A stretch of DNA of 64,000 nt from Desulfovibrio sp. TomC (GTDB lineage: Bacteria; Desulfobacterota; Desulfovibrionia; Desulfovibrionales; Desulfovibrionaceae). Below are positions 1 to 64,000 of the stretch, piece by piece. Position 1 is the first letter of the stretch, and every line of letters starts with the position of its first letter. The position numbers and the translations under genes were made by a program. The stretch covers positions 1 through 64,000 of the forward strand of contig NZ_JSEH01000003.1 in the NCBI RefSeq assembly GCF_000801335.2, given 5' to 3'. The notes beneath the pieces are model-generated. The model worked only from the letters and a program-made list of their open reading frames with translations. It ran no database searches and was not told the origin of the DNA.

Positions 1-70
1 GGGATGGGGCATCGGCGCGGCAGTCGTGCTTGCGCACCCCCCCTTTAAAAGTTTTTGGGGAAGGAGGGGG

Positions 71-119
71 TGTGGGGGAGGGAACCCTTTTTTCCCAAAA
101 AAGGGTTCCCTCCCCCACA
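71..119. repeat. Perfect 23-bp inverted repeat upstream of aroE
   Basis: Arms at 71-93 and 97-119 are exact reverse complements with a 3-base CCC loop. Each arm has a G-rich block, GGGAACCC and a run of six T or A. A shorter relative lies at 6514-6540, and both are followed by ACATCTTC. It sits 35 bp before aroE and probably belongs to the 3' end of whatever lies left of the window: a terminator-like dispersed intergenic palindrome. Bases 1-70 hold no gene I can support. Confidence 0.7.
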
Positions 120-153
120 TCTTCGCCTCTCTCCCCCCAAGGACATCTTCGCC

Positions 154-1002
154 ATGCAGCGACAATTTGGGATCATTGGCCATCCGTTGGGCCACACGTT
201 AAGCCCCTTGGTGCACAACTGGGGGTTTTCGCTTTTTGACCTGGATGCCAGGTATCGGCCGTGGCCGACGCTGCCTGAGGAACTGGCGGCGTTCATGGCC
301 CGGTTGCGGCAGACGCCCATTGAGGGTCTGAGTGTGACCATTCCGCACAAGACGGCGGTCATGGGGTACGTGGACGCGGTGACCGAGCTTGGGCAGGCGG
401 TCGGGGCCGTCAACACGCTCTATTGGCGCGACGGGGTGCTTTGGGCTGATAATACCGATGTCGAGGGCTTTTGCCGGCCGCTGGCGGTTCGGGGCATTGC
501 GCCGAAGAAGGCGCTGGTCCTGGGGGCGGGCGGCGCGGCCCGGGCGGCGGTGGCCGGCTTGGCCCGACGGCTGGGCGTGGCCGAGGTGGCCATTACCGCG
601 CGCACCTTGGAAAAAGCCGAGGCGTTGGCCCGGGAATTTGGCGTTGCGGCCGTGGCCTGGGACGACCGGGCGGGTTGGGGGGCGGATTTTGTGGCCAATG
701 CCACGCCCATGGGCATGGCCGGGCGTTTTGAGGGCGTATCGCCCTATCCGGCCGGGGCGCTTGGGCCGGGTACGGTGGTGTTCGATCTGGTGTACAATCC
801 CCACGAGACGCGGCTGGTCCTGGGCGCCGTGGCGGCCGGGGCCGGCGTGGTGCCGGGCATCGAGATGTTTCTCTATCAGGCCGTGGAGCAGTTCCGGCTC
901 TGGACCGGGCTGACCTTGCCTGACGACGAGTTGCGGCCGCTTATTTTGGAAGCGCTCTATGGCAACGACTCCCCCGGGGAGACGGAGGACGACGTCACAT
1001 GA
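154..1002 (+). CDS. aroE: Shikimate 5-dehydrogenase
   Basis: Cytosolic NADPH-dependent reduction of 3-dehydroshikimate to shikimate, fourth step after DAHP in aromatic amino-acid synthesis. The 282-residue product is of normal family length. Visible motifs in order: the N-terminal substrate loop HTLSPLVHN, TIPHK with the catalytic lysine, the NTD substrate-binding motif, the Rossmann loop LGAGGAARA, NATPMGM, and the C-terminal PGIEMFLYQA with the conserved glutamine. I chose ATG 154 because homology begins there; an open frame runs back to 55 but its first 33 codons translate the upstream palindrome. It overlaps the next gene by four bases (ATGA), so the two are probably cotranslated. Confidence 0.93.
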   Translation: MQRQFGIIGHPLGHTLSPLVHNWGFSLFDLDARYRPWPTLPEELAAFMARLRQTPIEGLSVTIPHKTAVMGYVDAVTELGQAVGAVNTLYWRDGVLWADNTDVEGFCRPLAVRGIAPKKALVLGAGGAARAAVAGLARRLGVAEVAITARTLEKAEALAREFGVAAVAWDDRAGWGADFVANATPMGMAGRFEGVSPYPAGALGPGTVVFDLVYNPHETRLVLGAVAAGAGVVPGIEMFLYQAVEQFRLWTGLTLPDDELRPLILEALYGNDSPGETEDDVT

Positions 1003-1496
1003 TGGATACGCTGCGCACCTTGGTGCGGTTTTTCGAGTCTGTGGGGCAGGTTGCGGCCGTGGTGCTGCTGGTGGTCGTGGTGGTCGGCGTGGTTTTATTC
1101 ATCTGGCTGGGCATGGTGAGCCGTAAGATGCCGCCCTCGGTGTCGCCGACGGGCGGGCCGCTGCGGTCTGATGGCGCAAAGCCCAACTGGGTCTCGAGCA
1201 CGGTGAGCAAGAACGATCCGCTGCATTATATCGCCCCCCGGGCTTGCGCGGAAAATCCCATCCCGACCCTGATCAAGGTTTTGGGGCAGGGCAAGTATAC
1301 CGTGGTCGCCGCTACCGAGCGGTATATCCAGGCCACGGCCCGGTCGTCGCGCTTTGGCTTTGTGGATGACCTGGAATTTCTCTACGACCCGGCGGCCGGT
1401 CTGCTGCATATGCGTTCCGCCTCCCGGGTCGGGCACAGCGATCTTGGCGTCAACCGCCATCGCCTGGAAGCCATCGTCAAGGACGCCGGCCTGTAG
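999..1496 (+). CDS. DUF1499 membrane-anchored protein
   Basis: The 165-residue protein has one strong N-terminal transmembrane segment (about residues 17-38, Val/Leu-rich) and then a soluble DUF1499 domain. The family signature is clear: NWVSS, then GFVDDLEFLYD, then RSASRVGHSDLGVNR. Function of the family is unknown. The usual Cys of the NCVSS motif is Trp here. The ATG overlaps the aroE stop codon, so the two genes form an operon; no metabolic link to shikimate synthesis is evident. It is followed by 186 bp ending in a bidirectional terminator. Confidence 0.8.
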   Translation: MMDTLRTLVRFFESVGQVAAVVLLVVVVVGVVLFIWLGMVSRKMPPSVSPTGGPLRSDGAKPNWVSSTVSKNDPLHYIAPRACAENPIPTLIKVLGQGKYTVVAATERYIQATARSSRFGFVDDLEFLYDPAAGLLHMRSASRVGHSDLGVNRHRLEAIVKDAGL

Positions 1497-1625
1497 TGCC
1501 GCGTTCACAAAAAACAGGTATGTTTTTTTGTGAATAAATAGTGTAAATTCAGCGTATTGATTCTTGGTTGGCCCGAGCGGAGACGACCGTCGGCACACGG
1601 GAAAACAGGACAGGCGGTCCAATGG

Positions 1626-1662
1626 AAAAGGGCGCACCCGGGAGTCGGGCGCGCCCTTTTTT
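1626..1662. terminator. Bidirectional rho-independent terminator
   Basis: GC-rich hairpin (GGGCGC...GCGCCC core) flanked by A-run on the left and T-run on the right, so it can terminate both the aroE operon on the plus strand and the converging lytic transglycosylase gene on the minus strand. Confidence 0.8.
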
Positions 1663-1682
1663 CGTCTGCGGTTGCGGTCGGC

Positions 1683-3803
1683 TTACTGGTGGATGGTGAG
1701 CTGCGCCCCGGTCTGGAGCGAACTGGAGCTTTTCATATTGTTCCAGGCCATGAGCGAGGACGGGTCCACATTGAATTTCTTGGCAATGCCCCACAGGGTG
1801 TCGCCAGGGCTGACCTTGTAATTGACCGACTTGCTGGCCGGTTTGGCGGCCTGCGGTTTGGCGGCCGGCGCAGGAGCCGGCTGGGGCGCGGCCTGGGCAA
1901 AGGTCTTGGCCACCGGGGGCTGGGGCGCGGCGGCCGGCTTGGCGGCTTTGTCGTATTTGGCCGGTTCGCGCGGGGCCGGGGCGGCAGCAGCCTGGACCGG
2001 CGCGGGAGCCGGCGCCTTGGACCCGCCGGGCAGGGTGAGCCTGTCGCCGGGGCGCAGTTTGTCGAGGCGGCCCGGGTTGGCGGCGGCGAGCTGTTTGGGG
2101 TCGATGCCCTGGCTGCGGGCGATGGAGTGGGCCGTATCGCCGGCTTTGACCGTATAGGAGCCGGCCGAAGCGGTCTGGACCGGGGCCGGGGCGGCCGGCT
2201 CGGGCGCTTTTGAGCCGGGCTTTTTCGGGATGCTCAGACGCTTGCCGACCAGGAGTTCCTTGGGCGAGCGCAGGCTGTTGGCGGCCATGAGTTCCTGGGG
2301 GGAGACGCCGTGTTTGGCGGCAATGGAGCCGACGGTCTCGCCTTTGGCCACGGTGTGGCTGGCTTCGGCCTCGGCCAGACTGACCGGGGCGTTTCCCTTC
2401 ACGCCCGCAGCGGCCTGGGCCGGGGCGGCAGCCTGGCCGCCCGGAATGTTGAGCCAGGAACCCTGGGTGAGGCGGCCGGCGTGTTTCATCTTGTTGGCGG
2501 CCAGGAGTTCCTGGGTGGACACGCCGTATTTGCGGGCCACGCTGCCGACGCTGTCGCCTTTGCTGACCCGGTGCCGTTGCGGCTTGGCGGCGGCGAACGG
2601 TTTGGGGGCGCAGGCGTCGGGACCTTCGGCCAGGGCGGAATTGTCGGCGCCCGAGGCGCTTAAAGCCACGCGCACGGTCTGGCCGGGCGGCAGGGTTTCG
2701 GGCAGGGAGGCGTTTAACTGGCGCAACTCGGCCACCGGCATCCCGGATTTACGGGCGATGTTCCACCAGGTGTCCCCGGCTTCGGCGGTGTAGGTCTGGC
2801 CGCCGACCGGCGGGTAATTGCCGGGATTATTTAAAAAAGCCAGGGCGACCTGTTCTTTGGCCACGGGCACGTAGACGTTGACGGTCATATCCGGCGGGCT
2901 GACCTGGCGGCGAAAGCCCGGGTTGTATTCCCGAAACTGTTCCCAGGGCATGGAGCAGGCCTGGGCCAGGGCGGCCAGATCGGTGCCGCCAGGAGCCGGA
3001 ACCTCTTTGAGGTTGGGGCCGGCCTGCCAGTTGACCTTTTTAAAGCCCAGGGTGTCGAGGTTCTGGAAGATCTTGAGGACCGCCAGGAATTTCGGCACGT
3101 AGTGGCGGGTTTCATCCTTGAGCAGCTTGGGGTCTTTGGCGATGTCGAAGAAGTCGCACTGGCCGCTGGCGGCCATGACCCGGGAAATTTTGCCTTCGCC
3201 GGCATTGTAGGCGGCCAGGGCCAGATTCCAGTCGCCAAACATCTGGTAGAGTTTGGTTAAGTATTTGGCGGCGGCCACCGTGGATTTGTAGGGATCGCGC
3301 CGCTCGTCCACCCACCAGTCGACGGTCAGCCCGAAGCGGCGGCCGGTATAGGGCATGAACTGCCACATGCCGCCCGCGCCAACCGGCGAATAGGCCATGG
3401 TGTTGTAGCCGGATTCGATAAACGGCAGGGCAATGAGGTCCGGCGGCAGGTTGTAGCTGGCCAGCACCGCCCGCACATAGGGCAGATGCGGTTCGGCCCG
3501 GCGCAGCCAGGTATCCATGGACCCGCGTTTGTCGATGGAGAAGTACTGGAGAAAAACCTGCACTTCCTCGTTTTCCTTGACGTCAAGGTCGAACTGGATG
3601 GCTCCGCGCGAGGCCAGGGCCTTTTTTTCCTGTTCGGTCAGGGGCCGGCCGCGCTGGAGGTTTTTTAAAATCTGGGAGGTATCCCAGAGTTCAGGCTCCA
3701 GGTTGGCCTTCATGTCGGCGTTGGATTTGTCATACTGTTTCCCGGAACAGCCGGAGAGCAGCAGAAAAGCGGGGAGGAGGACGAAGAGGAGATAACGGCC
3801 CAT
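1683..3803 (-). CDS. mltD: MltD-like lytic transglycosylase lipoprotein with five LysM repeats
   Basis: Periplasmic enzyme cleaving the MurNAc-GlcNAc bond of peptidoglycan with 1,6-anhydro ring formation. The 706-residue product starts with a lipoprotein signal (lipobox LLLSGC, Cys19). The SLT catalytic domain covers about 104-236, with catalytic Glu130 in PFIESGYN and the GMWQFMP and AYNAGEGKI motifs. Five LysM peptidoglycan-binding modules follow at about 337-379, 410-453, 483-526, 550-593 and 661-705, separated by Ala/Pro linkers; E. coli MltD has two. ATG 3803 is preferred because a GGAG lies upstream and the lipoprotein signal starts there. An in-frame extension to 3935 has no such support. 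Confidence 0.93.
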   Translation of the reverse strand: MGRYLLFVLLPAFLLLSGCSGKQYDKSNADMKANLEPELWDTSQILKNLQRGRPLTEQEKKALASRGAIQFDLDVKENEEVQVFLQYFSIDKRGSMDTWLRRAEPHLPYVRAVLASYNLPPDLIALPFIESGYNTMAYSPVGAGGMWQFMPYTGRRFGLTVDWWVDERRDPYKSTVAAAKYLTKLYQMFGDWNLALAAYNAGEGKISRVMAASGQCDFFDIAKDPKLLKDETRHYVPKFLAVLKIFQNLDTLGFKKVNWQAGPNLKEVPAPGGTDLAALAQACSMPWEQFREYNPGFRRQVSPPDMTVNVYVPVAKEQVALAFLNNPGNYPPVGGQTYTAEAGDTWWNIARKSGMPVAELRQLNASLPETLPPGQTVRVALSASGADNSALAEGPDACAPKPFAAAKPQRHRVSKGDSVGSVARKYGVSTQELLAANKMKHAGRLTQGSWLNIPGGQAAAPAQAAAGVKGNAPVSLAEAEASHTVAKGETVGSIAAKHGVSPQELMAANSLRSPKELLVGKRLSIPKKPGSKAPEPAAPAPVQTASAGSYTVKAGDTAHSIARSQGIDPKQLAAANPGRLDKLRPGDRLTLPGGSKAPAPAPVQAAAAPAPREPAKYDKAAKPAAAPQPPVAKTFAQAAPQPAPAPAAKPQAAKPASKSVNYKVSPGDTLWGIAKKFNVDPSSLMAWNNMKSSSSLQTGAQLTIHQ

Positions 3804-3980
3804 GCACCATACTCCAAAAGGAAAAAAGACCGGAAGGCGGGTTTCGCCGTCCCGAGGAGGTTGTCGAAGGACTCTTAGAAGGCTCAATCTATTAATAATT
3901 CTGTATCCTTTAGTCCAAAGTTGACGAAAGCGCAAGGAAAAAGACCTTGTGGAAACGAGCGTTATACGGCATTTTGCGGC

Positions 3981-5387
3981 ATGACCAAAAATGATCGTAA
4001 TCGCCGGCCGTCCCCGAACCGCCGGCCTGATGGCCCTTCCGAACAGCGCGATGACCGACGCTCAAATTCCGGTTCCGAGAAGCGCTCTGCCTCCGGTTCC
4101 GGCTCCGAAAAACGCAATACTTCCGGTTCCGGCCATCCGTCCAGCCGGCCGCCGGCCCGCAAGACCGGACAACGTGACGACCAGCGTGAACGCACCGGCG
4201 ACCAGGGCCGTCCCCGGCGCGACGGCGACCAGCGCCCGACCCGTCCTTCAGGAGGGCGCAGCGATTCCCGCGACAACGACCAGGGCCGCCCGCGCCGTGA
4301 CGGCGACCAGCGTCCGACCCGTTCCACCGGCGGGCGCGGCGATTCCCGCGACCGGGCCGGCGACCAGGGCCGTCCGCGTCGTGACGGGGATGCCCGTTCC
4401 GGCCGTCCAACCGGGCCGCGCGGGGAAAAACGGGAACGGACCGACGACCAGAGCCGGCCGCGCCGCGATAATGACCAGCGCCCCGAGCGCCAGTCCGACC
4501 GCCGCGACGGGTACAAGGGCAAGCCCGAAGGCGACCGCCAGCAGGCCTACGATGCCGGCCGCCGCTCTGGCGAGCGGCCCGAGCGCGAGGCGCAGCCGCG
4601 TCCGTTTGTCCGGGCCGAGCCGACGCCGATCGTGCCGACCGTGTTGCCCGAGGACATTTTGCCGGGTCGCAAGCCCGTGCGCGAGCTGATCGAACAAAGC
4701 CCGCAGAGCGTGGACGACGTGCTGTTGCGCCAGGGCCTTCGCGGGGCCGACGTGGACGCCATTGTCACGGCCTGCACCGCTGCCGGGGTGCGTTATCGGT
4801 TCATGCCGGCCGGCGACATGGACAAGATCTATCCCGGCAACCATCAGGGCTTCCTGGCCCGTCTGTCGGCCGGGGATCTGGCCAGCCTGGAAGACGTGCT
4901 GGAGGCCACCAGGAATGCGCCCCTGCCCGTTTCCCTGGCCCTGGACCGGGTGCAGGACCCGGGCAATGTCGGCACCCTGGCCCGTACGCTCTTTGCCCTG
5001 GGCGGCGGCGGCCTGATCGTGCCCAAGCATGAAGGCGCGCGGCTTGGACCGGGCGCGGCCAAGGCCTCGGCCGGGACGCTGGCCCGTTTGCCCGTGGCCA
5101 AGGTGTCCAATCTGGCCCGGGCCTTGGACGAGGCCAGCGAGGCGGGATTTACCATCATTGGCGCGGCTGGCGAGGCCGAGGCCAAAAACATCTATACGGC
5201 CACGCCGGACTTCCCCATCATCCTGGTGCTTGGCAGCGAGGACGAAGGCATCCGGCCCGGCGTGCTCAAGCGCTGCCAGGCCATCTACCGCATTCCCCAG
5301 GCCCGGCCGCTCGATTCCATCAATGTGGCCCAGGCCGGGGCGATTATTCTGGGACGTCTGGCGTCGATTCTGGATCAGGGGAACTGA
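3981..5387 (+). CDS. SpoU/TrmH-family RNA 2'-O-methyltransferase with disordered basic N-terminus
   Basis: SAM-dependent RNA ribose methyltransferase, related to RlmB, which methylates G2251 of 23S rRNA. The first ~210 of 468 residues are low-complexity and rich in Arg, Asp, Gly and Pro, with near-identical units of the form DQGRPRRDGDQRPTR repeated about four times. A substrate-binding-like segment follows, then the SpoU knot (about 315-465): LDRVQDPGNVGTLART, LGSEDEGI and SINVAQAGAI. The repetitive tail is unusual for this family and resembles RNA-binding RGG/RD regions. The start is uncertain: ATG 3981 lacks a good Shine-Dalgarno, and a TTG at 3921 is possible. The 3' end overlaps the converging pseudouridine synthase by 44 bp. 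Confidence 0.88.
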   Translation: MTKNDRNRRPSPNRRPDGPSEQRDDRRSNSGSEKRSASGSGSEKRNTSGSGHPSSRPPARKTGQRDDQRERTGDQGRPRRDGDQRPTRPSGGRSDSRDNDQGRPRRDGDQRPTRSTGGRGDSRDRAGDQGRPRRDGDARSGRPTGPRGEKRERTDDQSRPRRDNDQRPERQSDRRDGYKGKPEGDRQQAYDAGRRSGERPEREAQPRPFVRAEPTPIVPTVLPEDILPGRKPVRELIEQSPQSVDDVLLRQGLRGADVDAIVTACTAAGVRYRFMPAGDMDKIYPGNHQGFLARLSAGDLASLEDVLEATRNAPLPVSLALDRVQDPGNVGTLARTLFALGGGGLIVPKHEGARLGPGAAKASAGTLARLPVAKVSNLARALDEASEAGFTIIGAAGEAEAKNIYTATPDFPIILVLGSEDEGIRPGVLKRCQAIYRIPQARPLDSINVAQAGAIILGRLASILDQGN

Positions 5388-6432
5388 CCCGGTCGCTGCA
5401 TTCGGCCAGGGAGGCGCGTCTGGGGCGGGTGACCGTCCAGGGCGCTTCCCAGGCCGGTGGGGCGCAATAGGCCGCTCCCGGCAGCACCACCCGCCAGGCG
5501 TGCAGCCGCATGGGCGGCGCGCCGCCGCCGTACTTGGCGTCGCCGACCAGGGGATAGCCCCGGGAGGCCAGCTGGGCGCGGATCTGATGCGTCCGTCCGG
5601 TTTCCAGGCGCACTTCCACCAGACTGGCGGTGGGCATGGACACCAAAAGTCGCACCTTGGCCACGGCTTCCTTGCCCACCTCGCCGGACACCATCCGTTC
5701 CTTGCCCGGCCCGCCTTCCTTGGCCAGCCTGTCCCGCAGCGTCACCCACTCGTTGTCTTCGCCTAAAAGCCACCGTCCCCAGACCCAGGCCAGATAGTCC
5801 TTGCGGGCCTGTCCGGTCAGCATGGCGTCGTGGATGCGGCGCAGGGTCCGGTAGCTTTTGGCCACCAAGAGCAGGCCGGTGGTGTCACGGTCCAGGCGAT
5901 GGGCCGGGGTGGGGCGAAAGGGGGCGTCGGGATAGCGGGCGTTTAGAAGCGTGGTCAGGGCCACGGTGTGGCCGGAGCCGGGATGCACCGGCAGGCCGGC
6001 CGGTTTGACGACCACCAGCAGGTCGTCGTCTTCGTGCAGGATGTCCAGCGGCGGATGGCTGGGCGCTGCGGCCCTGGTCCGGGCGGCAGGCGGCGCGGCC
6101 GGTTTGCCCGATGGCCCTGCCCGGCCGTCGCGGCCTGTCGCTGCGGCCCGCGCGGGCGTCTTTGGCCGGTCCTCGGGTCCGGGAGACGGCCCTTGGCGCC
6201 CCGGCCCGCCGGTCCCGTCCGGGTCATAGGGCGGCACGCGCACGAGCTGGCCTTGGCCCACCCGGTCAAAGGGCTTGCAGCGTTTGCCGTCGAGGCGCAC
6301 CTGTCCGGTGCGAATGAATTTTTGCAGGACAGCCTGGGGCAGACCGGACCCCAGACGCCGGGCCAGGTATTGCAGCAGCTTCTGGCCGGCTTCGGCCGGG
6401 GTGACGGTGAAGGTCTGGACGGGCGTTTTCAT
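5344..6432 (-). CDS. RluA-family 23S rRNA pseudouridine synthase
   Basis: Isomerises uridine to pseudouridine in RNA, most like the RluC/RluD branch. The 362-residue protein has an S4 RNA-binding domain (about 10-70), a ~55-residue Pro/Ala/Arg low-complexity linker (about 72-127), and the catalytic domain from about 130. The catalytic motif HRLDRDTTG is at 178-186 (Asp181), with LETGRTHQIR later. The interdomain linker is longer than usual, and like its neighbour this RNA modifier carries a basic disordered insert. The stop lies inside the SpoU gene on the other strand, so the two mRNAs are complementary over 44 bases. Confidence 0.92.
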   Translation of the reverse strand: MKTPVQTFTVTPAEAGQKLLQYLARRLGSGLPQAVLQKFIRTGQVRLDGKRCKPFDRVGQGQLVRVPPYDPDGTGGPGRQGPSPGPEDRPKTPARAAATGRDGRAGPSGKPAAPPAARTRAAAPSHPPLDILHEDDDLLVVVKPAGLPVHPGSGHTVALTTLLNARYPDAPFRPTPAHRLDRDTTGLLLVAKSYRTLRRIHDAMLTGQARKDYLAWVWGRWLLGEDNEWVTLRDRLAKEGGPGKERMVSGEVGKEAVAKVRLLVSMPTASLVEVRLETGRTHQIRAQLASRGYPLVGDAKYGGGAPPMRLHAWRVVLPGAAYCAPPAWEAPWTVTRPRRASLAECSDRVSSPDPESTPDVPE

Positions 6433-6513
6433 AGTGCGGCACTGACACCGGGTGTGTCCAGACAGGCGGGAATCACACCCCCCCGTGAAACGTTATTGGG
6501 GAGGGGAGCATGC

Positions 6514-6540
6514 GGGGAACCCTTTTTCAAAAGGTTCCCC
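6514..6540. repeat. Terminator-like palindrome, relative of 71-119
   Basis: GGGGAACC (6514-6521) pairs with GGTTCCCC (6533-6540) around a T-rich/A-rich centre and is followed by GACATCTTC, as in the copy at the window start. It lies 42 bp beyond the stop of the minus-strand binding-protein gene, so it is probably that gene's terminator as well as a member of a dispersed family. Confidence 0.6.
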
Positions 6541-6582
6541 TGACATCTTCTCGCGTTTGCTTTTTCGCTGCGCCCTCGCCGC

Positions 6583-7752
6583 CTACGGGGCGAGTTTGAA
6601 GCGGTTGGAGTCGACGATGAGCATGATCATCGAATCCTGGCCCAGGCCGTTGTGGTCCTCGGCGGACAGGGTGTAGACGCCGGAGACGCCGACCACGCGC
6701 TCAAGTTTCTCCAGGGCGGCGCGCAGGGCTTCGGGATCGGCCTTGCCGGCCTTTTCCAGGCCCGCCCGCAACAGCGTCAGGGCGTCATAGGCATAGCCCG
6801 AGTGGGTGTTGAGCGGGAATTTCTCCTGGATGCCGTTGTCCTTGTAGGCCTTGATAAACGATTCGATGACGATCTTTTGCGGGTCTTCGTCGGGCAGGGA
6901 TTCCGGGGCCATGAGCTTGGTGCCGGGCATGACCGTGCCGCCGGCCGCTTCGCCGGCCATCTCCAGGTAGCTGGGACCGGGCTGGCCGTGGCTCTGCACG
7001 AGCAGCGGGCGTTCGCCGGGCAGGGCGGCGAAGTTTTTGGCGGCTATGGCCCCGGCCGGTCCGATGGTCCAGACCACGGCGGCCTGGGGTTTGGCGGCCT
7101 GGAGCTTGAAGGCCTGGGCCGAAAAATCCGTGCCTTTGTTGTCAAAGCTCTCTTCGGCCACGATCTCGATGCCGAATTTGGCGGCGTTGGCCGTAAGTTC
7201 GGTCAACCCGTCCTGGCCGAAGGCGTCTTTGGAGCAGAGCACCGCGATCTTCTTGATGTTCTTGCCTTTGAGGTAGTCGTATATCTTGGCCACGGCCGTG
7301 GCGGTGCGCTGGGGAGCCTTGAAGGTCCAGTCGTAGGGACCAAACTTGCCGCCGGCAATGACGGCATCGCCGCCCACGGTCATGATGACCGGGACGTGCT
7401 TTTCCTCGGTGTACTTTTTAACGGCCAGCCCTTCGCCGGTGGAGGTGGGGCCGATGATGGCCAGGACCTTGTCGCCTTCGACGAGCTGGCGGGCCTGGCG
7501 CAGGGCCACGTCCGGGGAGGATTCGGTGTCGTAGGCAATAAGTTTGAGCGGGCGGCCGAGCACGCCGCCCATGTCGTTGATCTGTTTGACGGTCATTTCG
7601 GCTACAAGCTTGCTTGGCGTGCCGACGACGGCGGCCGGTCCGGACTGGGCGAAAAGCCCGCCGATGAGAATGGGTTCGCCGGTCGCCTGGGCAAAAACGC
7701 CCGTGGCGGGCAGGCACAGGAGCGCAGCAAGCAGGAGCAGGACTTTGGCCAT
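6583..7752 (-). CDS. Branched-chain amino-acid type ABC transporter substrate-binding protein
   Basis: Periplasmic type I binding protein of the LivJ/LivK (HAAT) family. The 389-residue product has a Sec signal peptide (about 1-22, ending VFA) and then the family start EPILIGGLFAQSGPAA. Other conserved stretches are IGPTSTGEG, PVIMTVGGDA and GYAYDALTLLRAGLEKAG. ATG 7752 has a GGAGG eight bases upstream. LivM- and LivH-type permeases lie on the same strand at 9.6-11.3 kb but are separated by an unrelated operon, and no ATPase genes are nearby. The ligand cannot be told from sequence; a branched-chain amino acid, amide or other small molecule is possible. Confidence 0.88.
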   Translation of the reverse strand: MAKVLLLLAALLCLPATGVFAQATGEPILIGGLFAQSGPAAVVGTPSKLVAEMTVKQINDMGGVLGRPLKLIAYDTESSPDVALRQARQLVEGDKVLAIIGPTSTGEGLAVKKYTEEKHVPVIMTVGGDAVIAGGKFGPYDWTFKAPQRTATAVAKIYDYLKGKNIKKIAVLCSKDAFGQDGLTELTANAAKFGIEIVAEESFDNKGTDFSAQAFKLQAAKPQAAVVWTIGPAGAIAAKNFAALPGERPLLVQSHGQPGPSYLEMAGEAAGGTVMPGTKLMAPESLPDEDPQKIVIESFIKAYKDNGIQEKFPLNTHSGYAYDALTLLRAGLEKAGKADPEALRAALEKLERVVGVSGVYTLSAEDHNGLGQDSMIMLIVDSNRFKLAP

Positions 7753-7870
7753 GGGGAAGCCTCCGATACGGTGTGGTCTAAGCGCAAATGGCAGGGTTTT
7801 TTTACCGCATCGGGGCGCGTTGTAAATCATTTTTGCAAGGTGGGCACCCGAGCCGGGGAAATGGGGTAGC

Positions 7871-7903
7871 GTCCCCGCGCCACGGTTGGCGTGGCGCGGG
7901 GAC
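7871..7903 (-). terminator. Hairpin downstream of the AT-rich operon
   Basis: Perfect 13-bp arms (7871-7883 and 7891-7903) with a 7-base loop, about 100 bp beyond the stop of the minus-strand helical-protein gene. There is only a weak T-rich stretch after it on the minus strand, so termination is plausible but not certain. Confidence 0.45.
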
Positions 7904-8001
7904 GTCGCCTGGAAACTGGGCAAGGCAGTGCAAGGGTGCACGCTGTTGACAGGACACCGGCAACGGGATTGCGGCCCCGGCCCCTGACAGTGGCACGGAG
8001 A

Positions 8002-8340
8002 TCAGAGAAAATAGGGCACAAGTTTTCCGGCCCATTCAAGGATTTTGGCTATTGCTTCGATGATCTTTGCAATGGATTCAAGATGGTTGAGGCTATCCTT
8101 GGCTTTTTTGATGGCAGCGTCAAGGTGTTGTGTGAGAGCATCGACTTCGGGCTTGTCCTCGAAAAGAGAACTTTCGACTGCTTTCAGATAGAGTTTCTCT
8201 GCCTTCAATTTAGCGGTGTAGAGGGTGTCCTGCTGTTCTTGCGGCGCTTCGGATGAGACCGCGTACACATAGGCCTCGTCCGCAACGTCAAAGGCGGTCT
8301 TAAGACTCTCCAAACACGTCTCACGCGTTGTTTCGGACAT
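8002..8340 (-). CDS. Small all-helical protein of unknown function
   Basis: 112 residues, no signal peptide, rich in Ala, Glu, Lys and Leu. It is predicted from its heptad-like pattern to form a long helical hairpin, with a more hydrophobic C-terminal helix (about 85-112: repeated IAKI, then GKLVPYFL). I do not recognise a family. It has an ideal AAGGAGG ribosome site and begins 21 bp after the upstream lipoprotein gene, so the two are one operon. Base composition is visibly more AT-rich than the neighbours, suggesting recent acquisition. The pairing with a helical lipoprotein suggests the two act together, but nothing here fixes what they do. Confidence 0.7.
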   Translation of the reverse strand: MSETTRETCLESLKTAFDVADEAYVYAVSSEAPQEQQDTLYTAKLKAEKLYLKAVESSLFEDKPEVDALTQHLDAAIKKAKDSLNHLESIAKIIEAIAKILEWAGKLVPYFL

Positions 8341-8361
8341 GATTAAACCTCCTTTGAAGAG

Positions 8362-9399
8362 CTATTTCTGGGTGTCGATCTTTACGGCCAGGGCTTTGAG
8401 CTGGTCGATGAGAGACGTGAGTTGGGTCAGATCAATGCCGGCATCCTTTTCAAGTTCCACGTGGACTTTGACGAGAGCCATAAGCGCTTCAAGACATTTG
8501 TCATAGGTCAGTGCAATTTTTTCAAGTTTCTGATTGTAGATTTCGATGATGACGGCATTGAGGCCAACTCTCAGGTGCTTGTTGTTTCGGATAAGCTTGT
8601 CTGTATCGGGCGCGGCGGCAAGGCCGGCAGATGCGCCGATTTCATTGACAAGAGGTTTGAAAGAGAGCGCTCCCTGGCTGGACAGAAGGAGCGTGGCATT
8701 TCGCAACGTGCGGGCATACGCCTTCTGGAGCGAGGTGTACTGCTCCTTTCTTTTGTATTCGGAGAGCAGTTCAATCGCCTGATTCAATTCGGCATGAATT
8801 GCCTTGCTTGCGTCAATGATTTTATTGGCTTGGACAAAACCGACAATTTTCCCACCGGCATAGCGGAAGATATTGGTTAGCTCTGTCGATGGGGAGGGGA
8901 CGCCTATAGCAGCCGCAAGGGGACCAGTGGATGCTGAGAGGCTGTCGAAGGCGGTAATAAATTTTCCACTGGCATCATAGGAGGCCAGCTCTCCCATGGC
9001 GACATAGGATTTTCGAAGATTGACTATCCACGCTGAATACGTACCAAGTACTTTTTGAATCGAAGTTATGGTTGTGAGTATTTCCTTCTCGGTGTTAAAA
9101 TTGTCTGTGCATGCATCGGCATCCTTGTTTTTTATCTCTTGGCAGGCAGAAGCGCGAAAGGCAGCATGAAATAGGGCATACTTGTTGAGATTGTTGAGCT
9201 GGTCATTGGTCAGAATTGTGTTTTCCTGCAGTTGCGTTGCCGCTTCCTGCCCGGCCTGACTCAGTTTGATCGCTGTCGGCAGCGTCTTCTGGGCGCATGC
9301 GCCCAGAGTTAGCAGCAGGAACAGCAGACCTGACGCCAGGACAGGGGTGCAAAGCCGCGATTGTTCTTGGTCACGCCATAGGAATCCAATACTGGTCAT
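8362..9399 (-). CDS. Helical lipoprotein of unknown function
   Basis: 345 residues with a lipoprotein signal: an unusually long N-terminal stretch, a hydrophobic core and lipobox LGAC followed by AQ (Cys about 35). The mature part is almost entirely helical, with charged/Leu repeats and Ala- and Ser-rich segments. No enzyme motif is seen. Starts at ATG 9399 with GGAGG eight bases upstream and an extended -10 promoter just before. First gene of a two-gene operon with the small helical protein. It is AT-rich compared with flanking transporter genes, a sign of horizontal transfer. Confidence 0.75.
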   Translation of the reverse strand: MTSIGFLWRDQEQSRLCTPVLASGLLFLLLTLGACAQKTLPTAIKLSQAGQEAATQLQENTILTNDQLNNLNKYALFHAAFRASACQEIKNKDADACTDNFNTEKEILTTITSIQKVLGTYSAWIVNLRKSYVAMGELASYDASGKFITAFDSLSASTGPLAAAIGVPSPSTELTNIFRYAGGKIVGFVQANKIIDASKAIHAELNQAIELLSEYKRKEQYTSLQKAYARTLRNATLLLSSQGALSFKPLVNEIGASAGLAAAPDTDKLIRNNKHLRVGLNAVIIEIYNQKLEKIALTYDKCLEALMALVKVHVELEKDAGIDLTQLTSLIDQLKALAVKIDTQK

Positions 9400-9431
9400 A
9401 ATGGAACCCTCCGGAAATAAGTTTATGCGAA

Positions 9432-9437
9432 ATTATA
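9432..9437 (-). promoter_or_regulatory. Extended -10 promoter for the lipoprotein operon
   Basis: On the minus strand the sequence reads TGATATAAT, a TGn extension with a perfect -10 hexamer, about 33 bases before the ATG at 9399, in the most AT-rich stretch of this part of the window. No good -35 is seen, which fits an extended -10 promoter. Confidence 0.55.
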
Positions 9438-9495
9438 TCAGCAAAAACTATTAGATATATAGATTTGTCTAATTAATAAGACGTGAGTACCAATC

Positions 9496-9510
9496 TGACA
9501 GAATCTGTCA
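9496..9510. promoter_or_regulatory. Candidate operator palindrome
   Basis: TGACAG-AAT-CTGTCA, a perfect 6-3-6 inverted repeat about 60 bp upstream of the extended -10 of the lipoprotein operon and just beyond the livM stop. The position suits a regulator binding site. The cognate protein is unknown. Confidence 0.35.
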
Positions 9511-9566
9511 ACGGCTTGCGCAGAGGAGATTGGGAAAAACGTGGGAAGGGTGCGAAAGGAAAACGC

Positions 9567-10472
9567 TTATTTTTTCATGCGCCAGTAGCCGGCGAGCAGG
9601 GCCGCGCCGAGCAACAGCCCGTTGACCAGGGTGCGGGCGTCGCCGAGCACCGAAAGCCAGCCCATGGCCGTTTCCAGGACAAGGGCGGCCAGGATCGGCC
9701 GCAGGAGATTGCCCGGACCGCCGATGACGAGAAACAGAAGAGCCTTGAGCGAGAGCTCCAGGTGGAACTGCTCGGGACTGATAAAGCCGGTGTAGTGGCC
9801 GTGGACCACCCCGGCGGCAGCCGAAAGGCCGCCCCCCAGGCCAAAGGACAACGAGCGCACCGAGGCCCGGTCGATGCCGAGGCTGGAAGCGGCCTGGCTG
9901 TCGTCGCGGCAGGCGGCCAGGGCGCGGCCAAGGCGGCTGTCGCGCAGGGTCAAAAAGATGGAGGAGCCGACAGCCAGCAGGCCGGCAAACAGGAAAAAGG
10001 TCAGCTTGTCGCCCCCAAGCTCCCCGATGCCCGGCACGGTCAGCCGGCTGTCGGCCATGAGCCCGGCCGAACCGCCGGTGACGCTTTCCAGGGACAGCAC
10101 CAGATTGGTAAAGACCAGGGAGACGCACAGGGTGGCCATGGCCAGAAAGCCTTCGCCCAGGCGTTCCATGGGACGGCTGAGCATGGCGGCCAACAGGCCC
10201 GTGCCCAGCACCACTGCCGGGACAATCAGCAGGCTGGCCCCGGGAAAGCGGGCATGGAGCAGCACCGAGCCATAGGCCCCAAGCCCGGCAAAGGCCGCCT
10301 GGGCCAGGGAGATCTGGCCGCCAAGGCCAAGGCAGAAATTCAGCGCCAGGACGTTGACCGCCAGAAACAGGTGTTGGTTGACGGCCAGCAGCCGAAAACC
10401 GGGCGTGACAAGGCCGACGGCGGCCAGAGCGGCGAAAAACAGGGCAAGCGAGGTGCGGCGGGATGGGTGCAT
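9567..10472 (-). CDS. livM: Branched-chain amino-acid type ABC permease LivM
   Basis: Inner-membrane permease with about eight to nine hydrophobic segments in 301 residues. The LivM signature region is visible: LALNFCLGLGGQISLAQAAF near residue 50, a GPGNLLRP-like segment, and the cytoplasmic EAA-like loop around residue 210. It begins 3 bp after the livH stop, so the two are translationally coupled. LivG/LivF ATPases do not follow; the next genes on this strand are the unrelated AT-rich pair. The ATPases must be elsewhere if the transporter is functional. Confidence 0.88.
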   Translation of the reverse strand: MHPSRRTSLALFFAALAAVGLVTPGFRLLAVNQHLFLAVNVLALNFCLGLGGQISLAQAAFAGLGAYGSVLLHARFPGASLLIVPAVVLGTGLLAAMLSRPMERLGEGFLAMATLCVSLVFTNLVLSLESVTGGSAGLMADSRLTVPGIGELGGDKLTFFLFAGLLAVGSSIFLTLRDSRLGRALAACRDDSQAASSLGIDRASVRSLSFGLGGGLSAAAGVVHGHYTGFISPEQFHLELSLKALLFLVIGGPGNLLRPILAALVLETAMGWLSVLGDARTLVNGLLLGAALLAGYWRMKK

Positions 10473-10475
10473 GGC

Positions 10476-11342
10476 TTACGGACGCTCGTCGTGCTCTCGC
10501 GGGGCAGCCACGAGCAGGATGATGATCAGCGCATAGATGGCGGTTTCCTTGATTTCGCCGGACAAGGTCAGCACCAGCGTCGCCTCGGCCAGTCCCAGGA
10601 CGAGGCCGCCGGCAAACACCTTGCCAAGGGAGGTGTAGCCGCCAATGGTGGCGGCGGCAAAGCCCTTGAGCCCAAGGCCAAGCCCCATGTCGTAGCGAAG
10701 ACCGGTCTGGGGACCGACGGCCAGGGCGGCCAGGGAGGCCAGCGCGCCGGCCAGGGCAAAGGACAGGGCGTGGCAAAAGACCGTATCGACCCCCTGCAAC
10801 CGCGCACCCACGGCATTTTGGGCCGTGGCCCGAAGAGCCCGGCCCAGACGGGTGCTGTTTAAAAAGACGCCCAGCACCACCATGCAGACCACGGCCAAGA
10901 CCAGGGCCGTGGCCGTATCGCGGCCCAGGAAAAGCGACCCCAGACGCAGATCGGGCATGGGAATGAGGCGCGGCGGCATGAGCGGATTTTTGCCCCAGGC
11001 CAAAATGGCCACGCCCTGGAAGACGAGGCTGGCGGCCACGGTGAGCATGAGCTGGCGCAGCGGCGCGGCCCGCAGGGTCAGGCCCAGGGTGGAGGCAAAA
11101 AGCACCCGGCCCAGGAGATACCCGGCCAGGCTGGCCGCAAAAAGGGCCACAACAGGCGGCAGGTGCATGACGCCGGCCAGACTGGTGATGATAAGCCCGC
11201 CAAGGAGCAGCAACTCGCCCTGGGCGAAGTTGATCAGCCGGCTGGCGGAAAAGATCAGGGAAAAGCCCAGGGCCATGATGCCGTAGACGGCCCCCAGGGC
11301 CAGTCCCGAATTGACGATCTGGGCCAGATACAAGGCAAGCAA
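10476..11342 (-). CDS. livH: Branched-chain amino-acid type ABC permease LivH
   Basis: 288-residue inner-membrane permease. The LivH start NSGLALGAVYGIMALGFSLI and RLINFAQGELL are textbook, and a GVDT...LSFALAGALAS loop is present near residue 200. The start is a TTG at 11342 with GAGG a few bases upstream. An in-frame TAA 24 bases further up rules out a longer form, and another TTG four codons in is the only near alternative. It is followed by livM with a 3-bp gap. Confidence 0.88.
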   Translation of the reverse strand: MLALYLAQIVNSGLALGAVYGIMALGFSLIFSASRLINFAQGELLLLGGLIITSLAGVMHLPPVVALFAASLAGYLLGRVLFASTLGLTLRAAPLRQLMLTVAASLVFQGVAILAWGKNPLMPPRLIPMPDLRLGSLFLGRDTATALVLAVVCMVVLGVFLNSTRLGRALRATAQNAVGARLQGVDTVFCHALSFALAGALASLAALAVGPQTGLRYDMGLGLGLKGFAAATIGGYTSLGKVFAGGLVLGLAEATLVLTLSGEIKETAIYALIIILLVAAPREHDERP

Positions 11343-11377
11343 GGCGACCTCGGCAAACCAGGGTTACAGACGCAAAA

Positions 11378-11411
11378 ACGGGGGGACCGCAGCACGATGC
11401 GGTCCCCCCGT
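11378..11411 (-). terminator. Rho-independent terminator of the FG-GAP gene
   Basis: Perfect 14-bp arms at 11378-11391 and 11398-11411 around a 6-base loop. On the minus strand it is followed by TTTTT, 20 bp beyond the stop of the FG-GAP protein gene and just before livH. A classic intrinsic terminator separating the two transcripts. Confidence 0.88.
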
Positions 11412-11431
11412 CGTGGTGTCAAGGGGTGGGG

Positions 11432-13087
11432 CTACTCGGACTGGTCGATGCCGTACTCGCCGGCCTGGCCCGCACTCGCGGGATCGAGCTTGTAGGCCAG
11501 CACGATGGTGCGGCGGGCGTAGACGCCGGCCGCGCCCGGCCAGGTGGTGAGGCACACCACCAACTCTTTTTGACCGTCGTTGTCGATGTCGGCCAGGGCG
11601 TATCCAGTGATGGTGCCCTTGATGCGCCGGGTCTTCCACAAGAGGTTCATGCCCACGCCGTCCCAGTACAGGGCATGAATTTCACCCTGGGAGAAGGTGC
11701 GGAAGGTCTCGAAGAACTGGGCGGCCAGAGAGATGTTCTTGCTGACCAGCACTTCGTAGCGTTCATCCTTGTCCAGATTGCTGACGATCATGGGCAGCGG
11801 GATGTAGTAGTACGTCCAGAGGTGGTCGCTCTTGGGCTTTTCCATGGGGGCCATGAGCGGGTCGAATTCCAGGCCGACGGCCGAGCCGCAGTACTGTTCT
11901 TCGGTGGCGGCCACGCGCTCGCCCTTGGCCGTATAGACCACGATGCGGTCCTGGTCGTCGTTTATGATGACCTTGTAGCCGCTTTTTTCAGGCACAAAGG
12001 CGAAGTTGAACGGGTTGGCCTTGTTGGGCAGGGGAATGCGGGTGGACAGCTGGGGCTGGCCGCCGGAGAAGATGACGTTGTGCACGCCCTGGACGAAGAT
12101 TTCCTTCGGCTCGCCCTTGGAACCGACCAGCTGGCGGTTGAAGTCCGGCGCGACGGGCACCACGTTGAGGTAGAGCTTGATGTCTTTTTGCGTCTCAACC
12201 AGCTTGTTGCCGTCAAGGCTCAGGATGAACGAACGCGGCTCTTTGAAGTAGCTGGCCGAAACAATAATCTCGGATTTGCCGTCCCCGTTGATGTCTAGGG
12301 TGCTGATGTTGAGCAGCATGATGTTGGGCGGGGTCTGATACTTGGCAATCGGCATCAGCTGGCGGTCTTTGTAGTTGAAGACCTCAACCGAGTTCTGGGC
12401 CAGGATGGCCACTTCGTTTTGCCCGTCGCCGTTGAAGTCGCCGACGGCAATGCCGCGCGAGACAATGGGCATGGACTGGCTGCGCCAGACGCCCGGGGTG
12501 TCGGAGGGGCCGGCGTAGCGGAAGCTCGGGTTGAGATAGCCCTTCTGGTCGCCGTTGGTCTGGTTGACCACGAAATCCGAATTGAGCTGGCTGGAGGGAG
12601 CGCCGCCCTTGCCGGCAGCCGGGGTGGCCGGGCGCTGGAAAATTTCGTTGTTAAGCGTCTGGGCCGTGCGCTCCATGGCCGGGATCAGCTCGGCAATCTT
12701 GGTGTCGAGCGACTTGGGCCATTTCTTGCCGTCGCGCCCCACCACCATGATGTCCACGCTGGCCTGTTCGCCAGAAACCGTCACCGATCCGTAGGCGAGG
12801 TAATCCACGCCAAGGTCGTTGGCCGTCTTTTTGGCTTCGGACTCGGAGGCAGGAGCCTTGGCCAGTTTGTTCCCGGCTTTGGCTTTGTCCATGGGGGCAA
12901 GGTGGCCGGGCCAGTTCATTCGCGATTCGAGCATGCTCTGCACGCCCTGGCCCAGATACTGGTATTTCTCAGGCCCATGGACGGTAAACGGGGCTACGGC
13001 AAACGTCTTGACCTCAGCGGCCAAAGCGGACGCCGGCAGGCACAGCAGGGCCGCAACCAGCAGGACAAGGCGACGGAAAAGCATCAT
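11432..13087 (-). CDS. Secreted FG-GAP/VCBS repeat protein
   Basis: 551 residues with a Sec signal peptide (about 1-22, ending ALAAE). The first ~150 residues form a domain with the pattern VDYLAYGSVTVSG, reminiscent of TolB/CsgG-like N-terminal domains that build a per-genome variable regulator, but I would not assign it. At least three FG-GAP calcium-binding-type repeats follow: VGDFNGDGQNEVAIL, LDINGDGKSEIIVSA and DIDNDGQKELVVCL, implying a beta-propeller. Likely periplasmic or surface. Start at 13087 (two adjacent ATGs) with GGAGG eight bases upstream. Single-gene transcript with its own terminator. Substrate unknown. Confidence 0.8.
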   Translation of the reverse strand: MMLFRRLVLLVAALLCLPASALAAEVKTFAVAPFTVHGPEKYQYLGQGVQSMLESRMNWPGHLAPMDKAKAGNKLAKAPASESEAKKTANDLGVDYLAYGSVTVSGEQASVDIMVVGRDGKKWPKSLDTKIAELIPAMERTAQTLNNEIFQRPATPAAGKGGAPSSQLNSDFVVNQTNGDQKGYLNPSFRYAGPSDTPGVWRSQSMPIVSRGIAVGDFNGDGQNEVAILAQNSVEVFNYKDRQLMPIAKYQTPPNIMLLNISTLDINGDGKSEIIVSASYFKEPRSFILSLDGNKLVETQKDIKLYLNVVPVAPDFNRQLVGSKGEPKEIFVQGVHNVIFSGGQPQLSTRIPLPNKANPFNFAFVPEKSGYKVIINDDQDRIVVYTAKGERVAATEEQYCGSAVGLEFDPLMAPMEKPKSDHLWTYYYIPLPMIVSNLDKDERYEVLVSKNISLAAQFFETFRTFSQGEIHALYWDGVGMNLLWKTRRIKGTITGYALADIDNDGQKELVVCLTTWPGAAGVYARRTIVLAYKLDPASAGQAGEYGIDQSE

Positions 13088-13390
13088 AGGGGGTTCCTCC
13101 GGGTCCATATCGGACCGTGTTGTCCGGGGACGTGGCGTCGGCAGATCGAGCCGGATCGCCGCGAGGCCCTGCATTACTATCAAGCCAGGGGTGTTGCAAG
13201 GCCCGGCAAGCCTCTTTCCTCCGTCCGCGTGTCCGGTCATGTCGTCCGTGACTCCGTCTGGTTACGCCACGTTCCTGCCGCGGCATGCAAAACTTACCAT
13301 AACGTCACAGAACCGCAGCCCCTTCCCCTTGCCTAATCGTTCGGTCAGGGCTACCCCTGCACCCGCCCGAATCCTGGAGGAACTGCGCCT
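13088..13390. other. Divergent intergenic region, nothing firm
   Basis: Space between the divergent FG-GAP and glycosidase genes. It must hold both promoters, but I see no convincing -35/-10 pair, operator or hairpin. A short AT-richer patch around 13285-13305 is the most promoter-like part. Confidence 0.4.
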
Positions 13391-14920
13391 ATGGTTCGCA
13401 GACCGCTGCTGACTCTGACCCTGGCCGTCGTGCTGCTCTCCGGCCTGTCCCCGGCCGCCGGACAGGCCGGGACGCCCGAAACCATTGTCGTTGCCGCCGA
13501 AACAACCCTGCGTCCGACTGATCGCAAGCTCCTCGGCATCAACCTCAACTATCTTTTGGACGACGACGCCAACCGCCCCCCCGGTGCCCGGCCTCTGGCC
13601 CGCGCCCTGTCTGATCTTGGCGTCGGCTCTCTGCGCTACCCCGGCGGGGCCAAATCCGACGTCACCCTCTGGGCCGCGCCGCCCTACCGCAAGCCCAAAC
13701 CCACCCTGGCCCGGCTTGGTCCCGATGAATGGCCCTCCAACGACCGCCGCGTCTACGACCTCGGGGCCAAACAGTATACCGCCACGCCCCTGGACTTTGA
13801 CGCCTTTATCAAGCTGTGCCGCCAGACCGGGGCCGAACCCGTGGTGGTCATCCCCCATGACGCCATGTATCGGCCGGCCAACAACGGGTCCACGGCCCCG
13901 GATATGGCCACACTGCTGCAAAATGCCGTGTCGCTCGTGCGCTACGCCAACATCGAACGCGGCTATGGCGTCAAATATTTCGAAATCGGCAACGAATCCT
14001 ATTTTTACGTCTACGACGGCGGCTCCCGGGCCAAGGACTACGCCCGGGACCTCACCCTGTTTTCCGCCGCCATGAAAGGCGTCGATCCCACTATCAAAAT
14101 CGGGGCCAACGGGCCGGTCGGCGCAACCGATGTCGGCAGTCTCGATAATATGATGGGCGATCAGACGATCTGGTGGCAGGCCGTCTTTGCCGAGGCCGGC
14201 CCCAGCATCGACTTCGTCTCCGTCCACGAATATCCCTGCTACGAGTGGTTCGGCTATGATCCCTACCGCACCCAGCCCGCTCCCATGCTCGGCGTGGGCG
14301 AAGTCGACAAGGCCGCCCGGGCCTACGGCCCCCCGGGACTGGCCGGACGCCTGCGCTACCTGCTGACCGAAATCAACTCAGCCGACTGGTACGGACATCC
14401 CCAAAATCTTGGCTGGAAACACGAGAACACCCTCGGACACGCCCTCGTCCTGCTCGATATGCTCGCCCAGGCCATAAGCGATCCCCGCGTCGTCACGGCC
14501 CAGGTCTGGGCCACCCGCTGGCTCAATAACGTCCAAAATCCCGAACTCTGGGACGCGCTGGACGCCAAAAACGAACCCCTGCCAACCGGCACAGCCATCA
14601 AACTTCTGGCCGACCGCCTCGGCTCGCGCCTCGTCGCCACCACCGACATCCCGGGCGTGCGCACCTTCGCCACCCGAAATGATCGCAAAAAAGAACTCAC
14701 CCTCTTTCTCATCAATAAAGATGCCGCCCGGCAGGCCGCCGTCCGCCTCGACAACGCAAAACCCGGCCAACACGCCTCCCGGGCCGTCTGGTCCGGCCAA
14801 GGCCCCGACGACAAACATCCGCAGCTGCACTGGCAAAACCCCATCCCCATCACGGGCAACGAGTTGCGCCTGGACCTGCCGGCCGTGTCGCTGACCATCG
14901 TCACGGTGCCCCTGGTGTAG
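13391..14920 (+). CDS. Secreted alpha-L-arabinofuranosidase-like glycoside hydrolase
   Basis: 509 residues with a Sec signal peptide (about 1-26). The fold is a GH-A clan barrel: LGINLNYLLDDD at the start, LRYPGG, then FEIGNES with the acid/base glutamate, HEYPCYEWFG, and LLTEINSADW with the nucleophile glutamate, then a C-terminal beta domain. The order matches GH51/GH79-type arabinofuranosidases. It would act outside the cytoplasm on a polysaccharide or glycoconjugate. No transporter or other polysaccharide genes sit beside it apart from fcl, which makes a role in the cell's own exopolysaccharide at least possible. GGAGG lies ten bases before the ATG. Confidence 0.75.
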   Translation: MVRRPLLTLTLAVVLLSGLSPAAGQAGTPETIVVAAETTLRPTDRKLLGINLNYLLDDDANRPPGARPLARALSDLGVGSLRYPGGAKSDVTLWAAPPYRKPKPTLARLGPDEWPSNDRRVYDLGAKQYTATPLDFDAFIKLCRQTGAEPVVVIPHDAMYRPANNGSTAPDMATLLQNAVSLVRYANIERGYGVKYFEIGNESYFYVYDGGSRAKDYARDLTLFSAAMKGVDPTIKIGANGPVGATDVGSLDNMMGDQTIWWQAVFAEAGPSIDFVSVHEYPCYEWFGYDPYRTQPAPMLGVGEVDKAARAYGPPGLAGRLRYLLTEINSADWYGHPQNLGWKHENTLGHALVLLDMLAQAISDPRVVTAQVWATRWLNNVQNPELWDALDAKNEPLPTGTAIKLLADRLGSRLVATTDIPGVRTFATRNDRKKELTLFLINKDAARQAAVRLDNAKPGQHASRAVWSGQGPDDKHPQLHWQNPIPITGNELRLDLPAVSLTIVTVPLV

Positions 14921-15005
14921 GCAGGCGGGTGAGTCGGTGCCTGGGAAGGAGGGGGGGTGGAGAAGGCCAGGGTCAGGGTGAGGGTGAGGGGAAGGCGAAG
15001 AGAAT

Positions 15006-15264
15006 CGGGGCCTTGCCCCGAACCCCACCGGGGGGATGATCCCCCCGGACCCCTGCGATGGGGGGGAAGCGGGTGGGGTGCTGTGCGGGCGTGAGAGAAT
15101 GGGGTCTGGGATTTGGCTGGCGGTTCCGGCCGGAAGCCGCCTGGAACCGCCAGCCAAATCCCAGACCCCAACTCGCCAGCGTCCGGGCCGGTTTGACGCG
15201 ATCAAAGCCTCACGCCAAATCGGCCCGGACGCATTTCTGAAAGATGGCCCCAATTCCAACAAAA
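15006..15264 (-). repeat. Composite palindromic intergenic element, copy 1
   Basis: Fills most of the 409 bp between the glycosidase and fcl. In order from the glycosidase: a small CGGGGC hairpin (15006-15020); the 3'-end palindrome core (15028-15048, then ACCCCTGC); a G-rich spacer; a long near-perfect hairpin whose arms contain GGTTCCGG and GGAACC; a second hairpin beginning GCGTCCGGGCCGG and ending CCGGCCCGGACGC in sense; then GGCCCCAATTCCAAC. The same succession, inverted, occurs at 59384-59755, where an extra block of about 100 bp lies before the last segment. No open frame is conserved between the copies. Confidence 0.8.
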
Positions 15265-15304
15265 GTCCCTTACCCCGTCCACGCCATGCGCCCCCATCCG
15301 GGGA

Positions 15305-15323
15305 GCCGGGGCAGCGCCCCGGG
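15305..15323 (-). terminator. Hairpin after fcl
   Basis: CCGGGGC-AGC-GCCCCGG stem-loop directly beyond the fcl stop on the minus strand. There is no T-run; termination or mRNA 3'-end protection is inferred from position only. Confidence 0.45.
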
Positions 15324-15329
15324 TATTCA

Positions 15330-16289
15330 TTAAGCCATTCGGGCGGATTCGATATTGTCCAGGAACCACTGGTAGGTCTGGCGGAGGCCTTCTTCGAGGG
15401 AGAGGGTGGGTTGCCAGCCGAGCGTTCTGAGGCGGCTGACGTCGAGGGCTTTTCGGGGGGTGCCGTCGGGATGGCTGGGGTCAAAGACGATGGAGCCGGC
15501 AAAACCGGTGGTCTTGGCCATGAGGGCGGCCAACCCGGCGATGGTGATTTCTTCGCCGGAGCCGATATTGATGATTTCCGCGTCGTCGTAGCGGGCGTAG
15601 CAGGCGAGACAGGCCCGGGCCATGTCGTCCACGTGGAGGAATTCACGCAGGGCGTTGCCGGTGCCCCAGACGGTGACGGAAGCGTCGCCGCGCAGTTTGG
15701 CTTCGTGAAAACGGCGCATGAGTCCGGGGATGACGTGGGAATTGACGGGTGTGAAGTTGTCGCCAGGGCCATAGAGGTTGGTGGGCATGAGGCTTATGGC
15801 CGAGAAGCCGTACTGGCGGCGGTAGGCCTGGCACATTTTGATGCCGGCGATTTTGGCGATGGCGTACCACTGGTTGGTTTCTTCCAGGGGGCCGGTGAGG
15901 AGGTCCTTTTCCTGCATGGGTTGCGGGGCGAATTTGGGATAGATGCAGGAGGAGCCGAGGAAGACGAGCTTTTCGACGCCGGCGTTGCGGGCGGCGTCGA
16001 TGACATTGGTCTGGATGAGGAGATTGTCCCGGATGAAGTCGGCCGGATAGGTGTCGTTGGCGTGGATGCCGCCGACTTTGGCGGCGGCCAGGAACACGGC
16101 GGCGGGCCGGGTGGCCTGGAAAAATTCGCGGACAGCGGCCTGATTGGTCAGGTCGAGTTCGCTGTGGGTGCGGGTGAGGACGGCGTGTCCCTGGCTGGCG
16201 AGGGCGCGCAGGATGGCTGCGCCGACAAGGCCCCGGTGTCCGGCGATATAGATGGGACCGTTTACGCTGACGGTTTCGGGAGTATTCAT
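15330..16289 (-). CDS. fcl: GDP-L-fucose synthase
   Basis: NADPH-dependent 3,5-epimerase/4-reductase that converts GDP-4-keto-6-deoxy-mannose to GDP-L-fucose for surface polysaccharides. The 319-residue SDR protein shows [10 protein letters not shown] (nucleotide loop), [19 protein letters not shown] with the catalytic Ser, and the YAIAKIAG Tyr-x3-Lys pair. NLYGPGDNF and REFLHVDD are further family marks. ATG 16289 gives the normal N-terminus; 16307 is an alternative. Neither has a strong ribosome site. The partner GDP-mannose dehydratase (gmd) is not in the window. Confidence 0.93.
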
Positions 16290-16408
16290 GGCGTGGTTCC
16301 GTAGCATGGCCCGGCCGGGCTGCCTAGTGGGGCGTCCTTTGCGGCCGCGGCGGGCATTTGAAAAAAAAGGACGTCTGGCGCATGCGCTGGAGATGCCTTG
16401 CCGTTGCC

Positions 16409-16753
16409 TCAGGTTTTTGGCGGCTGTCCTGGGAGCAGCGGGGCCAGGGCCAGGGCCAGGCGCTCTCCGGCGGCTTTGGCGGCGGCCAGATCGTCTTGAC
16501 CGGCCATATCGGTGGCCTGTTGGGCGGTCTGCGCCAGTTCGGGCAGGCCGAGGTTCAAGAGGTTGCCCTTGAGGCCGTGGGCGGCGTCGGCGCAGGCGGC
16601 GGCGTTTTGCGCGTCGGCGGCGCGGGCCAGGCGGGCCAGGCCGGCGTCAAGGACGGTTGCGGCCACGGCCAGGGCTTCCTCGGCCTCGTCCCGGGTGAGC
16701 TGGTGGTCCTCGCGGAGGAAGGCCAGGGCGCGTTGTCTGGCATTGCCGGTCAT
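16409..16753 (-). CDS. Hpt (histidine phosphotransfer) protein
   Basis: 114 residues, all helical. The phospho-accepting histidine is in [13 protein letters not shown] (about residue 59). It starts with a 4-bp overlap with the stop of the hybrid kinase gene, so it is almost certainly the phosphorelay partner of that kinase's receiver domain. No DNA-binding or enzymatic output domain follows; the next phosphoacceptor must be encoded elsewhere. Confidence 0.88.
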
Positions 16754-18756
16754 GGAACGCCCCGGGTCGATTTGCCGCAGGCCAGCTCGGTCAGCACGGC
16801 TTCGAGGTCGTTTATACGGTAGGGTTTGGAGAAGTAGGCGGTCATGCCGGCCTCCCGGCAGCGGGCGGCATCCTCTTCGGCCGCCTGGGCGGTCAGGGCG
16901 ACGATGGGTGTATCGAAGCCCGCCTGGCGAATGTGCCGGGTGACTTCCAGGCCGCCCAGACCCGGCATCCGCAGGTCCATGAAGATGATGTGGTAGGGGG
17001 GGCGGGCAGTCAGGGCCAGGGCCAGGGCTTCGTTGCCGTCGCTGGCGAAGTCGGTGTGGCCGACGCCGAGTTTTTCCAGAATTTTTTGCAGCAGGAAGCG
17101 GTTGAACGGGTTGTCTTCGGCCACCAAGGCGCGCAGGCCGCCGAAATCGGCTGCGGGCGGTAGCGGCAGTTCGGCCGGACGGGTGGCGGCGGCTTCGGGT
17201 TCGGCCAGGGGCAGGGTGAAAAAGAAGGTGCTGCCTTGACCGGGGACGCTTGCGACCTCCAGGCCCGTGCCTCCGAGCAGGCTGGTCAGTCGGTTAGAGA
17301 TGGACAGGCCAAGTCCGGTCCCGCCGGGGTTTCTGGCTGTGGCGTCTTCGGTCTGGACAAAGGGTTCGAAGATCTGTTCGCGCATGTGCTCCGGGATGCC
17401 GGGGCCGGTGTCCCGGACGCAAAACTTGGTCCAGCTCCGGGTATCGTCTCTGGAGCGGGGAGGGGTGCGGGCCACGGAGAGGACGACCCGGCCGCGGGAG
17501 GTGAATTTGATGGCGTTGGAAAGCAGGTTGAGCAGGATCTGCTTCAGGCGCACCGGGTCGCACACGAGAACCCGGGGCAAGGCGGGGTCGCGTTCGATGG
17601 TCAGGGTCAGGCCCTGCTCGTCGGCAGCCTGGGCCATCACCCGGCGCACTTCTTCCAGGAGCCGGTCGATGTCCAGGGGAGCGGGCCGGATTTCCAGACG
17701 GCCGACTTCGATGCGGGAAAAGTCGAGGATGTCGTTTAGGATGACGAGCAGGCCTTCGCCGGCCGAGCGCATGGTTTCGACGCACTCGCGCTGTTCGGGA
17801 GCCAGGGAGGCGGCTAAAAGCAGTTGGGACAGCCCCATGATGGCGTTTAACGGGGTCCGGATTTCGTGGCTCATGTTGGCCAGGAAGGCCGATTTCATCC
17901 GGCTGGCATCCTCGGCTTCGACCTGGGCCCGGATGAGGTCGGAGACGTCGACGAAGGATTCGATGCCGCCGGTGGAGCGGCCGTCGGCGTCGAGGAGGGG
18001 GGCGGCGTTTTTTAAAATGGTGACCCGGCGGCCGGAGCGGGTGAGGATGTGCGACTGGCGTTTTTGCACGGTGGCGTCGCGGGTCGAGGCCGGGCAGGGC
18101 GAGGGCGGCGATTCGCGCAGCAGTTCAGGCCGGGCTCGGCCCAGGGCCTGATCCCGGGTATAGCCGGTGATGGCCGTGAATTCGTCGTTGATGGTGACCA
18201 CCACATCGTCGCGGTTGACGATGCAGATGGCTGCGCCGGCGATGGTAATGACCTGTTCGAGGAAGCGTTTTTCGCGTTCCACGCCCAGGCGCGCTTCGAC
18301 CAGGGGGGTGACGTCGATAAGCGACACGATAAGCCCGGCAAAAACGTCATCCTCGATGACGGGCTGGAGCTTGACCGTGACGTCGCGCTCGCCCACCCGG
18401 CTTTCAAAGGAGACAGGGGAATGGGCCACGCCCCGGCGAAAGAGGTTGAGAAAGGCTGTGGCCTGGTAGTCTTCGGTTTCCAGGTCAAGGGCCTCAAGGG
18501 GGCGTCCGAGCACATCGGCGCGCGACAGGCCAAGCCAGGCCAGATAGCGGTCGTTGATCTCGGCGATGATGCCGCTGGGGGCGATAAAGGCGATGGCCTG
18601 GTCCAGGGCCGCGATGATGGACGTCAGCCGGGCCATTCGTCTGTCGGGATCAACCAAGGGGCGGGCATGCAGCAAGGCCCTGGCGGCCCTGAAGGGGGGG
18701 CGGGGGCGATGTCGGCCCGGGGCGGGACGTCTCGTGTTGCGTTCAAGAATTTTCAT
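16750..18756 (-). CDS. Hybrid sensor histidine kinase (PAS-PAS-HK-REC)
   Basis: 668 residues, no transmembrane segment apparent. There are two PAS domains (about 45-150 and 165-280), the second preceded by IAGAAICIVNRDD. The HisKA domain has [15 protein letters not shown] with the phospho-His, followed by an HATPase_c domain with NLLSNAIKF and DTGPGIP. The C-terminal receiver contains LVAEDNPFNR and FMDLRMPGLGG (phospho-Asp). The first 40 residues are Arg/Pro-rich and a start at ATG 18636 is equally plausible; neither has a good ribosome site. It forms a two-gene operon with the Hpt protein. Confidence 0.88.
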   Translation of the reverse strand: MKILERNTRRPAPGRHRPRPPFRAARALLHARPLVDPDRRMARLTSIIAALDQAIAFIAPSGIIAEINDRYLAWLGLSRADVLGRPLEALDLETEDYQATAFLNLFRRGVAHSPVSFESRVGERDVTVKLQPVIEDDVFAGLIVSLIDVTPLVEARLGVEREKRFLEQVITIAGAAICIVNRDDVVVTINDEFTAITGYTRDQALGRARPELLRESPPSPCPASTRDATVQKRQSHILTRSGRRVTILKNAAPLLDADGRSTGGIESFVDVSDLIRAQVEAEDASRMKSAFLANMSHEIRTPLNAIMGLSQLLLAASLAPEQRECVETMRSAGEGLLVILNDILDFSRIEVGRLEIRPAPLDIDRLLEEVRRVMAQAADEQGLTLTIERDPALPRVLVCDPVRLKQILLNLLSNAIKFTSRGRVVLSVARTPPRSRDDTRSWTKFCVRDTGPGIPEHMREQIFEPFVQTEDATARNPGGTGLGLSISNRLTSLLGGTGLEVASVPGQGSTFFFTLPLAEPEAAATRPAELPLPPAADFGGLRALVAEDNPFNRFLLQKILEKLGVGHTDFASDGNEALALALTARPPYHIIFMDLRMPGLGGLEVTRHIRQAGFDTPIVALTAQAAEEDAARCREAGMTAYFSKPYRINDLEAVLTELACGKSTRGVP

Positions 18757-18835
18757 GCGGATTTTTCGAGAAGCAACGGACTTGGTTTATGTGTTGACGT
18801 CTCAACAAACAGGCCGGTCTGTCGAGGCCTCGAGG

Positions 18836-19510
18836 CTAGGCCGGACCGTGGCCGGCAGCGGCGTGAAAAACCTCCAGGCGCTCTTTGTACGGCGGATGTC
18901 CGAAAAAGGCCGAGCCGGAAACCAGGACGTCGGCCCCGGCAGCCAGCAGGGCGGCCGTGTTGTCGGGGCTGACGCCGCCATCGACCTGGATGCGAAACGA
19001 CAGCCCCTTGCGGCGGCGAAGCTCGGCCAGGTCCCGGACCTTGTCCAGGCAGAAGGGAATAAACGACTGGCCGCCAAATCCCGGGTTGACGGTCATGACC
19101 AGCACCATGGCCAGCTGGGGCAGCAGGTACTCGACGGCGCACAGGGGCGTGGCCGGGTTGAGGGCCACGGCCGGGGCCGCGCCCAGGCGGGCGATTTCGG
19201 CCACGGTGCGTTCCAGATGGACGGTGGCCTCGGCGTGGACGCAGATGAGGTCGGCCCCGGCGTCACGAAAGGCCGGGATGTAGCGTTCGGGCCGCTCGAT
19301 CATGAGATGGGTGTCGAAATAGAGTTTGCTGCACCGGCGAAGCGCAGCGATGATCGGGGGGCCGAAGGTGATGTTGGGGACGAACAGGCCGTCCATGACG
19401 TCGAGATGGACCCAGGTAAGACCGGCGGCCTCCAGGGCGGCCAGTTCGTCGGCCAGCCGGCTGAAGTCGGCGGATAACAGCGAAGGGGACAGGATAAACG
19501 GTGGGGTCAT
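18836..19510 (-). CDS. rpe: Ribulose-phosphate 3-epimerase
   Basis: Interconverts ribulose 5-phosphate and xylulose 5-phosphate in the pentose phosphate pathway. The 224-residue TIM barrel begins ILSPSLLSADFSRLADE and carries HLDVMDGLFVPN, the HLMIERP metal-site region, MTVNPGFGGQ and QVDGGVSP, all standard. It stands alone between the hybrid kinase and the divergent pst operon. Confidence 0.95.
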   Translation of the reverse strand: MTPPFILSPSLLSADFSRLADELAALEAAGLTWVHLDVMDGLFVPNITFGPPIIAALRRCSKLYFDTHLMIERPERYIPAFRDAGADLICVHAEATVHLERTVAEIARLGAAPAVALNPATPLCAVEYLLPQLAMVLVMTVNPGFGGQSFIPFCLDKVRDLAELRRRKGLSFRIQVDGGVSPDNTAALLAAGADVLVSGSAFFGHPPYKERLEVFHAAAGHGPA

Positions 19511-19630
19511 GACGGCTCCGGCGGCACAAGTCCGACGCCTGACGGCGTCGTTTGCATTTTGATAGACCGGCCGGCGATTGCGGTCAAGGCAGGGGCACTT
19601 GCGAGTCCGAAGGAATGCTTCTCGCGGTTG

Positions 19631-19659
19631 TTGTCACAAAGTGCCTGGCGAGTTATGAT
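19631..19659 (+). promoter_or_regulatory. Sigma-70-type promoter for pstS
   Basis: TTGTCA (19631-19636), a 17-base spacer, and TATGAT (19654-19659), about 155 bp before the pstS ATG. Both hexamers match consensus in five of six positions. Confidence 0.55.
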
Positions 19660-19691
19660 GAAAATAAGGCAGATACAGACCGTGGCCGGGA

Positions 19692-19731
19692 GCGTCACGC
19701 GTTTTCCGTGGCCTCGTCACCGGACCGTAAC
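19692..19731 (+). promoter_or_regulatory. Tandem Pho-box-like repeats upstream of pstS
   Basis: Four 7-mers on an exact 11-bp period: GCGTCAC (19692), TTTCCGT (19703), TCGTCAC (19714) and CCGTAAC (19725). This is the geometry of PhoB direct repeats (7-mer plus 4-bp spacer, consensus CTGTCAT). The second unit is poor. The array ends 82 bp before the start codon. Confidence 0.45.
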
Positions 19732-19813
19732 GGAGCGTTTCTACCTTCCGGCACGTGACGTTGGTCAATTCGCGCCAATCGTGGCGTGACAAGTACTTTT
19801 ACGGAGGACTTAC

Positions 19814-20617
19814 ATGAAAAAGCTTATTGGCATCGTGGCTGTGTTTCTGCTGATGGCCTCTACCGCCCTGGCCGACACCAGCATCAAGGTTGACGGTTCC
19901 ACCACCGTCCTGCCCATCATGCAGAAGGTCGTCGAGGCCTACATGAAAGCCCATCCGGATGTGAAGATCTCCGTGTCCGGCGGCGGTTCGGGCAACGGCA
20001 TCAAGGCCCTGATCGACGGCGCCACCGACATCGCCATGGCTTCGCGCGCCATTGAGCCCAAGGAAATCGATCTGGCCAAGAGCAAGAACATCACTCCCAC
20101 CCAGACGGTTTGCGCCATTGACGCCATCGTGCCCATCGTCAACCCGGCCAACAAGCTTGGCGAGATCACCCTGGCCCAGCTCAAGGACCTCTACATGGGC
20201 AAGGTCACCAGCTGGAAGGACCTCGGCGGCGAAGGCCCGGTGGTCGTCATCTCCCGCGACACTTCTTCGGGCACCTACGAGACCTGGGAAGGTCTGGTCA
20301 TGAAGAAGGAACGCGTGTTCCCCGGCGCGCTCATGCAGGCCTCCAACGGCGCGGTCGTCCAGGCCGTCAGCAAGAACAAGAACGCCATGGGCTACGTCGG
20401 CATCGGCTACCTTGACGCGTCCACCAAGGGCCTCAAGGTTGACGGCATCGAGCCCACTCCGGAGAATGCCAAGTCCAAGAAGTACCCCATCTCCCGTGAA
20501 CTCTATATCTACACCAACGGCGCTCCGGCCGGCGCCGCCAAGGGTCTGGTCGACTTTCTGCTGAGCGCCGACGGCCAGAAGCTCGTCAAGGAAGCCGGCT
20601 TCGTTCCCCTGAACTAG
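19814..20617 (+). CDS. pstS: Phosphate ABC transporter binding protein PstS
   Basis: Periplasmic high-affinity phosphate-binding protein. 267 residues, Sec signal peptide (about 1-20, ending ALAD). Phosphate-binding loops are visible: DGSTTVLP, SGGGSGNGIKA, MASRAIEPKE and SRDTSSGTYETWE. The C-terminus (LLSADGQKLVKEAGFVPL) is typical. GGAGG precedes the ATG by eight bases. First gene of pstS-pstC-pstA; a strong hairpin without a T-run separates it from pstC. Confidence 0.95.
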   Translation: MKKLIGIVAVFLLMASTALADTSIKVDGSTTVLPIMQKVVEAYMKAHPDVKISVSGGGSGNGIKALIDGATDIAMASRAIEPKEIDLAKSKNITPTQTVCAIDAIVPIVNPANKLGEITLAQLKDLYMGKVTSWKDLGGEGPVVVISRDTSSGTYETWEGLVMKKERVFPGALMQASNGAVVQAVSKNKNAMGYVGIGYLDASTKGLKVDGIEPTPENAKSKKYPISRELYIYTNGAPAGAAKGLVDFLLSADGQKLVKEAGFVPLN

Positions 20618-20643
20618 GCCCTCGCCACATTCGATCAATTGTC

Positions 20644-20676
20644 CGCGCCCCGGCCTGCCAGACAGGCCGGGGCGCG
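20644..20676 (+). promoter_or_regulatory. Intercistronic pstS-pstC hairpin
   Basis: Perfect 14-bp GC-rich arms (20644-20657 and 20663-20676) with a 5-base loop and no U-run. Such structures commonly protect the 3' end of an abundant binding-protein mRNA and lower expression of the permease genes that follow. Confidence 0.65.
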
Positions 20677-20693
20677 TCCCCGGGGGAGACGCC

Positions 20694-21587
20694 ATGGCCT
20701 TTTCGCGCAAGTCCCAGGACTCTTTGGTCCGCAACTTCTTTTTCCTGACTGCCCTCAGTTCCATCGTGGTCCTGGCGCTGATCATGGTGTATCTTTTCAT
20801 TGAGGGGCTGCCGATTTTCGGCATCGTCTCGGTCTCCGACTTTCTCTTCGGCTCCTTGTGGTATCCCACCTCCGATCCGCCGGCTTTCGGGATCCTGCCG
20901 CTCATTGTGGCCTCTCTTTCCGTCACGGCCCTGTCCTCGGCCATTGCCATCCCGCTTGGCGTCCTGACCGCCATCTATCTGGCCGAGATCGCCAGCCGGC
21001 GCACCCGGGACTGCCTCAAGCCCGTGGTGGAGTTGTTGGCCGCCCTGCCCTCGGTCGTCATCGGCTTTTTCGGCATGGTGGTGATGGCCCCGTATCTCCA
21101 GGATACCTTTGATCTGGCCACCGGACTCAATCTCTTCAATGCCGCCGTCATGCTGGCCTTTATGTCCGTGCCCACCATCTGCTCGGTGTCTGAAGACGCC
21201 ATCTACGCCGTGCCCCGTGAGCTCAAGGAAGCCTCGCTGGCCCTGGGGGCGACCCATTTCGAGACCATCGCCAAAGTGGTGCTGCCGGCCTCGCTGTCGG
21301 GCATCTCCACGGCCGTCATGCTCGGCATGTCCCGGGCCATCGGCGAGACCATGGTCGTCCTCATGGTGGCCGGCGGCGCGGCCATGATCCCCAACTCCAT
21401 CTTTTCACCGGTGCGGCCCATGCCGTCGAGCATTGCGGCGGAAATGGCCGAGGCCTCGTTTCGGGGCAACCACTACCGGGCCCTTTTCGCCATCGGCATC
21501 GTGCTGTTCCTGTTCACCCTGGTCTTCAACCTCGTGGCCAGCCACGTGGCCGAAAAGCACAAGCAGGTCGGCGCGGCCACCCTGTAG
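20694..21587 (+). CDS. pstC: Phosphate ABC transporter permease PstC
   Basis: 297-residue inner-membrane protein with about six transmembrane segments. Family marks: LPLIVASLSVTALSSAIAIP, AALPSVVIGFFG, and the cytoplasmic EAA loop ELKEASLALGATHFETI followed by ARAIGET-like SRAIGETMVVL. Couples PstS to the ATPase. Lies 21 bp upstream of pstA. Confidence 0.93.
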   Translation: MAFSRKSQDSLVRNFFFLTALSSIVVLALIMVYLFIEGLPIFGIVSVSDFLFGSLWYPTSDPPAFGILPLIVASLSVTALSSAIAIPLGVLTAIYLAEIASRRTRDCLKPVVELLAALPSVVIGFFGMVVMAPYLQDTFDLATGLNLFNAAVMLAFMSVPTICSVSEDAIYAVPRELKEASLALGATHFETIAKVVLPASLSGISTAVMLGMSRAIGETMVVLMVAGGAAMIPNSIFSPVRPMPSSIAAEMAEASFRGNHYRALFAIGIVLFLFTLVFNLVASHVAEKHKQVGAATL

Positions 21588-21608
21588 CCCCTGCCAAGGA
21601 GCCTTGTC

Positions 21609-22490
21609 ATGAATCCAAGCGCCATCGCCCACGCCGGACTGGCCAGACGGCATCGCACCCAGAAGATCATGTGGGGCGTCTTCGGGGCGGCCTCGGTGAT
21701 CAACATGGCCGCGCTGGTCCTTATCTGCGGTTTCCTGCTCATCAAAGGCCTGCCGGCCATCTCCTGGACCTTTTTAACCGAGATGCCGCGCGACTCCATG
21801 ACCGCCGGCGGCATTTTGCCCTGCATCCTGGGGACGCTCTATCTGAGCCTTGGCACCATGGCCGTGGCCTTTCCGCTGGGCGTGGCCTCGGCGGTCTACT
21901 TGAACGAATACGCCCGGCCGGGCCGCACCCTGCGGCTTATTCGCCTGGGCATCAACAATCTGGCCGGCGTGCCCTCGGTGGTCTTCGGCCTCTTTGGCCT
22001 GGCCTTTTTCGTCACCTTCTTCGGCCTGGGCGTGAGCCTGCTGTCGGGCATCCTGACGCTCTCCATCCTGGTCCTGCCGGTCATCATCGGCACGGCCGAG
22101 GAAGCGCTCAAGTCCGTGCCCCAGACCTACCGCGAGGCCTCGCTCGGCCTTGGGGCCACCAAGTGGCAGACCATCCGGCTGGTGGTCCTGCCGGCGGCCC
22201 TGCCCGGGATGCTCACCGGAGCCATTCTCGGCCTGTCGCGGGTGGCCGGCGAGACGGCGGCCATCATGTTCACGGCGGCGGTCTTCTTCACGCCCTATCT
22301 GCCGACCAATCTGACCGATTCGGTCATGGCCCTGCCATACCACATCTACGTCCTGGCCACGGCCGGCACCGACATCGTCAAGACCAGGCCGCTGCAATAC
22401 GGCACGGCCCTGGTGCTGATCGTTTTGGTGCTCGGCATGAACCTCGGGGCCATCCTGTACCGGGCCAAGCTGCAAAAGCAGCGTCGCTAG
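21609..22490 (+). CDS. pstA: Phosphate ABC transporter permease PstA
   Basis: 293-residue permease with about six membrane spans. Conserved PLGVASAVYLNEYA, GVPSVVFGLFGLAFF, the EAA loop TYREASLGLGATKWQTIR, and LSRVAGETAAIMFTAA. Together with PstC it forms the phosphate channel. pstB and a stand-alone phoU would normally follow, but a terminator and the phoH-like gene come next. Confidence 0.93.
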   Translation: MNPSAIAHAGLARRHRTQKIMWGVFGAASVINMAALVLICGFLLIKGLPAISWTFLTEMPRDSMTAGGILPCILGTLYLSLGTMAVAFPLGVASAVYLNEYARPGRTLRLIRLGINNLAGVPSVVFGLFGLAFFVTFFGLGVSLLSGILTLSILVLPVIIGTAEEALKSVPQTYREASLGLGATKWQTIRLVVLPAALPGMLTGAILGLSRVAGETAAIMFTAAVFFTPYLPTNLTDSVMALPYHIYVLATAGTDIVKTRPLQYGTALVLIVLVLGMNLGAILYRAKLQKQRR

Positions 22491-22712
22491 CGTGCCCTTT
22501 GCAGGATACGGCAGGATGCTTTGAGAATACGTAAATCTCCCTGGGTGTAGTCTTGTATAAGCGCAGGAACGATTTTCGCGGACATGACGCGAACCCGGGA
22601 AATGCCGCCGTCGCCCCTGGCGGTCCGATACGGAACAGGCAGCGGGGATAGGGCCATTTTGGACCATTGCGCGGGAAACCAGCCGATGCTCGGAACGGCG
22701 GTGAAACAAGTG

Positions 22713-22751
22713 AAAAAGCGGCGAGGCGTGAGGCACGTCCCGCCGCTTTTT
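22713..22751 (+). terminator. Rho-independent terminator of pstSCA
   Basis: AAAAAGCGGCG (22713-22723) pairs with CGCCGCTTTTT (22741-22751). The T-run and the position about 220 bp after pstA mark the end of the pst transcript and confirm that pstB is not part of it. The rest of 22491-22878 holds nothing else I can name. Confidence 0.8.
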
Positions 22752-22878
22752 GCATGGCCGGCCCGGGCGCACAGCGTCTGGGCGGCCGGCTGATACAGGC
22801 TTGGCAGCCGGCAGGGGCGTTTCGCCGGGGGGCGGGGCCTCGACAGTCGGCGTATGCGGCAAACCAGGGAGGATCGGC

Positions 22879-24087
22879 ATGACCGAAGGCGGCAACGCCC
22901 AGGGACGCAAGAACTACGTCCTGGACACCAACGTGCTCATCGAGAACCCGCAGTGCGTGCTCAAACTGCGAAACGGCGTGGAAAACGCCATCCACATTCC
23001 CTACCACGTGCTCATGGAGCTGGAAGGACTCAAAAAGACACCCAAGCTGCGCCATATTGTGGCCAATGTCATCGGCGTCTTAAGCGAACACCGCGACGCC
23101 ATCCACTTCATTCAAAACGACAAGAGCCACTCGGCCTTCACCGACATCGTCGACAACCACATCCTCGACGAGATCCAGGCTTCATCCATCGAAGACCCGA
23201 TCCTGGTCACCAACGACCGTATCTTGAAGCTCCAGGCCGAGTTGCGGGGCCTTAAAAGCGAGGAACTGCGCGATTCCAAGCCCTTTGAGTCCGAATCCCA
23301 GCGCTATACCGGCTTTGCGGAGGAAGGCGAGGAGATCGTCCCCAACTGTTTCACCTGGCGCGAGGGCAAGCCGGTGCTCCATACGCCGGACGGCGAGCGG
23401 GTCATCAACCATACCTGCGACGTCTGGAATGTGCGGCCGCGCACGGTGTATCAGAATCTGGCCCTGGAACTGATCATGGCCCCGCATATCGATCTCGTTT
23501 CCATCCAAAGCGAGGCCGGCTACGGCAAGACGTTTCTGGCCCTGGCCGCGGCCCTTTTCGCGGTGCAGGAAAAAAAGCAGTTCGAGAAAATCTTCGTCCT
23601 CAAACCAACGATCGAGATCGGGGCCAAGATGGGCTATCTGCCCGGCGATGTGTCGGAAAAGATGGAGCCGTACGTCAAATACGTCTTTGAACTGCTGGTC
23701 AAGCTGCACCGCTGCCGGGCGGCCAACAAGGTGTTTTTAAATCCCAACGACGAGATGCTGCGGGTCAACCCGAAGAAGTTCGAAATCCTGCCCCTGGCCT
23801 TTGTGCGCGGCATGAACATCGAAAATGCCTTTGTGGTCATCGACGAGGCCCAGAATCTGGCCCGTTCGGAAGTGCGCGCCCTGCTCACCCGCATGGGCGA
23901 GGGAGTCAAGTGCGTGGTCCTTGGCGACACCTCGCAGGTGGACAACCCCTATCTCAACGAGGCCAACAACGGGCTCAACTGGATCGTACGCAAGTTCAAG
24001 GGGTTCCCCAACTATGCCCATATCGTGCTCAAGGGCGAGCGCTCGCGCGGCCCGATCACGGACATGGTGCTGAAATCGAAGCTGTAA
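22879..24087 (+). CDS. PIN-PhoH family ATPase (YlaK type)
   Basis: 402 residues, cytosolic. An N-terminal PIN nuclease domain starts at YVLDTNVLIENP, with further acidic residues in TDIVDNHILDE and NDRILK. A PhoH P-loop ATPase follows (about 200-400): Walker A QSEAGYGKTFLA and Walker B AFVVIDEAQNL, then GLGDTSQVD-like VLGDTSQVDNP. The combination is thought to act on RNA, and such PIN-PhoH proteins have shown RNA helicase/RNase activity in mycobacteria. GGAGG lies before ATG 22879. The name reflects homology to phosphate-starvation PhoH; adjacency to pst is suggestive but it has its own transcription unit. Confidence 0.9.
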   Translation: MTEGGNAQGRKNYVLDTNVLIENPQCVLKLRNGVENAIHIPYHVLMELEGLKKTPKLRHIVANVIGVLSEHRDAIHFIQNDKSHSAFTDIVDNHILDEIQASSIEDPILVTNDRILKLQAELRGLKSEELRDSKPFESESQRYTGFAEEGEEIVPNCFTWREGKPVLHTPDGERVINHTCDVWNVRPRTVYQNLALELIMAPHIDLVSIQSEAGYGKTFLALAAALFAVQEKKQFEKIFVLKPTIEIGAKMGYLPGDVSEKMEPYVKYVFELLVKLHRCRAANKVFLNPNDEMLRVNPKKFEILPLAFVRGMNIENAFVVIDEAQNLARSEVRALLTRMGEGVKCVVLGDTSQVDNPYLNEANNGLNWIVRKFKGFPNYAHIVLKGERSRGPITDMVLKSKL

Positions 24088-24108
24088 GCGGCAAACCGTC
24101 CTGCCGGC

Positions 24109-24168
24109 ACGCCTGAGCCAAACGAGAAGCGGCCCGTAAGAGGGCCGCTTCTCGTTTGGCTCAGGCGT
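24109..24168. terminator. Very long perfect hairpin after phoH
   Basis: 27-bp arms (24109-24135 and 24142-24168) with a 6-base loop and no mismatch, starting 21 bp after the phoH-like stop. The stem is long enough to be an intrinsic terminator despite the weak T-run; it could also be a small structured RNA. Confidence 0.75.
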
Positions 24169-24247
24169 GAACGATCGAACCCCACAAGCCCTGTTCGCCG
24201 GGACCTCATGCCCCTGCGGGGCTCAAGGGGGCGCCCCTTTGGCGCCG

Positions 24248-24340
24248 GGGCAACGGTGTTTCCCGTCGAGCATAGGCGCGGGCTGTCCCGGTCTGCAGCC
24301 GACCGGAGTGCCTGCCAACGCCAGGAGCGCCTTGAACCCC
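24248..24340 (+). repeat. Intergenic repeat unit B, copy 1
   Basis: A roughly 90-bp stretch containing GCAACGG, CTGTCCCGGT, AGCCG and GCGCC...CTTGAA in the same order and spacing as 43774-43868. In both places it lies directly before a 3'-end palindrome and before the end of a minus-strand gene. Similarity is partial, judged by eye. Confidence 0.5.
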
Positions 24341-24347
24341 AAAAAAA

Positions 24348-27300
24348 CTACTCCTCTTGCAGGGGTCCGGGGGGATCATCCCCCCGGCCGCCGGAGGCGC
24401 TCTTTCTCTCCCCCCTCTCTTCTTCTTCCGGCACGACTGCCGGCAGGCGCACCGTCACGGTCGTGCCGTCGGCTTCGGAGGTGTCCAGGCGGATTTCGCC
24501 GCCCTGGCATTCGGTCATGAGCCGGGCGGAGTAGGTGCCAAGGCCGCTGCCGCCGCGTTTGCCGCTGGTGGCGTATTTCTCGAAAAAGACTGGGAGCATC
24601 TCAGGGCGGACCGGCGTTCGGTTGGACACGGCAAAGCCGGCGCGGCCATCTGCGGCAAAGACGCGGGCGGTCACGGCACTGCCGTTGTCTTCGGCTTCCA
24701 CGGCATTTTTGAGCAGGTTGCCGGCGATGGTCTGGGTGAGCAGGGCGTTGCCCAGGGCGAAGACGGCCGGCTGGTCGGTCGGGAGGGCGAAGGCGACGCC
24801 CCGGGCCTTGGCGACCGGGGCCAGCATGTCTGCCGCAGTGGCCAGAATGTGCCCCAGATTGATGCGCTGCACCTCCGGGACGTAGGTTCCGGTTTCCATT
24901 TTGTAGAGGTCAAGGGACAGGTCGATCTGATCGAGCATGACCCGGCCGGCCTGCTCGATTTCGGCCAGGATGTCGCGCTGTTCCTCGGTGGTTTCGCCCA
25001 GGGCGGCGACCAGTTCGGGCAGGGTCAGGATGCTGTTGAGCGGCGCTTTGAGGTCGTGGCGCATGATGCGTTCCACGTCCTCGCGGATGGCTTCGAGGTC
25101 TTTGCGGGCGGTGATGTCGTCAAAGACCCAGAGGGAACCCGCTTCCGGGAGTTCGGGGTCGATGCGTCGGGCATGGACGGCGCACCAGAACGGCTGGCCG
25201 GAGCGGTTATGGAACCGTTCTTCCACGTAGGCGTCCCCACCGGCGGCCACGCCGGCCAAGATCTCCTGACGCAGGGCCTGGCGGCGGTTTTCGCCTTCGT
25301 GGATGGCGTCCAGGGCCTGGCCGGCCAGGGTTTCCGGGACCGTCCCGAACAGGTCGGCAAACCGCTTGTTGGCCCGCACCACCCGGCCGTCGCCGCCGAG
25401 GTGGACGATGCCGACGGACGAGGCGTTAAAAATGGCCTCGAATTCGGTCATCAGCCGGTGCAGCCGGGTTTCGCGCTGTTTTTGAGCGGTAATATCTTCC
25501 TTGACGGCGACAAAATGGGTGATCTGGCCCTGGTCGTTTCGGATGGGCGAGATGGAGGAATTCTCCCAGTACAGCTCGCCGTTGCGCTTGCGGTTGCAAA
25601 GCTCTCCCCGCCAGATGTTTCCGGCCTGCAAGGTCTCCCACATGGCCTGGAAAAAGGCCCGGTCGTGAACGCCGCTGCTGAGCACCCGGGGGGTCTTGCC
25701 AAAGGCTTCTGCGGCAGCGTAGCCGGTCAGCTCGGTGAAATAGGGATTGACGTATTCAATGCTCCCGTTGTGGTCGGTTATGACAATGGAGGCCGGCGAT
25801 TGTTCCACCGCGGCCCGCAGCAGGCGCAACTTCTGTTCCTGCCTCCGCTGGGTCGTCACATCTTCCACCGAGGCGATGACCGCCGTGGCGCTATTGGCGG
25901 CGGCCACCGGGTTGAAGGCTGCCCGCAGGGTCAGGCTGCGCCCGCCAAGAACGGTGGTGTACGGGCTTTCCACCAGGGTGGGACTGCCGTTTAAGGCCGT
26001 GGTCAGGGCGTTTCGGGCAAATTCCGGCATTTGGGCCAGCACATTGGCGCCCAGGGCCTGTTCAAGCGTGGTCCCGATGATGTCAAGAAAGCGGGAATTG
26101 CATTTAATGATGGCGCCGGCGGAGTCATAGGCCACCAGTCCCAGCGGGGAGTTTTCGAAAATGACGCGCAGTTCGCTTTCCCGCTGGGCCAGAATTGCCG
26201 CAGCCTGCCGGCGGGCCGTTATGTCGACGCAAAAGCCTTCCAGGCGGATGATGGCTCCGGAAGCGTCGCGCACGGCCAGGATGTTGAGCGAGACCCAGAC
26301 GATGTCGCCGGTTCGGGTGTGCCGCCGGATCTCATGGTTGGACAAGAAGCCACGGGTTTTCAGCAGATCGAGCAGGCTTTGGCGCTCGGCGGGATCAACA
26401 TAGATCTGGTCCTGGATGTCGCTGATCTGGTCGAGCATCTCTTCAGGGGAGTCAAAACCGTACATCCGGGCCAGGCAACGGTTGGCTTTGAGGTAGTGGC
26501 CGGAAGGCGTGGACGTGAAGATGCCGACCGGGGCGTTGTCGTAGAGGGTCCGCAGGGCCTCTTCGCTTTGGCGCAGGGCGTTTTCGGCGGCCAGCCGGTC
26601 CGTGACGTCGTAAACATAACCGCCGACGCCGGTCTTGCCGTCTCCCAGGGGCACGGGGAATTTGCGGACCTCAAAATGGCGGTCGCCCATGGATTCCAGG
26701 GTGGCGACAACCTCGTTGCCGTGCATCGCGGCCAGATCCGACAGGCGGCAGTTGTCGGCCAACGCCGGCGGCATGACGGCTGCGTCGTCGCGTCCGAGAA
26801 TGTCCTTGGCAGGAAGCCCATAGAAATCGCAGAGGTTTCGGTTGACCACCAGATAGCGCAACTGGTCGTCTTTTAAAAAAGCCATCCCGCTGGTGGCGTC
26901 GATAAAGGCCCGGTAGCGGGTTTCGCTGCTGCGCAGGGCCTCGTTGGCGGCGAGCAGGGCGGCGGTGCGTTGGGCCACCGTGTGTTCCAGTTCGTCGCGG
27001 GCGCTATCCAGGGCCGCCGTGGCCCGGGCCACGGCGGCGCTCAGGCGGGCCGGCCAGGATATAAGGACAAACAGGGCGGCAGACAGCACAACCCAGAGGA
27101 TGACGCTGCCGGCGGCCAGGGTGGGAGGAACGGGCATGGCCGACCAGCCGGCGGCCGGAATGGCGGCGAGTTGCCAGGAACCGCCCGGTGTTTCCATGGA
27201 AAGGAGGACTGGGGCGTTGCCAAAAACGGAGGCGTCGCCGACCAGCAGGCGGTCGGGCTGGCCCTGGGCAGGCGCTGCGCGGATGGCCAAGCGGATGCCG

Positions 27301-27911
27301 GAGGCCGGGGAGATGGCCAGATCAAAAAAAGCACTGGCGTCCAGGATGACGGTGCTCAGTCCCCACAGCCGCGGCGGTTGGCCGGCTGCGCCGGGGATGG
27401 AGACCGGGAAACGGAGAATGAGGCCAGTGCCGCCCTGGAGCAGGGGGGCCGGGCCGTCGAGCACCGGATTGTCTGCGGTGATGGCCTGTTGCAGCGCTTC
27501 CCTTTGAGCCGGCGGCAGGCGGGAAAGCAGGGGCAGGCCCAGGATGCCGGCGTTGCTGATGGTCGGATGGATGTGGGAAACGACCAGATCGCGGGCCAGT
27601 TGCAGGGAGCGGATGTCCGGCAGGCTTTGGCTGAGAATCTGGGCGAAGGTGTCGAATGCGGCGGCCGTGGCCTCGGGATTGCTGGCGGCAAAAGCGGACA
27701 GGGCGCGTACGATGGCGATTCGGGCGGTCAGGGCGGCGTCCAGGGCCAGACGGGATTCGGACAGGATGAGCTGGATTTCGGCCCGCCGGGCCGTGGCGAA
27801 GCGGGCGTTTTCCGAATGCCACACCAGCCAGCTGCCGGGGAGGACGACAAACATCGCTCCAAAGAGGGCGACGGCGATGCGAGCGGCCGTCCTCAAAAGG
27901 CCCTGGGGCAT
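24348..27911 (-). CDS. CHASE-multi-PAS sensor histidine kinase with repeat-encoded tail
   Basis: 1187 residues. Transmembrane segments at about 8-32 and 265-290 bracket a periplasmic CHASE-type sensor (about 60-245). About five PAS/PAC modules follow (from about 330, 455, 580, 700 and 830), several with the PAC ending FVDITARR or VKEDITAQK. The kinase core has a HisKA-like box IMRHDLKAPLNSI (phospho-His) and an HATPase domain with NLLKNAVEAEDN and GGSGLGTYSA. No receiver gene is adjacent. The last 17 codons, from SASGGRGDDPP on, are the translated 3'-end palindrome at 24359-24398, so the native stop was probably lost or the repeat inserted at the end of the gene. Confidence 0.88.
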   Translation of the reverse strand: MPQGLLRTAARIAVALFGAMFVVLPGSWLVWHSENARFATARRAEIQLILSESRLALDAALTARIAIVRALSAFAASNPEATAAAFDTFAQILSQSLPDIRSLQLARDLVVSHIHPTISNAGILGLPLLSRLPPAQREALQQAITADNPVLDGPAPLLQGGTGLILRFPVSIPGAAGQPPRLWGLSTVILDASAFFDLAISPASGIRLAIRAAPAQGQPDRLLVGDASVFGNAPVLLSMETPGGSWQLAAIPAAGWSAMPVPPTLAAGSVILWVVLSAALFVLISWPARLSAAVARATAALDSARDELEHTVAQRTAALLAANEALRSSETRYRAFIDATSGMAFLKDDQLRYLVVNRNLCDFYGLPAKDILGRDDAAVMPPALADNCRLSDLAAMHGNEVVATLESMGDRHFEVRKFPVPLGDGKTGVGGYVYDVTDRLAAENALRQSEEALRTLYDNAPVGIFTSTPSGHYLKANRCLARMYGFDSPEEMLDQISDIQDQIYVDPAERQSLLDLLKTRGFLSNHEIRRHTRTGDIVWVSLNILAVRDASGAIIRLEGFCVDITARRQAAAILAQRESELRVIFENSPLGLVAYDSAGAIIKCNSRFLDIIGTTLEQALGANVLAQMPEFARNALTTALNGSPTLVESPYTTVLGGRSLTLRAAFNPVAAANSATAVIASVEDVTTQRRQEQKLRLLRAAVEQSPASIVITDHNGSIEYVNPYFTELTGYAAAEAFGKTPRVLSSGVHDRAFFQAMWETLQAGNIWRGELCNRKRNGELYWENSSISPIRNDQGQITHFVAVKEDITAQKQRETRLHRLMTEFEAIFNASSVGIVHLGGDGRVVRANKRFADLFGTVPETLAGQALDAIHEGENRRQALRQEILAGVAAGGDAYVEERFHNRSGQPFWCAVHARRIDPELPEAGSLWVFDDITARKDLEAIREDVERIMRHDLKAPLNSILTLPELVAALGETTEEQRDILAEIEQAGRVMLDQIDLSLDLYKMETGTYVPEVQRINLGHILATAADMLAPVAKARGVAFALPTDQPAVFALGNALLTQTIAGNLLKNAVEAEDNGSAVTARVFAADGRAGFAVSNRTPVRPEMLPVFFEKYATSGKRGGSGLGTYSARLMTECQGGEIRLDTSEADGTTVTVRLPAVVPEEEERGERKSASGGRGDDPPGPLQEE
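24359..24398 (+). repeat. 3'-end palindrome, copy inside a coding end
   Basis: GCAGGGGTCC, then a GGGGGG-ATCAT-CCCCCC hairpin, then GGCCGCCGGAGGC. Same sequence as 43878-43916, 56245-56284 and 59716-59755. Here it overlaps the last codons of the minus-strand kinase, whereas the other copies lie 22-30 bp beyond a stop. Confidence 0.9.
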
Positions 27912-28065
27912 GAGCGGGGTATCCTTGCCTGGGGTTGGACGTAATGCGGCAACGGGTTCGCCGATCGGGACATCAACGGCTGTGCATCAATATTGTAAGC
28001 ATAGCCGGGTCGAAGCGCCGAGGCAAGGGGGCGGCTTGATATCCGTCAAAACGCGTCTCGGCGCA

Positions 28066-28095
28066 CAAAAAAAAGCCCCTGCCGGGCAGGGGCTT
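28066..28095 (-). terminator. Rho-independent terminator of the small secreted protein gene
   Basis: AAGCCCCTG...CAGGGGCTT stem followed on the minus strand by nine T residues, 22 bp beyond the stop codon. Textbook intrinsic terminator. Confidence 0.92.
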
Positions 28096-28116
28096 AAACG
28101 ACGTTGACGGAACGAA

Positions 28117-28371
28117 CTAGAAGCCGAACAACAAGGCGGACATCAGGTAGGTTTCCAGGGTGCCGAAGGTGATGGCCGTTTGCACTTGTTCCGGCAGCTT
28201 GGTGGTGGTTGTCGTGGCCGGATTGCCGAAATTGAAGTTCGCATTGATGGTGGTGCCGGTTTGCCAACTTGTGGCCATGTTGGCCGCCGTGCCAGCCATG
28301 ACCGGTGCGGCGAAGGCGAGGGTGAGGACACACAAGGCAGCCAGCAGCAACGTCACAATCCTCTTTTTCAT
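28117..28371 (-). CDS. Small secreted protein of unknown function
   Basis: 84 residues with a clear Sec signal peptide (about 1-26, ending VMAG), leaving a mature chain of about 58 residues, Thr/Asn-rich in the middle and ending in a short hydrophobic stretch (YLMSALLFGF). No cysteines in the mature part and no family I recognise. GAGGAGG just before the ATG and a strong terminator indicate a well-expressed, single-gene transcript. The hydrophobic end could be a beta-strand or membrane contact. Confidence 0.75.
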   Translation of the reverse strand: MKKRIVTLLLAALCVLTLAFAAPVMAGTAANMATSWQTGTTINANFNFGNPATTTTTKLPEQVQTAITFGTLETYLMSALLFGF

Positions 28372-28407
28372 ACGCTCCTCCTCGTTGTTAAACGATGTCG
28401 ATGCATT

Positions 28408-28578
28408 ATGAACGCCCTATTGATCCATCCTAGCACCCTGGATTCGAAAATCAAGAAAAACATACAGAATATTTCAGACCTGCGAAATCAGCTCCATGCA
28501 TGGAGTCTGGCTAATTTCGGCGACTACTTGGCAAAGAGGATATATCCATGGGCGTTGGGAGCATATGCTGGTCTTTGA
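28408..28578 (+). pseudogene. Possible 5' remnant of a B12-binding radical SAM-type gene
   Basis: A 56-codon frame in AT-rich DNA. The beginning (NALLIHP) and the motif RIYPWALGAYAGL match the pattern with which B12-binding domains of radical SAM enzymes start, but a TGA follows at once and no ribosome site is seen. The similarity is from memory of the family pattern only, so this is a weak call. Confidence 0.2.
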
Positions 28579-28789
28579 AATTATTTCATATGAAATGGTG
28601 TGTATGTCGTTTTGCAGAGTATTTTGTGTTGTTTGAACGCTGCTTGAAACAGTATGTTGCTGTATAGCCTTGTTGGGCAAGGGGTAAATGCAAAATTTGC
28701 GTCAGCCGATGTCATATGTGCGCATAGAGAATGTACGGTATGCAGTGCTGACTCTTGGCCTTTTGTTGCATGTTGGCGCAGCAACAAAA

Positions 28790-28812
28790 CGGCCGGCTCA
28801 GGGAGCCGGCCG
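28790..28812 (-). terminator. Terminator-like hairpin for the PhoU-kinase operon
   Basis: Perfect 10-bp arms (CGGCCGGCTC / GAGCCGGCCG) with a 3-base loop, followed on the minus strand by GTTTTGTTG. It lies about 150 bp beyond the end of the PhoU-APH gene. Confidence 0.6.
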
Positions 28813-28962
28813 GGATGGGCTTGCAGGGGACTCTTGCTGGAGGCCAGCCTTGTTCCGTGCAGTGCCGGGGGGGATGCCTGGGCTGGCGGGTATGGCCCTG
28901 CGCGATGGCGCGGCCGGGGAGGCGGTTTGTCTGCCGGGAGAGGGTGACGTGTTCCCCGGGGA

Positions 28963-30597
28963 TCAGAAGATGAGGACAGGGTCGGGAAAGGCCAGCTCCT
29001 CCCAGGGGCGGCCGGCATGATCCACAACCCGGGTCAGCAGATAGACGCCCCGGTGGAACAGTTCCTGGGCAAAGGGACGTTTGACCTCGAAGCGGGCCGA
29101 GGTGGCCAGGGCCCGGGCCAGGGCAAAGGTCAATCGGGCTTCGAAGGTCGTATCCCCCTGTTCGGCGGCAAACCCCCGGGCAAATTCCAGGAACCGGTGC
29201 ATGACCAGCTCGAGTTGGCTGCGCACGGCCTGATCGAAAAAGGGCAGCCGGAAATTGGAGGCCAGGAAGACCGCCGTATCATGGGCATAGTCGCCGTCCC
29301 GGGAACGGTTCAGGTCAATGTAGTGGATACGCTGGGCGGTATGGTCGTAGACGAGATTGTTGAGGTTGAAATCGCCGTGCAAAAAGACGGCAAAAGGAGC
29401 GGCCAGGGTCTTTTCTGCCGCTTCGGCCGCGGTGAGGAGATCGGTCAGGGCCGGAACGGACTGATTGCCGATGGTCTTGGCCTCGTCGGCAAAGGCCGGA
29501 TGCAGCCGCAGCACGTCGTCGAGACGGGCGCGCAACTGGGCCACGGCCTCGCCCGCAACCGGCCGGCGCACCAGGGTCTGTTCCCACAGTCCGCCTACGG
29601 TCTGGGTGATGAGAAAACAGGCGTTTTCGATGATGTCCCGGTCGGACGTGAGCACGATTTGCTGCACATTGCAGCCGCCCAGATACTCCAGGAGCATGGA
29701 GGCCGAGTCGCCTTCGGTCTGAAAGGCCTGGATGCTCGGGGCCAGTCCCGGGGAAAGCCGCTCCCAGCGTTCGATATTCTCTTTTTCCTTGGCCAGCTTG
29801 GCCGCATTGCCTTCCTTAAACAGCACGCCCTTGGAGCGTGCGCCGTGCTCTTCCTGGACCCGGCCGATGCGGCAGCCGGAGCGGGTCCCCCAGATGGAAT
29901 GGAAGTCGCCGGCCGGGATGGGCGTTTCCTCGCCAAGTTCCAGGGTATCCTGAAGTGCCTGATACTGATGGATCTTGAGTTTTTCACCCAGGGCCGCAAA
30001 GATGACGGCCTCGCCGATATTGAGCAGGGCGTCGCCCATCCGTTCGAGATACCGGAAGATGTTGAAACTGGAGATGGCGTTTTCCGGGGATTCGCCCCGG
30101 CGCAGGTCGGCCAGGATGGCATCGAAGGCGGTCTTGAAATGGTCGTCCAAGGAGAACTCGGCCCGGCAGATGCGCAGGGCCAGTTTGACGTCCTGTCGGG
30201 TGAGCGCCGAAAAAACCAGCCCCAGGGCCTTGTCCACGTCCACAAAGGGAGCGCGGTAGTTGTAGCGCCGGATAAACTTGGGGTCGGTCAGGTATTGGAC
30301 CTGGTTGACGACGTTGACGGCGTAGTCCGCGATGCGTTCCAGGTTGATGTTGATGATGTTGGCGGCGCGTACGAGGTCGAGCGTGCGCTTGTTGCGGTCG
30401 GTGGAACCGTGGATGCGTCCCCAGCAAGCGTTTTCGATGACGCTCTTTAAGTTGTCGATATAGTCGTCGCGGCTTTCAATCCGTTTGATCTGCTCCGGGT
30501 CCGGGCTTTCCACCACAGTCAGGGCGCTGCCCACCTGTTTGGAGACCTCCAGGACCATGAATCGGAAATTTTCCTCGATGCCTTCCAGAATGCGCAT
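28963..30597 (-). CDS. PhoU domain fused to an aminoglycoside-phosphotransferase-like kinase
   Basis: 544 residues, cytosolic. The first ~215 form a PhoU-like pair of three-helix bundles with the two metal-binding ERxxD helices clearly present: NLERIADYAVNVVNQ (near 86) and YLERMGDALLNIGEAV (near 185). The rest (about 240-530) is an APH/choline-kinase-type fold: a lysine-bearing N-lobe (GVLFKEGNAAKLAKEKE), the catalytic loop LHGDFNLNN (from about 406) and the metal motif IDLNRSRDGD (about 427). All catalytic residues look intact. The substrate is unknown. ATG 30597 has GAGG upstream. The gene is 19 bp after an amphi-Trp gene. PhoU normally senses or gates the phosphate transporter, so this may be a phosphate-responsive kinase. 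Confidence 0.82.
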   Translation of the reverse strand: MRILEGIEENFRFMVLEVSKQVGSALTVVESPDPEQIKRIESRDDYIDNLKSVIENACWGRIHGSTDRNKRTLDLVRAANIININLERIADYAVNVVNQVQYLTDPKFIRRYNYRAPFVDVDKALGLVFSALTRQDVKLALRICRAEFSLDDHFKTAFDAILADLRRGESPENAISSFNIFRYLERMGDALLNIGEAVIFAALGEKLKIHQYQALQDTLELGEETPIPAGDFHSIWGTRSGCRIGRVQEEHGARSKGVLFKEGNAAKLAKEKENIERWERLSPGLAPSIQAFQTEGDSASMLLEYLGGCNVQQIVLTSDRDIIENACFLITQTVGGLWEQTLVRRPVAGEAVAQLRARLDDVLRLHPAFADEAKTIGNQSVPALTDLLTAAEAAEKTLAAPFAVFLHGDFNLNNLVYDHTAQRIHYIDLNRSRDGDYAHDTAVFLASNFRLPFFDQAVRSQLELVMHRFLEFARGFAAEQGDTTFEARLTFALARALATSARFEVKRPFAQELFHRGVYLLTRVVDHAGRPWEELAFPDPVLIF

Positions 30598-30616
30598 AGA
30601 CCGGTCCTCCCGGGTG

Positions 30617-30898
30617 TCAGGACTGCTCGCCCGGGGCAATGGTCAGGCCCGCGTCGCCGTCGTCCTCGGCGGAGGTTTCCCGCCAGGAAAATTTAAGATG
30701 GAGCTTCATGCGTCCGTCCATGGACTTGGCCTCGACCAGAAAGCCGAGCATGCCCTTGGGATGGAGCACCACTTCGCCTTCGCGGCTGCCCAGGCGCAAT
30801 TCCCCCGAGGCAAAGCCGGCGGTGATGGCTTCGAGGTAGCGGCGCAGGGTTTGGGCGTCCTGGGTGGACTCGTATTTAAACCGGGTATCCTTCTCCAC
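30617..30898 (-). CDS. Amphi-Trp domain protein
   Basis: 93 residues consisting almost entirely of one amphi-Trp domain: an N-terminal strand and helix (FKYESTQDAQTLRRYLEAI), then alternating strands ending MKLHLKFSWRE with the name-giving tryptophan at 72. Start taken as GTG 30898 because AGGAG lies eight bases upstream and the family's N-terminus begins there; an upstream frame to 30937 has no ribosome site. Small proteins of this type are known from genomes that encode the ATP-grasp/kinase GAK system. It heads an operon with the PhoU-APH kinase and is a natural candidate for its regulator or substrate. Confidence 0.8.
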   Translation of the reverse strand: MEKDTRFKYESTQDAQTLRRYLEAITAGFASGELRLGSREGEVVLHPKGMLGFLVEAKSMDGRMKLHLKFSWRETSAEDDGDAGLTIAPGEQS

Positions 30899-31156
30899 GC
30901 TTTTTCTCCTGTCTGGCGCAGCCGCTGGCGAGGCCAAGCGGCAACAAAGTCCATTCGGGCGGCTTGGGCGGCCGGGGTCCCCTTCAAGGGCTCATTCCGG
31001 CTGCCCCGGTGTCCGGCCCCTGCTCGTTTTTTCTTGCCCAACTTTCGCATATCGACTCGGCAACGCGCCCAGTCCAATCAAACTCACCCCGGGTGGGTTT
31101 CCAAAGGGCAGTGCCCTTTGGCCGCCGGAGGCCTCTTCCGCCTTTTTATTCCCACA
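30899..31156. other. Intergenic region between the two amphi-Trp operons
   Basis: 258 bp without a gene. It holds GC-rich, partly palindromic DNA and, at the right end, a variant 3'-end palindrome. The promoter of the amphi-Trp/PhoU-APH operon should be here but I see no convincing one. Confidence 0.5.
31101..31132 (+). repeat. 3'-end palindrome, variant core
   Basis: CCAAAGGGCA-GTGCCCTTTGG replaces the G/C hairpin, but the flank GGCCGCCGGAGGC and the following CTCTTCCG match the other copies. It lies 25 bp from the stop of the minus-strand PHP-like gene. A partial relative with TTTCCAAAGGG and CTGGCCGCAGG is at 43741-43773. Confidence 0.65.
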
Positions 31157-32323
31157 TCACCCGGCCAGTCGGGTCCGGTATTCGTCGATGATCTTGCGCC
31201 GGCTCATGCCGTTTATGATGAGGCTTTTGCGGATGCTGAAGTCGTGCCAGGCCGGCTGGAGCCCGATTTCCCGGGCGGCCTTGTCCGGGTCCTGTTCGGT
31301 CACGGGGCGGGTTTTCTCGCTCATGTGGCAGTCGTCGCCCATGAAGATGAGGATGGGGCGCTTGCCGTGCCAGCCCATGCGGTTGCGGCGGTTGACCACG
31401 TTGATGAGAAATTCGGTGTAGAGCTGGGACTGGGGATTCCAGACCTCGATGCCGTCCACGTCGTAGTCGGCCAAGAGGATGGGCCAGAACTGTTCCGGGT
31501 GGGGGATGACGATGCCGGCCCCGAGCGACCGGGCCTCCTCGATGACCTCGCTTGCCCGGTAGAAATAGGACAGGGAGAATTCTTCCTTGACCAGATCCTT
31601 GACCGCCTTGGCATAGACCTGGGCCCGGTTGATGAGCCGGTCGCCAAAGCGGCTGCGCAGGGCGTCGAGGTAGTTGCGCACGAGTTTGTTCTTGTAGACG
31701 TCATCCGGAAGATCGGCTTCGTGGGCCAGGATGAGGCTTTTGATTTTGGCGGCCTGGAGGCGCACGAAGGTGACGAGTTCCTCTTCGGCGTTGGTGCGGC
31801 CGGCAGCCTTCTGGCGGCGGTCCTCGAAGGCCGGTTCGGCCAGGGCGTCGAGATATTCGAACAGCTGGGAGGCCCGGTAGCGGTGGGTGTGGCCGAGCAT
31901 GGACTTCAGCACGTCGGCCCGCTCCGGGTCCAGGCCCTTGAAATGAAGCAGAAGCTGTACCTTGCGGTTAAACCCGCTGGAATAGCAGTCCACTTCCACG
32001 CCCTGATACCCGTCGTATTCCATGAGCACGTTGTGCTGGGTGGGGATGATCAGCTCGTCCACCCGGTTGGGATACAGGGCGTTAATGCGTTGTTTGAGCA
32101 GCTCCATGGGCACGTGCTCGGGGTGCCAGTGGGCGGCCAGAACGTATTCCTGGCGGGGGTAGACCCGGGCCGGGGCGACGATGCGGCTTATCTGTTCGGG
32201 GCTTAAGGCAAAGTCGTTAATGCGCAGAAAATCGCGCTCATCGTCTTCGGTGACGGCAGGATCGACGGTCGAAAGGTCGATTTCGACGCAACGCGGCTCA
32301 ATTGCGGTCGGGGAATCAGGCAT
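31157..32323 (-). CDS. PHP-like metal-dependent hydrolase of unknown substrate
   Basis: 388 residues, cytosolic. Histidine- and acid-rich motifs on successive barrel strands point to a PHP or amidohydrolase-like metal site: VLAAHWHPEHVP near residue 60, TQHNVLMEYDGYQGVEVDCY near 95, and IPHPEQFWPILLADYDVDGIEVWN near 275, with MGDDCHMSEKTR near 330. I do not recognise a named subfamily. The ATG overlaps the stop of the amphi-Trp/XXXCH gene by eight bases (ATGCCTGA), so the two are translationally coupled and probably work together. Confidence 0.68.
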   Translation of the reverse strand: MPDSPTAIEPRCVEIDLSTVDPAVTEDDERDFLRINDFALSPEQISRIVAPARVYPRQEYVLAAHWHPEHVPMELLKQRINALYPNRVDELIIPTQHNVLMEYDGYQGVEVDCYSSGFNRKVQLLLHFKGLDPERADVLKSMLGHTHRYRASQLFEYLDALAEPAFEDRRQKAAGRTNAEEELVTFVRLQAAKIKSLILAHEADLPDDVYKNKLVRNYLDALRSRFGDRLINRAQVYAKAVKDLVKEEFSLSYFYRASEVIEEARSLGAGIVIPHPEQFWPILLADYDVDGIEVWNPQSQLYTEFLINVVNRRNRMGWHGKRPILIFMGDDCHMSEKTRPVTEQDPDKAAREIGLQPAWHDFSIRKSLIINGMSRRKIIDEYRTRLAG

Positions 32324-32918
32324 GGCGGCTGTGACACTCCTTTTTCATGCGGGAAAGGGCCGCGACCGAGCCGGTCATGGCGGCGATGTCGCCGGCGGCG
32401 ACGGCGGTCTCGAACTGGTCCACTTCAGCGTCATAAGCCGGATAGAAGGCGTCGCCCTTGCCTGGGTAGCGGGTCATGAGCCGGGAGTCGGCGATAAAGG
32501 CGGCCGCGACTCCGGCCTCGGGGACAACACCGGCCCGAAGCGCCATGACGATGGCCTTGAAGGTCTGCTTCATGCGTTTTTTAAGGCCCTTGTAGCGAGG
32601 AAGGCCATTTTTTTCAAGGGGTTCGGCGTTGTCTTGATCGGCAGTCGCCGGATCGTCCGGGCTCTCCGGGGCCTCGGCTTCGGGCCGGGGCAGGGCGTCT
32701 AGGCCCAGGGCGGGGTATTTGAGCGACACCTTGAGCATCGACGAAGCGCCGAAGTGTTTGATGCCGATTTTCAGGCTGGTAAAATCGTCAAGGACGACGG
32801 TCTCTTCGCCGATGACCAAGGCCCCGTCGGCCGCCTTGGCGGTCAGGTCGGCCAGGGCGCGCAGGGCCTCGACGCGGGGCAGCACCAGTTCGAATTTGCG
32901 TTTGCGCGATCCGTACAT
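32316..32918 (-). CDS. Amphi-Trp-like protein with XXXCH C-terminus
   Basis: 200 residues, no signal peptide. Residues 1-66 follow the amphi-Trp pattern (RKRKFELVLPRVEALRALADL, then strands to MLKVSLKYP) and align with the 93-residue amphi-Trp protein 1.4 kb away. An acidic linker (about 75-105) leads to a helical domain ending KKECHSRHA: Cys195-His196 with His199, and no cysteine three residues before. That is the pattern of the XXXCH domain described alongside the GAK system. It looks like a haem-c motif that has lost its first cysteine. ATG 32918 with GGAGG upstream. First gene of an operon with the PHP-like hydrolase. Confidence 0.78.
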   Translation of the reverse strand: MYGSRKRKFELVLPRVEALRALADLTAKAADGALVIGEETVVLDDFTSLKIGIKHFGASSMLKVSLKYPALGLDALPRPEAEAPESPDDPATADQDNAEPLEKNGLPRYKGLKKRMKQTFKAIVMALRAGVVPEAGVAAAFIADSRLMTRYPGKGDAFYPAYDAEVDQFETAVAAGDIAAMTGSVAALSRMKKECHSRHA

Positions 32919-32969
32919 GCAGTCCTCCCGGGAATCATGCCGTCCGGAGGAAAATCCTTCCGGCGTTTC

Positions 32970-32998
32970 ACGACAATCGTACGATAGGACGATGACGG
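32970..32998 (-). promoter_or_regulatory. Possible Pho-box-like repeats before the XXXCH operon
   Basis: Read on the minus strand: CCGTCAT, CTATCGT and TTGTCGT on an 11-bp period, about 50 bp upstream of the start codon. First and third units resemble CTGTCAT; the middle one is poor. The centre also holds a perfect ATCGTACGAT palindrome (32976-32985), which is an alternative reading of the same DNA. Confidence 0.25.
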
Positions 32999-33178
32999 TT
33001 TGATGGCAAGGCAGGGCGGCAGCCCAGTGGTTGCGAGAAAGCAATTAGCCTCCTTTCTTGCCAGACATCATTTCGCGGGTGTACCCTTTCCCCCATTCTC
33101 TTTGTCTGCTGCGGCGTGTCCAGATGGGGGGCGGTTTGTTGGCTTTGCCCGCTGATGTGTTGCAGAAACGGAGCTGTT

Positions 33179-36100
33179 ATGGGCCACAAGCCTGTTTTCT
33201 CCCAAAGATGGTTGCAACTGGGGGCGGCGATTGCACTTCCTTTTGCCGCCTGTGCCCTGCAGTGGATTTTCTGGGGTGCGATCAAGCCCTACATCTGGTT
33301 CTTGTTTTTCCCGGCGGTGTTTTTCAGTTCGCAGCTCGGCGGCATGGCCGGCGGATTGGCGGCAACATTCCTTTCGGCCCTGCTCGCCTCGCTGATTTTC
33401 ATGGAGCCGCCGTTGTCCTTTATCTCGGGCGGGCCGGTGAGTCTTGTTTCGGTGCTCATCTTCCTGGCCATGGGGGCGCTGTTCAGCCTGACCCACCGCC
33501 GGCTGGCCCAGGCCCGGGATACGGCCCAAAAGGCCCTGGATGCCGCCCGGCAGGCCAATGCCGAAATCACCCGTCTCTATGAAAAGACCCGGGAACTCGA
33601 TGAACTCAAGACCCGGTTTTTCGCCAACGTCAGCCACGAACTGCGTACCCCGCTCACGCTCATTCTCGGCCCCTTGCGCGCGAGGCTGGCGGAGGTGGCC
33701 CCGGATGATCCCCAGCGTCGGGAGTTGCGCCTCATGGAGCGGAATGCCCGGCTGCTCTACCATCACGTCAGCGATCTGCTTGATGTGGCCAAACTCGATG
33801 CCGGGCGCATGGAATTGCATTACGGCCGCGTGGATCTGGCCCATCTGGTCCGTTTCGTAGCCTCCTGTTTCGAATCGCTGGCCCGGCAACGCAGCATCAG
33901 TCTGGAAGTCGTCGTTCCGGACACCTGCCCGGGCGAAGCGGATGGTGATAAGATTCAGCGTATCGTGCTCAACCTCCTGTCCAATGCGTTCAAGTTCACC
34001 CCCGAGGGCGGCCGGGTGCGCCTGTCTCTCGAAAATACGGGGGAGCAGGCCCGCCTGACGGTGGCCGACAACGGTCCGGGTGTGCCGCAGGCCTTGCGGT
34101 CTGTTGTGTTCGAGCGCTTTCGCCAGGGTGACGACGGGGCGACCCGCCGTCATGGCGGCACGGGCCTTGGGTTGGCCATCGCCCGGGAATTTGCCGTCCT
34201 GCACGGCGGTGACATCCGGCTGACGGGCGATGACAACAAGGGTGCCACCTTCACCCTTGTCCTGCCCCTGGCTGCCCCGCCGGGGAGCACTGTTGCCGAC
34301 AGGCCGTTTGCGGCAAGCGCCGAATCAGGACTCATGGATATGGCCTTGCCGTCGCCGGCCGAGGGAGACGCCTCGGACGATGCGTTCCCGTTGGCGGATG
34401 CCCCGCTTGTGCTTGTGGTCGAGGATAACGAGGATATGGCCGCCTATGTGACCGGTATTCTCAAACGCCGCTACCGTGTTGTTCAGGCCCGAAACGGCCA
34501 GGAGGGTTTGGAAATGGCCCTGGCCCTGGCCCCGGATCTCATTGTTTCCGATGTCATGATGCCGGTGGTTGGCGGCGAGGCCATGGTGCGGGACATGCGG
34601 CAGCGGCCGCAACTCGACGGCGTGCCTGTGGTCATGCTGACGGCCAAGGCCGACGATGCCTTGCGGCAAAATCTCTTGCGGGAGGGCGTCCAGGACTATC
34701 TGGTCAAGCCCTTTGACGACGGCGAACTGCTGGCCCGGATCGGGCGGCTCGTGGCCGACAAACGGCGCAACGATCAGACCCTGCTGGCCAGCAACCGGCG
34801 GTTTGAGGCCACCTTTGAACAAGCCGCCGTGGGCATCGCCCACGTCGGTCCGGACGGACGCTGGCTGCGGGTCAACCGCAAACTCTGCGCCATTGTCGGC
34901 TACACGGCCGGGGAGCTGTTGGGGAAGCGTTTTCAGGATATCACCCACCCCGACGATCTGGCCGCAGACCTTGCTTGGGTCGGACAGCTTCTGAGCGGCG
35001 GGGTTTCAAGTTACAATATCGAGAAGCGCTACATCCAAAAGGATGGGCAGGTGGTCTGGGTCAGTCTCACCGTGGCCCTGGTCCGCGACAGTGCCGGTGA
35101 ACCGGAGTATTTCATTGCCGTCATCGAAGATATCACCCCCCGCCGGGCCGTCGAATCCGCCCTGGCCCAATCCAAGCAGGACCTTGAGGCCTCCGTGGGC
35201 GAGGCCCGGCTTCTGGCCCGCCGGGCCGAGGCGGCCAGCCAGGCCAAAAGCGAATTTCTGGCCAACATGAGCCACGAGATTCGCACACCGCTCAATGGCC
35301 TTTTGGGCATGATGCAGCTCCTGGACACCACCGAACTCGACGCCGAACAACGGGAATACACCGCCATGGCCCGCCGCGCCGGCAGCCGACTGACCCGGCT
35401 GTTAAGCGACATCCTGGATCTGTCGCGCATCGAGGCTGACCGGATGGTCCTTACGGCCATTCCCTTCTCCCTGGCAGACCTGCTGGCGGCCATCCGCGAA
35501 ACCTTTGCCCCGCTGGTGCTGGAAAAGGGGCTGGTCCTGGCCTGCCGCACCCTGGACGACGTGCCTGGAGCCGTAGTCGGCGACGAGGTCCGGGTGCGCC
35601 AGATTCTGTTTAATCTGGTCGGCAACGCCATGAAGTTTACGAGCCGGGGCCGCGTGGATGTGGACATCGCCCGGCTGTCCCAGGTTGCTCCCGGACAGGT
35701 CCGGCTTCTTTTTACCGTGGCCGATACCGGGGCCGGCATTCCCGATGACAAGCTCGCCCTGGTCGGCGAAGCCTTCATCCAGGCCAACAGCTCCTACACC
35801 CGGGCCCAGCAGGGGGCGGGCCTGGGGCTGACCATCAGCAAACGGCTGGTCGAACTCATGCATGGCTCTTTGGCTATTGACAGTGAGGAAGGGCGCGGCA
35901 CCACCGTTTATCTCATGCTGCCCCTGGGGCTGCCCCGGGAGCCGCAGGCGATTCCGGCAGGCCCTGTGCCCTTGGTTGGGGAGAAGCCGCGCCCGGTCCA
36001 ACCCCCGCAAATTCTCCTGGCCGAGGATGATGCCGTCAATGCCCTGGCCGCCCGCAAGCTCTTGGAACGGTCCGGGTTTTGCGTGACCACAGTGCAAAAC

Positions 36101-36427
36101 GGGGCAGAGGCGGTGGCGGCCGTGGCCGGGAGGACATTTGCCTGTGTGCTGCTGGACGTGCAGATGCCGGTCATGGACGGTCTGGAGGCCACCCGGCGCA
36201 TACGGGACTTGCCCGGCGGGGGCGTGCCCATCTTGGCCATGACCGCCCATGCCATGGTCGGGGACCGGGAGCGCTGTCTGGCCGCCGGCATGGACGACTA
36301 TGTGGTCAAGCCGGTGGATGCCCGGGAATTACTGGCGGCCATAACCCGGGCCATGGCCACCAGTCAGGGCAACGGGCGGCTTACAGAAAGAACCAGACCG
36401 CAGCCAGCCCGGTCAGGGTCATGGTGA
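33179..36427 (+). CDS. Double hybrid histidine kinase (DUF4118-HK-REC-PAS-HK-REC)
   Basis: 1082 residues with two complete kinase-receiver modules. An N-terminal KdpD-like DUF4118 membrane domain (about four spans, residues 10-105) is followed by a coiled coil. First HisKA has [16 protein letters not shown], then HATPase, then receiver [12 protein letters not shown] with Asp in [14 protein letters not shown] domain (about 540-650) leads to a second HisKA with [15 protein letters not shown], second HATPase, and a last receiver [13 protein letters not shown] with [12 protein letters not shown]. No Hpt or DNA-binding domain is present. GGAG precedes ATG 33179. Its last 47 bp overlap the converging nhaB gene. 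Confidence 0.88.
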
Positions 36428-37991
36428 TGGTGTAGGGCAGGGCCTGCTTCACCATTTCGCCGTAGGACAGGCGGATCAGCGGGGCCAGGGCCGAGGTGAG
36501 CAGGAAGAGAAAGGCGGCCTGCCCGTTGGGCGTGGCCACGCTTGGGATGTTGGTGCCGGTATTGATGGCCACGGCCAGCCGGTCGAACTGGGCCAGGGTG
36601 GCCGTCACCTGGGGCAGGGCGGCCTGGGGCACGGCGGCCAGCACGGCGTCGCGGGTGTTTTTGGCGTCGGTCAGCCGGGCCAGCAGCTCGGCCCCGTCCA
36701 TGCCAAGCTCGGGCATGGCGGCGAAGAGCTTGACGAAATGGGCCTTGGTCTCGGTGATGTAGACCGTGGCCACAAAGACGTTGTCGCTGATCATGGAAAG
36801 CAGGCCGTTGGCCAGATAATAGGCTGCGGTCTGTTTTTTGCCGGACAACGACACGACGTACTCAATGATGGGGGCAAAGAGGTGCTGGTCGTGGATGACG
36901 GCCACGATGGCGAAAAAGACCACCAAGAGGGCGGTAAAGGGCAGGGCCTCGGTGAAGGCCTGGCCGATCTGATGCTCCTCGGTCTTGCCGCACAGGGCGG
37001 TCAGCAGGATGATGACGGACAGGCCGATGACGCCGACCTCGGCCAGATGCAGGGCCAGGGCGATGACGAGATAGACGGCCGTTGCGGCCTGGACGTACAG
37101 CCCAGCCCGATAGCGCAGGGTCATGGAGGCGTCGCGCCGGGCGTCTTCGGCGGCCAGGATGCGCCGCACCTCGGTCGGCAGCTTGAAGCCGTAGCCGAAC
37201 AGGGCAAAGCGCTCCACCACCATGGTCGTGGCCAGGCCCGCCGCCAGCACCGGCATGGATACCGGGGCCACCCGCAGGAAGAATTCCCCGAAATGCCAGC
37301 CCATCTCCTGGGCCACCAGCAGGTTTTGCGGCTCGCCAACCAGGGTGCACACCCCGCCAAGGGCCGTGCCCACGGCCCCGTGCATCATGAGATTACGCAA
37401 AAAGCCACGGAACTGCTTGAGATCGCGCCGGCTGACCTCGTCGAGGCCGTCTTCGTCGCCAAGCCGGTTTTTCCCGGCCGAGGCATGGCGGTGGTAGATC
37501 TCGTAAAAGCCGTAGGCCACGGCGATGATCACCGCCGTCACGGTCAGGGCGTCGAGAAAGGCCGACAGGAAGGCCCCGGCAAAGCAGAACAGGAGCGACA
37601 GGGCGATTTTCGAGCGCACCTGCATGAGGATCTTGGTGAAGACGTACTGGAGCATGTCCTTCATGAAGTAGATGCCGGCCACCATGAAGATCAACAGCAG
37701 GATGACCGGGAAGTTGTGGGCGGCTTCGTCAGAGAGCGTCGCCGGGCTGGTCAGGCCCAGAATCACGGCTTCCATGGCGAGCAGGCCGCCGGCCGGCAGC
37801 GGATAGCAGGACAGGGCCATGGCCAGGGTGAAGATGAATTCGGCAATGAGCAGCCAGCCGGTAACAAACGGCCCGACGGTATGGAACAAAATGGGATTGG
37901 CCATGAGGAAGGCGGCAATGGTCAGTTTGTACCAGTCCGGGGCGTTGCCGAGCAGGTTGGCCAGAAAGGCCCGGGGCAGGGTCCGAGGCAT
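36381..37991 (-). CDS. nhaB: Na+/H+ antiporter NhaB
   Basis: 536-residue inner-membrane antiporter with about twelve hydrophobic segments, exporting sodium in exchange for protons. The start [20 protein letters not shown] is diagnostic of NhaB. Also visible are [32 protein letters not shown] and [11 protein letters not shown]; the acidic residues in the last two regions are typical of ion sites. ATG 37991 has AGGAG upstream. Convergent 47-bp overlap with the hybrid kinase. Confidence 0.93.
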
Positions 37992-38254
37992 GAAACGACT
38001 CCTTGGCTGGATGTGCGACGGCGCAGAGCGCCGGGAGTCCATAACACAGTGCCGCCCGGGGACCAAACCCGGCCGGCGCATTCCGCCTTTAGCCGCAACC
38101 CCGCGCCGTTCCCATGGTTTTTAGCCCCTGACCAATGGTATCCCCCGGTTGGACCAGACGGTTTATTATCAAAGCGGTTGCTGGTGGTTTGGCAGGCGCA
38201 AACAGTCCCCTTTGCAGAAGAGCCTGCAACCGGCCGGGAATCATGCTGTTTTCA

Positions 38255-38283
38255 TTGACGCCGGGGAGCTATTTGTCTACTTT
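38255..38283 (+). promoter_or_regulatory. Possible promoter of the Rrf2 gene
   Basis: TTGACG, a 17-base spacer and TACTTT, about 65 bp before the Rrf2-type ATG. The -10 is weak. Rrf2 regulators often bind their own promoter, but I see no clear dyad. Confidence 0.3.
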
Positions 38284-38346
38284 AAACGTATGGATGCGGT
38301 CCCGCGTGGCCGGGTCCGGGACGTCACCGGCCAGGAGGCCGAGCCA

Positions 38347-38832
38347 ATGAAACTCACGACCCGAAGCCGCTACGGAACCCGTATGATCCTGGATATGGCC
38401 ATGCATGGCCAAAACGGTCCGGTGCGCATCAAAGACATTGCCGCCCGCCAGGGGGTTTCCGTCAAATATCTGGAAAAACTCGTACGCGAACTCAAGGATG
38501 CCGGCTTTGTGCGCAGCCGTCGCGGTCCGCGCGGCGGCCATGAACTGGACAAGCCCCTGGCCGAGATTTCCGTGGGCGACATTGTGCGCGCCCTGGAAGG
38601 CGACCTGTCCCTGGTCGAATGCAACGGCGAGGGCGGTCCCTGCCCGCGCACCGCCGAGTGCCTCACCCGGGGCGTGTGGATGGAGGCGGCCCGGGCCATG
38701 CACGAAAAGCTCGACTCCATCACCCTGGCCGATTTGATTGCAGGGCGCACCGACTGCGCCGCCGCCGGGACAGCCCCGGACAAGCCGCTCCCAGGCAGCG
38801 GGGGCGCACAAGGTTGCCGCCGCAGCATATAG
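38347..38832 (+). CDS. Rrf2-family transcriptional regulator with Fe-S type cysteines
   Basis: 161 residues. The winged-helix domain (about 1-75) begins MKLTTRSRYGTRMILDMA and has VSVKYLEKLVRELKDAGFVRS and RGPRGGH, close to IscR. Three cysteines follow with spacing C-x6-C-x5-C (CNGEGGPC then PRTAEC), the ligand pattern of [2Fe-2S] or [4Fe-4S] Rrf2 sensors. The C-terminal tail after about residue 130 is Gly/Pro-rich and variable. AGGAGG lies upstream of ATG 38347. Likely senses iron-sulfur status, redox or sulfide; its targets are not evident here. Confidence 0.88.
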   Translation: MKLTTRSRYGTRMILDMAMHGQNGPVRIKDIAARQGVSVKYLEKLVRELKDAGFVRSRRGPRGGHELDKPLAEISVGDIVRALEGDLSLVECNGEGGPCPRTAECLTRGVWMEAARAMHEKLDSITLADLIAGRTDCAAAGTAPDKPLPGSGGAQGCRRSI

Positions 38833-38907
38833 TGCTTGAACGCCGCCGCCGTTATGCCCTAGTATCAGCCAGTATCACTTAAAACGGCCGAAACAACGGG
38901 GCGGATC

Positions 38908-40884
38908 ATGGATGGCAGGGATGGCGACGGCGTCCGCACGGGCATCCTGCTCGTAGCGGCCGGAGACGGGGTGCCCGAAGAACTGGCCCCGGCCCTGGCC
39001 GCCCTTGGCTATAGCGTGCTTGGCGCGGCCCCGGGTGGGGAACTGCCGGCGGCGGTGGTCCTGGTCGCGGCCCCTGGCGCGGCCCCGGCGGCTGCGGCCC
39101 TGGTCCGCGATTTTCACAGTCAGGGCCTTCCCGTGGTCTGCTACGCCCTGGACGGCGCTCCCGAGTTCCTCTCCGCCCTGGCCGCCGGCCATCCCCAGGG
39201 CTTGCTTGCCCCGCCGTTGTCGCTCCCGCAACTGGGCGTCGCCCTGGATACGGCCCTGAGTTCCTTTGACGAAATCGGCCTGACCGGCCGGCTGGCCGTC
39301 CTCAAAAGTCTCATGGACGCCGCCGTCAATCCCATCTACGTCCAGGATACCGAGGGCCACTATCTCGGCATCAACCGGGCCTTTGAGACCTTTCTCGGCG
39401 TCTCCATCCAAAGCGCCCCGGGCCTGACCGCCGCCGAAATCTTTTCCGACGAGGTGGGGGCGTTTTTGGCAGAGAAGGATCGCGAGATTTTAAGCCGGGG
39501 CGGCGTGCAGCAGTTCGAAATCGCCGTGGAGGACGCCTCGGGCCGGGAACGCCATCTGGTCTTTCACCGCGCCCGGTTCGACGATGCCGAGGGCTCGGCC
39601 CAGGGCATTGTGGGCGTGGCCACCGACGTCACCGACAGCAAACGGGTGGAAAAGGATCTGCGAAGCGAGCAGGAAGTGTTGCGGCGCATCCTGAACGGTA
39701 TCCGGGCCGGTATTTTCATCATCGATCCCAAGACCCAGCTCGTGGAGGACGTCAACGCCACGGCCGAGGAGCTGTGCGGCCGCAGCCGGGCGGAACTGGT
39801 CGGCCGGCCCTGCGGCGACATCGCCTGGAGCGACAACGAAGGGCGGCTCCTGGGCACCTGCTCCGTTTTGACCGAGCGCAATATCATAAACGAAGAGATG
39901 CGCCTGATCCGGCCGGACGGGCGCACCGTGCCGGTGCTTAAAACCGTGGTCACGGCCCCGCGCCGGGGCGAGCTGCGGCTTTTCGAGATCGTCTTTGACA
40001 TCAGTGAGCGCAAGACCCTGGAGCGCCAGCTGGCCGTGGCCCAGAAGCTTGAATCCCTGGGCGAACTGGCGGCCGGCATTGCCCACGAGATCAACACCCC
40101 GACCCAGTATATCGGCGACAACCTGCATTTTCTGTCCACGGCCTTTGCCGGATTTGGACAGGCCTTTGCCCGCATCGAGACCGTGGCCCGGCGGCTGGCG
40201 GCCGACAGCGGCGATCCGGCGGCCCTGGAGGAGATCGAGGCGGCGAGACGCGAAGCCGATGTGGAATTTCTCCTCGACGAGGCCCCCCGGGCCTTGGAAC
40301 AGTCGGTGGAAGGCGTGGGCCGGGTGACGGCCATTGTGTCGGCCATGAAGAAGTTCTCCCATCCCGGCGGCGAGGAAAAAACCGCCGTGGACCTCAATGC
40401 AGCGGTGGAAAACACCGTTATTGTGGCCAAAAACGAGTGGAAGTATGCAAGCGAGGTGATTCTTGAACTCGACCGCAGCCTGCCGCCGGTGTTCTGTCTC
40501 CCCGGCGATTTTAACCAGGTGATTTTAAATATCCTGGTCAACGCCGCCCATGCCGTGGCCGAGAAGGTCAAGGGCACGGTCGAGAAGGGCCGCATCACCA
40601 TCCGCACCGAAGCCGACGGGGATTTTTTCAAGCTTTCGGTGGCCGATACGGGCGTTGGCATCAGTGACGCCAACCGGCGCAAGATTTTCGACCCCTTCTT
40701 CACCACCAAGGAAGTGGGCAAGGGCACGGGCCAGGGGCTGGCCATCACCCACAACATCGTGGTGACCAAGCACGGCGGCACCATTGATTTCGATTCCGTG
40801 CCGGGGCAGGGGTCCACGTTTACCGTCCGGGTGCCGTTTGGCCTTGAGGCCGCCCTGGCCGCCACCCAGGGAGACGATTCGTGA
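38908..40884 (+). CDS. PAS sensor histidine kinase with pseudo-receiver N-terminus
   Basis: 658 residues, soluble. The first ~125 form an Ala/Gly-rich alpha/beta domain resembling a receiver that lacks the phospho-Asp site. Two PAS domains follow (about 130-245 and 255-365), the second ending FDISERK. HisKA carries AGIAHEINTPTQYIGDNL with the phospho-His, a box typical of kinases with long helical inserts, and the HATPase has ILVNAAHAV, DTGVGIS and GTGQGLAITHNIV. The stop overlaps the GTG start of the REC-HDOD gene by four bases, so they are a cognate pair. Confidence 0.88.
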   Translation: MDGRDGDGVRTGILLVAAGDGVPEELAPALAALGYSVLGAAPGGELPAAVVLVAAPGAAPAAAALVRDFHSQGLPVVCYALDGAPEFLSALAAGHPQGLLAPPLSLPQLGVALDTALSSFDEIGLTGRLAVLKSLMDAAVNPIYVQDTEGHYLGINRAFETFLGVSIQSAPGLTAAEIFSDEVGAFLAEKDREILSRGGVQQFEIAVEDASGRERHLVFHRARFDDAEGSAQGIVGVATDVTDSKRVEKDLRSEQEVLRRILNGIRAGIFIIDPKTQLVEDVNATAEELCGRSRAELVGRPCGDIAWSDNEGRLLGTCSVLTERNIINEEMRLIRPDGRTVPVLKTVVTAPRRGELRLFEIVFDISERKTLERQLAVAQKLESLGELAAGIAHEINTPTQYIGDNLHFLSTAFAGFGQAFARIETVARRLAADSGDPAALEEIEAARREADVEFLLDEAPRALEQSVEGVGRVTAIVSAMKKFSHPGGEEKTAVDLNAAVENTVIVAKNEWKYASEVILELDRSLPPVFCLPGDFNQVILNILVNAAHAVAEKVKGTVEKGRITIRTEADGDFFKLSVADTGVGISDANRRKIFDPFFTTKEVGKGTGQGLAITHNIVVTKHGGTIDFDSVPGQGSTFTVRVPFGLEAALAATQGDDS

Positions 40885-42104
40885 AAACCCGCATTCTGTT
40901 CGTCGATGACGAACCCAACGTGCTTTCGGCCCTGCGCCGCATGTTTCACGACATGCGCGGGGAGTGGGAGATGGATTTCGCCCAGGACGGACCGACCGGC
41001 TTGACCATGATTGCCGAGCAGCCCTTTGACGTGGTGGTGGCCGACATGCGGATGCCGGGCATGGACGGGGCCATGTTTCTGCGCGAGGCGCAAATTCACA
41101 ATCCCGGGGCCATCCGCATCGTGCTGTCAGGCCATTCCGACCGGGACATGATCATGCAGACCGTGCGTCCGGCCCATCAGTTTTTGCAGAAACCCTGCCG
41201 GCCCGAGGAACTCAAGGCCGTCATTTCCCGGGGACTGTCCCTGCGTGAGGTGTTTCTCGACGAGCGGGTCAAAAACGTGGTGGCCAAGCTCGACCAGTTG
41301 CCGACAGTGCCGCGCCTGTACGCCGCCCTGCTCGACGTGCTGGCCCAGGAAGATCCGTCCGTGCGCGAGGTTTCCGCACTCATTGCCCAGGACGTGGGCA
41401 TGGCCGCCGGGCTGCTCAAACTGGTCAATTCGGCTTTTTTCGGCCTGCGCACCCATGTCTCCAGCCCGGCCCATGCCGTCAATCTGCTCGGGCTTGACGT
41501 GGTCAAGGCCCTGGTGCTCGGGGTCGGATTGTTCGGGCGTTTCGACAAAGAGGCGTTTCACGACTTCGACCTGGAGAAGCTGTGGAGCCACTGTCTGGGC
41601 ACGGCCCGGCTGGCCCGGGAGATTGCGGCCCAGGAGGACGCCCCAAGCGAGGCGCGCGAACACTGCTATATCGCCGGACTGCTCCACGACGTGGGCAAGC
41701 TGGTCATGGCCACCAATTTTCCCGAACTGTATCTGGAGGTCATCCGGGCCTGCCAGGCCGGCCAGGGGACCATTCTCGACATGGAACAGCATTTCTTCGG
41801 GGCCTCCCATGCCGAGGTCGGGGCCTATCTGCTGGGGCTTTGGGGGGTCGAAGACGCCGTGGTGCGGGCGGTCTATCTCCACCACGAACCCGGGCGCGAC
41901 CGGCGGGCCGGTTTCTCGCCGCTGTTGGCCGTGCACGTGGCCAACCGGCTGGAGCACGAACTGGTGGTCATCAGCCGCGACTATGCCATAAATCCCCTGG
42001 ATGAACTGTATCTGGCGGCCTCGGGCCTGGCCCCGCGGCTGCCGGTCTGGCGGGAGGCCTGTCAGAAGGTGCTGGAGCAGGGCGGCGCGGACAGCGGGGG
42101 TTGA
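40881..42104 (+). CDS. Response regulator with HDOD output domain
   Basis: 407 residues, GTG start within the kinase stop (GTGA). The N-terminal receiver has LFVDDEPNVLSALRR, phospho-Asp in VVVADMRMPG, and the conserved Lys in FLQKPCRP. From about 135 to 330 lies an HDOD domain (LPTVPRLYAALLDVL, LVNSAFFGLR, HCYIAGLLHDVGKLVM). The HD residues of GLLHDVGKL are intact, so it could bind metal or nucleotide. Such REC-HDOD proteins often control motility or second-messenger responses. Confidence 0.9.
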   Translation: MKTRILFVDDEPNVLSALRRMFHDMRGEWEMDFAQDGPTGLTMIAEQPFDVVVADMRMPGMDGAMFLREAQIHNPGAIRIVLSGHSDRDMIMQTVRPAHQFLQKPCRPEELKAVISRGLSLREVFLDERVKNVVAKLDQLPTVPRLYAALLDVLAQEDPSVREVSALIAQDVGMAAGLLKLVNSAFFGLRTHVSSPAHAVNLLGLDVVKALVLGVGLFGRFDKEAFHDFDLEKLWSHCLGTARLAREIAAQEDAPSEAREHCYIAGLLHDVGKLVMATNFPELYLEVIRACQAGQGTILDMEQHFFGASHAEVGAYLLGLWGVEDAVVRAVYLHHEPGRDRRAGFSPLLAVHVANRLEHELVVISRDYAINPLDELYLAASGLAPRLPVWREACQKVLEQGGADSGG

Positions 42105-42190
42105 GCACTGCGGGAAGCGTCCGGCCCTGGCGTTTCCCGATCCGGCGGCACACGGCGGCCGCTCCCCAGGGCAGGTTGTGAGGAACAGGC

Positions 42191-42532
42191 ATGGACCTGA
42201 CGGCGGAACTGGTCGGCGGATGTCTGGTGGTGTCGGTGCTGACTCCCGAAGTGGACCACACCGGGAGCGCGGATTTCAAGGACGCAGTGCTCGAGCGCTA
42301 CGCGGCGGCCAAGGCCGATGACCTGCTGCTCGATCTCGGGGCGGTCAACTTCATGGACAGCAAGGCCATCGGGGCCATGGTGTCGGTGCGAAAGGCCGTT
42401 TTGGCCCATGGCGGCCGCATGGGCATCTGCCGTCTGCATCCCCATGTGGACAAGATCATCCGGGTGGTGACGCTGGGGGCGGTCTTCGACGTCTTTGCCG
42501 ATCGGGCCTCGGGGCTGGCCCGCTACGCCTGA
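42191..42532 (+). CDS. STAS-domain anti-sigma factor antagonist
   Basis: 113 residues, a single STAS domain. The phosphorylatable serine lies in NFMDSKAIGAM, the motif used by SpoIIAA/RsbV proteins. GAGGAAC precedes the ATG. The converging PP2C phosphatase next door (30 bp away) is the expected enzyme for dephosphorylating such a protein; the matching serine kinase/anti-sigma factor is not in the window. Confidence 0.88.
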   Translation: MDLTAELVGGCLVVSVLTPEVDHTGSADFKDAVLERYAAAKADDLLLDLGAVNFMDSKAIGAMVSVRKAVLAHGGRMGICRLHPHVDKIIRVVTLGAVFDVFADRASGLARYA

Positions 42533-42561
42533 GGTTTGGCCGGGGCGGGCGAGGGGGCGGC

Positions 42562-43683
42562 TTAGACGAGCCGGCGCAGGACGGCCATGGCCAGATCGTC
42601 GTGGAGGATGCCCTTGCAAAAGGGCAGGGCGGTTTCGATGATCTCGCCGATCAGGTCTTTGGGCGCAATACCCGGGCGCAGGTGCTCAAGCACCCTGTCC
42701 TCGCCGAAAAACGTCCCGTCCGGGGCGCGCAGTTCCGTCAGGCCGTCGGTATAGAGAAAGAGGCTGTCCCCGGGACCAAAGGGGATGGTGCGGGAGGTCC
42801 AGTCGAACTGGGGCAGGAGGCCAAGGGCCGGTCCCTGGGACGGCAGTTCGGTTAAGCCCTCGCGCCCGATGACATAGGCCGGCACATGTCCGGCCGAGAC
42901 CACGGAGAGCAGGGGCACATTCCGGTCGATGCGGCACAGGGCCAGGGTCACGAACATGTCCAGGTCGCCGCCGAGCAGCAGGTCGCACAGCATGGCATTG
43001 AGCGCCGCCATGATCTCTTCCGGAACCAGGCGGGCCTGGCGCAGCGACAAGAGCAGTCCCTTGCACACGGCCATGAGCATGGCGGCCGAGGCCCCGTGGC
43101 CGGAGATGTCGGCCATGACCACATTGACGGCCGAGCCGTCGTCCCAGGCTTCGTAGAAATCCCCCCCGACCTGTTCCTGGGCCTGATAGACCACGGCCGA
43201 CTCGATGCCCGGGAAATCGAGGTCCTTGGGCAACAGCTGGCGCTGGACACAGCCGGCCAGATACTGTTCCCGGGTGAGCAGATCGTTTTGGCGACGCAGC
43301 TCCTGGCCGAGGGTGGCGAGTTTCAAGTGCAGGTTGATGCGGGCGGCCAGCTCCTGGCGGTGGTAGGGCTTGGGCATGAAATCGTTGGCCCCGGCCGAAA
43401 GCGCTTCGGCCCAGACGCAACGGTCGGTTTCGCCGGACAGGAAGATGATGGGCACGTCGGCCAGGGCGGGGACGGCCCGGATGCGGCGGATGGCCTCGAT
43501 GCCGTCGATGCCCGGCATGAAGAGGTCCAACAGGATCAGGTCCGGGTGCACGGTTTCGGCCAGGGCCACGGCCTCCAGGCCGTTTTCGGCTTCGACCACG
43601 GCAAAGCCGAAGAGCGATGTCACGTGCCGCCTGAGCACTTCCCGGAAAATGGCGTTATCGTCGGCGATAAGGACGCGCGTCAT
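42562..43683 (-). CDS. Response regulator with PP2C (RsbU-type) phosphatase output
   Basis: 373 residues. Receiver at 1-120 (VLIADDNAIFREVLRRH, LILLDLFMPGIDG, FMPKPY), a coiled coil, then a SpoIIE/PP2C phosphatase domain (about 165-370): GGDFYEAW with metal aspartate, MADISGHGASAAM, GDSLFLYTDGLTE and HDDLAMAVL. It probably dephosphorylates the neighbouring STAS protein in a partner-switching pathway. ATG 43683 has GGAG upstream; an in-frame extension to 43779 is not supported. Confidence 0.9.
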   Translation of the reverse strand: MTRVLIADDNAIFREVLRRHVTSLFGFAVVEAENGLEAVALAETVHPDLILLDLFMPGIDGIEAIRRIRAVPALADVPIIFLSGETDRCVWAEALSAGANDFMPKPYHRQELAARINLHLKLATLGQELRRQNDLLTREQYLAGCVQRQLLPKDLDFPGIESAVVYQAQEQVGGDFYEAWDDGSAVNVVMADISGHGASAAMLMAVCKGLLLSLRQARLVPEEIMAALNAMLCDLLLGGDLDMFVTLALCRIDRNVPLLSVVSAGHVPAYVIGREGLTELPSQGPALGLLPQFDWTSRTIPFGPGDSLFLYTDGLTELRAPDGTFFGEDRVLEHLRPGIAPKDLIGEIIETALPFCKGILHDDLAMAVLRRLV

Positions 43684-43773
43684 AACTCCCGCCACAGCTT
43701 TGGGGGCCTTTGGCCCGCCCGTTCCCTTTGCCCAAGTGGATTTCCAAAGGGCTATCTCTCCCTCTGGCCGCAG

Positions 43774-43868
43774 GAGCAACGGGGTTCCGCATCAAGCGCA
43801 TGCTTCGACTGTCCCGGTCAAAAGCCGCCCGGACTGGCAGCCCAGCGCCAAGAACCCCTTGAAAAACG
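43774..43868 (+). repeat. Intergenic repeat unit B, copy 2
   Basis: Shares the ordered blocks AGCAACGG, CTGTCCCGGT, AGCCG and GCGCCAAGAACCCCTTGAA with 24248-24340. Followed at once by a 3'-end palindrome in the same orientation. Confidence 0.5.
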
Positions 43869-43877
43869 TTTCCCTTT

Positions 43878-43916
43878 GCAGGGGTCCGGGGGATCATCCC
43901 CCCGGCCGCCGGAGGC
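43878..43916 (+). repeat. 3'-end palindrome
   Basis: Same as 24359-24398 but with one G fewer in the hairpin. Lies 27 bp from the mltA stop, with the GCCGCCGGAGGC side nearest the gene. Confidence 0.9.
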
Positions 43917-43943
43917 GTCTTCTGCCTTTCCTACTCTCCCTCC

Positions 43944-45116
43944 CTACTTGGGCAGAAGGACGTAGGCCTTGGCCGTGCCTTTCATGAGGCCGGCCTGATG
44001 GGCGGCTTTTTCGCCCGGCCCGAGGTAGAGGTCAAAATGATTGCCGCGCATACAGCCGGTGTCCTGGGCCATGACGAAGCCGGTGAAGCGCTCGACGCCG
44101 GGGCCGGTCCCGGGCGGATAGCCGGGCAGGTCGCCGTCGACGGCGAGGAGCGTGCCGTAGGGGACGAACCCCGGGTCCACGGCCACGCTGGCGTGGGGGG
44201 TGACGGGCACGCCCATGGCCCCGACCGGCGGGGTCTGGGAGGCCTTGAAAAAGATATAGCTCGGATTTTTGGTCAGATACTCGCGCACCTGGGACGGGTT
44301 TTCCTCCAGGAAGCGGCGGATGCGCTGCATGCTCATCTCTTCTTCGGGGAAGCAGCCCCGTTCCACCATCACCCGGCCGACGCCGACGTAGCGGTGGGCG
44401 TTGTGCCCGTCGAAGAGGGCATAGATCGTGGAGCCGTCCTCGATGTAGCGCAGCTTGCCCGAACCCTGGACGTGCAGGAAAAAGACCGCGATGGGGTCCT
44501 TGGCAAAGCCCAATTCCAGGTTGCGGCCGGCAAGGACGCCCTTGTAGTCTATGGCTTCCCGGCTGTGCTGTTTGCCCGAGGCTCCGGGATTGCGGTAGAT
44601 GGGCCAGATGTATTGGCCCTGGCGGGTGCGCGAGACCTCGATGGTCGGCTCGTAGTAGCCGGTCAGGAGCGTATCGGTGGCAAGCGGCGCCCAGGTGAAA
44701 TATTTGGCCAGCACGGTCGGGTCGCGGTCGAGTTCGGGCAGGATGCGTCGGAAGGTGGTGAGGCTTTGGTGGAGCTGGCCCCAGGTCAGGCGGGCCCCGG
44801 GCTGGTCCACGGCCACGGCGTTGGCCGGTTTGCGGGCGGCATAGGCGATGGAGCGGTCAACCGCCGGGGCCAGGGCGGCAAAGCTCGTGATCTGCTGGCT
44901 GGCCGGGGAAATGCGGCTGTTCCAGGGCGTCGTGATGGGCGGGGCAACAGGCGCGCGCACCTGGGAGGTTGCCGCGGGCGTCTGGGCGGCAGTGGTCTGC
45001 TGGGCCGCAGCCGGGCGTGGGGCGTCCTCCAGGCCGGCGCAGCCGGTCAGAAGGCAGGTTGCCAGACAGGTGGCCAGGGCCAGGGCACGGAAGTGTCGTT
45101 TGGCGGGTCGCATCAT
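43944..45116 (-). CDS. mltA: MltA-type lytic transglycosylase lipoprotein
   Basis: Membrane-bound periplasmic enzyme cleaving peptidoglycan with anhydro-muropeptide formation. 390 residues: lipoprotein signal with lipobox LLTGC, an Ala/Thr/Pro-rich tether, then the MltA barrel (LLTGYYEPTIEVSRT, VFFLHVQGSGKL) and the C-terminal 3D domain with AVDPGFVPYGT and AQDTGCMRGNHFDLY, which holds the catalytic aspartate. Two adjacent ATGs at 45116; ribosome site weak. An in-frame extension upstream crosses the neighbouring gene's DNA and is not real. The third peptidoglycan- or envelope-related enzyme of the window. Confidence 0.93.
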   Translation of the reverse strand: MMRPAKRHFRALALATCLATCLLTGCAGLEDAPRPAAAQQTTAAQTPAATSQVRAPVAPPITTPWNSRISPASQQITSFAALAPAVDRSIAYAARKPANAVAVDQPGARLTWGQLHQSLTTFRRILPELDRDPTVLAKYFTWAPLATDTLLTGYYEPTIEVSRTRQGQYIWPIYRNPGASGKQHSREAIDYKGVLAGRNLELGFAKDPIAVFFLHVQGSGKLRYIEDGSTIYALFDGHNAHRYVGVGRVMVERGCFPEEEMSMQRIRRFLEENPSQVREYLTKNPSYIFFKASQTPPVGAMGVPVTPHASVAVDPGFVPYGTLLAVDGDLPGYPPGTGPGVERFTGFVMAQDTGCMRGNHFDLYLGPGEKAAHQAGLMKGTAKAYVLLPK

Positions 45117-45146
45117 GCCACTTTCTATAGCGCGGCCCGCACAGGA

Positions 45147-45184
45147 GGGGAAGGGGGCATTGCGACGGCCTTGCCCCCTTCCCC
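45147..45184 (-). terminator. Hairpin downstream of the DsrE-like gene
   Basis: Perfect 13-bp arms (45147-45159 and 45172-45184) with a 12-base loop, 18 bp beyond the TAG at 45203 on the minus strand. No T-run. Its position fits the longer, UGA-read-through gene rather than the 69-codon version, which would end 130 bp earlier. Confidence 0.6.
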
Positions 45185-45202
45185 GCCTGCGCAGGCCGCG
45201 AC

Positions 45203-45523
45203 CTAGAAATTCATGATGCGATCGGCGGCCTGCATGGCGGCATAGAGAAACGGCATATTGGACAGGGTGACCGGAGCGTTGGCTTCCACGCCGTGGATGC
45301 CCAGGCACTTGCCTCAGGCTGCCAGCACGCCTTCGCTTAAGCCAAAGAGCTTGGCCTGTTCGGCGATGGGAAACTGCGGGCTGTCGCCGGCCATGAGGTC
45401 CACGGCCGGGCCGTTTAAGAAGATGGTGACGTCTTCGCCTTCGCTCAGCAGAAAATTGCCGAAGCGTACGGTGTTCCACTTGATCTCGGGGTCCGGGCTG
45501 GACAGGGTGATAAGTATTTGCAT
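45203..45523 (-). CDS. DsrE-like selenoprotein (in-frame UGA as Sec)
   Basis: 106 residues if the TGA at 45314-45316 is read as selenocysteine. The frame continues open for 36 codons after it to TAG. The N-terminal part (MQILITLSSPDPEIKWNTV, DVTIFLNGPAVDL) is a DsrE/sulfur-relay fold, and the UGA falls at the family's redox motif: VLAA-U-GKC-LGIHG, i.e. U70-x2-C73 where relatives have Cys-x2-Cys. A candidate bacterial SECIS hairpin starts 12 bases after UGA. GGAGG lies eight bases before ATG 45523. DsrE-like proteins are a known selenoprotein family. Likely a cytosolic sulfur or selenium carrier/reductase. Confidence 0.8.
45281..45301 (-). promoter_or_regulatory. Candidate bacterial SECIS element
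   Basis: On the minus strand GGCATCCAC-GGC-GTGGAAGCC: a five-pair upper stem (UCCAC/GUGGA), an A-A mismatch and a GGC/GCC lower stem. The apical loop begins with G and lies 21 nt after the UGA, inside the 16-37 nt window known for bacterial SECIS elements. Confidence 0.55.
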
Positions 45524-45712
45524 GGTCTATGCCTCCGGCCACAATCGATAGATAAAAATGATCGATTGGGCAACAGCCAAGGCCCGGGCTGGGTCAGGCG
45601 GACAGGCCGGCCTGGGTCTGGAGCGAGTGGGTGGGGAGAGACGGACGGGCTGTTGGGCAAACGGGGCCGGGGAACCGGCTGCGGGCCGAGGTTCCCCGGG
45701 GCAATGCGCCTG

Positions 45713-46087
45713 TTACGGCACCGGATTGGTGCGGGCGTAGGCGAGCAGGTCTTCGTAAATCTGCTGGCAGATGGCCACCGGCACATCCGGGGCGTGCAGG
45801 ACCGTGGGGCGATCCTCTTTGAACAATTTGGCCCAGGGCTTGTTCTTGAGATCTTCCCAGGCTCCGTAGCGCCCGTAGCTGATCACGCCCTGAACGGTTT
45901 GCAACCGCAGGTCAAAGGATTCGTAGCCCATGGGGTTTTCCAGGAGCGTCCGGGGGCGGCTGTCGTGAAACGGCCCGGCCTGGGCCGAAAAATAAAACCA
46001 GCCGCCGATCTGGATGTCGCCGAACCAGCGGTCGCCGTCTTCGAGCCGGTCCGATTCCATGAGAAGCGTCCTGAAATCTTCAGCCAT
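45713..46087 (-). CDS. Conserved hypothetical protein
   Basis: 124 residues, no signal peptide, rich in aromatic residues and Trp/Phe-Gly motifs (WFGDIQIGGWFYFSAQAGPF), suggesting a compact beta-rich domain. I do not recognise the family. AAGGAGA lies before the ATG. It stands downstream of the phosphatase gene on the same strand with a 59-bp gap, so it may be the last gene of the PhnD/kinase cluster. Confidence 0.65.
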   Translation of the reverse strand: MAEDFRTLLMESDRLEDGDRWFGDIQIGGWFYFSAQAGPFHDSRPRTLLENPMGYESFDLRLQTVQGVISYGRYGAWEDLKNKPWAKLFKEDRPTVLHAPDVPVAICQQIYEDLLAYARTNPVP

Positions 46088-46146
46088 GGCAGTCTCCTTC
46101 GTTGCGGTGTGTGACCCGCTCTCCTACGCCGTCCCGGCGGTTGCGG

Positions 46147-47199
46147 TCAACGCCTGGAAAGGGCCAGCAGATATTGAAACACCGCCGAGACGTAGCGTCC
46201 CGAGGCCACGTCGGGCAGGGCGAAGTAGGGCAGCGCCCCATCGCCCAGGGCGCCGGCCAGGGCCAGGAACACCTGGCGCGACAGTTCGGTCAGACCCGGT
46301 TCCAGGGTATTTTCCCACAGGGCGGCCACGGCTTCGCCGGGCGCGCCGTAGGTGATGCAGGTGATGGGGCGGTTGGCCAGGACCAGACACGCTCCGTCCC
46401 GGGCCAGCGGACACAGCCGCGACCAGGCCGACAGGCACAGCTCCCGGGAATCGCCGTAGCGCCGGGTCAGGTCGTCCATCTCCCGCGAGGCCTCGGCCGA
46501 TTGCTCGATGACGCTGTGGCGCACCTCGCTTGGCAGCCCCAGGTCGATGGCCCGGGCCAGGGCCACGGCTTCGATCAGCGACAGCCACAGCGGCCGGCGG
46601 CAGCAGGCGTCGGTGTCGCGGCCGCAACACGGGACACCGGCCGCCGCCTGCCCGGCCAGGGCGGCCAGGGCGGCGTAATCGGCCAGAAACGGAGCCAGAT
46701 TGACGGCCCGGCCGGATTCCAGCCGGGGCTCGCGCACGGTGAGCTTCCCGGCGGTCTTGCCATAGCGGCGAATCGTCCGCCACTGGTCGAAATTGGCCGG
46801 CTTGGAGCGCAGCGGCCGCAGCACCTTGGCCGCGCCCTTGTGGCCAAGGCCCCGGCGCAGCAGATAGGCGTTTAAGACCGTGCCGGTGCGGCCGATGCCG
46901 TGGCGGCAGTGGATGAGCGCCTTTTTGCCGAGGTAGATGGCCTCGTCGAGCCAGGCCAGGGCGGTTTCCAGGGCGGCCATGTCCGGCGCGCCTTCGTCGG
47001 GGATGGGCAGATAATGGACTTCGAAGCCGGCGGCGGCCTCGATTTCGTGGAGGTCGCAAAATTCGCCGCACAGGTTGAGGATGGCGGTCACGCCCTGGCT
47101 TTTCAGGGAGTCGAGCTGCGCATGGGACATGGGCGCGCCGCCCACGGCCAGATGGCTGGTCACCCAGGTCAGGGGATAGGCGTGGTTTTGGGCGGCCAT
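46147..47199 (-). CDS. Dual-specificity phosphatase fused to a cysteine-cluster domain
   Basis: 350 residues. The N-terminal ~165 are a cysteine phosphatase of the dual-specificity/tyrosine type: signature HCRHGIGRTGT with nucleophile Cys98, preceded by PIPDEGAPD (general acid). The C-terminal ~180 carry clustered cysteines (CCGRDTDACC, then CLSAWSRLCPLARDGACLV and PITC), the YkgJ-type zinc- or iron-binding pattern. The fusion ties a phosphatase to a metal-binding module. It follows the PEP-utilising enzyme gene by 14 bp and is probably cotranscribed. Confidence 0.82.
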   Translation of the reverse strand: MAAQNHAYPLTWVTSHLAVGGAPMSHAQLDSLKSQGVTAILNLCGEFCDLHEIEAAAGFEVHYLPIPDEGAPDMAALETALAWLDEAIYLGKKALIHCRHGIGRTGTVLNAYLLRRGLGHKGAAKVLRPLRSKPANFDQWRTIRRYGKTAGKLTVREPRLESGRAVNLAPFLADYAALAALAGQAAAGVPCCGRDTDACCRRPLWLSLIEAVALARAIDLGLPSEVRHSVIEQSAEASREMDDLTRRYGDSRELCLSAWSRLCPLARDGACLVLANRPITCITYGAPGEAVAALWENTLEPGLTELSRQVFLALAGALGDGALPYFALPDVASGRYVSAVFQYLLALSRR

Positions 47200-47213
47200 G
47201 GCAGGGTCTCGCC

Positions 47214-49682
47214 TCAGCGGTCGGTGCGTTCGAGAAAAGCCGCGACCCAGGCGTCGGCGTCGGCCTCGCTGGCCAGACGGATGTCGAGCATCCGGCTGGC
47301 GGCCAGCAGGCAGCCGAGCATGGCCAGCCGTTTCTGGGCGGTTTTTTCCGGAATGCGGGTGAGGGATGCGTCGAGCAGGTCGCCGGCGGCCCGCACCTCA
47401 AAGCCAAAATGGGTCAGCACCCGGCGGATGCAGGACAGGCGCAGGGTGCGCTGGTCAAAGCCGGCCCCGCCGCCCTTGAACCGGAAATTGACGTAGTTCT
47501 GGGCGTCTTCGGGACCGCACAGGGCGTCAACCACGGTGAAATGGTAGCCAAAACGCAGCATGGCGTGGGCGTAGGTGTCGGAGATGACGGCGTAGCTGGC
47601 CAGATGCTTGGAGTCGTTGATAAAAAGGCCGGCGCTGGTGCGATCAAGGGCCGCGTCGTCGGTAATCGGCGGCCCCTCGGGCCAGGGAGCGTCGTCAGCG
47701 GCCAGCCCGGACCACAAGGCCCACATGGGGGCGCTTTTGATCTGGTCGGGGCGCAGTTCCTTGTCGCCGGCGGCAGACTCGAACACGCCGCCGCCAAGGT
47801 CCAGGACGTACATGGTCAGCGGCAGGTGGCTGCGCAGGCGTTTGGCCGAGGCCAGCCCCCGGCCGGATTCGCCGACCAGGGAAAACATTTCCGTGACGGC
47901 TTTTTCATGGGCAAAGCGCACGACGTCATGGAGCGACCGGACCTTGGCCGGGGTGAAATCCGGCGAAGACGGGTCGGTCAGGGTCAGCCCGGCCACCAGC
48001 GGCACCAGCCGGGCCAGCCGCTCGGCCACGGGCGAGCCTTCGCCGGCCCTGGGCGCGGCGGTGCGGGCCAGGAGGGCGGCCACCTGTCCGGGGTAGACCA
48101 GGGCGGCGTCGGCATCGACGGTCACTTCCATGTCTTCGGTCAGGGCCGAAAAGGCGTCGGCGGCCCCGGTGATGACCGGCAGGCCGAACTCCCGGGCCAC
48201 CGAGGCGAAATGGCCGGCCCGGCTGCCTGAGACGGCGATGACGGCGGCCAGGCGGTCCACGGCCCGGGCCAGGGTGGTGGGCAGGGTGGGGGTGACAAGG
48301 ACCGTGCCCGGAGCAATGGCGTCGATGTCCAGAATGGTGGCGGCAAAGCGCACGATGCCGGTCGCGCAGCCGCCCGAGGCGCGCATGCCGCCGGTCAAAA
48401 GGGGGGGCAGGCCAACCGGTCGCGGCGGCGTTGGAGCCTCTTGGGCCAGAGACGGGCCATCCTCCACGGCCATGGGCCGCGATTGCAGGATGGTTGGCCT
48501 GCCGTCCGGGCTGATGACCCATTCAACGTCCTGGGGCGTGCCAAAGGTCCGCTCCAGGGCCAGTCCCAGGCTGGCCAGCCGGCTGGCTGCGGCTTCGGTC
48601 AACAGCGGGGCGTCCAGGGTCTGGCGATCAAGCAGAAAGTGGGGCGGCGCGTGGGACAGGGCCAGACGCTCGGGGCTGGCCGCGCCCTCGACGAGGTCCG
48701 CGCCCAGGCCCGGCACGGCGTAGACGGTCATGGGCGCGTCCAGGTCGGCGCTGTCGCGGGTATAGAGCACCCCGGACGCGGCCGCCGGCAGCATGGGCAA
48801 AAAGAGGACGGCCATGGGCGTTTCTTCGTCGGCGTAGCCGGTCAGCACCCGGTAGGTGATGGCCTTGGCCGTGTACTTGCCGGCCACCACCCGGCGGTAG
48901 GCGGCCACGGCTCCGGCCGGATCGACGCCAAGCACGCTCTCGTACTGGCCGGCAAAGGAGGCCCGGCCGTCCTCGGCCACGGCCGAGGAGCGCACGGCCA
49001 GCTGCAGCACGGTTCCCTGCGGCCCTTGGCCCAGGCGGGCAGCGGCTTCGGCAATGGGGCCGGCCACTTCCTCGGGCACCCGGGCTGTCAGGATGAGGCT
49101 TCGGATCTCACCGGCAATATCGGCCACGGCATCGGGCCGGGCCAGATCCACCCGGCGAAGCAGGCGATCGATGCCCGGGCGCAGTTCGCAAGCCTCGAGA
49201 AAATAGCGAAACGCCCCGGTGGTGGCCACAAAGCCGTCCGGCACCGGCACCCGGGCCTCGGCGGCGGCCCGGGCCAGATTGGCGGCCTTGCCCCCGCCCC
49301 GGGCTAGGTCGCCGGCCAGTTCGGCCAGAGGGGCGACAAAGGGCGGGGACATGTCCCCGCCCGGCAGGTCCAGGGCCATCTGGACGTAGAAATCCACCTT
49401 GCGGGCGTATTCGGGCAGATCGAGGTGGCGGGAGGGGGACAGGCGGGCCAGGCGGTCCACCAGTTCGCCGACCGAGGTGCGCAGCCGGCGGGTCAGATGG
49501 ACCACCCGGGCCCAGTCCACGGCCGCGCCGCCGTAGTGGATGTCCTCGATGGCGGCAATGAGTTCCAGGCAGGCGTCGTCGAAACGCAACAGCTCCCGAA
49601 AGGCGTTGTACTTTTCCCGCAACAGTACGCCCGGGGCAAAGACCTGATAGGTCCAGCGGCGAAAGAGTTCCTTGGAAAACAC
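47214..49682 (-). CDS. PEP-utilising / phosphohistidine-swivel enzyme of unknown substrate
   Basis: 822 residues. An N-terminal helical region (1-115) precedes an ATP-grasp domain of the pyruvate phosphate dikinase type (about 120-405: GGGKAANLARA, VRSSAVAEDGRASFAGQYES, QDVEWVISPDGRPTILQSRP). A swivelling phosphohistidine domain follows (about 430-540) with His491 in GSRAGHFASVAREFGLPVI. The PEP/pyruvate barrel of PpsA is missing; a different ~270-residue C-terminal domain (YVLDLGGG, NYVNFRFKGGGAGFDQR) takes its place. This layout resembles antibiotic- or metabolite-phosphorylating relatives of PEP synthase. Starts 7 bp after the response regulator. Confidence 0.8.
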   Translation of the reverse strand: MFSKELFRRWTYQVFAPGVLLREKYNAFRELLRFDDACLELIAAIEDIHYGGAAVDWARVVHLTRRLRTSVGELVDRLARLSPSRHLDLPEYARKVDFYVQMALDLPGGDMSPPFVAPLAELAGDLARGGGKAANLARAAAEARVPVPDGFVATTGAFRYFLEACELRPGIDRLLRRVDLARPDAVADIAGEIRSLILTARVPEEVAGPIAEAAARLGQGPQGTVLQLAVRSSAVAEDGRASFAGQYESVLGVDPAGAVAAYRRVVAGKYTAKAITYRVLTGYADEETPMAVLFLPMLPAAASGVLYTRDSADLDAPMTVYAVPGLGADLVEGAASPERLALSHAPPHFLLDRQTLDAPLLTEAAASRLASLGLALERTFGTPQDVEWVISPDGRPTILQSRPMAVEDGPSLAQEAPTPPRPVGLPPLLTGGMRASGGCATGIVRFAATILDIDAIAPGTVLVTPTLPTTLARAVDRLAAVIAVSGSRAGHFASVAREFGLPVITGAADAFSALTEDMEVTVDADAALVYPGQVAALLARTAAPRAGEGSPVAERLARLVPLVAGLTLTDPSSPDFTPAKVRSLHDVVRFAHEKAVTEMFSLVGESGRGLASAKRLRSHLPLTMYVLDLGGGVFESAAGDKELRPDQIKSAPMWALWSGLAADDAPWPEGPPITDDAALDRTSAGLFINDSKHLASYAVISDTYAHAMLRFGYHFTVVDALCGPEDAQNYVNFRFKGGGAGFDQRTLRLSCIRRVLTHFGFEVRAAGDLLDASLTRIPEKTAQKRLAMLGCLLAASRMLDIRLASEADADAWVAAFLERTDR

Positions 49683-49689
49683 GCCCCGA

Positions 49690-50067
49690 TCAGCCTTCGC
49701 CCGGCAACGGGGCCGCCAGGGCTTCCTCGACCTTGCGTTCGAGTTCGTCCTTGTCGATGGGTTTGACGCAGTATTCGCAGGCCCCCAGGCGCACCGATTC
49801 CCGGGCCGTTTCCAGGGTGGGATAGCCGGTCAGCATGATGACCCGGGTTGTGGGCGAGCGTTTCTTGATCTCTTCGAGCACTTCCACGCCGCTCAGTTTT
49901 TTGAGCTTCATGTCGAGGATGGCCAGGGCCGGGGTTTTTTTGGCCACATGGGTGAGCGCCTCCTCCTCCTCGGTAAAGACGGCGACGCTGTGTCCCTTGC
50001 GCTCCAGAATGCGTTTGATGACGACCCCGGCGTCAATGACGTCGTCAAGCACGATGATGTCGGCCAT
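49690..50067 (-). CDS. Single-domain response regulator
   Basis: 125 residues, a lone receiver: IIVLDDVIDAGVVIK (acidic pair), phospho-Asp in ALAILDMKLKKLSG, Thr/Lys switch residues in VIMLTGYP and YCVKPIDKD. No output domain. Encoded 5 bp after its kinase, so it presumably passes the signal to a separate protein, perhaps the next gene's product. Confidence 0.92.
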   Translation of the reverse strand: MADIIVLDDVIDAGVVIKRILERKGHSVAVFTEEEEALTHVAKKTPALAILDMKLKKLSGVEVLEEIKKRSPTTRVIMLTGYPTLETARESVRLGACEYCVKPIDKDELERKVEEALAAPLPGEG

Positions 50068-50072
50068 GGGCG

Positions 50073-52124
50073 TTATGCCTCCGTGGAATCGGCCGGGCGC
50101 TGCCCGCCGAGGGTTTCTTCATGTTCAAGGGGCAGATCGACGACGAAGACCGTGCCAGGCGCGTCTTCGTCGCCAGTGGTCAGGGCGTCGAAAAAGCCTT
50201 CCGGGGCCGGGGTCTCTACCCGGATGGCCCCGCCGTGGTCGTTTATGATGCCAAAGGACACGGACAGTCCAAGGCCGGTGCCCTGGCCCACGGGCTTGGT
50301 GGTGAAAAAGGGATCGAAGATGCGGCTCTGGTTGTCCGGGCTGATGCCGGGGCCGGTGTCGCCAAACCAGGCCGTGACCCGCTGGTCTGCGGCAAAGAGC
50401 CGCGAACGCACCAGGATGGCCCCGCCCCGTCCGGCCAGGGCATCGCGGGCGTTGGACAGGAGATTGATCCAGACCTGTTTGAGTTTTTCCGGGTCGCCGT
50501 AAATGATGGGCATCCGCTCGTCGAGATCCGTCACAATGGCGATCTTGTCCAGGGACAGGGCGTGGCGCACGAGGCTGATGGCTTCCATAAGCGAATTGTT
50601 GAAACACATTTCTATCTTGGCGCTTTCGGCCTGCCGCGAAAAACCGAGCAGGTCGGCCACGATTTTACGGCAGACCTTGGCCTGTTTCTCGATGGTTTGC
50701 AAATCGGCCCGGATCTGGCTATCGGCCGGGACGTCTTCCTGGAGGAGCTGGGAATAGCCGAGGATGACGCCAAGCGGCGTGTTGATTTCATGGGCCACGC
50801 CGCCGGCCAGTTTGCCGATGGACTCCATCTTCTGGGACTGGATGAGCTGCTCCTGGAACTGCTTGAGCTGGGTGACGTCGCGGGCCGTGCGCAACAGCCC
50901 GATGACCCGGCCGGCCGGGTCGGTGACCGGCACCCGCACGATATGGAGCCACTGCGGCGCGCCTGGGCGGCGAAAGCCCACTTCGCGGTCGCTTGGCCGG
51001 CCGGCGTCGAGCACCCGGCGGTTTTCCCGGTGCATGTCCGGGCCTTCGTCCTCGGGGTAGATGTCGCGGTCGGTGCTGCCGACGATGGCCTCCGTGGGGC
51101 GGCCGACGAAGGTGGCAAAGGCACGGTTGACGGCCAGATAGTTGGAATTTTCATCAATGAGGCAGACGAAATCCGGGGTGGCGTCGAGGATGGTGCGCAG
51201 CAGGCGTTCCTGGCGCGAGAGCACCCGTTCGGCCTGGCGCAGCTCGTCGAGATGGGTTTTGAGCGACACGGCCATGACGTCGAAGGTCTCGGCCAGATCC
51301 TGAATCTCGTCGCCCTTCTGGTCGCGGTAGACCGGGCAGTCCCGGCAGGATTCCGGCCCGTCGCCGCGCTGGTCCGGCGAGGCCGTCAGCCAGCAGCGGC
51401 GGCTCTTGTCGCCGTAGGCCGGGCACAGGGTCTTGTCGCAGTCGAGGATGGCCGAACAGGGGCGAAGGACGGACGGTCCGGCCCGGTGGTCGAGGTTGCC
51501 TTTGACCACCTCTTCGGCGTGGAGTTTCAAGCGATTGATGCGTTCGGTGACGCGCCGGGCAAAGAGCGTGGACGGGGCCAGGGCGGCCACCATGGCCGCG
51601 GCGGAATAAAAAACGATCATCAGGGCCAGCCGGTCGGCGGCGGCCTCGGCCTTGGTGCGCGACAGGCCGATGCGGGCCGTGCCAAACGGCGTGCCGACAA
51701 TGACCACCGGGGCGGCGAAATCGTCGATGAACTCCCGGCCGGTGTCGAGCAGGCGGATGTTGGGCTTGCCCTCCCGGGGGGCGTTGACGTCGAGCAGCTC
51801 CACGGGAAAGCCGCCGGTGAAGGTATGGACCAGCACGCTGCCCTGGCGGTCGAGGATAAAGGCGTAGCTGATGTCGTCGACCTTATCGAGCTCGTCGACC
51901 ATGTTTTTAAGGCGCAAGAGATCCATGGACAGCATGGCGTCGGACACCCGCATGGCCAGGTTTTCCGACAGCACCAGTCCGCGTTTGCGGGTCTCGGCCT
52001 GGAGCGATTCGGCCGCGGCCCGCCAGGTCAGGTAGGCCAGGGGAATGGCGATCAGCCCGACGATGAGCACGATGCCGCAGTTGATCTTGGTGCGGAAACT
52101 GAGCGCCGACAGGCGGGGCATCAT
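50073..52124 (-). CDS. Membrane sensor kinase with six-cysteine insert near HAMP
   Basis: 683 residues. Transmembrane helices at about 14-33 and 166-186 enclose a periplasmic sensor. The HAMP region that follows is interrupted by a cysteine cluster at 223, 229, 234, 244, 260 and 263 (CDKTLCPAYGD, CRDCPVYRD), likely a metal or Fe-S site. A PAS domain (about 308-425), HisKA with GGVAHEINTPLGVILGYSQ, and an HATPase (NLLSNARDAL, GTGLGLSVSFGI) complete it. The start overlaps the PhnD-like gene by four bases, so the lipoprotein is probably its periplasmic ligand sensor. Confidence 0.88.
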   Translation of the reverse strand: MMPRLSALSFRTKINCGIVLIVGLIAIPLAYLTWRAAAESLQAETRKRGLVLSENLAMRVSDAMLSMDLLRLKNMVDELDKVDDISYAFILDRQGSVLVHTFTGGFPVELLDVNAPREGKPNIRLLDTGREFIDDFAAPVVIVGTPFGTARIGLSRTKAEAAADRLALMIVFYSAAAMVAALAPSTLFARRVTERINRLKLHAEEVVKGNLDHRAGPSVLRPCSAILDCDKTLCPAYGDKSRRCWLTASPDQRGDGPESCRDCPVYRDQKGDEIQDLAETFDVMAVSLKTHLDELRQAERVLSRQERLLRTILDATPDFVCLIDENSNYLAVNRAFATFVGRPTEAIVGSTDRDIYPEDEGPDMHRENRRVLDAGRPSDREVGFRRPGAPQWLHIVRVPVTDPAGRVIGLLRTARDVTQLKQFQEQLIQSQKMESIGKLAGGVAHEINTPLGVILGYSQLLQEDVPADSQIRADLQTIEKQAKVCRKIVADLLGFSRQAESAKIEMCFNNSLMEAISLVRHALSLDKIAIVTDLDERMPIIYGDPEKLKQVWINLLSNARDALAGRGGAILVRSRLFAADQRVTAWFGDTGPGISPDNQSRIFDPFFTTKPVGQGTGLGLSVSFGIINDHGGAIRVETPAPEGFFDALTTGDEDAPGTVFVVDLPLEHEETLGGQRPADSTEA

Positions 52125-53056
52125 TCGTCGCCCCCGGCCATGGCGTCGAGGCCAAGCTTTTCGGCCAGGCGGCGCACGGAATTATAGTCGGCGTCAACGG
52201 CCGGGATGATGCCGCGCATGCCGGCCGTGGTCAGGATGACGGCGTCGTCTGGCCGCTCGGGATTAAGCGCGAAAAAGGCCCTGGCGATCTTGCCCGTGGT
52301 CTCCGGGGGCAGCCCCGGGCGGGCGCAGTAGACCCAGCCGGGATAGGCTTTGCTTTCGGCCAGGACGCGGATCTGGCCGAGGTCGATCCTGTCGCGCAGG
52401 ATGTCCAGGGCGCCGTCGCGCACCGAGCCGATGTCGCAGACGCCGGCAAACACAGCCAGGACGACCTTTTCCTGCTTGCCGCCCGGTCCCGGGGCAAAGG
52501 AAATCTCGGCGAAGTCGGCCCGATGGATGCCGTTGTCGAGAAATTCGCCCAGCGCGTACAGATAGCCGCCGGCCGATGACGGGTCCACGGCCATCCAGCG
52601 TTTGCCCCGGCAGTCGGCCAGGGAGGAAAGCGCCTTGTTGTCGCGGCGGCAGATGATCTGGCTTTTGAAATCCGGCTTGCCCGACGGTTCGATGATGCGG
52701 GCGAAGGCCCTGGCTCCGCTGGCGGCCATGCGGATATAGGCGAAGGGATTGGAAAAGGAGATGTCGATCTCGCCGCGCTCCACCATGCGCACGTGTTCCT
52801 CGAAGGTGTCGGGAAACACCTGGCGCAGGGAAAGCCCGGTGGCCCGGGTGAGGTATTCCAGAAGCAGGCGATGGCGTTCGTAGGAAACGGTGTGGGCGTA
52901 CTGGGGCAGGTAGGCGTAGGTGACGGCCCTGGGGAGCTTTCGCAGGGTGGGTTCTTCGCGCCTGGAGAGGTCCACGCGCACGGCGTCCTCATCGTGACCG
53001 CAGGCGGTCAGCCAAGGCATCAAAAGGCCCGCCAGCAGGAACTCCCTTCGCCGCAT
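52121..53056 (-). CDS. PhnD/phosphonate-type binding lipoprotein
   Basis: 311 residues. Lipoprotein signal with lipobox LTACG, so anchored in the membrane facing the periplasm. The fold is the PhnD/ABC-phosphonate binding-protein family: EEHVRMVERGEIDISFSNPFAYIRM, CRGKRWMAVDPSSAGGYLYA and AVFAGVCDIGSVRDGAL. No transporter genes follow; instead a sensor kinase overlaps its stop, the layout of solute-sensing two-component systems. Ligand unknown: phosphonate, phosphite or another anion. ATG 53056 is preferred over the TTG one codon upstream. Confidence 0.85.
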   Translation of the reverse strand: MRRREFLLAGLLMPWLTACGHDEDAVRVDLSRREEPTLRKLPRAVTYAYLPQYAHTVSYERHRLLLEYLTRATGLSLRQVFPDTFEEHVRMVERGEIDISFSNPFAYIRMAASGARAFARIIEPSGKPDFKSQIICRRDNKALSSLADCRGKRWMAVDPSSAGGYLYALGEFLDNGIHRADFAEISFAPGPGGKQEKVVLAVFAGVCDIGSVRDGALDILRDRIDLGQIRVLAESKAYPGWVYCARPGLPPETTGKIARAFFALNPERPDDAVILTTAGMRGIIPAVDADYNSVRRLAEKLGLDAMAGGDE

Positions 53057-53086
53057 CAATTCACCCCCTGAGGCGGGGAGGATACG

Positions 53087-53644
53087 TCACTTCGGGCCGG
53101 GAGGAAAGTGGGTCGCACCGGGACTGTCCCCGGCGGCGCGTCGGGCCTGCCGCGCCTGCCGCGCCCGCTGCAATCGGGACAGGCCCCACAGGGCGGCAAT
53201 ATAGAGCGGCAGGAAAAAGACGGCCGGGCCGGCGGACTGGCCGACCAGGGGCAGCGGCACGCCGGCAAAGCGCCAGCTGGCCCAGGCCAGGACGAGCAGG
53301 GCCGGCCAGATAAGCGCCGCGGCCCGGCCGGCGCCCAGGGCCATGGAATTGCCGTAGGCCTCCTGGGCCAGATGGTTGGCGGCCAGGTATGTCTCGCGGT
53401 CCTTGGCGGCCAGGGCCGAGAAGGACAGGTCCTGATGGCGTTTGATTTCGGCGTCCTGGCCTTCGCGCTTGGTCCGGTGGACCCGGGCGACGCCGGCGGC
53501 GCAGGTCCGGCCAAGGACGGCGCAACTGAAGGCCAGCACGGCCAGACCGCAGAAAAAACCGGCCTGGGCGTTGTCGAACCAGCGGAAGGGGGCCACGAGA
53601 ATGGCGTCGATGACGATGAAGGCGCGTAGGAAAAAGTCGTTCAT
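53087..53644 (-). CDS. Integral membrane protein downstream of the TauE-like gene
   Basis: 185 residues with one hydrophobic segment near the N-terminus (about 28-48), a charged helical cytoplasmic stretch (about 52-95), and two to three hydrophobic segments (about 100-160) before a basic tail. One span, helical hairpin, then further spans is reminiscent of the Oxa1/EMC3/DUF106 topology, but no diagnostic motif supports that. It follows the TauE-like gene across a hairpin that overlaps its ribosome site. Confidence 0.65.
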   Translation of the reverse strand: MNDFFLRAFIVIDAILVAPFRWFDNAQAGFFCGLAVLAFSCAVLGRTCAAGVARVHRTKREGQDAEIKRHQDLSFSALAAKDRETYLAANHLAQEAYGNSMALGAGRAAALIWPALLVLAWASWRFAGVPLPLVGQSAGPAVFFLPLYIAALWGLSRLQRARQARQARRAAGDSPGATHFPPGPK

Positions 53645-53648
53645 AACC

Positions 53649-53687
53649 AAAAAGGCTCCCCGTCCCAGGTAGCCGGGACGGGGAGCC
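53649..53687 (-). terminator. Terminator/attenuator between tauE-like gene and membrane protein gene
   Basis: Perfect 13-bp arms (53654-53666 and 53675-53687) followed on the minus strand by TTTTT. The second arm contains GGGGAG, the only ribosome site of the next gene, so the same hairpin can stop transcription and mask translation. Confidence 0.8.
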
Positions 53688-53712
53688 GTGTCCAGGGGGA
53701 CGTGTCTGCGAT

Positions 53713-54873
53713 CTAGATACCGGGGAGCTTGATGCTGAAAAAGCCGGCCAGCAGATAGCCGATGCCGACGTAGGCGGACAGCACGATAAACAGGCGCTTG
53801 AGCCACACGTCGGAGAAGTACTTCGAGGTCATGGGGCCGACGAAGGAACCGACGGCGATGCCGAGCATCTCCAGGCCAATGAAGTGCCACTCGATGGGCG
53901 TGCCTTTGGAGAGCAGGGTGATGATGCTGGTGACCATGCTGACCAAAACGGCCAGGGCCGAGGTCCCGGCGGCCAGATACATGGGCAGCTGGGTGACGCT
54001 GGTCAGAAACGGCACCAGCAGGAAGCCGCCGCCGACGCCCAGGAAGGCGGCCACGGCCGAGATGACGATGCCGCCGAGGAAAGGAATCAGCGGATTGAAC
54101 TGGAACGGCACGCCGTAGAAGGTGAAGGCGCACTTGGACAGGGTGAACTGGGTGATGTGCAGGCCGTCGCAGGAGGCGTCGACGGATTCGCCGCACTTGA
54201 TCTTTTTGGCTGCGGCTTCGAAAGCCTGGGCGGCCTTTTTGGCGGTCTGCTTTTTGGACTGGCCGGCCGGGGTGGTCTCGTAAAACAGCCAGCAGCCAAG
54301 GAGCAGGACGAACAGGCCGAAATAGCCCTGGTAGGACTTGAAATCGAGCTTGCCGGCCGAGAGTTCCTGGGCCAGCCAGGCGCCGATCAGCGACCCAAGG
54401 CCCAGGGTGATGGCCAGGGGCAGCACGAGGCGTTTCATCTTGAGATAGTTAAAGGAGCTGATGGCGGCGGAAAGACCGACCAGGAACTGGTTGGAGGCCT
54501 TGATGGAGTCGGTGATGACCTTGCCAAGCTCCGGAGCGGTTTTTTTGAAGCTGCCGGCGTAGCTGCCGAAGCCGAAGACGCTCATGTGGCCGACGCCGGA
54601 CATGACGCCGCCAAACGCGCCTACGGTGGAGAAGATCCAGCCCACCCACACGGCCCAGCAAAAAGCCAGGATGGGGTTGACCACTGGCGAGCCCGGGATG
54701 CCGAGGAAGCCCTTGACGGCATTGGGATCGGCCGGAATCTGGCCCGGTTCGGAACCGACCGGCGCCTTGGCGATGGCGTCGGAGAGTTTGTCGGCAAAGG
54801 CGGGTTCAAACCATAAAGCGATGGCCACGATGGCCAAAAGCCCGACGGGCAGGGTCCATTTCCAGTTCTTCAC
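53713..54873 (-). CDS. TauE/SafE-family anion exporter
   Basis: 386 residues, inner membrane. A signal-anchor-like N-terminus is followed by about eight transmembrane segments in the TauE/SafE pattern (SGVGHMSVFGFGSYAG, FLGVGGGFLLVPFLT, AAGTSALAVLVSM). A hydrophilic middle loop (about 210-245) holds cysteines (KIKCGESVDASCDG, LSKCAF). Family members export sulfite, sulfoacetate or related anions, which suits a sulfur-metabolising host. Start is GTG 54873: AAGGAGG lies six bases upstream. Confidence 0.85.
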   Translation of the reverse strand: MKNWKWTLPVGLLAIVAIALWFEPAFADKLSDAIAKAPVGSEPGQIPADPNAVKGFLGIPGSPVVNPILAFCWAVWVGWIFSTVGAFGGVMSGVGHMSVFGFGSYAGSFKKTAPELGKVITDSIKASNQFLVGLSAAISSFNYLKMKRLVLPLAITLGLGSLIGAWLAQELSAGKLDFKSYQGYFGLFVLLLGCWLFYETTPAGQSKKQTAKKAAQAFEAAAKKIKCGESVDASCDGLHITQFTLSKCAFTFYGVPFQFNPLIPFLGGIVISAVAAFLGVGGGFLLVPFLTSVTQLPMYLAAGTSALAVLVSMVTSIITLLSKGTPIEWHFIGLEMLGIAVGSFVGPMTSKYFSDVWLKRLFIVLSAYVGIGYLLAGFFSIKLPGI

Positions 54874-55136
54874 CTGTGGCCTCCTTCTGGTTGGCGGCGA
54901 AACTGCGTTGCTTGGTGGGTGCGTGCGGCCGGACGAGCCGCCTGCCGCTACTGCCTTGCTGCCACGGGCGGGGAGACGCGATGCCTGCCGCCGCACCATC
55001 GGCCGCTTCTGGAAACGGTGGTCGCTTGTGCGCGATGCGGGGCAAGACTGCCAACATCGTCGCTATGTGACCGGAGTGCTCCAGGGTGCGGCCCGAGCCT
55101 TTGTGATCCGTTGCGGGACCGTGGGGCTTTTGTTGC

Positions 55137-55167
55137 ATCATAGAGCATCGCAGCCGCTTTCTGTCAA
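55137..55167 (-). promoter_or_regulatory. Promoter-like sequence for the TauE-like gene
   Basis: On the minus strand a perfect TTGACA (55162-55167) and TATGAT (55137-55142) with a 19-base spacer, longer than ideal. The leader to the GTG would be about 255 bases. Confidence 0.4.
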
Positions 55168-55244
55168 GAATGTGTTGCTATCATTCTGTTTTTCACAATG
55201 AACGGCGAACCAGGGCGGGAAAGGGGCGAGAATCGAAGGAAAGT

Positions 55245-55262
55245 TTGTGATCATTTTCACAA
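55245..55262. promoter_or_regulatory. CRP/FNR-superfamily operator of HcpR type
   Basis: TTGTGATCATTTTCACAA: perfect TTGTGA and TCACAA half-sites around six bases, extended by one more pair (T44/A63). This is the consensus reported for HcpR, the regulator of hcp and sulfate-reduction genes in Desulfovibrio, and close to the CRP site. It lies 372 bp before the TauE-like start and 210 bp before the plus-strand gene. Confidence 0.65.
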
Positions 55263-55472
55263 AGTCAGGCCATAAAAAAGGGCGTTGCCGTCGCCGACCC
55301 GCCCTGATTTCCGGGACTTCGGTCCCGGCAGGGCAACCATGCCTCAATCTCCTGGGCAGGGCAAGGAGAAACCCACGCCTTTCCCTTTGACCCGCCTGCC
55401 GCCTTGGGGCTATATGCCGGCAACCCGGCCCCGTCTCGCGGAGCCTGTCCCTGCCTGCGGAGGCCTGTGATT

Positions 55473-56090
55473 ATGCTGCCCTTTTTGCGACCGAAGAAAG
55501 AAAAAGACATCGGAGACAAGCTCCTTGGCAAGCGCAAGAAGTACCGCCTGCCGCGAAACGGATCGGCTGTGGCCGTAACGGGCACGCTTTTGGCCTATTA
55601 TCGCCGCGAAGTCCTGCCGGATGGGCTGATGCCGCCATCGGGCGGGCGGGTGGAGCTGTTGGCCCTCTTTCGCACCCAGGCCGGCCGTTTTTTTCTCTAT
55701 TACGTCGTCACCTATCCCGAAACCGAAGACATAGCCGGTCGCCAGGAATACGCCCATGTCTGCCAGGACTTTGCGTCCGTGCGTGATTTCCTCGGGTCCA
55801 TGGCCTATCCCAACCGGGCGAAGTTCGTCGGGGCCGTGCTGGCCACCGCCCAAAAGACCATGGCCCCCCAGGAGCCGGCGGGCAAGGGGAGTCCGGCCCC
55901 GGCGGCAGACGGCGTCGTGGATGTGCCGCCCGGTGCACCCTCCGACCTGTCGTCCGGTGCGCCGACCGAAACGCCGCCTGACGCCCCTTCCGACCTGCCG
56001 CCCGGCGTCCCGCCGGCCACTGCCGTTGATGGGCCGTCCGAGGCTGTCCTCCCGGCTTCCGATCCGAAGACGTCTCAGTCCGCCGTATAA
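55473..56090 (+). CDS. Hypothetical protein with proline-rich tail
   Basis: 205 residues. The first ~130 look folded (KKYRLPRNGSAVAVTGTLLAYYRREVLPDG, then FFLYYVVTYPETED), with a basic start. The last ~70 are Pro/Ala/Ser-rich with imperfect repeats of GAPSDL- or APSDLPPG-type. No family recognised and no signal peptide. GGAGG lies nine bases before ATG 55473. Confidence 0.6.
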   Translation: MLPFLRPKKEKDIGDKLLGKRKKYRLPRNGSAVAVTGTLLAYYRREVLPDGLMPPSGGRVELLALFRTQAGRFFLYYVVTYPETEDIAGRQEYAHVCQDFASVRDFLGSMAYPNRAKFVGAVLATAQKTMAPQEPAGKGSPAPAADGVVDVPPGAPSDLSSGAPTETPPDAPSDLPPGVPPATAVDGPSEAVLPASDPKTSQSAV

Positions 56091-56244
56091 CAGAACACTG
56101 GATTGAGGGGAGAGTACACGGGGACGGCGTCCCCTTGGTCCCGGAACTTCAGCCTGCCGTCAGGCGTAGACTTGGGCGGCCATGGATCCCGGCCGACCGC
56201 AGTGCAAGCGAGTGCCCGTTTTTCCCTTGTACCCTTCCCCCTTT

Positions 56245-56284
56245 GCAGGGGTCCGGGGGGATCATCCCCCCGGCCGCCGGAGGC
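56245..56284 (+). repeat. 3'-end palindrome
   Basis: Identical in layout to 24359-24398. Lies 19 bp from the stop of the minus-strand cNMP-binding gene, gene-proximal side GCCGCCGGAGGC. Confidence 0.9.
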
Positions 56285-56303
56285 ATCTTCCTCTTCTCCC
56301 TTC

Positions 56304-56918
56304 CTAAAACTGTCGGTCGAGCAACTGGCGCAGGACTTCCTCGTCGTCGGCGGTATCGAGTCCGGCCAGTTCCTGGCGAAGTCCCGATAAGACGGCCTGT
56401 TCGGCGGCCACATGGGCGCGCAGGGCCTCGCGGCGTTCCCGGATGGCGGTCAACAGCGCGGCTTTGCGGGCATTGGCCGACCCCAGCCGGCCGGTCACGA
56501 TGGCGGCCAGACGGCGAAAGATGCGGATGAGGAAATCCTCGCGTTCGGGACTGGGCAGAAAATCCACATAGCCCATGTCCACGGCCAGACAATCGCAGGG
56601 CGTATCCGCCACCACCGTGGCCGTGCGGCCTTTGCCCAGGACAAAGCTCATTTCGCCGAAAATGGTGCCCGGCGCATCCAGGGAGGCCACAAGCCTGCCG
56701 CTGCGCACCACCCGGCCATGGCCGCGCAGCAGCACGAAAAAGGTCTTCTCGTAATTGCCTTCCTCGACAATGGTCTCGCCGCTGCCAAAGCGCACCAGCC
56801 GCACCGCCCCGGCCCGCATGAGCAGATCCAGGTCTTCCTCGATGAAATCCGCCCACAGCGGCAGTTTTTGCATAAGCCCGAGCAAAGCGGTTGCGTCGGG
56901 TCCGTCAACCTGTTCCAC
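56304..56918 (-). CDS. Cyclic-nucleotide-binding domain protein
   Basis: 204 residues. A cNMP-binding beta-barrel (about 15-130): VRFGSGETIVEEGNYEKTFFVLLRG and the phosphate-binding-cassette region GTIFGEMSFVLGKGRTATVVA. No helix-turn-helix follows; instead a helical, possibly coiled-coil C-terminus (about 135-200). So it is a ligand sensor that acts by protein contact rather than on DNA. GTG start with GGGGAGG upstream, 2 bp after the FNR-type regulator, so the two are coexpressed. Confidence 0.85.
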   Translation of the reverse strand: MEQVDGPDATALLGLMQKLPLWADFIEEDLDLLMRAGAVRLVRFGSGETIVEEGNYEKTFFVLLRGHGRVVRSGRLVASLDAPGTIFGEMSFVLGKGRTATVVADTPCDCLAVDMGYVDFLPSPEREDFLIRIFRRLAAIVTGRLGSANARKAALLTAIRERREALRAHVAAEQAVLSGLRQELAGLDTADDEEVLRQLLDRQF

Positions 56919-56920
56919 GC

Positions 56921-57616
56921 TTACGCCTCCCCGCCGGCCAGCCCGGCCTCGGCGGCCAGCCCGGCCCGGTCGAGGATGTCCACCTCGCGGCCGCGCACGG
57001 CCACAACCCCGGCCTCGGCCAGTTTTTTAAAGGCCCGGGACAAGGCTTCCGGCGTGGCCCCGACGATCTTGGCCAGCTCCCGGTGGCTGATCGTCAGGCG
57101 CACCGTTTCGCCGCCAAGCCCGCGCGAGGCCTCGTGCAGCACAAAGCCGGCCACCCGGCCGGAAAGCGGGACCAGGGCCAACGATTCGACCATGGCCATG
57201 GACTGTTTGAGCCGTCGGCACATGAGCCGCAACAGATCAAAAAGCACCTGCGGGTCCTCTTTGGCCGCCTCGGCCAGGGCCTTGGCCGGAAAAGCCAGCA
57301 CCCGCGTCTCCTCCAGGGCAGCGGCAAAGGCGGGAAATTCCCCGGCGTCCACCAGTGAGCACAGGCAAAACGGTTCGCCCGGGCCAAGGACGTAGAGCGT
57401 CTGTTCCCGGCCGTCCGGACCGATCTGGTAGAGCTTGGCCCGGCCCGAGGCCACCAGATAAAAGGCCTCGCCGGCGTCGTCCCGGGCCGCGATAATCCCG
57501 CCCGGACCATGCCGCGACACCACCGCCCCGGCCGCCAGCCGGGCCAGTCGCGCTTCGTCCAGGCCGCCAAAAAACGGCAGCGACCGCAAAAGAACCATTC
57601 GCGCAACCTGATCCAT
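56921..57616 (-). CDS. Crp/Fnr-family transcriptional regulator (FNR/DNR-type reading head)
   Basis: 231 residues: cNMP-like sensor barrel (about 10-125), dimer helix, and winged helix-turn-helix (about 165-225). The recognition helix TPEALSRAFKKL has the E-x2-S-R pattern of FNR-type proteins that read TTGAT half-sites. N-terminal cysteines of the FNR Fe-S cluster are absent, so it is more like DNR/HcpR-type sensors; the only cysteines are internal (FCLCSL). ATG 57616 with GGGGAG. Divergent from the ferredoxin gene with an FNR box between them, which suggests direct control. Confidence 0.88.
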   Translation of the reverse strand: MDQVARMVLLRSLPFFGGLDEARLARLAAGAVVSRHGPGGIIAARDDAGEAFYLVASGRAKLYQIGPDGREQTLYVLGPGEPFCLCSLVDAGEFPAFAAALEETRVLAFPAKALAEAAKEDPQVLFDLLRLMCRRLKQSMAMVESLALVPLSGRVAGFVLHEASRGLGGETVRLTISHRELAKIVGATPEALSRAFKKLAEAGVVAVRGREVDILDRAGLAAEAGLAGGEA

Positions 57617-57709
57617 GTTCTCCCCTTGGCCGGCAACAGGCCGGAATGTCTCCACACCCGCGTAGTGGCGGTCTTCTCCCGTCCGCGTCAAGACGCAATC
57701 GTGCGGCCG

Positions 57710-57723
57710 TTGATCGACATCAA
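57710..57723. promoter_or_regulatory. FNR-type operator
   Basis: TTGATCGACATCAA, an exact match to the FNR consensus TTGAT-N4-ATCAA, 67 bp before the ferredoxin start and 94 bp before the regulator start. The adjacent regulator has the matching recognition helix. Confidence 0.7.
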
Positions 57724-57789
57724 TGCCCACACCGGCCACATCCCGTATGTACCGGGCATCCGGCAACAGCCGGCAAGGAGTCCGTCGGC

Positions 57790-58770
57790 ATGAACAGACG
57801 CGCCTTTCTGAGAACACTCGGTACAGCCGGCACCGCCCTGGCCACCGCCCCGGCCGTGGCCACGACGCTTATCGCCCGCGACGCCGCCGCCGCATCCGGC
57901 GAACAACTGGCCACCCTTTATGACCTGTCCAAGTGCGTGGGCTGCGGGTCCTGCGTGGCCGCCTGCCGCGACGCCCACGCGGCCGATTATCCCGAGCCGA
58001 AAAAGCCTTTTCCCAAAATGTACCCGGCCCGGGTCAAGGCCGAGGATTTTTCCGACAAGCGCGATCTCGACACCCGGCTGACCCCCTACAACTGGCTTTT
58101 CATCCAGTCCGCCACGGTCAGCCGAAACGGCGCTCCGGTCACCGTCAATATGCCCCGGCGCTGCATGCACTGCACCCACCCGCCGTGCGTCGAACTGTGC
58201 CCCTGGGGTTCGGCCGTGCGCCACGCCGACGGAGCCGTGGCCATTGACGCCAGTATCTGCCTCGGCGGTTCCAAATGCCGCACCGTGTGCCCCTGGGCCA
58301 TCCCCCAACGCCAGACCGGCGTTGGCCTGTATCTCGATCTCCTGCCCGCCTTCGCCGGCAACGGGGTCATGTACAAATGCGACCGCTGCCACAGTCGCGT
58401 GGCCGCCGGCGGCAAGCCGGCCTGCCTCGAAGCCTGTCCCTACGAGGTCCAGACCATCGGCCCGCGGGCCGAAATCATCGCCGCCGCCCACGCCATGGCC
58501 AAATCGATCGGCGGTTTCATCTACGGCGAAACCGAAAACGGCGGCACCAACACGCTCTACGTTTCCCCGGTGCCCTTCGCCGACTTGAACGCCGCCCTGA
58601 AAACCGGCCCGGGCCAGCCAGGACTCCACGCCGCAGCCGACGTCATGGGCAAGGAACAAAACCTGGCCACAGCGGTCCTCATGGCCCCCATAGCCGGCAT
58701 CGCGGCCGGCCTGCTGCGCCTGGCCGGCCGCTTCAAGAACGCCGCCCCCAAGGAGGACGACCATGCCTGA
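57790..58770 (+). CDS. Tat-exported ferredoxin-like electron-transfer subunit (HybA/FdnH type)
   Basis: 326 residues with a twin-arginine signal (NRRAFLRTLG) and a C-terminal membrane anchor (about 290-312). Cysteine motifs for four clusters: CVGCGSCVAAC; CMHCTHPPCVELCP; CLGGSKCRTVCP, in which the second expected Cys is Gly, so a [3Fe-4S] cluster or a lost cluster is likely; and CDRCHSRVAAGGKPAC with CP. It passes electrons between a periplasmic partner and the membrane subunit encoded next. No catalytic subunit is present. Start codon overlap of eight bases with the next gene. Confidence 0.9.
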   Translation: MNRRAFLRTLGTAGTALATAPAVATTLIARDAAAASGEQLATLYDLSKCVGCGSCVAACRDAHAADYPEPKKPFPKMYPARVKAEDFSDKRDLDTRLTPYNWLFIQSATVSRNGAPVTVNMPRRCMHCTHPPCVELCPWGSAVRHADGAVAIDASICLGGSKCRTVCPWAIPQRQTGVGLYLDLLPAFAGNGVMYKCDRCHSRVAAGGKPACLEACPYEVQTIGPRAEIIAAAHAMAKSIGGFIYGETENGGTNTLYVSPVPFADLNAALKTGPGQPGLHAAADVMGKEQNLATAVLMAPIAGIAAGLLRLAGRFKNAAPKEDDHA

Positions 58771-59227
58771 TCCGCTTTTCCCCCGCTGGCAAAAACGTCT
58801 GCTGCTCCTGGCCGCCCTGGGACTGGCCCTGACCGGCATGGGCCAGATGCCCATCTTCTCCCGCTACTACATTGCCGATATCCCCGGCCTGCACTGGCTC
58901 GGCGATTTTGAGATCACCGCCGCCCTCCATCTCGTCCTGGCCGCGGTACTCGTCTGCCTCCTGGCCGTTTTCGCCACAACCTGGATCGGCGCAGGCGCCA
59001 ACCGGCCGCAGCTCACCGCAGCCGGTCGCCAACGCATCGCGCTCTATGGCGCACTGGCCATCACCGGATTGGTGCGCGTTCTGCAAAACGGGTCACATCC
59101 GCTGGTCGCGCCCATGCAGGTGCGCTACCTGGACTGGACCCACCTCGGACTGGCCATGGGGTTGCTGGCGTTTGCCCTGGTCAGGGGCCGGCGACCGGCT
59201 GTGGCGGAGAGTTATGTAGGTGAGTAA
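58763..59227 (+). CDS. Four-helix membrane subunit, probably cytochrome b or quinone-linked
   Basis: 154 residues with four hydrophobic segments (about 12-30, 50-73, 92-108 and 128-143). Histidines lie in or near helices (ALHLVLA, SHPLV and WTHLGLA), allowing haem b as in FdnI-like subunits, though the set is incomplete. Start overlaps the ferredoxin stop (ATGCCTGA). Likely the membrane anchor and quinone-reacting partner of the ferredoxin. Confidence 0.75.
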   Translation: MPDPLFPRWQKRLLLLAALGLALTGMGQMPIFSRYYIADIPGLHWLGDFEITAALHLVLAAVLVCLLAVFATTWIGAGANRPQLTAAGRQRIALYGALAITGLVRVLQNGSHPLVAPMQVRYLDWTHLGLAMGLLAFALVRGRRPAVAESYVGE

Positions 59228-59248
59228 CGTGGTGAAATAAGGGGGAAG

Positions 59249-59289
59249 GCCTCCGGCGGCCGGGGGGATCATCCCCCCCGGACCCCCTG
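59249..59289 (-). repeat. 3'-end palindrome, inverted
   Basis: GCCTCCGGCGGCC, then a GGGGGG-ATCAT-CCCCCCC hairpin, then GGACCCC. It follows the stop of a plus-strand gene by 21 bp and is turned round compared with the others, so its GCCTCC side again faces the gene. Confidence 0.88.
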
Positions 59290-59383
59290 AATGGGGCGCA
59301 TGGCCTGGACGGAGTAAGGGACTGTTGCGGGTGGGGGAGTACGGGAAGACTGTTGGCGCGGGAGCGCTTGGCGGCTTTGCCGC

Positions 59384-59755
59384 ATGGTTTGTTGGAATTG
59401 GGGCCGCCGACACTCCCCGCGAAGCGCGGGGAGCACGGCGGCCCCAATTCCAACAAACCGGTTCGCCCGGGAAGGCAGCAGAACCAGCAATCCGTGCTTG
59501 CGAAAAAACGTCTGCCCATCTTTCAGAAATGCGTCCGGGCCGGTTTGGCGCGAGGCTTTGATCGCGCCAAACCGGCCCGGACGCTGGCGAGTTGGGGGTT
59601 GGGATTGGGCTGGCGGTTCCGGGCGGCTTCCGGCCGGGACTGCCAGCCCAATCCCAACCCCCATTTTCTCACGCCCGCACACCACACACTACCCCACCCG
59701 CTTACAACCCCCATTGCAGGGGTCCGGGGGGATCATCCCCCCGGCCGCCGGAGGC
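59384..59755 (+). repeat. Composite palindromic intergenic element, copy 2
   Basis: Inverted relative to copy 1 at 15.0-15.3 kb. Left to right: a 23-bp perfect inverted repeat (59386-59408 / 59437-59459) enclosing a smaller hairpin; about 60 bp absent from copy 1; the GCGTCCGGGCCGG hairpin; the long GGTTCCGG hairpin; a spacer; and a complete 3'-end palindrome (59716-59755) 24 bp from the rubrerythrin stop. Confidence 0.82.
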
Positions 59756-59779
59756 ATTCCTCTGCCTCTCCCGTCTCCT

Positions 59780-60355
59780 CTACCAATTCTCAGGCGCGAT
59801 TTCGAAGTAGGCTTGCGGGTGTTCGCAGGCCGGGCACTTGTCCGGGGCGTGGTCGCTGTCCATGGGGTAGCCGCAGTTGCGGCAGCGCCAGGTGACTTTG
59901 CCTTCGCGGGCGAAGACTTTGCCGGCTTCGATGTTGTCGGCCAGGGCGGCGTAGCGGCGTTTGTGGAAGCCTTCGGCCTTGGCGATGTGGGTGAAGGTGG
60001 CGGCGACTTCGGGGTAGCCTTCTTCGCGGGCGATGGCGGCGAACGAGGGGTACATGTCGTTTTCCTCGTAGGATTCGCCGCCGGCGGCTTCGCGCAGGTT
60101 GGCCACGGTATTGCCGATGACCCCGGCCGGATAGGCGGCGGTGATTTCCACTTCGCCGCCTTCGAGGTATTTGAACAGGCGTTTGGCGTGTTCTTTTTCC
60201 TGGTCGGCGGTTTCGGTGAAGATGGCGGAAATTTGCTCGAAGCCTTCTTTTTTGGCCACCGAGGCAAAGTAGGTGTAGCGGTTTCTGGCCTGGGATTCGC
60301 CGGAGAAGGCGATCAGGATGTTTTTCTCGGTCTTGGAGCCTTTGAGCGATTTCAT
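59780..60355 (-). CDS. rbr: Rubrerythrin
   Basis: Cytosolic non-haem iron peroxidase that reduces hydrogen peroxide in anaerobes. 191 residues: ferritin-like di-iron domain with the ExxH-type motifs (SGESQARNRY, DQEKEHAKR, KAEGFHKRRY) and a C-terminal rubredoxin-like domain with CRNCGY and CPACEHP. GGAGG before ATG 60355. Downstream of the peroxiredoxin pair on the same strand with a 167-bp gap. Consistent with an oxidative-stress defence cluster. Confidence 0.96.
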   Translation of the reverse strand: MKSLKGSKTEKNILIAFSGESQARNRYTYFASVAKKEGFEQISAIFTETADQEKEHAKRLFKYLEGGEVEITAAYPAGVIGNTVANLREAAGGESYEENDMYPSFAAIAREEGYPEVAATFTHIAKAEGFHKRRYAALADNIEAGKVFAREGKVTWRCRNCGYPMDSDHAPDKCPACEHPQAYFEIAPENW

Positions 60356-60522
60356 GCGTCCTCCGTTATGGTGCTGGTGTTGGTTCCCCGGTGCAGGGGG
60401 TGTGTGACGATGGGATGTGGGCGGGCAAGGTGCCATTGCGTGCAAGCAGTGCCGGTTGGTGCGGGCGCCCGACGGCTGCACCAACCGGCCTGTTGCAGGC
60501 CATGGATGGACCGGGCCGGCGC

Positions 60523-61128
60523 TTATTGGCCGCTTCGGACCTTTTCCATGGCCTCAAGGAGCGGGCCGAGGTCAGGTCTGGTGTTGATGTCGTGCACATC
60601 AATGAAACGGATCGTGCCTTGTTTGTCCACTAAAATGAGGGCGCGTTCGGCCGTGCCGTCGCTGCGCAGGATGCCGAGTTTTTTGGCCAGCCCGCCGTGG
60701 GGCCAGAAGTCCGAGGCCACGGGGAACCACAGGCCGCCCATTTCCCGGGTCCAGGCGAAAAGGGTGGGGATGTTGTCCACGGAGATGCCGACGAGGGCGG
60801 CGTCGTTGGCTTCGAAAATGTCCCGGGCGATGTTGTACCCGGGCCATTGGCCGGAGCACACCGGGGTCCAGGCGGCGGGAACGAAGGAGAGCACCAGATT
60901 TTTTTTGCCGACATAGTCGGCCAGCCGGACCCGGGAGCCGTCGACGGCGGGCAGGTCGAAGTCGGGCATGGGGTTGCCGACGGCCACGGTCGGCACGCTG
61001 TCGGTGGGCGGCAGATGGGGCACCTGGAAGATGTTTTTGGCCAGGGATTCCTGCGGGGATTGTGCGGCGGCGACCGAAGCGGCAACGAGCAGGGCCGAAA
61101 CGGCCAGGAGCAGGGCGAGTCTGCGCAT
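60523..61128 (-). CDS. Exported peroxiredoxin (AhpC/TSA family)
   Basis: 201 residues with a Sec signal peptide (about 1-22, ending VAAAQ), so periplasmic. Thioredoxin fold with peroxidatic Cys in PAAWTPVCSGQWPGY; the usual Glu after the Cys is Gln. WFPVASDFWPHGGLAKKLGI and ERALILVDKQGTIRFIDVHD are typical of the family. No clear resolving cysteine, so probably reduced by a partner; the CxxC thioredoxin-like protein encoded 22 bp upstream is the obvious candidate. AAGGAG before ATG 61128. Confidence 0.9.
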   Translation of the reverse strand: MRRLALLLAVSALLVAASVAAAQSPQESLAKNIFQVPHLPPTDSVPTVAVGNPMPDFDLPAVDGSRVRLADYVGKKNLVLSFVPAAWTPVCSGQWPGYNIARDIFEANDAALVGISVDNIPTLFAWTREMGGLWFPVASDFWPHGGLAKKLGILRSDGTAERALILVDKQGTIRFIDVHDINTRPDLGPLLEAMEKVRSGQ

Positions 61129-61150
61129 GGGGGCTCCTTGGGTTTGCGCG

Positions 61151-61744
61151 TTAGGGCTGTATGCCGGCCTTGGCGGTGATGGCGGCAAGAAAGTCGGCCG
61201 GGGAGGGGATCAGGCCGAGGTGGGTCAGGACGATCTCGTAACCCTTGCCGGGGTTTTTGCGCAACACGTAAAAAAACGGCGTCCCCACCTGCCCGACGCG
61301 CTGGTGCACGGCAAAGGCCGAATCCGAGAACAGGGCAAAGGGCACGTTGTATTTTTTGCGGAAGATGTCCACTTCGGTGTCGGAGTTGCCGGCCCCGATG
61401 CCGATGATCTTGATACGTTTGCCCAGGCCGCGCTTGTCGATGAGCGCATGGAGTTCGTTTATGGTTGGGGCTTCGCGCTGGCAAAACGGGCAATACATGC
61501 TGAAAATTTCGACCACGAGGATGTCGGCGTCCACGGTGTTGATGGGCGTGGGGCCGGCGGCGGCGATGCCGAGGCTGGCGGCCAGGGTGGGGGGGAGGGG
61601 ACCGATAAGCGGCACGTCGGGAAAGGCCGTGCCCACGGGCAGGGGTTTGGCCCCCGGGGCTTCGGACGCTTCCACGGCCATGGCCCGGGTGCTGGCGGCG
61701 ACGACAAGGATCAAGGCGGCGACGAATGCAAGAAGACCTTTCAT
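61151..61744 (-). CDS. Exported thioredoxin-like protein (TlpA/ResA type)
   Basis: 197 residues, Sec signal peptide (about 1-23). Thioredoxin fold with active site MYCPFCQREAP (CPFC), followed by the cis-Pro region VGTPFFYVLRKNPG. Periplasmic disulfide reductase or peroxiredoxin partner. First gene of a two-gene operon with the peroxiredoxin; GGAGG directly before ATG 61744. Confidence 0.9.
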   Translation of the reverse strand: MKGLLAFVAALILVVAASTRAMAVEASEAPGAKPLPVGTAFPDVPLIGPLPPTLAASLGIAAAGPTPINTVDADILVVEIFSMYCPFCQREAPTINELHALIDKRGLGKRIKIIGIGAGNSDTEVDIFRKKYNVPFALFSDSAFAVHQRVGQVGTPFFYVLRKNPGKGYEIVLTHLGLIPSPADFLAAITAKAGIQP

Positions 61745-61824
61745 GCTCCCTCCGATGCGACGGTGTTGGGCGGCCGGGCCGCGAAATGCTTGTATAAGCA
61801 TTCTGCGGCCCGGGGCAAAGGGCT

Positions 61825-62991
61825 TCAGGCGATAGTGGCGGCGTCCATGGCCCGGGAGATGTCGCGGATGATGTCTTCGGCGTCTTCGCAGCCAACCGAC
61901 AGGCGCACCAGGGTATCGGTGACGCCGATGGCCAGCCGGCCCTCCCGGGACATTTTGGCGTGGGAGGTGACGGCCGGGAAGCAGGCCAGGGATTCGATGC
62001 CGCCTAAGCTGACCGCTTCGAGCACCAGTTCCAGGTTGTCCATGAAGCAGCGGGCGGCCTCGGGCGGGCAGTCGAGATCAAACGACATCATGCCGCCAAA
62101 GCCGCGCATCTGGCGTTTGGCCAGGGCGTGGCCGGGGTGGCTTGGCAGGCCCGGGTAGTGGACGGCGGCAACGCCTTTGCGCCCGGCCAGGAACTCGGCC
62201 ACGGCCTGGGCGTTTTCGTTGTGGCGGGCCATGCGCAGGGCCAGGGTCTTCATGCCGCGTTCAAGCAGATAGCAGTCGTAGGTGTTAAGGGTCTGGCCGA
62301 AGTTGACGGCCCGTTCCTTGACGGCGTCGACCAGGGATTTCGATCCGGCCACGGCCCCGCAGTTGAGGTCGCTGTGGCCGTTTAAGTATTTCGTGCCGCT
62401 GTGGATGGACAGGTCGAAGCCAAGTTCCAGCGGGCGCTGGTTGATGGGCGAGGCAAAGGTGTTGTCCACCATGGAGACAAGGCCCCGGCGGGCGGCCATG
62501 GCGGCAGTGCCTTCCAGGTCGATGATGCGCAACAGCGGGTTGCTTGGCGTCTCCACATAGACCACCCGGGTGCGCTCGGTGACGGCGGCTTCCAGCGTGG
62601 TCGGGTCGGCGTCCGGGACCAGGGTGAAGCCGATGCCGAGACGGGCCAGTTCGGCCATGAGGAAGCGGTGGGTGCCGCCGTAGAGGTCGGCCTGGAGCAC
62701 CACGTGGTCGCCGGTGGTGAGCACGGCGAGCAGGCTTGAGGAGATGGCGGCCATGCCCGAAGCCAGGACCAACCCGGCGGCGGCCCCTTCCAGGGCGGCG
62801 AGCTTTTCGGCCGGCGCGGCCTGGGTGGGGATATTGCAGTAGCGCGGATAGCGGTAGGCTCCGTCCACGCCTTCGGCGGCCATGTAGGCGGCAGCGGTGT
62901 GAATGGGCGTGGTGACGCCGCCGACCGTGCGGTCGAGTTGTTCCCCGGCCCGGACGCTACGGGTGTTTTCTCCCAGGCTCGTGATGTCCAT
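61825..62991 (-). CDS. Cys/Met metabolism PLP-dependent enzyme
   Basis: 388 residues of the cystathionine gamma-synthase / gamma-lyase family. Family marks: SVRAGEQLDRTVGGVTTPIH at the N-terminus, YPRYCNIPTQAAPAEKLAALEG, YVETPSNPLLRIIDL, MVDNTFASP and the PLP lysine in HSGTKYLNGHSD. It joins or splits the sulfur link between homocysteine or homoserine derivatives and cysteine. Which of synthase, lyase or methionine gamma-lyase cannot be decided here. AAGGAGG before ATG 62991; an in-frame extension to 63165 has no support. Confidence 0.92.
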   Translation of the reverse strand: MDITSLGENTRSVRAGEQLDRTVGGVTTPIHTAAAYMAAEGVDGAYRYPRYCNIPTQAAPAEKLAALEGAAAGLVLASGMAAISSSLLAVLTTGDHVVLQADLYGGTHRFLMAELARLGIGFTLVPDADPTTLEAAVTERTRVVYVETPSNPLLRIIDLEGTAAMAARRGLVSMVDNTFASPINQRPLELGFDLSIHSGTKYLNGHSDLNCGAVAGSKSLVDAVKERAVNFGQTLNTYDCYLLERGMKTLALRMARHNENAQAVAEFLAGRKGVAAVHYPGLPSHPGHALAKRQMRGFGGMMSFDLDCPPEAARCFMDNLELVLEAVSLGGIESLACFPAVTSHAKMSREGRLAIGVTDTLVRLSVGCEDAEDIIRDISRAMDAATIA

Positions 62992-63163
62992 TGCGGCTCC
63001 TCCTTGGTATCGGTTTTCAGAAAATGTAGCCGGGAACCCGATGGTTGCCAAGGCAATCACAGCTGCTTCGACCCGGGCGGCAACGGACCTGGGGTCGGGG
63101 ACGCGGCCTTTGGCCCGGGGGCCGGGCGGAGCGGAAAGAGCCACGGCTGTAAACGCAACAGCC

Positions 63164-63198
63164 ATGTCACCTCCGTGTCACACGGGCCGGGCTATCTG
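63164..63198 (+). promoter_or_regulatory. Pho box and -10 before the alkaline phosphatase gene
   Basis: ATGTCAC-CTCC-GTGTCAC: two 7-mers with a 4-bp spacer at 63164-63181, the exact PhoB direct-repeat geometry, followed 11 bp later by TATCTG (63193-63198) as -10. In PhoB promoters the box replaces the -35, as here. Confidence 0.6.
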
Positions 63199-63231
63199 GG
63201 ACGCGATACCCCCAACGGAGGAAAACACACC

Positions 63232-64000
63232 ATGCGTCGACACGCTTTGCCGCCGTTTTGCGCGGCCACGATCAACCGTGTGGCCTGGATCGTCCTGGCC
63301 ATCATCATGCTCGTTGCCGCCCAGGCCCACGCCGGGGCCGGCAACGCCCCCAAGTACGTGTTCCTGTTCATCGGCGACGGCATGGCCATGCCCCAGCGCA
63401 GCGCCGCCGAGTATTTCCTGGCCGCCAAAGACGGCAAATCCGAGCCCGGCATCGTCAAGCTGACCATGAACAAGCTCCCGGTCCAGGGCATGACCACCAC
63501 CTATTCGCTCAATTCCATCATCACCGATTCCGGCGCAGCCGGCACTGCCCTGGCCTCCGGGGTCAAGACCTACAACGGGGCGATTAGCGTCGACGGGGCC
63601 AAAAAACCCGTGCCCACCCTGGCGGAAAAGGCCCGCGACCAGGGCATGAAGGTCGGCGTCGTCTCCAGCGTGTCGCTCGACCACGCCACCCCGGCCTGCT
63701 TCTATGCCCACCAGACCAGCCGCAACAACTACTACGAAATCGCCCTGGACGCGGCCAAAAGCGGCTTTGATTACTTTGGCGGCGGCGGTTTCAAAGACCC
63801 GGCCGGCAAGAAATCCAAGACCGAGGGTGAAAAGCCAAACGCCCTGGATGTGCTCAAAACCGCCGGCTACGCCGTGGCCGATACCCGCGACGCCATCCTG
63901 GCCGCCAAGCCCGGGGCCAGGCTCGTGGCCCTTAATCCCGAACTCGACGCCGACAAGGCCCTGCCCTACGCCCTCGACGGCGACACGAAAGGCCTGACCC
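63232..64000 (+). CDS. Alkaline phosphatase (5' part, runs off the window)
   Basis: First 256 codons of a secreted phosphomonoesterase; the gene continues past the right edge. Signal peptide (about 1-35, ending AHAG), then FLFIGDGMAMPQ (first metal aspartate), the nucleophile region TDSGAAGTALASG with Ser, and SSVSLDHATPACFYAH with metal-binding residues, as in the PhoA-type superfamily. Periplasmic release of phosphate from organic esters. GGAGG before ATG 63232. The Pho box upstream suggests phosphate-starvation control. Confidence 0.9.
   Translation, partial: MRRHALPPFCAATINRVAWIVLAIIMLVAAQAHAGAGNAPKYVFLFIGDGMAMPQRSAAEYFLAAKDGKSEPGIVKLTMNKLPVQGMTTTYSLNSIITDSGAAGTALASGVKTYNGAISVDGAKKPVPTLAEKARDQGMKVGVVSSVSLDHATPACFYAHQTSRNNYYEIALDAAKSGFDYFGGGGFKDPAGKKSKTEGEKPNALDVLKTAGYAVADTRDAILAAKPGARLVALNPELDADKALPYALDGDTKGLT

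Follow-up and report, generated by a model that had tools for sequence, protein, structure and literature searches.

Introduction

The GAK system is already named in NCBI annotation models, which comprise amphi-Trp (TIGR04354), HprK-B (TIGR04355), ATP-grasp (TIGR04356), CofD-like (TIGR04357) and XXXCH (TIGR04358) families. No paper on GAK was found by literature search, so that the term undescribed, used in the original prediction for the locus reported here, is fair as to function. A fitness study of Desulfovibrio alaskensis G20 under phosphate limitation names pst, phoR and phoU, and the terms ATP-grasp, aminoglycoside and PHP do not occur in its main text (PMC5193443).

Here we describe four genes in a 64,000-nt stretch of the Desulfovibrio sp. 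TomC genome (the window), of which two belong to named GAK families, and the other two, encoding a PhoU-kinase fusion and a PHP-fold hydrolase, have no NCBIfam name of their own. What is new is the placing of these two proteins in GAK, their modelled folds and the link of the set to phosphate.

Results

The four genes lie on the minus strand in the order XXXCH-domain protein (32316..32918, 200 aa), PHP-fold metal hydrolase (31157..32323, 388 aa), amphi-Trp domain protein (30617..30898, 93 aa) and PhoU-kinase fusion (28963..30597, 544 aa). All are intact and at the places originally predicted, the first two genes overlapping by 8 nt and the last two being separated by 19 nt, with the start of the amphi-Trp gene taken as GTG and a TTG start further upstream possible. 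As to the proposed division into two operons, relatives carry one operon, in which the genes are packed more tightly. The two-operon appearance arises from a dispersed repeat in the gap between the PHP and amphi-Trp genes (30899..31156), which recurs in at least some 40 further places of this genome (42 matches including itself, with 40 scored among 262 first-look candidates). Estimated dN/dS values of 0.13-0.24 for three genes and 0.34-0.43 for the XXXCH gene (2 to 6 comparisons per gene) indicate that all four are under purifying selection and, together with the intact conserved residues, rule out a decaying remnant.

The XXXCH protein scored 99.9 bits against TIGR04358 (cut-off 40), with the XXXCH domain at the C-terminus (residues 109-198), and no signal peptide was seen in its sequence. 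A second amphi-Trp domain had been claimed for this protein; an amphi-Trp-like region at its N-terminus (~1-56) is detected only by profile-profile comparison with the amphi-Trp profile (hhalign probability 92.5, 56 columns) and not by the curated models. When the XXXCH family profile was searched against the PDB (E up to 1), cytochrome c or c' accounted for 22 of the 25 matches, the best of them weak (E 0.043), suggesting a faint resemblance of the XXXCH domain to the C-terminal end of cytochrome c'. The amphi-Trp protein exceeded the cut-offs of both TIGR04354 (69.1 bits, cut-off 31) and PF20068 (27.1 bits, cut-off 27).

Pfam, NCBIfam, PDB sequence and profile searches gave nothing convincing for the PHP assignment of the second protein, and it was settled only by the modelled fold. 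The AlphaFold2 model (pLDDT 90.4) aligned in VIA-align with the PHP phosphoesterase 3o0f (Z 16.4, rmsd 3.4 over 239 residues), RNase AM 9etk (Z 14.9) and CV1693 2yb1 (Z 14.7), so that the predicted PHP-like hydrolase is borne out at the level of the model as a probable phosphoesterase. RNase AM and CV1693, of which CV1693 is a 3',5'-nucleotide bisphosphate phosphatase, resemble the window protein in fold, and the window protein has the HxH, late His and DxH motifs; they differ in that identity is 14-16% over aligned residues and the window protein carries HWHPE and TQHN variants, which we take to be departures from the usual PHP pattern. Activity cannot be assumed because of these deviations. 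Residues H65, H67, H97, E110, H127, H275, D331 and H333 are invariant among 51 sequences and are candidate ligands from sequence, no counterpart of RNase AM Asp20 having been identified among them.

The fusion protein consists of a PhoU domain (~1-221; Pfam 80.1 bits, cut-off 23.5) and an APH-type kinase domain (~232-544; 31.2 bits, cut-off 23.2). In the structural model (pLDDT 87.7), the PhoU part shares the helical fold of the PhoU of the Pst/PhoR complex (Z 25.5 to 1t72), from which it differs in being joined to a kinase and in falling below the TIGR02135 PhoU equivalog cut-off (78.9 vs 130.25 bits). The kinase part adopts a kinase fold, as originally claimed, and is closest to the small-molecule kinases PsiK (Z 21.8), methylthioribose kinase (21.7), maltokinase (19.2) and APH(3')-Ia (18.7). 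K261, E271, H407-G-D409-x-N411-x-x-N414 and D428, that is, the Lys, Glu, HGDxNxxN and Asp residues whose catalytic roles in APH-type kinases are generally known, are all present and invariant among 51 sequences. Unlike these relatives, the window kinase is tethered to PhoU and lies below the cut-offs of the curated NCBIfam APH models listed; the score of 25.9 bits against the APH(3') aminoglycoside resistance model (cut-off 205) rules out a resistance kinase.

The placement of these genes was obtained from the best 80 of 180 related loci, for which neighbour counts rest on tblastn over loci with enough sequence because our own gene calls split or missed genes in several of them (e.g. L047, L049, L051 and L052) and left PHP, PhoU-kinase, ATP-grasp and XXXCH unlabelled in L048, L054, L055 and L075. 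The order XXXCH-PHP-amphi-Trp-PhoU-kinase-ATP-grasp-HprK-B-CofD was found in several Desulfovibrionaceae loci; the window's genes correspond to the front half of this operon. Among the best 80, the PhoU-kinase lies within 1.5 kb of PHP in 73/75 loci and the GAK ATP-grasp within 7.5 kb in 58/66, with HprK-B nearby in 45/60, CofD in 39/56 and an XXXCH gene upstream in 46/73; by record titles they span sulfate-reducing 'delta' groups, Phycisphaerae, Nitrospinota, Atribacteria and Eisenbacteria, many being MAGs. Of 119 family genomes, 59 have PHP, and it is these 59 that also have the PhoU-kinase; ATP-grasp is present in 58 of them. The genes do travel together. Adjacency of the pair is not obligatory, given that they are on separate contigs in Solidesulfovibrio aerotolerans and that no PhoU-kinase follows PHP in L150. 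On three alphaproteobacterial plasmids, operons that carry the GAK annotation include the same PhoU-kinase; no PHP match was found in them, but they encode a metallophosphoesterase and a histidine phosphatase, as though a different phosphatase had taken the place of PHP.

Searches with annotated GAK proteins (tblastn) found no ATP-grasp, HprK-B or CofD in the window. The earlier statement that the GAK enzymes are absent is thus right for the locus and wrong for the genome, in which contig C30 encodes the ATP-grasp (424 bits, cut-off 300) and HprK-B (549 bits, cut-off 200) and contig C2 the CofD-like protein (529 bits, cut-off 340). With ATP-grasp found on C30 only and CofD on C2 only, all five GAK families are present in the genome, divided over several loci, and the set in this genus is broken up over at least three. 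The notion of a system apart from GAK fails, as a main reading, on the operons of relatives, the enzymes elsewhere in the genome and the near-complete co-occurrence, and it is almost certain that the four genes are part of the GAK set.

A weaker form of that notion, in which the window locus is a stand-alone two-enzyme kinase/phosphatase switch that has become independent of the GAK enzymes and does a separate job, the GAK system at work being the one on C30, where there is another PhoU-kinase and amphi-Trp protein, is unlikely, albeit the best of the rivals. C30 indeed holds a second copy of both, and the two PhoU-kinases (48% identical) differ in descent, the window copy grouping with full operons of another genus (L042 and L089; support 0.996) and the C30 copy joining a different lineage, in which the full operon L046 is found (0.994). 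A locus devoid of ATP-grasp, HprK-B and CofD yet retained by selection, and the planctomycete loci L110 and L161, also with no ATP-grasp nearby, point the same way. Against this, PHP occurs without a GAK ATP-grasp over cut-off in only one of the 59 family genomes, itself 87% complete, and in one of nine genomes checked individually (L161, with a partial match below cut-off). Moreover, the parts look shared, because the searches of this genome gave a single PHP and a single CofD, which sit in different loci.

A phosphate connection had been suggested for the locus, and a statistical link emerged from Pho-box-like sites and pst/phoU neighbours. The search pattern, YGTNAY twice with a spacer of 4 or 5, relaxes the published motif from which it was adapted, (c/t)GT(n)AC with a 4-bp spacer (PMC3333781, pattern as printed), and it was counted in 71 of the 80 loci, the other nine lacking a called PHP gene or enough upstream sequence, or having an N in that sequence. 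Exact PhoB-box-like sites precede 18/71 GAK operons compared with 10/473 control operon starts (p 7e-11), the controls standing at 14/489 before divergent neighbours of GAK genes were removed; with one locus per 75%-identity cluster, the median p was 3e-6. Earlier controls gave 6/272 for plus-strand starts and 2/355 for base-shuffled upstream regions. The opposite strand is also enriched (11/71 vs 9/489), in part because the pattern is near-palindromic. The exact site is missing from 53 of the 71 promoters, and in another set of 41, which shares some promoters with the first and includes the window's, only three have it; there, sites with at most one mismatch precede 18/41, the window's among them, vs 59/489 controls.

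Genes for pst/phoU were detected, by thresholds set here, in 13 of the best 80 of 180 loci, and none in the fetched sequence, in some cases short, of the other 67. In L045, L050, L091 and L115, phoU is the next upstream same-strand gene before XXXCH, 60-210 nt away; PstB and PhoU exceed the NCBIfam cut-offs in L045, L047 and L050, whereas the labels of PhoB and PhoR type in L050 and L045 come from best matches that do not reach their cut-offs. PstA lies within 15 kb of PHP in 8/59 family genomes from three genera, as read from the table of hits.

The window itself contains, as context outside the four-gene set, plus-strand pstS-pstC-pstA phosphate transporter genes (19814..22490; TIGR02136, TIGR02138 and TIGR00974, all over cut-off), preceded by one of the two exact PhoB-box-like matches in the window (19715, 99 bp 5' of pstS) and followed by a PhoH-family gene (22879..24087, plus strand; NF053827 161 bits, below the cut-off of 680). 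Upstream of the four genes, the minus-strand block TTGCCAT-CAAA-CCGTCAT-CGTC-CTATCGT (32981..33009) can be read as Pho-box-like repeats in 11-bp steps, with one mismatch to the PhoB-box pattern, and the E. coli Pho-box matches it twice, at overlapping positions and with three mismatches (six such matches in the whole window vs 2.3 expected). TTGCCAT is invariant in nine related, otherwise diverged upstream regions (window included), six of which keep the second half-site CGTCAT. The block also reads as a sigma-70 promoter with -35 and -10 elements, TTGCCA-17-TATCGT, and may be a plain promoter. Overall, a link of the GAK set to the Pho response is very probable.

Discussion

Combining gene identity, modelled folds, gene order, co-occurrence, the other GAK enzymes in the genome and the Pho-box statistics, the job of the four genes is most likely the phosphorylation of a metabolite by a kinase under phosphate control, with a phosphoesterase acting in the opposite direction. 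As an explanation of the whole, we consider it reasonably probable that they form the kinase/phosphatase arm, under phosphate control, of a GAK set split over at least three loci. Under phosphate shortage, PhoB would turn on the four genes, and the PhoU domain may sense phosphate status, either via metal/phosphate or through a partner, for example Pst/PhoR, and control the attached kinase. The kinase would then phosphorylate the hydroxyl of a small metabolite with ATP, and the PHP protein would hydrolyse the phosphoester to reset the cycle; that both act on one small molecule is a tentative proposal, for which the chances are slightly short of even. The RimK-type ATP-grasp, the CofD-like transferase and HprK-B could go on to act on that compound, or else on a small carrier, for which the amphi-Trp proteins are candidates, and the cytochrome c'-like XXXCH domain may contribute a redox or gas signal.

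Two further readings are each doubtful, more so than the separate switch. Coenzyme F420 synthesis is the model for the first, in which GAK would build a cofactor- or tail-like compound: the kinase yields a phosphorylated hydroxy acid, the CofD-like enzyme transfers it to an acceptor, the MptN/RimK-like ATP-grasp adds an amino acid, and PHP serves as a salvage or editing phosphatase. The next-best NCBIfam matches fit this scheme, namely MptN (122 bits) and the RimK family (84 bits) for the C30 ATP-grasp and the CofD-related/YvcK model (122 bits) for the CofD-like protein of L074, but all are below curated cut-offs, and no CofC-like guanylyltransferase was noticed in passing among the GAK genes. 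In the second, equally doubtful, HprK-B and the ATP-grasp would phosphorylate and amino-acylate amphi-Trp proteins, with the PhoU-kinase and PHP setting the phosphorylation of the same target. It would suit the RimK-like ATP-grasp, the weak match of HprK-B to HPr kinase and the amphi-Trp matches at five places in the genome, two of them adjoining GAK genes; the closest folds of the kinase domain, however, are mostly small-molecule kinases, and the closest characterised folds of the PHP model act on nucleotides and RNA ends.

Returning to the phosphate-controlled arm, an improbable extension would make GAK the bacterial counterpart, in logic not descent, of inositol-pyrophosphate/SPX signalling, where starvation-induced enzymes make, read (through the PhoU domain) and remove a phosphorylated messenger, and the long-sought ligand of PhoU would be the product of these kinases. 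A literature search for an inositol link gave eukaryote-centred work, and eukaryotic PPIP5K is described as joining kinase and phosphatase domains. These are an ATP-grasp kinase and a histidine phosphatase, and the plasmid GAK operons likewise place an ATP-grasp enzyme beside a histidine phosphatase. The GAK ATP-grasp is, however, RimK/MptN-like and no inositol link was seen, leaving an analogy only.

With the present analysis, GAK gains two members, a taxonomic spread beyond alphaproteobacterial plasmids and a testable condition, phosphate limitation. The covalent joining of PhoU to a kinase of the small-molecule type offers a route to asking what PhoU senses.

Four genes and their products

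The original prediction placed four genes at positions 28963-32918 of the window on the minus strand, and all four were confirmed there in the order XXXCH protein, PHP-like hydrolase, amphi-Trp protein and PhoU-kinase (a PhoU domain fused to an APH-type kinase). In profile searches the XXXCH and amphi-Trp proteins scored over the NCBIfam cut-offs and the PhoU and APH domains over the Pfam cut-offs; the XXXCH/PHP overlap is real (8 nt), 19 nt lie between the end of amphi-Trp and PhoU-kinase, and purifying selection was detected on all four genes. A 258-nt gap (30899-31156) separates the PHP and amphi-Trp genes; it holds a dispersed intergenic repeat, perhaps REP- or MITE-like, that is matched at least some 40 times elsewhere in the genome, and the corresponding gap can be short in relatives, as in locus L045 (39 nt). 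The proposed two-operon arrangement is therefore likely to be a recent appearance. Among the matches listed, repeat copies share 75-90% identity over about 50-170 bp.

Structural modelling of the PHP protein in AlphaFold2 with an alignment of 51 sequences gave a confident model (pLDDT 90.4), whose top PDB folds are PHP phosphoesterases, namely 3o0f (Z 16.4), RNase AM (9etk, Z 14.9) and CV1693 (2yb1, Z 14.7). CV1693 is a 3',5'-nucleotide bisphosphate phosphatase according to a reference title cited in PMC9410882, passages of which describe a fold, active-site architecture and mechanism common to RNase AM and CV1693. In the PhoU-kinase model (pLDDT 87.7, pTM 0.66) the PhoU part folds as a bundle matching 1t72 with Z 25.5, and the C-terminal part has, as had been proposed, a kinase fold, with Z scores of 21.8 to PsiK and 21.7 to methylthioribose kinase. 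K261, E271, the HGDxNxxN motif (407-414) and D428 are identical across 51 sequences, and presumably have the roles that we assign to them from the APH family.

With hhalign, the N-terminal part of the XXXCH protein aligns to the amphi-Trp profile at a probability of 92.5, and in loci L120, L134 and L159 the match upstream of PHP is amphi-Trp itself. The C-terminal end of the XXXCH protein is cytochrome c'-like: of 25 PDB hits with E no higher than 1, 22 are to cytochrome c or c', all of them weak (best E 0.043). The genome has a second XXXCH match (G000:C6:122824-123096, in a 113-aa open frame), with similar short ones in related genomes; no GAK protein match was found in the 19 kb around it. 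Amphi-Trp also exceeds the cut-off at three more sites, on contigs C1, C11 and C2, away from GAK enzymes, and is matched in Haloferax volcanii from the control list.

The genes belong to GAK operons in relatives

PHP occurs in 59 of the 119 family genomes, and strong PhoU-kinase matches occur in the same 59, a few being partial or in two pieces. Neighbours of the PHP gene were counted in 80 named loci, the best of 180 carrying a PHP relative, each n being the loci with enough sequence. PhoU-kinase follows PHP within 1.5 kb in 73/75 and amphi-Trp within 500 nt in 70/78, and XXXCH lies upstream in 46/73; the genes travel together. ATP-grasp follows within 7.5 kb in 58/66 of these loci, and HprK-related kinase B (HprK-B) and CofD lie downstream in 45/60 and 39/56, respectively. 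The usual order in Desulfovibrionaceae is XXXCH-PHP-amphi-Trp-PhoU-kinase-ATP-grasp-HprK-B-CofD. The idea of a system operating without GAK enzymes was not supported, given that the genes sit in relatives' GAK operons and ATP-grasp is over the cut-off in 58 of the 59 PHP genomes, the exception, G055, being 87% complete. ATP-grasp over the cut-off without PHP was found in none of the 119 genomes; XXXCH accompanies PHP in 58 of the 59 and also occurs in five genomes that lack PHP. In home-made gene calls for L161, on a Phycisphaerales chromosome, the PhoU-kinase region did not come out as a single open frame.

GAK-annotated operons on plasmids of Qingshengfaniella, Pseudooceanicola and Tritonibacter (three of seven plasmid matches inspected) also contain PhoU-kinase homologues, together with ATP-grasp, HprK-related kinase B, a histidine phosphatase, a metallophosphoesterase, amphi-Trp and, in two of the three, a CofD-like gene. 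The histidine phosphatase and metallophosphoesterase may fill the slot of PHP in these operons.

A split gene set

The eight loci without a nearby ATP-grasp are two from planctomycetes and six of the window type, that is, from Solidesulfovibrio and close kin. Among nine genomes checked, ATP-grasp was over the cut-off elsewhere in seven of the window type and in the planctomycete with locus L110; the genome with L161 gave just a partial match below the cut-off, and L161 is perhaps a decaying GAK locus.

In the genome of the window, contig C30 carries ATP-grasp and HprK-B along with another amphi-Trp, another PhoU-kinase (48% identical to the window copy) and, after HprK-B, a magnesium-translocating P-type ATPase (L011 12240-15017), and CofD is on contig C2. 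A gene of the same cluster as this ATPase lies beside the GAK ATP-grasp in L081, from another genus. A FastTree phylogeny of PhoU-kinase placed the window copy beside those of complete operons from another genus (L042 and L089, support 0.996) and the C30 copy in a separate lineage, which includes a complete operon (L046, support 0.994). These groupings make it most likely that the window locus arose from a complete operon whose second half was lost or moved, with another GAK locus providing ATP-grasp and HprK-B.

A probable link to phosphate

In D. vulgaris, as described in PMC3333781, the PhoB box is built of 6-bp repeats, (c/t)GT(n)AC, spaced by 4 bp, and the PhoB targets named there include pst, PhoU and pta-ack genes. 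Using a pattern slightly looser than the box in that text, exact PhoB-box-like sites were found upstream of 18/71 GAK operons versus 14/489 other operons of these loci; with 14 divergent neighbours sharing a GAK upstream region removed, the controls fell to 10/473 (p 7e-11), and when a single locus stood for each 75%-identity cluster, the median p was 3e-6 (worst 5e-5). The link is weakened, however, by enrichment in reversed upstream regions (11/71 versus 9/489) and by a second, partly overlapping promoter set, in which an exact site occurred in 3/41 and one with at most one mismatch in 18/41. In the promoter of the window's GAK genes, one partly conserved stretch looks like Pho-box repeats, though a sigma-70 promoter is an alternative reading.

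Gene neighbourhoods also bear on this point. Genes for pst or phoU occur in 13 of the 80 named loci, a raw count for these loci alone. In L115, pstS-C-A-B-phoU runs directly into XXXCH, 64 nt apart, and one or two genes intervene in L127 and L144. In L050, XXXCH is preceded by genes for a PhoB-type regulator and a PhoR-type kinase, whose best matches stay below cut-off, and for PstB and PhoU, which both exceed it; 117 nt separate PhoU from XXXCH. About 5-9 kb from the four genes, the window itself carries pstSCA followed by a PhoH-family gene, with an exact PhoB-box-like site 99 bp upstream of pstS. Genes for peroxiredoxin, pta and ackA lie between HprK-B and CofD in a GAK locus of another genus (L068 11360-15496), and the same clusters recur in L070 and L073 of that genus.

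The evidence supports GAK as a phosphate-linked set of phosphoryl-transfer enzymes, and its simplest reading, from predicted activities, is a PhoU-governed kinase set against a PHP phosphoesterase; steps beyond a Pho-linked kinase and phosphoesterase, including any substrate or product, would be inference. No paper on GAK was found in the literature searched. The system is of a known kind, since NCBIfam already names the GAK families, and the variant here is a split gene set with two PhoU-kinases; what is new is two extra GAK members, their modelled folds and the phosphate link.
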